Positions 1 to 38,188 of a stretch of DNA of 38,188 nucleotides are shown here, piece after piece. Each line of letters opens with the position of its first letter. Position 1 is the stretch's first letter. Source of the DNA: Planctomycetota bacterium (GTDB lineage Bacteria; Planctomycetota; Phycisphaerae; WQYP01); contig JAJYFE010000024.1 in NCBI GenBank assembly GCA_021785435.1, forward strand, positions 1 to 38,188, read 5' to 3'. The notes under the pieces were generated by a model. The model was not told where the DNA came from and did no database searches. It saw nothing but the letters and a program-made list of their open reading frames with translations. The position numbers and the translations under genes were made by a program.

Positions 1-48
1 GGCAGGAGTTTCGCGCCGCGTGGGGTACGCCGTTGAACCGGCCATTGC

Positions 49-89
49 TCCTAGCCCGGAGGTCGCCTGCGGCGACCTCCGGGCTAGGA
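49..89. repeat. Perfect inverted repeat, 19-bp arms, 3-nt loop
   Basis: TCCTAGCCCGGAGGTCGCC-tgc-GGCGACCTCCGGGCTAGGA; no poly-U tract follows on either side. Confidence 0.8.
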
Positions 90-232
90 TAATCACTTGC
101 CGTCCTTATCCCGTGGCGCGAAGCTGGCGCACTGGAAATGACACTGGCCTGCCAGATCTGTCATGCACCTCATTAAAAGGGGTAAATGTAGCAAACACAT
201 GCACATACATATATTTGTGTTAAAATACGTGT

Positions 233-2488
233 TCATAATAAGGTATACCGGACGCCGGCGCGCGTCGAAAACCGGATGTCCCGACCGGGTGCGAACGTCT
301 GGCGCAGCGGCCGTACTGTAAGCGGCCGCCCGGGGTGGGGATGTTCCAAGCGCACGGGTTGGCCCTGCTCACTGACGATTTCGGCCCAGATAAACTGTCC
401 CTTGCACCGGCGGGCGGAAACAACGAAGGCCCCTTCCGCCCGCAGATCGGTGAACGCCACATCGCACCACTCTTCCGGGACGGCCGGAAACAGGCGAAGA
501 CGGCCACCCCAACTTTGCAGCAGCATCTCGTTAACCGCGTGGGCGGCGCCGAAGTTCCCCTCCAGCGTAAAGGGCCGGTAATGAAATCGGGAGACGCCGG
601 TTTCGCGGAAATCGCCATTGAGATGGAAGGTATTGGGCGAGGTGAAATGGTCGAGATACTGGCGGAGATTCCAGAGCATGCGCCGGGGTTCGCGGATGCG
701 CGCGGCTAAACAGGCCAGCCAGGCGAATGAATAGCCGCACCAAAATCCGGTGCCCATGGACTCAATTTCGGAAAGAGTATCGCGGATGATCCGCCGGTCG
801 CGTTCGTTTCCTTCAATATTGATGTCACCCAGCGGGAAAATGGGCATGCACTGGGCCGGATGGCGGTGGGATTCACTGAGCCGTTGGCCCTTCCAGATAG
901 CCAGGCCACCTTCCGGAGAGGGTGATTTCCGGTTTTCCGGCGCCAGATGGTAGGGCTGCAGATGCGCCCGCACGCGATCCCATTGGGCCGCTTCCACATG
1001 GTCGGTGCGGAGGATGCGCGCCGCGGCCGCGGTGACTTCCAACGCATAGCGCACAAGCGACAGATCATAGGTGCTGTCGGTGGCGAAGGATTCCCGCCAG
1101 TTGTGGTAGAACTCCGGAGAACTGCTGTAGCGGACATGGTAAAGGCCCTGATCGTCCGGGGTCAGTTGGGTGACGATGAAGCGCGCCGCTTCACGCATGA
1201 AGGGATAGGCGATGGCGCGCAAATAGTCCCGGTCCAACGTGTAGCGCCAGTGCCACCAGAGGTGCTGCAGCAGCCAGCCGATATTGGTGCGACTGTACAT
1301 GTAAGCGGCCCAGCCGGGCACAATTTCACCCGTCAAGCTATGCGAGCCTGGTACGTTGGCGCCGGGGGCGCCGTAAAAATCGCGGGCAAACGCCTGATAT
1401 TTCGGCAGCAACCCGTGCAGCCATTTCGCGAAGCCCAGGCTGGCTGCGACGCGGCCGGAGGTGTGGACGGGCCAGTAGGTCATCTGGGTGTTCAGGTCGT
1501 GATGATAATCGCCGCGCCACGGCGGGATATTTTGTTCGTCGGCCGTCCAAACCCCCTGCAGGGCGATCGGCGGCGTATCGGCGCGCGCCGCCGCGCCGAG
1601 CTTGTACATCCCGGCATACCATACATGCTCCATACGCGCCTCCGGCAGGCGGATGTGGCCGCGCCGCCAATAGTTTCGCCACCAGGCCCGGTGCGACTTA
1701 AGCAGGCTGGCGGCGCCGGCCGCCTTGGCAGCGGCCAGAATCTCCAAAGCCTGCGCCAAGGGATCGCCGCCGCTGGTGGCGCGTTGGATGGTCAGGTAAA
1801 GCAACCATTCCCGTCCACACCGCACGCTCATCCAGGCCACGGCGAAAGAAGACTCCCCAGCGCCCGGTTGGAGAATATACTCGGCGCCGTCGCACTGGCC
1901 CTTGCGCAGCGGCGGATAGCCGAGTTTAAGGATGTTGGCGCCCGCCTGATCCCTGGCGAGGCCGGCGGGGTTCCGGCGCGCGGTATCGAAAGCACAAAAA
2001 AAAGTCACCCGGGGCCGGCCGCCGCGCCCGCCAAGGACGATCAACGGTTGCACGGCGTGAACGTAAGCCGTGACGGTGGCCGCACCGAGCCGCGTCGTGG
2101 AAATGGCGGTGGCGAAATCGAGGTGACTCTCGAACGGAGCGGTTTTCCCTGCGCCGAAATCAAGTTGCAACCGGCCGCACGGCAGCTTGGTGGGATAGAG
2201 GTAGCCTGTCTGCTCAAAGATGCTGGCGATGCGCTTCATATCGCCGCGGTCAACGAGTGCGCGGAGTTGGCGCCAGTTGTATTCCGGCTGCCGGGTCTTC
2301 GGGTCGGGCCGATTGTCCCAGAGATCGCTGCGGTCCACCGATAAATTTAAAGGATGCCCATCGCCCCAGACAAGCAGACCCAGAAGGCCGTTACCCAGGG
2401 GCAGGCCTTCATCCCAGCGGGCGACGGGGTTGCGGTAATGCAGGTGATGGCGTGACGGATCAATTCCCAATCTGGTGGATCGCTTCAT
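233..2488 (-). CDS. GH95-like (alpha/alpha)6-barrel glycoside hydrolase (alpha-L-fucosidase/galactosidase-like)
   Basis: ORF 233..2599; preferred start ATG at 2488 (MKRSTRLGID...) with GGAG 8 nt upstream. Motifs NPVARWDEGLPLGNGLLGLLVWG, SRTNIGWLLQHLWWHWRYTLDRDYLR and SSSPE resemble GH95. The ORF-track N-terminal extension is translated repeat DNA. Confidence 0.75.
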   Translation of the reverse strand: MKRSTRLGIDPSRHHLHYRNPVARWDEGLPLGNGLLGLLVWGDGHPLNLSVDRSDLWDNRPDPKTRQPEYNWRQLRALVDRGDMKRIASIFEQTGYLYPTKLPCGRLQLDFGAGKTAPFESHLDFATAISTTRLGAATVTAYVHAVQPLIVLGGRGGRPRVTFFCAFDTARRNPAGLARDQAGANILKLGYPPLRKGQCDGAEYILQPGAGESSFAVAWMSVRCGREWLLYLTIQRATSGGDPLAQALEILAAAKAAGAASLLKSHRAWWRNYWRRGHIRLPEARMEHVWYAGMYKLGAAARADTPPIALQGVWTADEQNIPPWRGDYHHDLNTQMTYWPVHTSGRVAASLGFAKWLHGLLPKYQAFARDFYGAPGANVPGSHSLTGEIVPGWAAYMYSRTNIGWLLQHLWWHWRYTLDRDYLRAIAYPFMREAARFIVTQLTPDDQGLYHVRYSSSPEFYHNWRESFATDSTYDLSLVRYALEVTAAAARILRTDHVEAAQWDRVRAHLQPYHLAPENRKSPSPEGGLAIWKGQRLSESHRHPAQCMPIFPLGDINIEGNERDRRIIRDTLSEIESMGTGFWCGYSFAWLACLAARIREPRRMLWNLRQYLDHFTSPNTFHLNGDFRETGVSRFHYRPFTLEGNFGAAHAVNEMLLQSWGGRLRLFPAVPEEWCDVAFTDLRAEGAFVVSARRCKGQFIWAEIVSEQGQPVRLEHPHPGRPLTVRPLRQTFAPGRDIRFSTRAGVRYTLL

Positions 2489-2554
2489 GTCACAATCTCC
2501 GTGTTTCTTCATGCCGTGCGAAGATTTTGGCCCGCGGGGACTCCCCGGTTTCCG

Positions 2555-2708
2555 GCGTAGATTCCACCCCTGGCAAGGTCTCCAAAGGCGACTCCTCAAT
2601 CCGCCGAAGGTCGCCGTGGGCGGCTAAACTATTCCGCCTCCGTGCGGACCGGGGGCTGTATATTTTGGTTGTCGGCGTAGTTTAGTCGCCCCGGCGACCC
2701 GCGCTGGG
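2555..2708 (+). repeat. Dispersed repeat family A, copy A, carrying a 75-bp TIR insert (2616-2690)
   Basis: Shares GCGTAGATTCCACCCCTGGCAAGGTCTCCAAAGGCGACTCCTCAATCCGCCGAAGGTCGCC and CCGGCGACCCGCGCTGGG with 12039-12117. Confidence 0.85.
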
Positions 2709-5038
2709 CCATCTGTGGATTGTTGGGCTACGCGGTTTGGCCCTCCCATGCGGATCACCAACAACGATACGCTCCAGGCGGCAGCCGGCCGCGCAAAACG
2801 CAAATGTCCACCGTCCCAGGCGAATGGCGCCGGCTCCGCCAAGAGACCGCGCGCCCGATCATAGGTTTCCATCGCTGCGTGGCGCGGACACGGGAGGTTG
2901 CGCCACAGAATATTCAGTGGCATGGGATCGAGCGACAGGTTCGCCACCCCGAGCAGCACCGCGCCTCCTGTTTGCTTCCAAAATGGCGCCAGGTTGGCGG
3001 CGCCGACCAATCCAAGGAAGGGCGCCGCCGGAGCGAGCCAGGCCAGGATCGCATGCATCTGGCGCTGGCGGTGATAATTGCGGAATTGAACCGCCCGGAG
3101 GGTTTCGGTTTGACCATCGTACGGCAGCACCGCCACACGACCGCCCCACTCATTTTCAAACAGCACGATGCCGGGACCGAATTCCGCCGGTTGGCCAATC
3201 TCGTCCCCCCAAAGCAGACGCGAAATCGTGCAGGCGGCAGGATCAACCGTGAGATGATGGATGTTGCCGCCCATATGACGCAGGGGCATCCGCACGCCGC
3301 ACTGCCCACCGAACGCCGGGTCCAGGATTTCTTCCGCGCCCACGGCGCACCGGCCCGCGGCCTGGCCAACCGCCACGCCGACCAATCGCCCCAACCCGCG
3401 CAAGGCAAAGCATTCCGCAGCCGTGGCGTCGAGCAACAATGGCCCCCGTAACCACTGGCGCAGCGTCTCTTCGTCGACCGCCAGCGGCAGGTCGCCGCTG
3501 ATGGCCATCGGCAGCGCGTTTTCCCGGCGCGTGACTGTCCCATCGCCATGACGCACCGTCGTATGGGCGATGGGAATTCCCAACTGGGGCAGGCACGTCT
3601 CCCACGCCCGCTGGACAACGCATCCCTCAGGCGACAAACCTTGACTGCGGCTGAAATCGGAGACGCGTTCGACGAGGGGCACATTCACGCCGCGCAAGGG
3701 GCCTGCGGCCAGACCCGCCTCGGCAAGTCGATCGAAATACCTCCGCGCGTGCTGGAGCAGCGCCGTGTTCGCCGGTTCTTCCTCCAGCTCCGGTGAGGAA
3801 AAGCTGTGCAGATCCAAGGTTAATTCAGGACTTACGCAAAAGTATGACAACGCCATTTGCAACCGCAGATGCGCCGCCGATTTATTGAACCGGGTGAAAG
3901 GCGAACTCTCCAGTTCCGGCGCGATGCGCGTTTCAGGAGGCAGCAGGGCGCATGTCGTCAGCGCCAAGGCCAGTCCCTCCATGGCTTCGCCGGCGGAAAA
4001 CTCCCGGTAGCATCCGAGGCACGGGCGGGACATTGGCGTGCGTCCCGCCCCCGCCAATTTCCGCAATAGCGGATGCCACAATCGTCCCTCCGCCGAATGC
4101 ACGGCTGGCGCGGAAGACATTAATCCGACGGTCGTAGCCGGCGAGGTGGCGTGAATCGCCTGCTCAAATCTTGTCGCGATGGCCTCGAAGGTCTCGCGCA
4201 GCAACTCGTGCCAGACCACGCGCTCCGGCGGCGCACGATCCCCTGAACCTTCCGCCATAGAGGACACAGAGCTCGCAGAGGGTGCGGAGCCGGGCTTTGG
4301 CGGCGCGCCCGCCGGTGATTTCGCGCGGACACAATCAAGATCGGGACAACACTCTACGCCGCCCTTATTGCTCTGCGGCTTCTGTGTGCTCTGTGGCTCG
4401 GCGTTGAGAAACGCAGGATCAGCCGGGGCATAGACCAGCCTGAGCAGTTCCTCCCGAGAGACGGTCCGGCCGATTTTCCGCCCGAAAAGCTCCAGGTGGT
4501 CCGGACAGTAACAGCCCCAGGCGACCGGATAATGGTTGTGCCAACGAAAATCGTCATCGAGCAGGATGTAATCCGGCTGACAACGCGCATAGATAGACAG
4601 GACTTGGGCCATATGTTCCTGCCACCGCGTATCGAGAGGGCAGGGCGAACGCGCAGACATCGCGCCGTCGTGGCCGACCATGGGTTGCCAGCGGAATTCG
4701 GCGACGGAGGAAAACGCCGCGTCATGGTGGCCCAGCGTTTGCCAGATATTCAGGCCGAATTCAATCCCCGCCGCCCGCAGCGCCTCGCCGCAGCGTATCA
4801 CCATCGCCGCATATGCCTCGGCTTCCGGCAGCGTGCGATGCCGCAGGTGCAGATCGTGCGACTCCGTGTGAATCATCACGGATTCAATGCCGCAGCGGCG
4901 GCAGTATTCCACCAGTTCGGGAATCCGCTGCGCGGCGTTGTACGCCATCAGACAATAGCGCAGCAGGTAGCGGCGGGCGGGTGGAGCAGCAGCTGGGAGT
5001 ACCGAGGGTGTGGCAGGAGCTGCCGAGGTGTCCTTCAT
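2624..5038 (-). CDS. Putative TIM-barrel glycosidase-like protein of unknown specificity
   Basis: 804-aa ORF. ATG overlaps the stop of the upstream sulfatase gene (ATGA, 5035-5038). N-terminal segment (YLLRYCLMAYNAAQRIPELVEYCRRCGIESVMIHTES...) looks TIM-barrel-like. Contains a translated palindromic insert, and its C-terminus runs into a dispersed repeat. Confidence 0.6.
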   Translation of the reverse strand: MKDTSAAPATPSVLPAAAPPARRYLLRYCLMAYNAAQRIPELVEYCRRCGIESVMIHTESHDLHLRHRTLPEAEAYAAMVIRCGEALRAAGIEFGLNIWQTLGHHDAAFSSVAEFRWQPMVGHDGAMSARSPCPLDTRWQEHMAQVLSIYARCQPDYILLDDDFRWHNHYPVAWGCYCPDHLELFGRKIGRTVSREELLRLVYAPADPAFLNAEPQSTQKPQSNKGGVECCPDLDCVRAKSPAGAPPKPGSAPSASSVSSMAEGSGDRAPPERVVWHELLRETFEAIATRFEQAIHATSPATTVGLMSSAPAVHSAEGRLWHPLLRKLAGAGRTPMSRPCLGCYREFSAGEAMEGLALALTTCALLPPETRIAPELESSPFTRFNKSAAHLRLQMALSYFCVSPELTLDLHSFSSPELEEEPANTALLQHARRYFDRLAEAGLAAGPLRGVNVPLVERVSDFSRSQGLSPEGCVVQRAWETCLPQLGIPIAHTTVRHGDGTVTRRENALPMAISGDLPLAVDEETLRQWLRGPLLLDATAAECFALRGLGRLVGVAVGQAAGRCAVGAEEILDPAFGGQCGVRMPLRHMGGNIHHLTVDPAACTISRLLWGDEIGQPAEFGPGIVLFENEWGGRVAVLPYDGQTETLRAVQFRNYHRQRQMHAILAWLAPAAPFLGLVGAANLAPFWKQTGGAVLLGVANLSLDPMPLNILWRNLPCPRHAAMETYDRARGLLAEPAPFAWDGGHLRFARPAAAWSVSLLVIRMGGPNRVAQQSTDGPARVAGATKLRRQPKYTAPGPHGGGIV
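4254..4397. repeat. Palindromic element inside a coding region
   Basis: GCCATAGAGGACACAGAGCTCGCAGAG (4254-4280) pairs imperfectly with CTCTGCGGCTTCTGTGTGCTCTGTGGC (4371-4397). Confidence 0.75.
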
Positions 5039-6606
5039 TTCGCCGGCGCTCCTATGTTTCCTGACCCAACCAATTCACTATTGCCAACCTGGCGGTTGAC
5101 CCCCGATCGCGCGGCTAGGCTTTGGTGGGTTTCCGGTTCCAAGCTTCTTATCCGATCACGGTTTGGCTCGGGGAACTCGCCGGCATGCGGGTGTTCCCGG
5201 TACCAACGCGTGGGAGGGTGAAGCTTCCGCTCCAGTTCCCACCCCAGCGGTTGCTCGGTGCGGATCGTCCAATCCAGCAGTTCGCCCAGCAAACGTCCCT
5301 GCACGCCGGCGTAGCCGGCCTCGCCAAAACGATTGATCCGTTCTTGCGGATCGTTCTGGTGGTCAAACAGCTCACAGTAATTTTCGCCCGCAGTACAGTA
5401 GGTCAGCCGATACCGCCGAGTGCGAATGCTCTTGGTGAAGCAGGTGTCAAAGAATACCGCTTCTTTCGTGACCGGAATTGGACCCGGGCCGGAGGCGCTG
5501 TACCGCAGCGCCTCGGCATAGCTGGCTCCCTGGACCGAGCAAGGAACCGCCGCGCCGACCAGTTCGCAAAGCGTGGGAAAGATGTCGATATTTTCCACGA
5601 AGGAATCGATGCGCTCGGGACCGAAGCGCCCTTTCCAGTACCAGACGGTGGGAATCCGGTGCAGGCACTCAAAATGGCCCAACGTGTTTTTACCAAGCAT
5701 ACCGTACTCACCGGCGAAATCACCGTGGTCGGAGTTGAATAGAATGATCGTATTTTCAAGGATGCCGCGTTTCTCGAGGTGCTGGAGAATTCGTCCAACC
5801 CCATCATCGACAGCTGTACACATTCCGTAATAATGGGCCAGCGCTTCGCGGTATTTCGCCTCGCCCACCACGCCGACGCGCCAGGCATTCTCGACTCCCA
5901 TTCGAACCGCCCCCGGGCGCAAGCTCAAGGCATGAAGATCGGCCCCCTCGCAATGCCGAATGGCGGACAGGTCAAGCGCCTCGGGGGCATAGAGAAACGG
6001 GCTGTCGAACGAGTTGCAGTAGGGTGGATGCGGAGCGCTGAAGTTGCACCATATCAGGAATGGCTTGGCGCCGAGATCATCGATTTTGCGAATCGTGGTG
6101 TCGGCCACCCAGACCGGCTCGCTGTGTTCGTGGGGCACCTGGCTGGTATAAGCCATAAGGTCGGCAACCTGGGCGTGGTACTCCCGGGTGAAGGTCTTAC
6201 GCCAGCCGACCTTCTCCAGGTAAGTGCGGCTGTAACCGCTCCACACTTCGCCGGTGTCGCTCTGGAACGGTTCCCGCGTCCACTTGGCATAATGCTTCTT
6301 TCCCACGAGCGCGGTCGAGTAACCCAGCTGATCGTGCAGCACCTGGGGAAAAGACAGATAGTTTGCGGGCAATGGAATCATCCCGGCGTACACACCGTGG
6401 GTGTGCACGTACCGGCCGGTCAGCATGGATATCCGCGAGGGAATACACTCCGGCGCGCACGAATAACTCCGCTGGAACGAGACTCCCTCCCGCACCAGGA
6501 CGTCGATGTTGGGCGTGCGAACCTGGGGCCGCTGGGCGCCGCTAAAGCAACCCGCGTGATGTTGGTCGTCCGTGATGAACAAAATGTTGGGGCAGGACGC
6601 CATCAT
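5035..6606 (-). CDS. Sulfatase (Cys-type, formylglycine-dependent arylsulfatase family)
   Basis: PNILFITDDQHHAGCFSG N-terminus and sulfatase signature CIPSRISMLTGR (C-x-P-S-R-x4-T-G-R). RBS AAGGAG immediately upstream of two adjacent ATGs (6606/6603). Confidence 0.93.
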   Translation of the reverse strand: MMASCPNILFITDDQHHAGCFSGAQRPQVRTPNIDVLVREGVSFQRSYSCAPECIPSRISMLTGRYVHTHGVYAGMIPLPANYLSFPQVLHDQLGYSTALVGKKHYAKWTREPFQSDTGEVWSGYSRTYLEKVGWRKTFTREYHAQVADLMAYTSQVPHEHSEPVWVADTTIRKIDDLGAKPFLIWCNFSAPHPPYCNSFDSPFLYAPEALDLSAIRHCEGADLHALSLRPGAVRMGVENAWRVGVVGEAKYREALAHYYGMCTAVDDGVGRILQHLEKRGILENTIILFNSDHGDFAGEYGMLGKNTLGHFECLHRIPTVWYWKGRFGPERIDSFVENIDIFPTLCELVGAAVPCSVQGASYAEALRYSASGPGPIPVTKEAVFFDTCFTKSIRTRRYRLTYCTAGENYCELFDHQNDPQERINRFGEAGYAGVQGRLLGELLDWTIRTEQPLGWELERKLHPPTRWYREHPHAGEFPEPNRDRIRSLEPETHQSLAARSGVNRQVGNSELVGSGNIGAPAK

Positions 6607-6612
6607 TTCTCC

Positions 6613-6768
6613 TTAATCGACGACGAGGTCGGCGTAGTCTTTCCCAAGAGAGCCGGCACCCAGTCGGTATGCCGCGACCCTCCTGGCCCGCCCGTGGTCG
6701 CGGCGAGGATACCCCGCGTCGCCCGGGACATTGTCGGGCGGACCATAACCGAGGTGGTATTGTGGCAT
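6613..6768 (-). CDS. Possible 51-aa small ORF translationally coupled to the upstream gene
   Basis: ATG (6768-6766) overlaps the preceding stop as TAATG. AGGA precedes it. Reads MPQYHLGYGPPDNVPGDAGYPRRDHGRARRVAAYRLGAGSLGKDYADLVVD and stops just before the sulfatase RBS. Confidence 0.25.
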   Translation of the reverse strand: MPQYHLGYGPPDNVPGDAGYPRRDHGRARRVAAYRLGAGSLGKDYADLVVD

Positions 6769-8426
6769 TACTTTGTTTCCTGTACCAGCTTCACACCGCC
6801 GGTTTTTTCGGAAAGTTGATAAAACGCTCCTCCCTCTGGAACATTCACGCTTATCGCCCGGTAGCTTGGAATGCTGATGCGCACGCTGTTGCGCTGACCC
6901 ATAGGGGCTTCGGCGTAGACCAGCCATTGGCGGTTGGGCGCCGGGCCGCGGGTCAAGGCCAGGGACATCACCGGGATGGTGGTGGACAGGGTCCATGGTT
7001 GCTTCGGATTGCAGGTGGCCTGAAGCAGGAACCAGTGCTTGTTGCCGCGAATTTCCCGGGATGCTCCGCTTTCAGCGGTGCGTCGGTGCACGACCAGCAG
7101 TTTTCCGTGGCGCCACCATTGACGCAGAATCCTATTGTGGTATATGCGATCCACCGCCGCGACCAATGCCCTAAAGTACGGCGATTTTTCCATGGCCCGA
7201 GAGGGGGGAATCGCGAAATAACGCACCGCCCGCGGGCGCAGCAGCCACATTCCAAATTGCACGAAACCTTCGTACCGCACGGGGGTGAACGGTTCACCCA
7301 TGCGGGCAAAATATTTGAGTTTATCCGTCGCCGCCGTGGCTTGTGGCGCCGGATTGTGTCCATCCCAGGGGGATATTTCGTACCAGAAAGATGGATTCAG
7401 GCGGTACATGGCTGGCAGTTGCAAGGCCAGGTTCATAAAATCAATTTGCGGACTTAAATCGGTGTAATAAGTAATGGGATTGGAAGCGTCCAGGTAATAG
7501 GGAACGTCCCCTCCATCCCACATCAAGGGAGCGATATCGACTCGTCCCGGAATATACATGGAAAACTTCAGCCAATACGGCCAGTAGGCGGTATTGCCAG
7601 CATTATAACCGATAATGACCAAGTGTTTTTTCCAAGCTGGTGCGACCAGGCTGTTCCGCATGGTCTTATGCAACATACGGTAGCGTGTGATCCAGCCGTC
7701 GCCCGCCACTTGTTTCTTGAAGTAATCGTCGCGCCCCCGGCCATACCGGGTGAGATACCGCCGGTCCTCCGGCGCCTGGGACCAGACCAACCGGGGCGCC
7801 TCGTTGTCAAAAAGGAAGATCACCCGGGGCGGATTGGGGTACCATTGCTGAAGTTTCTCCATGGCCGCATTGCGTATCCACAGGCGTCCCACGTTGCGCC
7901 AGGGTTGGATCGCACCGAAAGGTGAAACCTGATGGAGCACTTCCCCCTTGGCGGTGACCACATCGGGATTTTGTCGCGGCGGCAGGCGCCAATAGGCTGG
8001 TGACGTCGCTAACTCGCCCACCGGCCCCCAGGAACCGATGTTGAGCAGACAAATCGGAAGCTTTAATTGCCGCGCCTGTTCGAGCGGCCTCTTGTAGTAG
8101 TTAATAAACGCCTGGCTGTAATAACTCCGGGGGTTGGGATGCCCGGGAAACGCGAAGCTGGGCAGTAGAAAATGGCCTTGCTGGATCAGCCGCAACTGAG
8201 CCCCGGGACCCCAACCCTCGCGTGTGATCCAGCTGCAGGCCAGCGGCAGGGGACGGCCCCGCTTGCTGAAATTGGGACGCGTGGCTTCGGCGCGAATTTC
8301 ATTAGCCACAGCGCGGATGGCCGCAGCCGGTAATTTATTGTTCGCGGCCGTAGCACGGATCGGCCATGTGAGGATGCCACCAACAAATAGAATGCCAGCG
8401 GAGAATAACGAGATTGGTTTTGGCAT
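6768..8426 (-). CDS. Secreted hypothetical protein, putative glycoside hydrolase-like
   Basis: 552 aa; Sec-type signal MPKPISLFSAGILFVGGILTWPIRATAA. RBS GAGGAG 6 nt before ATG. Aromatic-rich body; lies between the prepilin and sulfatase genes. Confidence 0.6.
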   Translation of the reverse strand: MPKPISLFSAGILFVGGILTWPIRATAANNKLPAAAIRAVANEIRAEATRPNFSKRGRPLPLACSWITREGWGPGAQLRLIQQGHFLLPSFAFPGHPNPRSYYSQAFINYYKRPLEQARQLKLPICLLNIGSWGPVGELATSPAYWRLPPRQNPDVVTAKGEVLHQVSPFGAIQPWRNVGRLWIRNAAMEKLQQWYPNPPRVIFLFDNEAPRLVWSQAPEDRRYLTRYGRGRDDYFKKQVAGDGWITRYRMLHKTMRNSLVAPAWKKHLVIIGYNAGNTAYWPYWLKFSMYIPGRVDIAPLMWDGGDVPYYLDASNPITYYTDLSPQIDFMNLALQLPAMYRLNPSFWYEISPWDGHNPAPQATAATDKLKYFARMGEPFTPVRYEGFVQFGMWLLRPRAVRYFAIPPSRAMEKSPYFRALVAAVDRIYHNRILRQWWRHGKLLVVHRRTAESGASREIRGNKHWFLLQATCNPKQPWTLSTTIPVMSLALTRGPAPNRQWLVYAEAPMGQRNSVRISIPSYRAISVNVPEGGAFYQLSEKTGGVKLVQETK

Positions 8427-8693
8427 GATGGGCTCCTCATAAAATAGCGTCCAGTTTCCAGCAATCGGCCATCAACAATCAGATTTCGATAATCCCAACA
8501 TTGGGTTTCGCCGGCGTTATCGGCGGTCGCGTCACGGGGGCGCCGCGGGTAACGCCATGGCCTTTTGCTGTCAGCGCACCAATCACCGGACCGGTTCTGA
8601 TATCCAGCAGATGCAACCTGATTCCGGAATTAATGATCCACTGCCTCGCCGTAGCCCGTCTCCCGTTTTTCACTTTCGCGGCGCGGCGGCGCC

Positions 8694-10040
8694 TCACCAC
8701 GCTTTGCCGCTGGCCGCGGTGGTGGGATTTACCGTGCGCACTGGAACCATGCAGGTATCAAACGGCGTCGCCAGCGTTTTAATTTGGGGAAACGCCGCCG
8801 TCGTGCCGGTTCCCGTAAGGCCCATCTGGTGAGTATCGGTGGTACCGTTGACCGGTGTAACCGTGTTGCCGCTGTACAAATGCCAAGTGTAAATGTTATC
8901 CCCATTCTGGCCCGCATAGGGTGAGATTTCCCATGTCACGTGATCGTCGCCGAAGCCTACGTTTTGGCCGTCACCGGCATGGTTGCCGGAGTTATAGATA
9001 TACGGTCCAAAGGTGTTGGTTGTCGGCAAGGTGGTGGTGATTCGCTGGTAGATACCCGTGATATCGCCGCCGGCGGGGGAATCTATCGGCGCCATATCGC
9101 TGACCAAGGGGACCTGGCTGTTCGCCCCGGTGGTAGTCCACCACTGACCGAACCCCTGCAGCGTCCCCGGGGGGACGTACTTGGTCCAATTTGGAAACGC
9201 GATGGAATAGCTTAACCCCTGGCCGTAGGGATTGCTGTTGCCGCTCCCGACCATCTCGCCATTTTTATAGCCTGCCACGCCACCCCAAAGGTTGTTGTAC
9301 TGGAGGCCCTGGTATACGGAAAAGGCCTGCGATGGACCGGCCCCGAGGGGATCGGAGGGGCAAATGAAGCTGCCCGGCGTGGTATAGCCCTGGAGCACTA
9401 GAAACCACAGCCCCGCGGTGGGAACGTTATACAAATAGCTCACTGCGCCACCGGTATACCACGCCTGCACGACCTCCTGGGGCGTCCTGGCCTGGTAACC
9501 TTGCAGGACGACATTGGCACCGCCGATCAGGGAAATCTCCTGGCCGTTGTCGTAACTGTCTGTACGCTGGCCGGTGCGGTACAGATAGGGAAACACACCT
9601 TGGTTGCTCTGCCCGTATGTGAGCATCGCCTGGATGATCCCGCGGATATTGGCCATGCACACGGCCCGGTTGGCCAATTCCCGGGCCTTGGCCAAGGCTG
9701 GAAGTAATATAGATATCAATATAGCTATTATTGATATCACCACCAGCAGCTCGATCAGCGTGAACGCCAACGCCGCCTTGAAGCGGGCTTTCCGCGACCG
9801 GAAAACACACGGGTCCAACGCCATCTGGAAGCCCGCCAGCACCCCCAGCGCTTCGCCGATGGACAGGACCCCGATGGCGAACGCCATAAGCCCCGCGTTC
9901 AACACGGCGCCCATCCTTGAAATCACTTTCTCCGTGGCCAGCCCCACACTCTCGACCCACACGCTTACCACAGCAACTAGGGAAGACCCTAACGATCGAA
10001 GACCCGCCACGGCGAACTTGATACCTTGTCGCACTTTCAT
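8694..10040 (-). CDS. Prepilin-type N-terminal cleavage/methylation protein (DUF1559 / H-X9-DG-like), module 1
   Basis: [28 protein letters not shown] prepilin motif and C-terminal [19 protein letters not shown]. Start set to MKVRQ (10040) because AGGAG lies 6 nt upstream; the ORF track extends to 10262. Confidence 0.85.
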
Positions 10041-10256
10041 GGGAAACTCCTGTAAAAAGTGGTCCAGAATCTTTACGCCAGCCGTCGAGGGCGACGGCGC
10101 CGCAGAGCGCGACGGCTCCACAGGGGAACCGAAGAGAGATCTTGAACTATTGTGTGCCATAAAGCACCTCCTTATTATGCGCCCCGCGAAAGCCTGGCCC
10201 CGAATCACATGACCCGGTATAAGCCGGCATCCATTGGGGCGAAACAAATACCGTTT

Positions 10257-10394
10257 CCTCACGCGAAGCCGCGAAGCCCGCGAAAATACCTTTTTTTAAT
10301 GCTCCCTTGACATCCTTGCCGAGTTCACTCCGCTGCAACCATTGCCCCCGGGTTCTCTAATTCATCCTTCACGCTCTTCGCGACTTCGCGCAGG
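10257..10394. repeat. Imperfect inverted repeat flanking the 3' end of the module 1 regulator
   Basis: CCTCACGCGAAGCCGCGAAGCCCGCGAA (10257-10284) versus reverse complement of 10368-10394, CCTGCGCGAAGTCGCGAAGAGCGTGAA. Confidence 0.65.
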
Positions 10395-11476
10395 CTGTTC
10401 TCCGGTTGCAGCAACTCGCACAGGATCGCCACGTGGGGGTTCGCCACCGGCTCGCGACGCATTAACTTGATGAGCATTTCCCCCAGCACGCGGACGTAGT
10501 GATCGGGATCGAACCGCAGCCTCGCCACGGGAAATGGAACCGCCATAGGCGAGCCTTTGTTCCAATGTGTGACCACCGACAGGTCTTCCGGTACGCGAAT
10601 GCCAAGCTGACAGATGGCCATCGCGGCGCCGGGAAACAGGTTGTCGTCGCCGATGAACAGGCCGTCGGGTTTCTCGCGGCTGCTGACCCATATCGCCCGC
10701 AGTTCTTCCCACCCCGCGCCCGGAGCGCAGGGAGTCAGGCTGTGGCGGATCCACTGCGGGTTGGCCTGCACCCCGGCGGCCGAAAGCGCCGAGTAAAAGC
10801 TTTCCAGGAATATGGCCGCTTCTTTTTCCCTCAGCTGGGCATACCTCATCAGGGCGATGCGCCGCCGACCCTGGCGTAGCAGATACTCGCCGCCCATGCG
10901 GCCTAGCGCTCCGCTGTCCGGTTCAACCCGGTAGGCGCACTTATCACTTGGGCCGATCACCGGGATATGCTGTTCGCGCCACGCCTCACACCATTGGGAG
11001 AAAGTGTGGCCGGGTGCGAAGGCCGCGACTCCGTTGAGCTGATGACGTCCGAGGGCTTCCAGGAATTCGACGCAGGTCAGCGGACGGGGGGAATCTTCAC
11101 CGGCCGGCAGATGGCCGGCGTATAGCCGCGCGGGGACTCCATGGGCAAGCAGAAAACGCACCACCTGCTGTGGGGTGCGGCGATAGAAATACGACGTCCG
11201 CGGATCAGAAATGTCCACTTCGGCTAAGACGCCGACATGCTGCCTCTTGCTCCGATCGCGGACGTACGTTCCGCTGCCGTGGCGCTGTTCGATGAGACCC
11301 TCCTGAACCAGCATGGCCATGGATTGGGCCACGGTCAGGGAACTGACCGAAAAACGTTCCGCCAACTCGCGGATGGAGGCGAGGCGCTCGCCAGCGCTGC
11401 GCTTCAATATTTCGCCGCGAAGAATGGCGGCGATCTGGTCTCGGACGTTTTTTCTGATTACTTGTGCCATTTCCAC
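10325..11476 (-). CDS. GntR-family transcriptional regulator with LacI/GalR-type sensor domain (AraR-like architecture), module 1
   Basis: N-terminal wHTH (ASIRELAERFSVSSLTVAQSMAMLVQEGLIEQRHGSGTYVRD) plus C-terminal periplasmic-binding-like segment (DGLFIGDDNLFPGAAMAICQLGIRVPEDLSVVTHWNKG). Start GTG 11476 or ATG 11470. Confidence 0.9.
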   Translation of the reverse strand: MEMAQVIRKNVRDQIAAILRGEILKRSAGERLASIRELAERFSVSSLTVAQSMAMLVQEGLIEQRHGSGTYVRDRSKRQHVGVLAEVDISDPRTSYFYRRTPQQVVRFLLAHGVPARLYAGHLPAGEDSPRPLTCVEFLEALGRHQLNGVAAFAPGHTFSQWCEAWREQHIPVIGPSDKCAYRVEPDSGALGRMGGEYLLRQGRRRIALMRYAQLREKEAAIFLESFYSALSAAGVQANPQWIRHSLTPCAPGAGWEELRAIWVSSREKPDGLFIGDDNLFPGAAMAICQLGIRVPEDLSVVTHWNKGSPMAVPFPVARLRFDPDHYVRVLGEMLIKLMRREPVANPHVAILCELLQPENSLREVAKSVKDELENPGAMVAAE

Positions 11477-11529
11477 TCGCTTAGTCGGCCTTCGGCCCTT
11501 TTGAGCTCAACCTTAAACCCATTTAGTGA

Positions 11530-11558
11530 ATTATACACTTTGTGCACACGTCTGTCAA
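11530..11558 (-). promoter_or_regulatory. Consensus sigma70-type promoter of the module 1 regulator
   Basis: Minus strand TTGACA-N17-TATAAT (-35 at 11558-11553, -10 at 11535-11530). Confidence 0.8.
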
Positions 11559-11600
11559 GTGTCGTCTCACCTGTTTCTTCGCCCATCGCCGCACCGAGCG

Positions 11601-11660
11601 AAGGATGGCGGCGATCTGCTCTCCAACGGTTTGCCTGATTACCTGTGCCACTTCCACTCG
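11601..11660 (-). pseudogene. Truncated duplicate of the 5' end of the module 1 GntR gene
   Basis: Minus strand reads VEVAQVIRQTVGEQIAAILR versus VEMAQVIRKNVRDQIAAILR of the intact gene (51/60 nt identical by eye), then diverges abruptly. Confidence 0.75.
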
Positions 11661-11700
11661 CTTCGCCTGTACTGGGCGCAACATTGAACTACATTAGTGA

Positions 11701-11729
11701 CTTATACACTATCTGGCTGCCGCTGTCAA
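11701..11729 (-). promoter_or_regulatory. Second copy of the promoter (duplicated block)
   Basis: Minus strand TTGACA-N17-TATAAG with the same flanking AGTGTATAA.TCACTAA as the proximal promoter. Confidence 0.7.
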
Positions 11730-12038
11730 GTATCGTATCATCTATGGTGTGGCCGGATTTTTTTTGGGGGGGGCATACCCACGGGCGGCATCAATGCCGC
11801 CGCCAAGGCGTTCGGAGCTTGGCGCTATCGCCGCTGGAGTTGGGTACTCACACCGCAGACCAGAAAATCGCCGAAGGGAGGCAGTCGCCGAAGCAAAACA
11901 ATGGGACGGTTTTTGATCTGGCCGTCGGCTTGGGGCAGCGGGGCCAGGGGGTGCGGACACATTTCTTGGCAAACGGGGTTCTGGTTCCCCCGGCGAGACA
12001 CCGATACCGGGAACGGCGTGGGCGGATGAGGTGCTACC

Positions 12039-12117
12039 GCGTAGATTCCACCCCTGGCAAGGTCTCCAAAGGCGACTCCTCAATCCGCCGAAGGTCGCCC
12101 CGGCGACCCGCGCTGGG
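12039..12117 (+). repeat. Dispersed repeat family A, copy B (without insert)
   Basis: Matches 2555-2615 joined directly to 2691-2708. Confidence 0.85.
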
Positions 12118-12150
12118 ATGTACTCACTGCTTTTTACTTCGGTACCGGCC

Positions 12151-13455
12151 CTAACTCGAACCAAATCTTTCCGCCTCTTCCATGGCGATCCGCGCCCATT
12201 CCCAGAGGCGTTGCGGCTGGCGGCGAACGGTGGAAATGTCTTTCATGATCAATTCCACGTGGCAGCCGCGGGCGGCCCCAAGGAAATCCCGCAGGTCCTG
12301 ACGGGCGCGTTCGGGATGCCAATCGTCTCCGGCAAGAATGGCGGGGTTGGGTTTGCGGCTCAGGACCCAATGGGGGCCGAGAGCCTCGACGGCGCGCTGG
12401 GTTTTGCACCAGGGCGTGACCGAAACTTTGCGCAGGTTGGGCACGCGTTTTAAGATCTCCGCCTTGCCGTCGAGCGGCTCGCAGCAACCGTAATAATTCA
12501 AGCCCCACCGCCGCAACCAGCGGAGGTCGTGCTGGAGAGCGAACTGCCAGTGCATGTCGGGCGAAACTTCGGAAAAGATTTGGGCATTGGAACAGCCCCA
12601 CATATTGTGCGGCTGGACATGGGCCGGGTCGTACTCACCACCGGGCAGGTGGGAGACGTAACCGTAACCACCGGACCCGATGCGCGTGTTGGCGCAGTCC
12701 AGCGCAAGAGCGTTAAGCGCCACGAACTGGTCCAGCTCAGCCATCCACGCGTCCACCATCCGTTCGACGGCGGCATGCACGAGGTCGGGGCGTTCCACCA
12801 TGTCCAGCATCGCGTCTTCAATGCCCCACCAGCGAATCAGATAATCCCACGGCGTAAACCAGATGTGGGTCTGTCCGATTTTCCGGACCGGCAGGATCCC
12901 CGCATAAAGGTCCCGCATAGCCTGATAACGGTATTCCGTGGCCAGCGGATCATAGGTGAGCACTGGCATCTTGATTTTTTCCAGATCGGCAAAATCGTAA
13001 ATTTGCTTGTGAAAATGCCGCGACACGATGTCGCTGGCGGCATCGGTGCGCACAATGTCGACGTCTTCCTGAATGCCGAAATCGGTGCTGTGAATGGCCA
13101 GCGGACAGGCGATGAAATCACTGACGATCATGTCGGCCGGCAGGTGGCGCCACTGGTAAAGCGTGCGGCGCAGGTGGCGCTCCTGGTCCTGGGCGAAAGC
13201 ATGCCGCGTGCGGAGCGTCAATTCGCCGTCCACCTCCATCTCATGCCAGGGAATCTCATTGATCCAAACCATCGGGCGCACCGATTGGCGGTCATTCAGG
13301 CAGCGCCACAGAGCCGCTTTTTCCCGGTGTACCGGCAAGGCCGCGATCCCGGCCAATTCTTCGGCGAGTTGCCGCAAAATGGTCTTATCCGGGTCGGGCA
13401 GGACGATAGGCTGCGCCCTGGCGGGCGATTCATAATGACTGGGGTCATGGAGCAT
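12151..13455 (-). CDS. Uroporphyrinogen decarboxylase (URO-D)-family protein, divergent
   Basis: Start ATG 13455 (MLHDPSHYESP) with GGAG 7 nt upstream, overlapping the upstream CDS stop by 11 nt. The URO-D-like fold is inferred from overall sequence character. Confidence 0.6.
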   Translation of the reverse strand: MLHDPSHYESPARAQPIVLPDPDKTILRQLAEELAGIAALPVHREKAALWRCLNDRQSVRPMVWINEIPWHEMEVDGELTLRTRHAFAQDQERHLRRTLYQWRHLPADMIVSDFIACPLAIHSTDFGIQEDVDIVRTDAASDIVSRHFHKQIYDFADLEKIKMPVLTYDPLATEYRYQAMRDLYAGILPVRKIGQTHIWFTPWDYLIRWWGIEDAMLDMVERPDLVHAAVERMVDAWMAELDQFVALNALALDCANTRIGSGGYGYVSHLPGGEYDPAHVQPHNMWGCSNAQIFSEVSPDMHWQFALQHDLRWLRRWGLNYYGCCEPLDGKAEILKRVPNLRKVSVTPWCKTQRAVEALGPHWVLSRKPNPAILAGDDWHPERARQDLRDFLGAARGCHVELIMKDISTVRRQPQRLWEWARIAMEEAERFGSS

Positions 13456-14653
13456 GGTGGTTCTCCGCGTTATCCAGCGCCAGCGGATAACGCCCATGTT
13501 CCCGTACGAAGTTCACAATGTAGTCGTAGGTCGTCCCGGAAACCGCGCTGGAAACGGAATGATCGGACTGGAAAATCAAGCCGCCGCCGCGCGCCGCGCT
13601 CAGTTTGCGCACAATCTCGCGCCGGATTTTAACACGGTCGCCCGTTTCCCAGACTTGGATATCGCTGTTGCCGCAGAAGCCGATGCGGTGGCCATACTGC
13701 CGGCGCAATTCCACCACGTCCATACCGGCCTTGACCTCCAAAGGGTTGTAGGCGTCGACGCCGATTTGGATAAAATCAGGAAAAATGGCGTGCACGTTGC
13801 CGCAACCGTGGTAGATCACCGGCAGACCGCGGGCATGGGCGTATTCGACCATCCGGGCGACCGTGGGCTTGAAATATGTGCGCCAATAATCAGGGGAGAA
13901 GAACAGGCCTTGCTTGTACGCCACGTCGCCCCAGATCACGAAACCATCCAACAGACCGTTGGCCGCGTCGATTTCCGCCTGGGCGCATTGGAGGTAGAAC
14001 CCGCCCAGGCGCTGGATAACCGCGCCCATTTCATCCGGATACATTCCCATCCAGAGCAACGCATTGGCCTGGCCGACCAGCCGCGTTAAGCATTCCGAAA
14101 CCTCGATCATGCTGCCGTAGACGGGAAAGTCAGCATGCAGGGATTTAACCGTGTCGAGCCAGGGCGGGGTATTGCGCTGGAATCCGTCGCCCACCCCGGC
14201 GATCTGGTTGTCGCCGCCCTGGAAAAAACGCCTCCGATCCCGTGGGTCGTCGAATTCCACGTGCTGGAGTTTCTCAAATTCATCGATCTCCCATGCCCGC
14301 ATTTCGGGCATGGGGTACGCGAAATGTTTGTGCATGATGGCGCCGAAGCCGGTTTTCACCACGACTTCTTCGGCCGTTTCCTGGAGCGTTTCAAAGGGGC
14401 GTATCCAGGGGTCCATGTTGGGAACCGTCACGATCCAGTCGAGATCGTAGTAATAGTACGGATTCGCATCCGGCGGCAGCTTGAGTTCCCGCCGCCAGCG
14501 TTCGATGAAACCGCCCCAGAAGAAATCGCTCACGGGCACGCGATCAGGCTCCTCATGCCGCAAGGCCGCGTTAAGCCTCTCCAGTTTGCGCCGGGTGTTG
14601 TCCTTGCGCTGCACAGTTGCCGCGGCCGGCCCGATCGTATCAAACATGCCCAC
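13445..14653 (-). CDS. Uroporphyrinogen decarboxylase (URO-D)-family protein
   Basis: RLNAALRHEEPDRVPVSDFFWGGF N-terminus and GLPVIYHGCGNVHAIFPDFIQIGVDAYNPLEVKAGMDVVELRRQYGHRIGFCGNSD are typical of URO-D/MtaA-like proteins. Confidence 0.8.
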   Translation of the reverse strand: MGMFDTIGPAAATVQRKDNTRRKLERLNAALRHEEPDRVPVSDFFWGGFIERWRRELKLPPDANPYYYYDLDWIVTVPNMDPWIRPFETLQETAEEVVVKTGFGAIMHKHFAYPMPEMRAWEIDEFEKLQHVEFDDPRDRRRFFQGGDNQIAGVGDGFQRNTPPWLDTVKSLHADFPVYGSMIEVSECLTRLVGQANALLWMGMYPDEMGAVIQRLGGFYLQCAQAEIDAANGLLDGFVIWGDVAYKQGLFFSPDYWRTYFKPTVARMVEYAHARGLPVIYHGCGNVHAIFPDFIQIGVDAYNPLEVKAGMDVVELRRQYGHRIGFCGNSDIQVWETGDRVKIRREIVRKLSAARGGGLIFQSDHSVSSAVSGTTYDYIVNFVREHGRYPLALDNAENHHAP

Positions 14654-14796
14654 GTCAGCAGTCTCCGTGCCAGAAGGATGATATTCCGCGCCTTGGGTAG
14701 GTATAGCCTGGTTCTGAATACGTCTGCCAGGACCTCCCGTTGGTTTTGTCAGTACGCCCGCCGTCGAGGGCGACGGCTCTACACAGGGCGACGGCT

Positions 14797-15807
14797 CTAC
14801 GTTGGTCTTGCCAGCCGCTCGTAATGCTGGCGCAGGGTTTGCAGCGCCTCGACGTAAGGTTGGGCGATGCGCCCGCAGCGGTCGGGCGGGACGTTCAACA
14901 GCAGGTTGACGCCGCGCTCAGCGCAGATCAGACGCATCCCCAGCAGTTCCAGCACGCCGCGCGGGCGGTCATCGTTGATAGCAAACCATTCCCCGCCGAT
15001 GGTATCGCATACTTCGCCGGGGATATAGTATGGCTTCTCCTGGCCCTTCCGTTCGGCGATCGTACGCCACGGCGTGCAGGCGCCGTGCTTGCCCATTCGC
15101 GCGGGCAGGTTTCGCTCGATCGCCAGCAGGTCGGTCGGCCAGCTGTGGTCATAGTTCAGACGGGCGCCATCGCCGATGCCGTTGTTCATCATGATCACGG
15201 CCTCGGGCTGCAGCGCGGCGATCTGCTGGTATTGCCTGCGCCGCCCCTCATGGCCGAGCACGGTGGGGATATCGATCCAGACTTCGGCGATCGGGCCGTA
15301 CCGCGTGAGCAGTTCCTCGATCTGGGCCGCCTGAAAATCCCGGTAGGCGGCGGTGGTGAACGGTTGCGTGCCCGGCGGAACATCGGGGCCGACGACCGAG
15401 CCAAAGCGGTGGTGATTATCCCAGGAGCAGTAATACAGGCCCGGTCGCACCTGGTGTTTCGCGCACGCTTTCACGAAAGCCTCGACCACGTCGGTCCGGT
15501 TGCCGCTGTTACCAACATGATAGTCGGTATGCCCGCTGGGCCAAAGGCAGTAACCGGCGGCATGCTTGGCGGTCAGCACGGCATACTTCATGCCGGCGTC
15601 ACGCGCCACGGCAATCCACTGGTCCACCTCCAGCCGATCCGGCGCGTATAGCGCGGCAGGTTTATCGCCCTGCGACAATTCGTCTCCGTCAAACGTGCTC
15701 ATGCCGAAATGAATGAACATGCCGAATTGGAGCGATTCCCACGCCTCAAGGGCCATGAGGCTTAGCCGTTGCTCACCGCGTTGCCGACTATCGGGGGTAG
15801 ACCCCAT
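14797..15807 (-). CDS. GH29 alpha-L-fucosidase family protein
   Basis: LQFGMFIHFGMSTF, YAVLTAKHAAGYCLWPS, GLYYCSWDNHH, AEVWIDIP and GVNLLLNVPPDRCGRI are GH29 hallmarks. RBS GGAG 6 nt before ATG. Confidence 0.9.
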   Translation of the reverse strand: MGSTPDSRQRGEQRLSLMALEAWESLQFGMFIHFGMSTFDGDELSQGDKPAALYAPDRLEVDQWIAVARDAGMKYAVLTAKHAAGYCLWPSGHTDYHVGNSGNRTDVVEAFVKACAKHQVRPGLYYCSWDNHHRFGSVVGPDVPPGTQPFTTAAYRDFQAAQIEELLTRYGPIAEVWIDIPTVLGHEGRRRQYQQIAALQPEAVIMMNNGIGDGARLNYDHSWPTDLLAIERNLPARMGKHGACTPWRTIAERKGQEKPYYIPGEVCDTIGGEWFAINDDRPRGVLELLGMRLICAERGVNLLLNVPPDRCGRIAQPYVEALQTLRQHYERLARPT

Positions 15808-15906
15808 ATTTTTCTCCCGAGATCGTCAGGCGCCAGCGGAGGCATTTTCCCCCTTTGCCGCCACAAACACAAGAAGGGCTCGCCAGCGCCCCGGCCAAAA
15901 GGAAAA

Positions 15907-16959
15907 TCAGGCAAGGCGACGGTAGGCCTCCCGGATAATGCCGATGTTCCTCTCGTTGGCGGCGCAGGCCGGTGTGTAATCCATACTTGGCAGCGTGGTA
16001 TGGGGATCGGCTTGGGCGAAACCGTAGAGACCAACAGTGGGAAAATCGATCTTTTTCCACAGCGACGCGTCGTGGTCTTTCCAGCCGCAGAGGTTCTGGA
16101 TGAGGCGCGTGCGCGGGCCTGCCTGCCGGTGCAGCCAGCCGAGCAACTCCGCGTCGGGCGACTCATTGAGAATCCAATCCGCCTCCCGCAGCACACGGTG
16201 GCCGTCCCAGAGCGGGTCGTTGGCGCAACGAAACGGATGGTTCGTCCATACGATCGCGGGCCGCACCGCGGCGACGACCTGCCGTATCCGCGCCCAGGCA
16301 CGCTCCAAACAGCACCGTTCATATTCCAGAATTTCAGAGGAATCCATCTTAACTTGCGCCGGCAGCGGCCGGTGCATCAAGTCCCGGTACAACTGCCGTT
16401 CGCAGGGCAACCAAGGTTGACCGAAGCGCTCGGGGGGCTTGAGCCAATCCACCATAAATCCGTCGATATCCGTCTGGCGCAGCGCATCTTCAATCAGCCG
16501 CCCAAAGTAGTCGAGGTACGCGTCGGTATACACCAGCGAATGGGCGACGTTGTGCCCCACCTTGGTGCTGGTACTCCCCTCCGGGGGCCTGCGGGCATAA
16601 GCGGCCTCGGGATGCTGAGCCTTCCAGACCGGATTGGAACTCAGATTGAAATATCCCAGAGACAGCATTCCTGCGCGGTGGGCCAACTCGGTAATTTCCG
16701 GCAGAAAATCATGGGTCATGGCCGGTAGGACCGGCGCCACCGTGCTGGCCTTGTACCAGGCGTAGCCGTTGTATGAGACACAAAACGTCTGGATCACATT
16801 GGCGCCCAACGCGCGGTACCATTCCACGTGGGCGACGGGATCGGCTTGACCAAACAGTCCCGGATCCGCCGGGCCGACTTTGTCCCAGTTGAAATCGATG
16901 CAGAAGGCCCTGATGGAGGGTATTTCCTCCACCGTTGCCATCGTCTTCTCTAGTCCCAT
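15907..16959 (-). CDS. Putative glycosidase (TIM barrel, hypothetical glycosyl hydrolase 6-like)
   Basis: 350 aa; IRAFCIDFNWDKVG..., GYFNLSSNPVWKAQHPE, DIDGFMVDWLKPPERFG pattern consistent with GHL6/fucosidase-like barrels. Confidence 0.55.
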   Translation of the reverse strand: MGLEKTMATVEEIPSIRAFCIDFNWDKVGPADPGLFGQADPVAHVEWYRALGANVIQTFCVSYNGYAWYKASTVAPVLPAMTHDFLPEITELAHRAGMLSLGYFNLSSNPVWKAQHPEAAYARRPPEGSTSTKVGHNVAHSLVYTDAYLDYFGRLIEDALRQTDIDGFMVDWLKPPERFGQPWLPCERQLYRDLMHRPLPAQVKMDSSEILEYERCCLERAWARIRQVVAAVRPAIVWTNHPFRCANDPLWDGHRVLREADWILNESPDAELLGWLHRQAGPRTRLIQNLCGWKDHDASLWKKIDFPTVGLYGFAQADPHTTLPSMDYTPACAANERNIGIIREAYRRLA

Positions 16960-17086
16960 GGAACCCTATCCCCCTTGGCCCGGTAAAGCCAGTGTTCGAT
17001 ATCGGCTTTGATTTCCAGCCCCGGCGAAACGGTCCAAAGCGAATGGATGAAGCCTATGTCGGAGAAACCCCACCGGGGTAACTTCG

Positions 17087-20000
17087 TCAACCGCCCCTGC
17101 TCCCGAGTACTAAGATGCCGAACTTTCCAGGATTTTTGCTGGGATAGATACCGCCGAAAATTCCGAGCGCCAACGGATCTGGCTGTCTGGGGTTGTTAAT
17201 GTGGTTGATAGTTGCTGCGATTCCAATGCAATCGCCGGACCGCGGTGGGCGTCGCGCCCCTAAGGTCGTCCAGGGAACCGCGGCTTCGTAAACCAAGCTT
17301 CGTCCGCGGTGGATCACGGCGAGCGGCAAGGCGCCGGCTGGAATCGGACCAATCGGAAATCTCATCCTATCGAAGGTGATCGTGCGATACGCCTGGGGAC
17401 CATCTTTCGTCAGCGCCAACGTGAGCTCACTGTAGCGTCGCCGCGAACCCCTGTCGGCCACTAAATTGCCGGTTTTCACAACTGTTTTGTACGGATCCAG
17501 GTCGAACCCCAATTGAAGGCAATCCCCTCTCCACGTATCGTATCCAGTGTACGGTTGACAGTATGTGCTTTCATGAACTTTATAGGCCAGATACAGCGCG
17601 GCGGCGTTCCAAGCATAGCGCGCCGTCGCTGAAAGGTCTGCCGTACCGGTATAGAATTGCGGCGAGCGCACCACCCATTTTCGCCCGCGAAGTTTCACCG
17701 GTGGAACTCTCCGCCATGGCGCCAGGTCACCGTCAATCCGGAGCGCCGTGTGGAGGTACGGAGCCTGCCAGAAATTGACCGGGAAGCTATGTGTAAACCG
17801 ATATCCATCCACACCCGCCAACACCAAGGCCGCGTGGTACATCCTGGCGCGGCGCAGTTTCCTTCCCTTAAGCGCGGCGATGAACGACCACGATTTATCT
17901 GCCTCTACGTGAAACGGAGCTTCAACCGAACTGCCGGCGACGCCGCGTAACGCCAAGTCCAGTGTCCCCGCGCATTTGCCGCCGACGACGTCGGCCAACG
18001 TGATATCCAGAGCTGGGGTACCCTTGATAAATCCCGGGCGCACACAGAGATGGAGAGGACGTTTGATACACAACAGCACGCCGTCAACGCCAATCACGGC
18101 AGTTCGAGTTTGGAGTGTCGCTACAAGGCCGTAGCTCCCCGGCACCGCGTGGGCGGGAATGGACAGTCTGTAGCGAAAGGTTTGACGGCCGCCGGCCGGC
18201 AATGAAACGGGGTATTCCATCGGCTTAGCGCCCAACGGTGTGTCGGGTGCTAACGTAATCACGCCCCGCACCGGCCGGCCCCGGTGCGAGCTTAGCTCGC
18301 CGATGATTGTCACTCTGCCGCCGGGATATCCAGTCACGTGGTGATGCTGAAAGCGGATAGTCGGCCCGGCCGCGTTTCCCCACATCGCGAGGGATACCCC
18401 TTTCACATAGGTCGGTTCGCCAGTCAAATGCAGTTTTAACGTTCCACCGACAGATCGAACCGTATGCCCATTGCCCATCCAGTCGTAGACCGTAACCCGC
18501 CTGGTTCCCACAGGCAACGATACGGAATGCCGCTGCGCACCATACTTCCACAAAGCGAGGATAACCTCCTTACCGCGCCGATAGGCATAGCCGAGCGTAT
18601 CACCGCCGAGCCACTGAATCGCCCTAACCGGCCGGTACCCCGTCAGCAAGAACGTCATGGCGGCGTAAGCCGGAGCGGCAGGCTTCGGGCCAACTTTATC
18701 CGGATACCAGGCCACATGCGGCGTGAGATTGTAGTAGAGGCCATAGTCGCCGCCAGGCCCTCCGGGGAAATCGACGAGGTAAAACGCGTAATTGCACTGG
18801 AAACCTTCCCCCAACATAATAAGATTCTCTCTCACCAACCCCTGCGCCAGATCCAGCTCTCGACTCTCGTGCCCATCGGTAGAAAACCCCTGTTCGGTTC
18901 CAATCATGGGAAGGTGCTTGCCCGTGTACTTGTAAATAGCACGCCGGATGGTCCTGACGGCCTGCACCAGACCGCTCTTCTCCGGGGGAAAACTCGCGTA
19001 GGGGTGAACCGAAAAACCATCCAGATATTTGCCCAACCCTTCCTTCAGCAGCCGAATAGTGGCGCCCACGTCGGGAACGGCTCCGCCGAACGTCGGCCCG
19101 AATACCACGGCTTTTGGATCGGTGGCATGGAGTGCCTGGTAGGCAATTTTATAGATGCGTATCAGTTGCGCATCGGTTCCCTTAAATCCCCAGGGATAAT
19201 CCGGCTCCCAAGTGACCTGGTAAATGTGCCAGCCCCCCCGCCGGTTCGCGAAAATCCTCCCCACCTGCCGACAGTAGGCAGCCCAAGCCGCCTGCCCCTC
19301 CGGCGTCAATGCTGCGGTGCCACTGCCACGTGTCTGTGCAATCGTGGCCCAACGCGGCGGACTCGCGTAAAGGCTTAATATTGGCGCGTACACTTTCCAT
19401 TGCTTGGAACCGCCGACATTTTGGCTCCCAGCCCACCGCAGCTGGCTCCGGAGGAAAGCCAACCGGGCAGGCAGCCCTCCCGCCTTCTTCGCTGCCGCCA
19501 GGCTCGCCGCGAATTGACCGGCCCGGTGTGGCTCCATCTGGCCCCAGTCGCATCCCCCCCCTACCAGCCGATCCCCCAAATATGGCAGAACATCCGCATC
19601 AGCCGTGCCAGAAATGCCAAAAAAGCTGTCTCTGAAGGGTAAAAATGGTCGCTTCGCGGGGTCCGGTACAATGCAATACGTCAGATAGCCCGCCGGGCGG
19701 GATCCCACGCGCGGCAGTGTCACACCATCGGACAACCGGACATACACGCGATAAAAACCAAGCCGCTGGCTCGGGGCGGCGATCCCGGCCGTCCAATTGC
19801 CGTGCGCGTCCGCCGCCACGCTCATACTTTCTCGGCGTACCAAATGGCCGTTGGCTCCGACAATCTTGATAAGCACGCGCAGATTTTTCTTTAGCGGCTT
19901 ATCCCCGCGCACGTGCAGGACCAAGCGGACCGGCTCGCCGAAACTAAAAGTCCCCGTCGCAGGATGCGTGGTATCGGCTTGCAAGCTAACGCCTTGAGCG

Positions 20001-20749
20001 TCCAAAAGCTGGGCGGGCAAAAACGCCGTGTCTGAAATGCGAACCTCATCGATAATTCCAGGAAAGCAAGCACTATCTGAGGCGATGGGGTACCCGCGCC
20101 CGATCGTCGCGGCACCGTCGCTTTTCCCGACAAAGTGGGGAAATGCGCCCGTCGCGACCGGTAATCCGTTTACGTAAAGCTTGGCGGTGGCACCGTCGTA
20201 GGTAGCCGCCACGTCATAATTGACGCCCGTTTTAAACTTCACGGGCGCCTTGGCGACACAGACCCCATGGAGGTAAAGCGCTAGACCATTGGAAATCCCC
20301 CGCCCCGTGTCGTACAGAGCGAAAACGACGCGGCTGCCCTGAAAGATCACTTTGGCGCCCGCCACCGGCGTTGAAGTTAACCGAATGGACGCCTCAATGG
20401 TAAATTTTCCACCGATCAAGCCCTTGGCGGCGGGTCCAGCGAAGAGTATTCCCCCCTGTGCACCGATCCGGACAGCAAAGTGGTTCGCCGCACCAGTTCG
20501 CGGAACCACCTTGTTAAATGGCGTATTCACGTAAATCGGCGAACCAATGGGCACTCCGATGCGATTGTGACCCGAGGAATCGTCCACGAATCTAAGCGGT
20601 TGTCCGTTCACCACCGCTCTTCCGCCATCGCTCTCAAAACGCCAATACCCGACTGAGGCGCCTTGTAAGCGGGCCGAGAGGATCAACATCGCAGCTGTCG
20701 CCAAGAAGGTCAGGTTGTTCCGTAGCCGGCCCGGACCACGTGAAGACAT
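17087..20749 (-). CDS. Large secreted multidomain protein: N-terminal LamG-like domain, central clan-A (GH39-like) barrel, C-terminal CBM9-like domain
   Basis: Start ATG 20749 (MSSRGPGRLRNNLTFLATAAMLILSARLQGA) with GGAG 7 nt upstream. LamG-like GKFTIEASIRLTS...AKLYVNGLPVATG; barrel-like FSVHPYASFPPEKSG and MIGTEQGFS; CBM9-like LRIDGDLAPWRRVPPV...ARYAWNAAALYLAYKVHE. Confidence 0.75.
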   Translation of the reverse strand: MSSRGPGRLRNNLTFLATAAMLILSARLQGASVGYWRFESDGGRAVVNGQPLRFVDDSSGHNRIGVPIGSPIYVNTPFNKVVPRTGAANHFAVRIGAQGGILFAGPAAKGLIGGKFTIEASIRLTSTPVAGAKVIFQGSRVVFALYDTGRGISNGLALYLHGVCVAKAPVKFKTGVNYDVAATYDGATAKLYVNGLPVATGAFPHFVGKSDGAATIGRGYPIASDSACFPGIIDEVRISDTAFLPAQLLDAQGVSLQADTTHPATGTFSFGEPVRLVLHVRGDKPLKKNLRVLIKIVGANGHLVRRESMSVAADAHGNWTAGIAAPSQRLGFYRVYVRLSDGVTLPRVGSRPAGYLTYCIVPDPAKRPFLPFRDSFFGISGTADADVLPYLGDRLVGGGCDWGQMEPHRAGQFAASLAAAKKAGGLPARLAFLRSQLRWAGSQNVGGSKQWKVYAPILSLYASPPRWATIAQTRGSGTAALTPEGQAAWAAYCRQVGRIFANRRGGWHIYQVTWEPDYPWGFKGTDAQLIRIYKIAYQALHATDPKAVVFGPTFGGAVPDVGATIRLLKEGLGKYLDGFSVHPYASFPPEKSGLVQAVRTIRRAIYKYTGKHLPMIGTEQGFSTDGHESRELDLAQGLVRENLIMLGEGFQCNYAFYLVDFPGGPGGDYGLYYNLTPHVAWYPDKVGPKPAAPAYAAMTFLLTGYRPVRAIQWLGGDTLGYAYRRGKEVILALWKYGAQRHSVSLPVGTRRVTVYDWMGNGHTVRSVGGTLKLHLTGEPTYVKGVSLAMWGNAAGPTIRFQHHHVTGYPGGRVTIIGELSSHRGRPVRGVITLAPDTPLGAKPMEYPVSLPAGGRQTFRYRLSIPAHAVPGSYGLVATLQTRTAVIGVDGVLLCIKRPLHLCVRPGFIKGTPALDITLADVVGGKCAGTLDLALRGVAGSSVEAPFHVEADKSWSFIAALKGRKLRRARMYHAALVLAGVDGYRFTHSFPVNFWQAPYLHTALRIDGDLAPWRRVPPVKLRGRKWVVRSPQFYTGTADLSATARYAWNAAALYLAYKVHESTYCQPYTGYDTWRGDCLQLGFDLDPYKTVVKTGNLVADRGSRRRYSELTLALTKDGPQAYRTITFDRMRFPIGPIPAGALPLAVIHRGRSLVYEAAVPWTTLGARRPPRSGDCIGIAATINHINNPRQPDPLALGIFGGIYPSKNPGKFGILVLGSRGG

Positions 20750-20858
20750 TGGGGTTCTCCTTGCTGGTCTCCCTTTTTCGCCCGAACCGACCACCGTGCC
20801 GATGGCGATCACTGGCTACCGGTATGCCAAGTTGGCTATTGTTGTCGGCCACGCGAGA

Positions 20859-22031
20859 TCACCACGCACCACCCGTGCCAAGAAGCGCCTTGGCAGCGGT
20901 GGCGGGGTTCACCGTGCGCACCGGCGTCATGCAGGTGTCAAACGGCGGAGCCAGCGTACGAATCTGTGGCGAGTAGGCGTCGTAGTAAGCACCCCCAAGC
21001 CCCACTTGGCTGGTGTCCGTGGTTCCGTTGACCACACCTGTAGCGGTGGTGTAGGTGAAAATGTTGTCGCCGTTCTGGCCCACGTAGGGCGAAGTTTCCC
21101 ACGTCACGTGATCATCGCCGAAGCCGACGTTCTGGCCATTCCCGGCGTGATTACCGGAGTTGTAGATATACGGACCATACGTGTTGGCGGTGGGTAGAGT
21201 GGTGGTGATGCGCTGGTAAATGCCCTCCCCCGGCCCATCACCTCCAATTAGAAACGGTCCTCCGGTGGCGTCCGCCGGCGCCATGTCGCTGACCAGCGGA
21301 ACCTCGCTGGTGGCGCCATTGGTAGTCCAGTACAGGCCAGGCAGCGAGGACATGCCCCCTTCCCATGGCCATGGGAAAGCAAAGGAATAACTCAGCCCCT
21401 CACCACTCTGGTTGTAGACGCCGGTCCCCGATAGCAATTTCGGAGGTATGCCGCCGAAGTTGGCATTGTAGTATCGCGGCGCCCCCGCCCAAGGTATTTC
21501 GTACTCCGCCGAAGCACCTGCCCCACCACCGATGGCATCCGACGGGCAGATAAAGCTGGCCGGGCTCGTATAGCCCTGCAGCACCATGCACCATATCCCG
21601 CCCGTCGGAACCACGTTGTCCGCTTTGATGTACCACCCCTGCACGATCGACATCGCCGTGGGCGGAGTATGGTACTCGTAGCCGGGATAACCGCTCATCG
21701 GTGGGTTGGAGTATACACTCCAGCCGGGCGTGGTCATCACCCCCACCGGCAGCACGCCGTTGTTGCTCTGGCCGTACGTGATCATCGACTGGATGATCCC
21801 GCGGATGTTGGCCATGCAGACGGCCCGGTTGGCCAGCTCGCGGGCTTTGGCCAAGGCTGGCAGCAGGATTGAAACGAGAATCGCGATGATCGAGATGACC
21901 ACCAGCAGCTCAATCAGCGTAAAACCGCGGTTTCTGGTTTCCGGTTTCCGGTTCCTGGTCAGCAACGTGGCGCACATGGACAAAACCACTCCCAAAATTC
22001 CGCCTTGGTTCTTTGTTTTTCCGCCTTTCAT
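20859..22031 (-). CDS. Prepilin-type N-terminal cleavage/methylation protein (DUF1559 / H-X9-DG-like), module 2
   Basis: [60 protein letters not shown]-terminus nearly matches the module 1 paralog ([18 protein letters not shown]). RBS AAGGAG 6 nt before ATG. Confidence 0.92.
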
Positions 22032-22374
22032 GTGGATCTCCTTAAAAAAGGGCCTTTAAACATCACAACTACGCTGATTTCACGGATCGACGGAGAAACC
22101 CAACCTTGTCCGTGCCATCCGTGTGATCCCCGCCGCGGCGGGTAAACGGTGGTTCTGGTTTTTCGTGTCCCCCGCGGCTCATCATTCCTCTTCCGCATGC
22201 GCCTTCGGGTGATCCAGTGTTGTTCGGTTCACCGCGTTGAAACGCGGTGCTTGCTATTTCGCTCTTTCTGCACCACAAAAACCAAGCCCCTATAAACTAA
22301 AACCCGTCCATATCGGTTCACCGCGCTAAAGGTCGCCGCAGCGACTCTACGACACGGTGCTCACAATTCCGTAT

Positions 22375-22507
22375 CTCACGGTCAGCCCTGGCGACTAAAC
22401 TGCGCCGCGAAGGCCGCGAAAATCACACTTCAACCATCTCCCTGTCCGCCATCCGGGTTTCCTTCGCGCTCTCCGCGGCGCGGTTTAGTCGCCGCGGCGA
22501 CCGTGAG
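22375..22507. repeat. Large imperfect inverted repeat spanning the 3' end of the module 2 regulator, containing GGCGACTAAAC/GTTTAGTCGCC termini
   Basis: Arm 22375-22420 versus reverse complement of 22463-22507; exact inner match GGCGACTAAAC (22390-22400) / GTTTAGTCGCC (22483-22493). Confidence 0.85.
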
Positions 22508-23589
22508 CTATCCTCCGGTTCCACCAACTCATGCGGGAGCAGCACCGGCGCTTCCGGCACCGGCTCGTGCCGCATCAGTTTCAACAGCGCCGCCCCGGCC
22601 GTCCGGGCGTAGCCATCGGGATCAAACTCCAGTTTCACCACCGGAAACGGGCAGACCATGCCCGAACCATGGTTAAAGTGCGTCACCACCAGCAGATCCT
22701 CCGGCACGCGGATACCCAGCTGCAAAATGGCCATCGTTGCGCCGGGAAAAAGATTGTCGTTGCAAATCAGCAGCGCGTCCGGTTTCTCCCGCCCTTCCGC
22801 CCAGATCGCCCGGAATTCCTCCCAACCCGCCTCCGGGGCGCAGGGAATGCGGCTGCGGCGAATCCAACGCTCGTTAACCGCCACCCCGGCGGCCCCCAGC
22901 GTCGCCCGAAAATTCTCCACAAATCCCGCCTGCCGATCCGCTGGCCAGCGGTATTCCATCAGGGCGATGCGCCGCCGGCCATGGCCAAGCAAATAATCAA
23001 CCCCCGTCCGCACCAGCGCGGTGGAGTCCCAAATCACGCGGCGCGTGCACTTTTCGCTTGGTCCCACCACGGGAACCCGCTGCTTTTCCAACGCCCCGTA
23101 CCATTGGGGAAAAGTCTGGTCGGGCGCGAACGCCACCACGCCGCTAAGCCGGCGGCTCTCGATGGCCTCCAGAAACTCCGTGCAGGTAAGCCGGCGGCGA
23201 ACCGCATCGCGCGGGCGCAGATGGCCGGCGTACAAACGGGCGGCGGTCTGGTTTTCACGCAGAAACCGCACTACCTGCTGCGGGGCCCGGCGGTAGAAAT
23301 ACGAAGTCTGTGGATCCGAAATATCTTCTTCCACCAGCACGCCGACGTGTTGGACTTTCGTCAGGTCGCGGACATACGTGCCGCTGCCGGTACGGCGTTC
23401 AATCAGGCCTTCCGCCTCCAGCACGCTTAAGGATTCACGCACGCTGGGCGAGCTGACACCGAAACGTTTGGCGATGGCCGCGATGGAGGGCAATTGTTGG
23501 CCCGGCTGGTACTGGGCGAATATTTCATCGCGCAAACGCTGGCTGATTTGCTGCGAGACACTCGGCCTCTGTAACGTGTCATTCGTCAT
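22423..23589 (-). CDS. GntR-family regulator with LacI/GalR-type sensor domain, module 2 (paralog of 10325..11476)
   Basis: wHTH PSIAAIAKRFGVSSPSVRESLSVLEAEGLIERRTGSGTYVRD. Same VQHVGVLVEEDISDPQTSYFYRRAPQQVVRFL segment as the module 1 regulator. Confidence 0.92.
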   Translation of the reverse strand: MTNDTLQRPSVSQQISQRLRDEIFAQYQPGQQLPSIAAIAKRFGVSSPSVRESLSVLEAEGLIERRTGSGTYVRDLTKVQHVGVLVEEDISDPQTSYFYRRAPQQVVRFLRENQTAARLYAGHLRPRDAVRRRLTCTEFLEAIESRRLSGVVAFAPDQTFPQWYGALEKQRVPVVGPSEKCTRRVIWDSTALVRTGVDYLLGHGRRRIALMEYRWPADRQAGFVENFRATLGAAGVAVNERWIRRSRIPCAPEAGWEEFRAIWAEGREKPDALLICNDNLFPGATMAILQLGIRVPEDLLVVTHFNHGSGMVCPFPVVKLEFDPDGYARTAGAALLKLMRHEPVPEAPVLLPHELVEPEDSSRSPRRLNRAAESAKETRMADREMVEV

Positions 23590-23610
23590 AGCGAGGGCCT
23601 TACAGCTCCA

Positions 23611-23770
23611 TTATAATTACTGCCACCAAGTTTACAAGTTGCTTGGCAACTTATCACATCCTACCCACATACAAAAAGAAAGTCAAGGCCACATAATCAC
23701 CGCCATCGTATTAACAAGTTGCTTGGCAGCTTGGGTTATGGTAACCCCGCACGAAAATAAAGTCAAGCCA
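23611..23770. promoter_or_regulatory. Two tandem ~80-bp promoter/operator units upstream of the module 2 regulator
   Basis: AAGTTGCTTGGCAACTT (23636-23652) and AAGTTGCTTGGCAGCTT (23716-23732) exactly 80 bp apart. AGTCAAGG/AGTCAAGC blocks (23681, 23761) are also 80 bp apart. Minus strand TTGACT-N17-TAGGAT and TTGACT-N17-TACCAT. Confidence 0.75.
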
Positions 23771-23923
23771 ATTCCATAGGACTTTTTAACCAATTTATTC
23801 TACTTTCAGGCGCATCGCACGTCACGCCGCAGCCGCCTGCCATGGCGAATGATGGACAAGAATATCTTAAATGTGCCATCACCGTGCCGAACAGGATGGT
23901 GGATGTCACCCTTGCGCGGTCCG

Positions 23924-25699
23924 TCATACCCTGGGTGTAACCGGCTTGGCGGGAACCTCGCTGAATATGTCCGGCAAAATCTTGCGCGTTTCTTCGCGCA
24001 AAAAGCCTATAACCTGCTGGGTATGTTCAAAGCCCAGCGTGCGTTGCGCCACCTGACGTGCGTGCCGGGCATTCATGCTGCGGATGACCTTTTTAATTTC
24101 GGGGATATGCTGCGGCGCCACGGAAAACTGGCGCAACCCCAGACCGACCAGCAGCAAGGTGAAATCGGGGTCTCCGCCCATTTCTCCGCACAGCGAGATG
24201 GCTCGGCGCCGGCTGCGGGCGGACCAGATCACATTCTTAATCAGCCGCAGGACGGCGGGATTGGCGGCGCTGTAAAGCGAGGCCACGCGCTGATTGCCGC
24301 GATCCACCGCCAACGTATATTGAATCAGGTCGTTGGTGCCGATGGACAGAAAATCACAGTCCCGGACATACGGCTTGGGCAGCAGAGCGGTGGACGGCAC
24401 TTCCACCATCATTCCGACCCGCAGATGCGGATTGTAGGGGATATTTTGCTCGTCCAACTCCTCCATCGTGTCCTTGAGGACCATTTTCGCCTGGCGCAAC
24501 TCCAGGGGTGTGGAAATCAGGGGAAACATCAGCCGCAGATCCCCCCGCGTGCTGGCCCGCAGGATCGCCCGCAATTGCGTCTTGAAGATACGCAGATTAC
24601 CCAGACACAAGCGAATCGAACGGAAGCCCAGAAAGGGATTGGCTTCCGGAACCTGGTCCTGAAACGGCGAGTATTTATCCGCGCCCAGATCCAGGGTGCG
24701 GATGACCACCGGGCGCTGGCCCATGCACTGCAACACGCGGCAGTAGGCCGCATAATGATCTTCCTCCGTTGGTTCATGCCCTCCGGCCAGGTAGAGAAAT
24801 TCCGTGCGATACAGACCGATACCCATAGCCCCCTTGGCCAGCGCGGTATCGACTTCATGCGGGAACTCAATGTTGCCAAACAATTTGATGTCCACGCCGT
24901 CCTTGGTGCGGGCGGGCAGATGACGCATGGAATCCAACTGGGTGCGGTACTGCACCTGCCGCTGTTCGTATTTCTGATGCTCCTCGATGGTGGCGGCATC
25001 CGGATCGATGATCACCACACCGCTGTAACCATTGACCACCAGCACATCGCCAGTGGTTACTTCACGCGTGAGGCTCTCGAGTCCCACCACCGCGGGAATG
25101 CCCAAGGAATTGGCCAGAATGGCGGTATGGCTGGTGCGGCCACCGGCTTCGATAGCGATGCCCCGCACCTTGCTTTTATCCAGCGAAGCGGTTTGGGATG
25201 GGGTTAAATCATGGGCGACGATGATGACGGGTTGATCCGTCGGCTCCAAACGGATTTTTTCCGCCCCCATGAGGTGTTGCAGCAGGCGGCGCTCCAGGTC
25301 GTATATGTCCTTAACCCGCTCGCGGAAATAGGCGTCCGGGTGCTCGGTAAAATGCTTGCCGTACTCGCGTAACGCCCGGCGCACGGCGAATTCGGCGGAG
25401 TGGCCATCCCGTTCAATCCCCTGGCTAAAGGCAGTCTGCAGTTGCGGATCGTTCAGCAAGGCCAGATGAAAATCGAAGATGGCGGCCATCTCCTTGCCCA
25501 GGTTGCGGCGGGTGCGCTCGCGCAGATCTCGCAAATCGTCGCTGGCGGCGGTCAAGGCGGTCCTAAGCCGCTGTTGCTCGGCGGCGACTTCGGCCAACGT
25601 GATGGCCCGCCGCCCAATGCGAATTTCATCATTGTCCAATAACAGGGCTGGACCGATGACGACACCCGTCGAAACGCCAATCCCTTTTTTCAATTCCAT
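23924..25699 (-). CDS. ptsI: Phosphoenolpyruvate-protein phosphotransferase (PTS Enzyme I)
   Basis: 591 aa; active-site region IAIEAGGRTSHTAILANSLGIPAVVG, GIGLYRTEFLYL, SIGTNDLIQYTLAVDRGN, SLCGEMGGDP. Confidence 0.95.
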   Translation of the reverse strand: MELKKGIGVSTGVVIGPALLLDNDEIRIGRRAITLAEVAAEQQRLRTALTAASDDLRDLRERTRRNLGKEMAAIFDFHLALLNDPQLQTAFSQGIERDGHSAEFAVRRALREYGKHFTEHPDAYFRERVKDIYDLERRLLQHLMGAEKIRLEPTDQPVIIVAHDLTPSQTASLDKSKVRGIAIEAGGRTSHTAILANSLGIPAVVGLESLTREVTTGDVLVVNGYSGVVIIDPDAATIEEHQKYEQRQVQYRTQLDSMRHLPARTKDGVDIKLFGNIEFPHEVDTALAKGAMGIGLYRTEFLYLAGGHEPTEEDHYAAYCRVLQCMGQRPVVIRTLDLGADKYSPFQDQVPEANPFLGFRSIRLCLGNLRIFKTQLRAILRASTRGDLRLMFPLISTPLELRQAKMVLKDTMEELDEQNIPYNPHLRVGMMVEVPSTALLPKPYVRDCDFLSIGTNDLIQYTLAVDRGNQRVASLYSAANPAVLRLIKNVIWSARSRRRAISLCGEMGGDPDFTLLLVGLGLRQFSVAPQHIPEIKKVIRSMNARHARQVAQRTLGFEHTQQVIGFLREETRKILPDIFSEVPAKPVTPRV

Positions 25700-25987
25700 A
25701 ACGCATTACCGATGAGCCGGCCGGGCCGGGCGGCCGGCGAAAGGATAGCCGCGTTCGCCAGGCCCTGCGAACTTTGGGCTGCGCCGGCGGCCCCCGCAAT
25801 TCTGGCCGACAGGCGTTACGAAATAATAAATTATCCTAATTGGCGCTGATTATCCAGCGGCGCGGCTTCCGCGCGGATTTTCGGGTGCACGAAAGATTTT
25901 GTGGGGCACGTCGGGGGGGCGGGCGCGGTTTACGCCGGCAGACCAGGTACGGTCAGAGCTGGTACGGTCGGAGCACGGCCGGATCGC

Positions 25988-26047
25988 CGTGGGCGAATAA
26001 ACCAAGCCGCAACCGAAATATATAGTCCCCGGTCCGCACGGAGGCGG
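25988..26047 (-). repeat. Partial, inverted copy of the 75-bp insert element
   Basis: GGGCGAATAAACCAAGCCGCAACCGAAATATATAGTCCCCGGTCCGCACGGAGGCGGA resembles the reverse complement of 2630-2690. Confidence 0.65.
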
Positions 26048-26217
26048 ATCCGCCTCGGCGGACTTGCCGGGGGTGGCGGGGCCGCTGCCGAACAGGCTGC
26101 CCTGATAACGAATAAAATCTTCGCACGGCGCGAAGAAACACGGAGATGGTGATACAGATTTTAGTGGCGAAGCGGACCGGCCCGCCTGCACCAAGCTAAG
26201 TGGAAACGCGGAGTGAA

Positions 26218-27042
26218 TCAGTAGTGGGTCGAGGATCCGCCGATTTCGTGCTGCACATAAACCGGGGCGGTCACGATCAGTCGCTGCTGGAAATAGACGA
26301 TACTGGCCGGCCCGCCGTTGGTGGACCAGATGTTCGGCTCCACGATGGCTTCGATCAACTTAACCAACTTCTTGCCACGGGCGCTGGCGCTATTTTTTTT
26401 CCCGCCGAACAGGTTCTGGCCACCGCCGTAACCACCCCCTCCGCCGCCCCCGCCGCCAAAGAGGTTGTTGTTGCTATTGTTATTGGTGTTCACATTGCTG
26501 GTCTGACCGGCGGTGATGGACACGCCACTATTGTTCTGGGTGGATTGACCGAGATTGAACGTCGGAATGTTGGTATAGGTGATGACGGGCACGAGCAGAT
26601 CCGCCACGTCGTAGACTTTGGTCACCAATTGCCGGTTGGCGTCGGCACGAGTGGTGATGGTCAGCACGTTGTGATACGTGTAGCTGATCAGCGGAACCTG
26701 GGGCGAGGCAATCTGCAGGATCAGGCCCACGACGGTGCGCACGCTGACATTCCTAACGTTCAAGGTGATAGGCGTCATGCGGGTCACGCCCGCGGACTGG
26801 AGCGCATTCCAGTTCACGAACACGTTGGCGCCCGTAACGCTGCGCAGATAGGCGATAGCGTCGCGCAGCGGCACCCCGTTCATCCGGGTGGCAGGCATCA
26901 TCATGTGATTCATGATGCGCTGCGTATCCACCGGACCAGCCGGCGCCGCGGCGCAAGGGAGCGCCGGCGCCACCAGGGCTAAGCCGGCTAGAACCAGGCC
27001 GGCCCCCGCGAGAACACGTGGCAGACGATGTAGGATAGACAT
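26218..27042 (-). CDS. Exported protein with secretin-like short (STN/N-type) domain and Gly/Asn-rich linker
   Basis: Signal peptide; VPLRDAIAYLRSVTGANVFVNWNALQSAGV and ITLNVRNVSVRTVVGLILQ resemble secretin N-domains. Linker NTNNNSNNNLFGGGGGGGGGYGGGQNLFGG. RBS GGAGG. Confidence 0.6.
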   Translation of the reverse strand: MSILHRLPRVLAGAGLVLAGLALVAPALPCAAAPAGPVDTQRIMNHMMMPATRMNGVPLRDAIAYLRSVTGANVFVNWNALQSAGVTRMTPITLNVRNVSVRTVVGLILQIASPQVPLISYTYHNVLTITTRADANRQLVTKVYDVADLLVPVITYTNIPTFNLGQSTQNNSGVSITAGQTSNVNTNNNSNNNLFGGGGGGGGGYGGGQNLFGGKKNSASARGKKLVKLIEAIVEPNIWSTNGGPASIVYFQQRLIVTAPVYVQHEIGGSSTHY

Positions 27043-27410
27043 GTTCGGCCCTCCGAAAAGGCGATGGTCAATTGCAACTCTTCTTCCATTAGTATAGACA
27101 TCGCGCCGGGCCTAAAGCAAGCGCCGCCTGAAAGGTGACCAGGATGAAGCGTGGCGATGAATTATGACGGCAGCAGGCACGATCCTGCGTGCCGTAGGTT
27201 CCGGTACGGCCCGCGTCGTCGCAGGGGCGAGCGGACGGCATCCCGATATGTATCGAGCGAGTGTGTCCAGTGGGGCGGATCTTCGACCTGTACTCCGTTT
27301 GGCCTGGAGTCGGACATTTACTCCATACGGCTGTTACGGGGATATCGGATTCGGTATTCCGGCTGGAAAACCAGCATTTTTCCGCAGCTTTCGCTCCCCA
27401 TAATGTACCA

Positions 27411-27509
27411 TCAGAGGCGGCGTTGAGTATCAATGAAAAACGGCAGGTCGGGAGACCTGCACCACAAGAACGTATCGTCAGAGGCCACGTTGAGTATAGC
27501 ATGATGAAA
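27411..27509. repeat. Direct repeats flanking a hairpin, downstream of a convergence-free AT-richer gap
   Basis: TCAGAGGCGGCGTTGAGTATCAATGAAAAA (27411-27440) and TCAGAGGCCACGTTGAGTATAGCATGATGAAA (from 27478); hairpin GCAGGTC-ggga-GACCTGC (27443-27460) between. Confidence 0.7.
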
Positions 27510-27580
27510 CACAATTTATAGCTATACCCGGGATGGGGAGGTGGATGGTTGCTGCTCCCGGCGGTTTGTCTCCCAACGGG

Positions 27581-29368
27581 TTATTCCCCGGATTCGAGCA
27601 CGGCCATGAAGGCCTCCTGTGGAATTTCCACCCGGCCGACCTGCTTCATCCGCTTTTTTCCCGCCTTTTGCTTTTCCAGCAGCTTGCGTTTGCGGCTCAC
27701 GTCGCCACCGTAACATTTCGCCGTCACATTCTTGCGCATAGCGCTGATGGTCTCCCGGGCGATGACCCGCGACCCGATCGCCGCCTGCAACGGAACCTCG
27801 AAGAGATGCCGGCCGATTTCCGCCTTGAGTTTCTTGATAATGGCCCGACCGCGCAAGGCCGCCTTGTCCCGATGCACAATCAGGCTTAACGCATCCACCG
27901 GCTCGCCGTTAACCAGAATGTCCATGCGCACCAGGTCATCAGCGTGAAACCCCAGTAAATTGTAATCCAGCGTGCCGTAGCCGCGGGTAATGGTTTTAAG
28001 CTTGTCGAAAAAATCGAAAATGACCTCGGCCAGGGGCAGATCGTATTCGAGAATGACCCGCTGCAGCCCGAGGTACTCGGTTTTGCGATACTGGCCCCGC
28101 CGATCCTGGCACAGTTTCGATATATCGCCAATGTGTTCGGCGGGAAGAATAATGCTGGCCCGGATCATCGGTTCGCGGATTTCCCGCACCTTGCTGGCGT
28201 CCGGCAGGGCCGCGGCGCTGTCGATGGTCTTGACGGCGCCATCCTGCATCAGGATTTCATACGGCACAGTGGGCGCTGTTTGCACCACCTGCACGTGCTG
28301 TTCGCGTTCCAGTCGCTCCTGGACGATTTCCATATGCAGCAGACCGAGGAAGCCACAGCGGAAACCGAATCCGAGGGCGTCCGATGATTCCGGCTCAAAG
28401 CTAAACGATGAATCGTTGAGGCGCAATTTTTCCAACGCTTCGCGCAGATGGGTGTATTCCGTATCCGGGCCGGGATAGAAATCACAATAAACCATCGGTT
28501 TGGCGGGGCGATAGCCGGGCAAGGCGCTAGCGGCGGGGGTGGCGGCATCGGTGACCGTATCACCGATGGTGACATCGGCGAGCATCTTGATGTTGGCCAC
28601 GAGAAAGCCCACTTCACCGGCGGCCAGGGTGTCCACGTGGGTTGGCTTGGGCATGAATTTACCCAAGTCGGTGATCTGATAGACGCGCTGACGGCCCATC
28701 ATCCGGATTTTCTGCCCAATGGCCAGCCGCCCATTCACCATGCGCACGTACACAATCACGCCGCGGTAGTCGTCGTATTTGCTGTCGAAGATAAGCGCCT
28801 GCAGGGGACGGGCGGCGTCGCCCTTGGGCCCCGGCAGTTGCCGGCAAATCGCCTGGAACAACTCCACCAAGCCCAGGCCGCTTTTGGCCGATATTCGCAG
28901 GCAGCTTAACGCATCAATGCCCAGAACCTGTTCCATCTCCTCAGCCGTTTCATCGGGCCGGGCACTGGGCAGATCAATTTTGTTGATAACGGGAATAATT
29001 TCCAGGCCCGCCTCAATGGCGGCGTAGGCGTTGGCCACGGTTTGGGCCTGCACCCCCTGGGTCGCATCGACCACCAGCAGCGCTCCTTCGCACGCCTGCA
29101 ACGCCTTGGCCACCTCATAATGGAAATCGACGTGGCCGGGCGTATCGATCAGATTCAGCATGTAACGCTGGCCGGCCAGTTCATAAGTCACGGTGACCGC
29201 GCTGGCTTTGATGGTGATGCCGCGTTCCCGCTCCAGCTCCAGATCATCGAGGACCTGGGCCTGCATCTGGCGCTCACTGATGGCGCCGGTGCGTTCTAAG
29301 ATCCGATCGGCCAGCGTGGATTTGCCGTGATCGATATGGGCAATAATGCAGAAGTTACGGATTTCCAT
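27581..29368 (-). CDS. lepA: Elongation factor 4 (LepA)
   Basis: [70 protein letters not shown]. Confidence 0.97.
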
Positions 29369-29441
29369 AAGCGCTCATTTCGCCAGGTCGGGCTGGCCGG
29401 ACGTATCCGGGTGGTGATCCGCCCGGGTTTTTCACCACCGC

Positions 29442-29493
29442 ACCACAGAAAGCGCGGCGAAGCCGCGCTGGGTCCTCTGTGGTTTCTGCGGCG
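29442..29493. repeat. Compound hairpin between recR and lepA
   Basis: ACCACAGA...TCTGTGGT enclosing AGCGCGGC-gaa-GCCGCGCT. Confidence 0.7.
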
Positions 29494-29514
29494 AAACGTT
29501 CGAGTCGGGCGGCC

Positions 29515-30144
29515 TCAGAGGCGCGTCCGTCCGGCCAGGGCGTCGGAAAGAATGGTTTTGTTGGCGTGCTCAATCTGCGCTCCGCTCGGCAGGCCGCGCG
29601 CCAGACGGGTAATCGTGATGCCGGCGCCCTGCAGTTGGCTCTGCAGATATAACGCGGTGCCATCGCCTTCCATGGTCGGATTCGTCGCTAAAATAATTTC
29701 CCGCACCACCGGCCGGCCGTCTGCGTCGCGCTGCCTGGCCCGCTCCAGCAGCGCTGGCACGGTAAGCTTTTCCGGCCCGAGTCCCTCCAGCGGCGCCAGC
29801 CGTCCGAGCAGCACATGATAGACTCCGTCATACGCTCCGGTTGCCTCCAGCTGAAATAAATCTTTCGGCTGCTCGACCACGCAGATCACGCTGTGGTCCC
29901 GGCCGGGATCCGCACAGATCGCGCAGGGATCCGCTTCGGTCAGCTGATGGCAAATATGGCAGTGCCGAACCTGCTCTTTCACGGCGCGAATCGCCTCCGC
30001 CAAGGCCAAGGCCTCCTCCGGCTGGCTTTTCAGAATATGGAACACCATCCGTTCCGCGGAGCGTGCGCCGACGCCCGGCAGCCGACCGAACAATTCAATC
30101 AGCCGCTGCACGCTGGCGCTATAACCGGCCTTGGACCGGGCCAT
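29515..30144 (-). CDS. recR: Recombination mediator protein RecR
   Basis: IELFGRLPGVGARSAERMVFHIL, zinc-finger C-x2-C-x8-C pattern, Toprim ICVVEQPKDLFQLEATGAYDGVYHVLLG, TNPTMEGDGTALYL. Confidence 0.96.
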   Translation of the reverse strand: MARSKAGYSASVQRLIELFGRLPGVGARSAERMVFHILKSQPEEALALAEAIRAVKEQVRHCHICHQLTEADPCAICADPGRDHSVICVVEQPKDLFQLEATGAYDGVYHVLLGRLAPLEGLGPEKLTVPALLERARQRDADGRPVVREIILATNPTMEGDGTALYLQSQLQGAGITITRLARGLPSGAQIEHANKTILSDALAGRTRL

Positions 30145-30193
30145 TGCTTCAGCTCCGATAGCGCGTCTCCACCGCCGGGCGGGGCAGTGGATT

Positions 30194-30238
30194 TTAGGTT
30201 TTTGGTTACGGGCAGCCCACCTGAAACCTGAAACCTAA
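30194..30238. repeat. Hairpin with GAAACCTGAAACC repeats upstream of recR
   Basis: TTAGGTTTTTGGTT (30194-30207) pairs with AACCTGAAACCTAA (30225-30238). Confidence 0.6.
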
Positions 30239-30374
30239 CCCCTACTGCTCTGTCACCACTTATCTTTACTGGTACCCCGGCCGCCGCCATTCGCCGAGCT
30301 GAAGCCCGGTGCTTCGGGTTCGGTGGCGGTCTGGGCCTCTTTCTCCCGCCAGAAATTTAGCGCTGGATAGAGTA

Positions 30375-30725
30375 CTACGGCCCCGCCCCCAGCAGATGCT
30401 GGAATGCCGACAGATCCAGGTTTCCGGTGATTTCCCGCACCTGTTTTTGAATCTCCGCCCGCACGTTCGTGAGCGCCTGGTTGACCGCCGCCCGTGTCAA
30501 ATCGGCGAGCAATTCGCCATCCTGTCGCGGGGCGTCGGGCGAAAATTGCAACTCCACGATTTCCATGATCCCGTTGGCCGTGGCGGTCACCATCCCGCCG
30601 CCGGCGGCGCCCGTCGCGCGAAGATTCACGAGGCGTTGCTGAAACTCGCCCATTTTACCCTGGATTTCCTTGGCCCGGGCCAGCAGTGGTGCCAATTGCC
30701 CCAGGCTCTTCAACGAATCAAACAT
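30375..30725 (-). CDS. YbaB/EbfC family nucleoid-associated protein
   Basis: 116 aa; LLARAKEIQGKMGEFQQRL and GGGMVTATANGIMEIVELQFSPD; located between dnaX and recR (classical synteny). Confidence 0.9.
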   Translation of the reverse strand: MFDSLKSLGQLAPLLARAKEIQGKMGEFQQRLVNLRATGAAGGGMVTATANGIMEIVELQFSPDAPRQDGELLADLTRAAVNQALTNVRAEIQKQVREITGNLDLSAFQHLLGAGP

Positions 30726-30767
30726 ATGGCCAAGCCTTTCGTTCGTCTTAATCTCGCTGTCGGCCGG

Positions 30768-32315
30768 TTACTCGCGCGGCGCCGGCTCTTCAAGTATTTC
30801 CACGGCCACCACCTGGGCGGATAATTTTTCCGCCAGCTGGCGCACCACGGGCAGCTCCTGGGCCCGCCGCGTCAGCTCGGGCGTCAGGCGCGGCCCCCCG
30901 GCGACGGCCGCACCGGCCTGAACCGGGGCCTTATTCCCGCCGGGTTGCGGGCGCCAGGGGGACGGCGCCGCCGGCCGGACCGGGGGCGGAGGATCGGGTG
31001 GCGGCGCCGCCAATTCCGGCGCCAGGCCAGCGGGTCTAGAACCGTCGCCGTCGGCGGCTAATCGCCCCTGGAGTCCCCGCGTGGCGGGCGTCGCGGAGCC
31101 TGGCGCCTCTGCCCCGGACACCGTTGAGATGGCGCTTAAACGCTTCGGTGCTGTGGCGGGTTCCGGCGCGCCGGGTTCGGAATCCGGGAGTTTTTCGAGC
31201 CATTCGCCCAGGGCGCTGAAGCACGGCGCCAGGGCCAAGCGCACCAGCAGGGCGTCGAGCAGCGGGCGCTGCATGGTGCTGCCGCGGATCGAGCGCTGCG
31301 TCTGGTCGCACAGGGCAATGTGGTGCGACAGCGTGGGCGCATCGAAGCGCCGCGCCAGCGCCGCCAGCGTGCAGCGCCATTCGCCTGGCACGTCCAGCAG
31401 AGGCGTGTCTTCCCCGCAGACCACCAGGATCATCAGGTTCCGAAAAAAATCCGCCAGTTCCGTTAACAGCCATTCCGGCGCCATGCCGTCCGCCAGTAGT
31501 TGTTGGGCCTGGCTTAGCACGGCCGCCGCCTGGCCGTCCGCCATGGCCCCGGCCAAAGCCGCCAGCGCCGCCACCGGCGGAGATCCCAGCAAACTTTCCA
31601 GAAGCGCCTCAGTAATCCGCCCGGCCCCCAGGGACAGCACCCGGTCCAGCAGCGACAAGGCGTCGCGCATGGAGCCGGCCGCCAGGATGGCGATGCGATG
31701 CAGGGCCGCCTCATCCGCCGTCGCCTTCTCCTGCTGGCAGATATTCTTCAGATGCTCCGTGATGCGCCCCACCGGTATATTCTTAAAATCATAACGCTGG
31801 CAGCGGCTTAAAATCGTCGGCGGCACGCGATGCACGTCCGTGGTGGCGAAAATGAATTTCACGTGCGGCGGCGGCTCCTCCAGCGTTTTGAGCAGGGCGT
31901 TGAACGCCGCCATGGACAGCATGTGCACTTCGTCGATGATGTAAATCTTATACGGCGAGCGGCTCGGAGCGATGCCCGCGCTCTGCCGCAGGTCGCGGAT
32001 CTGGTCCACCCCATTGTTGGAAGCGCCGTCAATTTCGATCACATCGATGTCGTCCCCGCGGCCGATCGCCAGGCAGGCCGGACATACGCCGCAGGGCTGG
32101 CCCTGCTTGACCTCTGGACAGTTGATGGCTTTCGCCAGAATGCGCGCCGCCGACGTTTTGCCCACCCCGCGCGTGCCGGTAAATATGAACGCATGGGCCA
32201 CCCGGCCGGTGGTCACCGCATTCCGCAGGGTTTGGGCGATGGCCTCCTGCCCGATCAGCTCGCCAAAGTTCCGCGAGCGGTAGCGCCGCGCCAGCACTGT
32301 GTATCCGTCAGCCAT
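30768..32315 (-). CDS. dnaX: DNA polymerase III subunit gamma/tau
   Basis: LARRYRSRNFGELIGQEAIAQTLRNAV, FTGTRGVGKTSAARILAKAINC, zinc-module cysteines, YIIDEVHMLSMAAFNALLKTLEEPPPHVKFIFATTDVHRVPPTILSRCQRYDF. Confidence 0.97.
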   Translation of the reverse strand: MADGYTVLARRYRSRNFGELIGQEAIAQTLRNAVTTGRVAHAFIFTGTRGVGKTSAARILAKAINCPEVKQGQPCGVCPACLAIGRGDDIDVIEIDGASNNGVDQIRDLRQSAGIAPSRSPYKIYIIDEVHMLSMAAFNALLKTLEEPPPHVKFIFATTDVHRVPPTILSRCQRYDFKNIPVGRITEHLKNICQQEKATADEAALHRIAILAAGSMRDALSLLDRVLSLGAGRITEALLESLLGSPPVAALAALAGAMADGQAAAVLSQAQQLLADGMAPEWLLTELADFFRNLMILVVCGEDTPLLDVPGEWRCTLAALARRFDAPTLSHHIALCDQTQRSIRGSTMQRPLLDALLVRLALAPCFSALGEWLEKLPDSEPGAPEPATAPKRLSAISTVSGAEAPGSATPATRGLQGRLAADGDGSRPAGLAPELAAPPPDPPPPVRPAAPSPWRPQPGGNKAPVQAGAAVAGGPRLTPELTRRAQELPVVRQLAEKLSAQVVAVEILEEPAPRE

Positions 32316-32781
32316 GTCTTCACTATAACCTAAACGTTTTTGCTTTTCAGTTTCACCTTACGCCGCAGGCGACTCATTCTCCAGGGTGTGGCCAGGTTCT
32401 GTGGCCAGGACGTGCCGACGGACGGCATAAAAGCCGCCGCTAAGATGGTTGGGGATTTGGCCCTATCGCTGATGACCGGCCTTGAACAAGAAATCCGGGC
32501 ATACCCATTCCCCATTCATGCTCAGGGCCGTTTGTGCTTTGCCGGGCGCGGAATTAATATAAACCACCCGCGGGGGGTATAGGCTGGATGACGTTGGCGC
32601 CAGCCGTGGGTCCGGCGCTCGCAGCGGCGTTTCGGGGGCCGGCCGGTATACCGGGCGCCCGCGTTAACGCTGCCGCTACCAAAATAGCGGCCCACCCCGG
32701 CATTTTCAGGGCAGTAGTGTGTTGTCAAACGATAAATTTGGGGTTGGAGAAAGAGCCCCGGACCCGCCACCAAACCCCAAG

Positions 32782-32801
32782 CACCGGCCTTCAGGCCGGT
32801 G
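32782..32801. repeat. Perfect hairpin CACCGGCCT-tc-AGGCCGGTG
   Basis: Direct sequence reading, 9-bp arms; upstream of the ThuA-Gfo fusion gene. Confidence 0.7.
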
Positions 32802-32859
32802 AACGGCGGCGGCCGCGATACCCGAAGGCTAAGTGGTGACAAAGCAGTGGAGGCAACTG

Positions 32860-34491
32860 ATGGAACCGCGGAATATGTTGTTGGTTACCGGTGGGGAGCA
32901 GCACGATTTCACCGCCTTGGCGGACCGGCTGAAGCACTTGGCTAACGGGCAGGGCTGGAACGTCACCGCTACGCAGGATCGTGCGGCGCTGGCGCAACTG
33001 TCGGCGGGAGCCTTTGCCACGGTGGTGCTCTGCGCGCAGGGTGGCGAACTGACCGCCTCCCAGGAACGCGGCTTGGTCGACTTCGTCCAGGGTGGCGGCG
33101 GCTTCGTGGGAATCCACGGCGCGGCGACCATCGGCCCCAGCCATACCGGCTATCAAGCCTTGCTGGGATGCCGGTTCGTTGGCCACGGCCCGCCGGTGGA
33201 ACTCGACATCGAGCCGGCGGACCCGGATCACTTTATCACCCGCCACGTGCGCCGCTTCCGGGCGCCGACCGAACTGTACCAACTGGAAATGACGGTACAC
33301 GACGAGCACCTGCTGCTCCAATCCGTCTGGCAGGGAAAAATCCAGCCGGTGGCTTATGTGCGCCACCAGGGGCGGGGGCGCGTGGTCTATCTGTCCCTGG
33401 GGCATACGGTCGAAGATTTCCAGGACGGCCCATGGTTGACGGTTTTGCTGCGGGCTTGGCGCTGGGCCGCCGGCGCGACGGAGAAGCCGCCGTTGAAAGC
33501 CGGGGTCATCGGTTACGGCGGCGCGTTCAACATGGGCAAACACCACCTGACCGAAATGAAAAACGCCGGTCTTATTCCGGTGGCGGCCTGTGACATTGAT
33601 CCGGTCCGCATGAAGGCGGCGGCGGCGGATTTTCCCGCGCTGCAAACCTACACCGACGTCGGCGCCCTGCTGGCAAAATCCGAAGCCGAACTGTTAACCG
33701 TTATTTTACCGCACAACGTCCACGCGTCGGTGGCCACGCAGGTATTAGCCAGCGGCCGGCACTGCGTGGTGGAGAAACCGATGGCCATTACGTCGGCCGA
33801 AGTGCAGACCATGATCGCAGCGGCGGAAAAACACCAGCGGCTGCTCAGCGCCTACCACAATCGCCGCTGGGATGGTGACTTTCTGGCCATTGAGCATGTG
33901 GTGCGACGGCGCCAGCTTCTCGGCGATCTGTTCCAGGTGGAAATGGGGATGAGCCATTACGGCGCGCCGGGCAATTGGTGGCGTTCACACAAGGATATTT
34001 CCGGGGGCATCCAATACGACTGGGGCGCCCATCTTATATATTGGGCGCTGGAATTGATTGACGGCCCGATAGACTGGGTGGTGGCCACGGCCCAAAAACG
34101 GGTTTGGCGCCAGGCCAGCAATGAAGACCATCTCTCCGCCTATGTGCGTTTTCGCAGCGGCTGCATCCTGCAGTTTGAAACGTCCAGCATCGCCCGCGCC
34201 CCCAAGCCGCGGTGGCGCATTTTGGGCACCCGCGGGGCGATCGTGGATACCTGGAACGGCGCCTTTGATCTGGCGATCTATGAACCCGGGGTCCATCACG
34301 AAACGCCCGCCCGGGTGAAATACTATGAAACCCAGTGGGGACGATATTACGAAAACATCGCGGATCATCTGGGCTTGGGCGATCCCCTGGAAATCACCGC
34401 GCGCAAAGCCGGCCGGGTGATTCATCTGCTATACGCCATGGATCAGGCCGCCGCCAGCGGCCGCCAGGAGCGCGTCAGCGGCGAAGGTTGA
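32860..34491 (+). CDS. Fusion protein: ThuA-like (trehalose-utilisation) domain + Gfo/Idh/MocA oxidoreductase
   Basis: Start ATG 32860 (MEPRNMLLVTGG) with GGAGG 6 nt upstream. ThuA-like GLVDFVQGGGGFVGIHGAA...RVVYLSLGHT; then KAGVIGYGGAFNMGKHHLTEMKNAGLIPVAACDIDP...CVVEKPMA. Confidence 0.85.
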   Translation: MEPRNMLLVTGGEQHDFTALADRLKHLANGQGWNVTATQDRAALAQLSAGAFATVVLCAQGGELTASQERGLVDFVQGGGGFVGIHGAATIGPSHTGYQALLGCRFVGHGPPVELDIEPADPDHFITRHVRRFRAPTELYQLEMTVHDEHLLLQSVWQGKIQPVAYVRHQGRGRVVYLSLGHTVEDFQDGPWLTVLLRAWRWAAGATEKPPLKAGVIGYGGAFNMGKHHLTEMKNAGLIPVAACDIDPVRMKAAAADFPALQTYTDVGALLAKSEAELLTVILPHNVHASVATQVLASGRHCVVEKPMAITSAEVQTMIAAAEKHQRLLSAYHNRRWDGDFLAIEHVVRRRQLLGDLFQVEMGMSHYGAPGNWWRSHKDISGGIQYDWGAHLIYWALELIDGPIDWVVATAQKRVWRQASNEDHLSAYVRFRSGCILQFETSSIARAPKPRWRILGTRGAIVDTWNGAFDLAIYEPGVHHETPARVKYYETQWGRYYENIADHLGLGDPLEITARKAGRVIHLLYAMDQAAASGRQERVSGEG

Positions 34492-34500
34492 CATTTGTCG

Positions 34501-34530
34501 ATCATAGTCGAATAATTATTCGACTATGAT
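34501..34530. promoter_or_regulatory. Perfect 30-bp palindrome overlapping the start codon of the downstream ATPase gene
   Basis: ATCATAGTCGAATAATTATTCGACTATGAT equals its own reverse complement; ATG at 34526-34528. Confidence 0.8.
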
Positions 34531-35779
34531 TGAACTTCCAGGCGACTATGTTTATTGTCGGCGGACGCTCTTGCAGCGGCTCCAAGAGGCGGCGCCGGGC
34601 CGCATCCAATTGCTGACCGGGCCACGGCAGGTCGGTAAAACCACGCTGTTGCTGGAGATCGCCGAACGGCTCGGTGCGCAAGCCGTTTATGCAGCCGGTG
34701 ACGAGCCGGAGGCCTCGCTTCCGGGCTTCTGGGAGCGCCGCTGGGCGGACGTGGAAGCACGGGCGCGGCGTGGTAGCGCCGTCCTGCTGCTGGACGAAGT
34801 GCATCAGTTGGGCGACTGGGCAGGGCGGCTTAAGGGGTATTGGGACCGGGCGCACCGCGACCACGTTCCCGTTCATGTGGTGGCTACCGGGTCGTCGGCG
34901 TTGCGCGTCGCTACGGGATCACGGGAAAGCCTGGCCGGACGGTTCGAGCGCCTGACCTTGAGCCACTGGCCCGCCGCGTCGCTGGCCGCTGTTTTCCAGT
35001 TAGCGCCGCATCACGCCGCGTCGGACGTTGTCCAATTCGGCTCCTATCCCGGCGCTGCGGGATTGACGAAAGATCCCGTGCGCTGGCGTGCCTATGTACG
35101 CGAGGCCATTATCGAGCCGGCGATCGGCCGCGATATCCTGGCGCTGGGCGCGGTACGGCGCCCCGCACTGCTGCGGCAGGTGTTAACGATTGCGGTGGAC
35201 CTGCCGGCGAAGATTGTCTCGCTGCAAAAATTGCAGGGCCAGTTGGGGGGCCGCGGCGCTTTGGAAACGGTGGCGCAGTACTTGGCGCTGCTGCAGGACG
35301 CCTACCTGATCGCGCCTCTGGAACGTTTCTCGGCGCGGGTCCATCGGCGCCGGGCGGCGCCCCCAAAGCTGATCACCCTCAATAATGCTCTGCTTTCGGC
35401 CATGCACGCCGCTGGGGCTCCCGATCCCTTGGGCGAGCCTGGGCGATTCGGGGTGTGGGTTGAAAACGCCTGCCTGGCCTTCGGCATCAATCAGGGGCAA
35501 AAAGTGACCTACTGGCGCGAGGAACCGTTGGAGATCGACGCCGTATTTGAAGGAACCTGGGGCCAATGGGCGGTTGAAGTAAAAACCGGCGAGTTCGACG
35601 CGCCGGCGCTCAAGGGGCTGTTCGAGTTCTGTCGGCGTAACCCCGTGTTCAGCCCGCTGGTAATCACGGCGCCGGGGCGCGAGCCGCTGGCGCGCCGCCA
35701 CGGTGTAGCGGCGGTCAGTTGGCAGGATTTTCTTCTCTCCGGCCCGCCGGAGGGGGATAGCGCAAGGCGGCAACTCTAA
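34526..35779 (+). CDS. AAA-family ATPase with DUF4143 C-terminal domain
   Basis: Walker A LLTGPRQVGKTTLL, Walker B AVLLLDEVHQLGDW, VHVVATGSSALRVATGSRESLAGRFERLTLSHWP; C-terminal nuclease-like WAVEVKTGEFDAPALKGLFEF. Confidence 0.88.
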   Translation: MIELPGDYVYCRRTLLQRLQEAAPGRIQLLTGPRQVGKTTLLLEIAERLGAQAVYAAGDEPEASLPGFWERRWADVEARARRGSAVLLLDEVHQLGDWAGRLKGYWDRAHRDHVPVHVVATGSSALRVATGSRESLAGRFERLTLSHWPAASLAAVFQLAPHHAASDVVQFGSYPGAAGLTKDPVRWRAYVREAIIEPAIGRDILALGAVRRPALLRQVLTIAVDLPAKIVSLQKLQGQLGGRGALETVAQYLALLQDAYLIAPLERFSARVHRRRAAPPKLITLNNALLSAMHAAGAPDPLGEPGRFGVWVENACLAFGINQGQKVTYWREEPLEIDAVFEGTWGQWAVEVKTGEFDAPALKGLFEFCRRNPVFSPLVITAPGREPLARRHGVAAVSWQDFLLSGPPEGDSARRQL

Positions 35780-35840
35780 TCCCTTGTTAAAATGGCTACA
35801 AGTGCGCTGTTTTGAAAATGACGGATTGAGGCGCCGACCG

Positions 35841-35942
35841 GGATACCACCCCCGGCAAAGTCTCCAAAGGCGACGCCTCAATCCACGGAGGGCCGCCGTG
35901 GGCGACTAAACTATTCCGCGTCCGTGCGGACCGGGGGCTAGA
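35841..35942 (+). repeat. Dispersed repeat family A, copy C (left part plus part of the insert)
   Basis: GGATACCACCCCCGGCAAAGTCTCCAAAGGCGACGCCTCAATCCACGGAGGGCCGCCGTGGGCGACTAAACTATTCCGCGTCCGTGCGGACCGGGGGCTA, homologous to 2555-2660. Confidence 0.8.
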
Positions 35943-36055
35943 TACGTGATGCCGGGGCCATTTTCATTGTCCGCGGGTCGAAGACTCGCCTTGGCGAGTG
36001 CCCGCACGGGGCATGAGCAACTGTTCGTGGCACCCCGACGGTCTGGAATGATCCT

Positions 36056-37483
36056 ATGCTCCCAATTCGGCGCACGATAAAAGCGACGGTTCTGACGGCC
36101 CTGCTAGGCCTGGGGCTGACGGTGTTGCTGTTCGGGCCGCGCGGGACGAAAATTCCCCCGCACCGGGTGGTGGTGGAATACTGGGAAAAGTGGCGGGGCC
36201 ATGAAGCGGAGCAGATGCGGCAGATCGTGGATTCGTTCAATCGGACCGTGGGGCGCCGTAAAGGCATTTACGTGCGGTATCTGCCCACCAGCAACATTGA
36301 TCAGAAAACCCTGATCGCTACAGCCGCGGGTGTTCCGCCGGACATCGCCGGTTTGTGGGATATGACCTTGCCCGAGTACGCCGCGATGGGCGCCTTAACC
36401 CGGCTGGGGCGCTATGCCCGGGCCTATGGCATTACAGCCAAAACCTATGTGCCGGTATACTGGCGCGGCTGCCACTACCACGGTCATTTGTATGCCCTGG
36501 TCAGTACGCCCATGGCGGTGGCACTGCTGTATAATAAACAGATCTTTCAACGGCACTCGGCCCAACTTCGGGCGGCGGGATTGAACCCCAGTCAGCCGCC
36601 GCGTACGCTCGCCCAACTGGATCAGTATGCCCGTGTCCTGACCAAATTCGGACCGCGGGGGCGGTTGGTCCGGGCGGGATTTTTACCGATCACCAGTTGG
36701 TACATGAACGAAACCTATCTGTGGTTTGGTGGGCGCATCTGGAACCCCCGGACCCGCCGCTTTACACTGACCAGCCCCGCCGTGATCAGCGCTTACCGCT
36801 GGATCCAAAGCTATTCGAAATGGTTAGGCCCCAGGACGATGCTGGCTTTTTATTCCGGTTTGAGCAATTTCGATTCGCCCCAGAATCCTTTCCTGACCGG
36901 GCAGTTGGTCATGGAGCCGCAAGGCCCCTGGATGGCCAACTATATTTATCACCTTAAGCCAAGCCTCTCGACCTTGCGTTGGAAGAACAAGAAAGCGGAG
37001 TTGAAAATGCCGCTGGCGAAGCGGTTGAAAAATTATGCCTGGGCCTTTGCGCCATTTCCCTCCGCGGTGCCGGGGCTTACGGACGTTACCTACGCCGGAT
37101 TTGATTGTTTCGTAATTCCGCGCGGGGCGCCACATCCGCGGGCGGCCTTCGCATTTATCGCGTACGTCAATCGGCGGAAAGTCATGGAGCGGCTCTGCAT
37201 GATGCAGGGCAAGAATTCACCGCTGGCGAAGGTGAGCCGGAACTTTCTGGAGCACAGCAAGAATCCTTACATCGGCGTGTTCGAGAAACTGGCCGCCAGC
37301 CCCAATGCCCACGGTCTGCCGCGGCTTCCCATCTTGATGCAGGTGGTCGATGAATTAAATATCGTCGCACAGCGCGTGGCGCTATTGCAGGCCTCACCCC
37401 GCCAGGCGCTGGCGCGGGCGCAAACGCGGCTGCAGGCGGCGTACAATGAATATGAAGCGATCCAGCGGCTCCGCCGAGAATAG
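36056..37483 (+). CDS. Extracellular solute-binding protein, family 1 (ABC sugar type)
   Basis: N-terminal hydrophobic segment, VVVEYWEKWRGHEAEQMRQIVDSFNR, PDIAGLWDMTLPEYAAMGALTRL, MAVALLYNKQIFQ, QGPWMANYIYH. Confidence 0.85.
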   Translation: MLPIRRTIKATVLTALLGLGLTVLLFGPRGTKIPPHRVVVEYWEKWRGHEAEQMRQIVDSFNRTVGRRKGIYVRYLPTSNIDQKTLIATAAGVPPDIAGLWDMTLPEYAAMGALTRLGRYARAYGITAKTYVPVYWRGCHYHGHLYALVSTPMAVALLYNKQIFQRHSAQLRAAGLNPSQPPRTLAQLDQYARVLTKFGPRGRLVRAGFLPITSWYMNETYLWFGGRIWNPRTRRFTLTSPAVISAYRWIQSYSKWLGPRTMLAFYSGLSNFDSPQNPFLTGQLVMEPQGPWMANYIYHLKPSLSTLRWKNKKAELKMPLAKRLKNYAWAFAPFPSAVPGLTDVTYAGFDCFVIPRGAPHPRAAFAFIAYVNRRKVMERLCMMQGKNSPLAKVSRNFLEHSKNPYIGVFEKLAASPNAHGLPRLPILMQVVDELNIVAQRVALLQASPRQALARAQTRLQAAYNEYEAIQRLRRE

Positions 37484-37701
37484 CCGCCGGCGTGGTATGG
37501 AACTGCCGACTGCCCGAACCGGGGTGGAACCAGCTGCGGACTACGCGACAGGCAACCAATTTTCAAAACACCCGCGGTAAAATCGGCAGCAGGTGACCTG
37601 GATGCCGATCTGGCGCTGGTCGCGGATACGCTGGCCGTCGCTGCCGGAATATATCCGGCTGGCAGTCGTCGCTCTGGTCAAGACCGGCGGGTAGTGCATA
37701 G

Positions 37702-37809
37702 AGCGGTTGCTAAAAATAAACTGCACATTGGGAGTCGGGCTTCCAGCCCGACAGTCGGCCAAGATGGCCGACCCCCAAAATAATGTGTGGTTTATTTTTG
37801 GCAATCGCT
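37702..37809. repeat. Compound palindromic element: 28-bp terminal inverted repeats around two hairpins
   Basis: Arm 37702-37729 and reverse complement of 37782-37809 match 24/28; inside are GTCGGGC-ttcca-GCCCGAC and GTCGGCC-aagat-GGCCGAC. Confidence 0.85.
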
Positions 37810-37878
37810 ATAATCGTGCACGGCCGTACACTTGCAGCACCCGACCCGTGTTTGCAGGGGCACGGCAGGTTGCTTGAG

Positions 37879-38188
37879 CTATTGGCTGCCGGTCTTCCGT
37901 CCGGCCGCGCCACGTTCAAAGGCGTCGGCTACCGTGTGGTAGACGTGCGGGTTGGGCGTGTAGAGCTGCCAGAACCGGCGCCCGTCCAGTCCCAGTGCGT
38001 CGCTGATCGCCGCGGCCACCGCCGGGCTGCGCGACATGCCCTGCTCGCAATGCACCACGATCGCGCCAACAGCGGCCTCGTACTTTCGGACAAACGCACA
38101 GATTTCATCCGCTTGAGTGGGTGTGATCGGCCTAACCTCTGGCGGTAGCTCAAAATTGGCCGACGGCTCGGCATCGTGAAACGCCAAG
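37879..38188 (-). CDS. Protein tyrosine/dual-specificity phosphatase-like protein, N-terminus outside the window
   Basis: HCEQGMSRS fits the C-x5-R phosphatase signature. The ORF reaches the window edge, where the listed start is TTG. Confidence 0.65.
   Translation of the reverse strand, partial: LAFHDAEPSANFELPPEVRPITPTQADEICAFVRKYEAAVGAIVVHCEQGMSRSPAVAAAISDALGLDGRRFWQLYTPNPHVYHTVADAFERGAAGRKTGSQ

What the first reader, a model, noticed from the sequence alone, without database searches (positions are those of the whole stretch)
34501..34530. 30-bp perfect palindrome contains the start codon of a DUF4143 ATPase
ATCATAGTCGAATAATTATTCGACTATGAT is fully self-complementary and its right arm includes the ATG (34526). 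No Shine-Dalgarno is evident. The palindrome could be an autoregulatory operator, an RNA hairpin hiding the start codon, or a cruciform target of the protein itself. It is AT-rich within a GC-rich region, arguing for selection.
Basis: partly seen in the sequence, partly recalled or inferred. Interest (0 to 1): 0.65.

Follow-up and report, generated by a model that had tools for sequence, protein, structure and literature searches.

The report
Self-control switch of a nuclease-ATPase gene
The perfect palindrome at the start of this gene is a real, conserved DNA switch site lying on the gene's own promoter and start codon, and sister genes of the same very common but untested anti-phage candidate family carry matching sites of their own, most likely so that the protein can shut off its own production.

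Summary
The palindrome is real: 30 bp, perfect, 7e-5 expected by chance, single copy in a 4.4-Mb genome. It is probably not an RNA hairpin hiding the start codon but the core of an operator on a near-consensus promoter (TTGACA-17-AATAAT). The -10 box is the palindrome's centre and the ATG lies 9 nt beyond, so the mRNA should be leaderless; this explains the missing Shine-Dalgarno and the start codon inside the palindrome. The core, at the same distance from the ATG, recurs in 8 of 9 orthologue copies from Planctomycetota and Acidobacteriota; the ninth keeps half, and a tenth, decayed gene copy has a decayed palindrome. Weaker half-sites lie exactly 22 bp outside the core. A sister clade (about 34-40% identity) uses another half-site (TTACTCA/TGAGTAA) with the same 22-bp period; members with a Shine-Dalgarno keep the array on the promoter, away from the ATG. 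The protein is AAA+ / winged helix / PD-(D/E)XK nuclease, PADLOC family PDC-S01: abundant, unvalidated. Best reading: autoregulatory operator read by the protein's winged helix; binding is inferred, not shown. Unexplained: the sister array occurs in at least 120 viral contigs without the gene (control pattern: 0).

The parts
34488..34493 (+). -35 box TTGACA (6 of 6), overlapping the stop codon of the upstream gene
   Evidence: also exact in orthologues L042 and L182 at spacer 18
34511..34516 (+). -10 box AATAAT (5 of 6), the centre of the palindrome
   Evidence: the central AATAATTAT is kept in 8 of 9 orthologue copies
34501..34530 (.). perfect 30-bp palindrome, operator core (36 bp, 34498-34533, with one mismatch)
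   Evidence: conserved in two phyla
34508..34513 (+). inner half-site TCGAAT
34518..34523 (-). inner half-site ATTCGA (inverted)
34496..34501 (-). weak outer half-site TGTCGA (4 of 6), 22 bp upstream of the inner one of the same orientation
   Evidence: offsets -22 and +22 are the best two of 94 over nine orthologue copies; exact in G560 and G102
34530..34535 (+). weak outer half-site TTGAAC (4 of 6), 22 bp downstream of the inner one, inside the coding region
   Evidence: exact in G560 and G446
34526..35779 (+). AAA_14 + DUF4143 ATPase gene (417 aa), PADLOC family PDC-S01; ATG inside the operator
34601..34963 (+). AAA+ ATPase domain (residues 26-146; P-loop GPRQVGKT)
   Evidence: Pfam AAA_14, alignment
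35162..35320 (+). winged helix (residues 213-265), proposed reader of the operator
   Evidence: predicted structure H213-225, H233-238, H245-258, E262-265; third helix GALETVAxYL in the window clade, GNTTTLAHYL in the sister clade
35438..35719 (+). PD-(D/E)XK nuclease-like domain (residues 305-398; D338, E351-x-K353)
   Evidence: motif assignment from general knowledge of the fold

Best explanation
The palindrome is the core of an autoregulatory operator. Seen in the sequence: a near-consensus promoter whose -10 box is the palindrome centre, an ATG 9 nt past that box, paired half-sites with further half-sites at a 22-bp period, and conservation across phyla of the core and of its distance to the ATG. 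Inferred: the mRNA is leaderless; the winged helix of the ATPase reads the half-sites; bound protein covers -10 box, transcription start and start codon and shuts off its own promoter, keeping a potentially harmful ATPase-nuclease low until something (invading DNA, nucleotide state, dilution after transfer to a new host) releases it.
For: Core and register kept in 8 of 9 orthologue copies of two phyla, with symmetry-keeping changes at pairs 6 and 9. Unbiased scan of 294 genomes: 4 places, 3 of them on this gene's ATG. Promoter 11 of 12 through the palindrome. Outer half-sites at exactly -22 and +22 bp, best two of 94 offsets. Sister clade: other half-site, same 22-bp period in 31 of 35 spacings, 13 of 19 scanned loci at ATPase starts and a 14th on a truncated relic. 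Members with a Shine-Dalgarno keep the array on the promoter. Start palindromes beat shuffles in 45% of 80 family genes against 5% of 160 other starts, and the site sequence follows the protein tree. Winged helix in the model; nearest solved folds include Orc1/Cdc6 bound to DNA.
Against: No binding or expression data. The protein is not a classical repressor fold. The -35 box is weak or shifted in several orthologues. The sister array occurs without the gene in viral contigs and in two genomes, so another reader of the site may exist. Many family members, especially distant ones, show no palindrome.
Confidence: 0.67

Rival explanations
1. The array is a transcription-control site, but it is read by another regulator (host or phage); the ATPase gene is only its target.
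For: At least 120 viral contigs carry the exact sister array without a DUF4143 gene in the held DNA (reversed-letter control 0); arrays without the gene in G171 and near-array in G043.
Against: Gene and site moved together between phyla; in the window's genome and in 294 phylum genomes the core is found essentially only at this gene; clades differ in site and in winged helix together.
Confidence: 0.18
2. The palindrome works in RNA: a hairpin hides the start codon and controls translation, for instance of read-through transcripts from the upstream gene.
For: The RNA would fold well (-26.7 kcal/mol, z -4.3) and the upstream gene ends 9 nt before the palindrome, so a read-through mRNA would carry the hairpin.
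Against: The palindrome's own promoter would start the mRNA at the right arm. The centre is self-complementary, which a loop does not need; extra half-sites 22 bp away lie outside any hairpin. Relatives with a Shine-Dalgarno have the array far from the ATG. G250 keeps the left half but not the pairing.
Confidence: 0.07
3. The array is the end or target of a mobile single-gene element, recognised by the ATPase-nuclease for movement rather than for regulation.
For: Patchy spread across phyla; in Collinsella the gene lies between two inverted 47-bp arrays, 94% identical; arrays without the gene exist; nearest folds include MuB.
Against: Nearly all sister genes have the array at the 5' end only: 50 exact half-sites in 6.6 kb 5', 2 in 6.5 kb 3'; window clade 0 in 2.4 kb 3'. 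No clean empty site found.
Confidence: 0.07

Closest known systems
C (controller) proteins of type II restriction-modification systems, e.g. C.Csp231I (PMC4824078)
   Same: A regulator of a potentially harmful nuclease binds palindromes embedded in its own promoter; paired sites; leaderless mRNA.
   Different: C proteins are separate small regulators; here the site sits at the gene of a large AAA+ / winged helix / nuclease protein, with a 22-bp period. Not a member of that family.
PDC-S01, phage defence candidate of PADLOC (AAA_14 + DUF4143, COG1373-like ATPases)
   Same: The window protein matches at E 2e-91 and has the ATPase plus PD-(D/E)XK build described for it (PMC12988326).
   Different: No operator or regulation has been described for it in the papers searched; the family itself is unvalidated.
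Orc1/Cdc6 initiators and MuB
   Same: Among the closest solved folds: AAA+ proteins that bind DNA, Orc1/Cdc6 with a winged helix.
   Different: Low whole-chain TM-scores (about 0.23-0.31); a nuclease domain follows here; no origin or transposon context was seen.

Membership tests
PDC-S01 / AAA_14-DUF4143 ATPase | match to the family models | tested here: met
   PADLOC PDC-S01 E 2e-91; Pfam DUF4143 70.7 bits and AAA_14 68.4 bits, both over cut-off
PDC-S01 / AAA_14-DUF4143 ATPase | intact P-loop and PD-(D/E)XK residues | tested here: met
   GPRQVGKT; D338, E351-x-K353; fold predicted
PDC-S01 / AAA_14-DUF4143 ATPase | protects against phage | not testable with these tools
   unvalidated also in the literature (PMC12988326)
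autoregulatory operator | conserved dyad over the gene's own promoter | tested here: met
autoregulatory operator | the gene's own protein binds the dyad and represses | not testable with these tools
   inferred from winged helix, clade matching and near-exclusive placement
start-codon hairpin (RNA control) | both arms in the mRNA | tested here: inconclusive
   the promoter found would exclude the left arm; read-through mRNA would include it
start-codon hairpin (RNA control) | dyad stays with the start codon in relatives | tested here: not met
   L014, L015, L018, L118: array on the promoter, ATG 37-44 nt past the -10 position with a Shine-Dalgarno
terminal inverted repeats of a mobile element | copy at both ends of the gene | tested here: not met
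   a 3' array only in Collinsella and in G025, there beside a relic start
C-protein control of restriction-modification | small HTH controller beside a restriction-modification pair | tested here: not met
   single 417-aa ATPase gene between a ThuA-Gfo/Idh fusion and a solute-binding protein

The most novel reading that the evidence does not exclude
The operator is an infection sensor: phage genomes that carry the same 22-bp-period arrays draw the autorepressing ATPase-nuclease off its own promoter, which raises its expression and brings the nuclease to phage DNA. The shared DNA address would be the recognition step of the untested PDC-S01 family. (The phage arrays found are of the sister-clade type; for the window's own type the viral matches are few and unread.)
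Probability: 0.1. Interest if true: 0.88.

Novelty: new variant of a known kind. Interest (0 to 1): 0.64.

Why it matters
PDC-S01 is reported as the fourth most common defence candidate in prokaryotes, without experimental validation (PMC12988326). That many of its genes carry clade-matched operator arrays over their own promoters supplies the DNA site for binding assays and a testable link between the winged helix and DNA. The same array in phages that lack the gene is a concrete clue to what the family may recognise or who else reads the site.

Tried and rejected
Empty-site comparison: the operon around the Thermus oshimai member is rearranged in other Thermus plasmids, and ThuA-Gfo/Idh orthologues in the window's family have neither the ATPase nor the solute-binding-protein gene next door, so no clean boundary. 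Rfam: no match in the window. No full-length relative of known structure by sequence. NCBIfam: nothing useful. A 20-bp window-type core pattern is absent from viral contigs; a looser window-type array gives 7 viral contigs, not read further. A strong -35 box is not universal among relatives. Terminal inverted repeats rejected as a general rule. RNA hairpin considered and set low.

Full report
OBSERVATION. Window 34501-34530 is a perfect 30-bp palindrome, 36 bp with one mismatch. By composition 7e-5 such palindromes are expected in the window; the next longest has 9-bp arms. Its 14-bp core has no second copy, even with one mismatch, in the 4.4-Mb genome. The ATG at 34526 is the only ATG before the P-loop, the frame being closed upstream by a TAG in the left arm.

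GENE. 34526-35779 encodes AAA_14 + DUF4143 and matches PADLOC's PDC-S01 at E 2e-91. The predicted structure (mean pLDDT 86.6) has an AAA+ domain, a winged helix (about 213-265) and a PD-(D/E)XK-like domain with D338 and E351-x-K353 present. Nearest solved folds: ORC, Orc1/Cdc6 on DNA, MuB, with low whole-chain TM-scores.

PROMOTER. The scan finds one promoter-like site between 34200 and 36100: TTGACA-17-AATAAT, 11 of 12 (0.5 expected in shuffles). The -10 box is the palindrome centre; 9 nt lie between its end and the ATG. With the usual distance from -10 box to start, the mRNA begins at or within a few nt of the ATG: leaderless (inference). No Shine-Dalgarno is present.

ORTHOLOGUES. Same genus: G001/L043 (92-97% by segment; its frame is broken by a deletion and shift in a low-coverage contig, yet its palindrome is perfect over 36 bp). 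Planctomycetota: G102 (65%), G224 (60%), G250 (52%). Acidobacteriota: G375/L042 (73%), G546 (75%, one TGA inside), G560 (62%), G446 (60%). All but G250 show the core with its centre 10 bp before the ATG; G250 keeps the left half. A second, decayed copy of the gene in G546 has a decayed palindrome. The window gene is closer to Acidobacteriota genes than to those of other Planctomycetota, so gene and site have moved together between phyla. An unbiased pattern scan of 294 phylum genomes hits four places, three of them on the ATG of this gene.

SYMMETRY IS SELECTED. Over the nine copies, pairs 1-11 from the centre are complementary in 7-9 of 9; pair 6 changes from G-C to T-A and pair 9 from G-C to C-G with pairing kept. 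Further half-sites lie at -22 and +22 bp: these two are the best of 94 offsets (mean 4.0 and 3.7 of 6 matches, against 1.4, sd 0.6, over all offsets). G560 has exact outer half-sites on both sides.

SISTER CLADE. ATPases at about 34-41% identity in Planctomycetota, and relatives in Thermus, Collinsella and Bacteroides, have half-sites TTACTCA/TGAGTAA in alternating orientation (Thermus only one); 31 of 35 same-orientation spacings are 22 bp. In many the ATG lies in a half-site (aTGAGTAA, Met-Ser). Several with a later ATG carry a Shine-Dalgarno (L014, L015, L018, Collinsella L118) while the array stays on the promoter position. So the start codon is in the operator because the mRNA is leaderless, not because the site acts on translation. 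A scan of 294 genomes for the sister dyad gives 19 loci, 13 at ATPase starts; a 14th (G106) is attached to a truncated N-terminal relic.

WIDER FAMILY. In 80 distinct family genes the best palindrome around the start beats its dinucleotide shuffles (p<=1/60) in 45%, against 5% for 160 other gene starts. Other clades have other palindromes at other fixed distances, and site sequence follows the protein tree. Members are not independent, starts are predicted and the sample is drawn from best matches, so these percentages are descriptive.

MECHANISM. Autoregulatory operator (0.67). Shown from sequence: promoter, symmetry, period, conservation, clade matching. Inferred: binding by the winged helix, repression, leaderless mRNA. 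The closest working analogue is the C protein of restriction-modification systems, which binds palindromes in its own promoter and has a leaderless mRNA (PMC4824078); the present protein is not a member of that family. One published hint of inducible expression in the wider family: TT_P0211 of Thermus thermophilus (AAA_14, DUF4143) rose 6.6-fold with plasmid DNA when TtAgo was present (PMC4406477); no link to an operator was tested.

UNEXPLAINED. 105 fall in one linked phage group, the rest in nine other contexts; in one of these the array lies on the start of a large-terminase-like gene (gene named from its sequence, not from a family search). Either phage regulators use the same site or the ATPase reads phage DNA; not resolved.

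NOVELTY. No paper in the searched library links DUF4143, COG1373 or PDC-S01 with an operator or palindrome; most subscription papers are not held. The mechanism is of a known kind; the proposed regulator (AAA+ nuclease), the 22-bp array and its clade-matched use through a family appear undescribed.

Noticed in passing
L194-L313 (IMG/VR contigs): At least 120 viral contigs carry the exact sister-clade array TTACTCA-N6-TGAGTAA-N2-TTACTCA with no DUF4143 gene in the held DNA; a reversed-letter control pattern has 0 matches. 105 are one linked phage group; nine other contexts.
   Followed up: partly
L118: about 849-895 and 2128-2174 (Collinsella aerofaciens plasmid NZ_OY725718): The DUF4143 ATPase gene lies between two near-identical 47-bp arrays, 94% identical in inverted orientation, with no gene relic after the 3' one.
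   Followed up: partly
L168 about 1395-1531; L016 about 1031-1132; L179 about 1487-1531: Arrays left with a truncated first 17-54 codons of a lost ATPase gene (G106, G025), and one array with no trace of a gene (G171, a genome without any DUF4143 match).
   Followed up: partly
L043: 2552-3413: The same-genus copy of the gene (G001) lacks about residues 167-290 (most of the winged helix) and has a frame break, yet its palindrome is perfect over 36 bp; contig coverage is low, so assembly error is possible.
   Followed up: no
window 49-89: Perfect 19-bp inverted repeat with a 3-nt loop (TCCTAGCCCGGAGGTCGCC...GGCGACCTCCGGGCTAGGA) near the contig start, terminator-like or RNA hairpin.
   Followed up: no
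window 32833-34491: Fusion of a ThuA-like domain with a Gfo/Idh/MocA oxidoreductase just upstream; orthologues in the family lack the ATPase next door, so the ATPase arrived after this gene was in place.
   Followed up: partly
window 35823-35884: Inverted repeat GGATTGAGGCGCCG...CGACGCCTCAATCC (93%, 34 nt apart) just after the ATPase stop; no Rfam match and no terminator-like T run.
   Followed up: no
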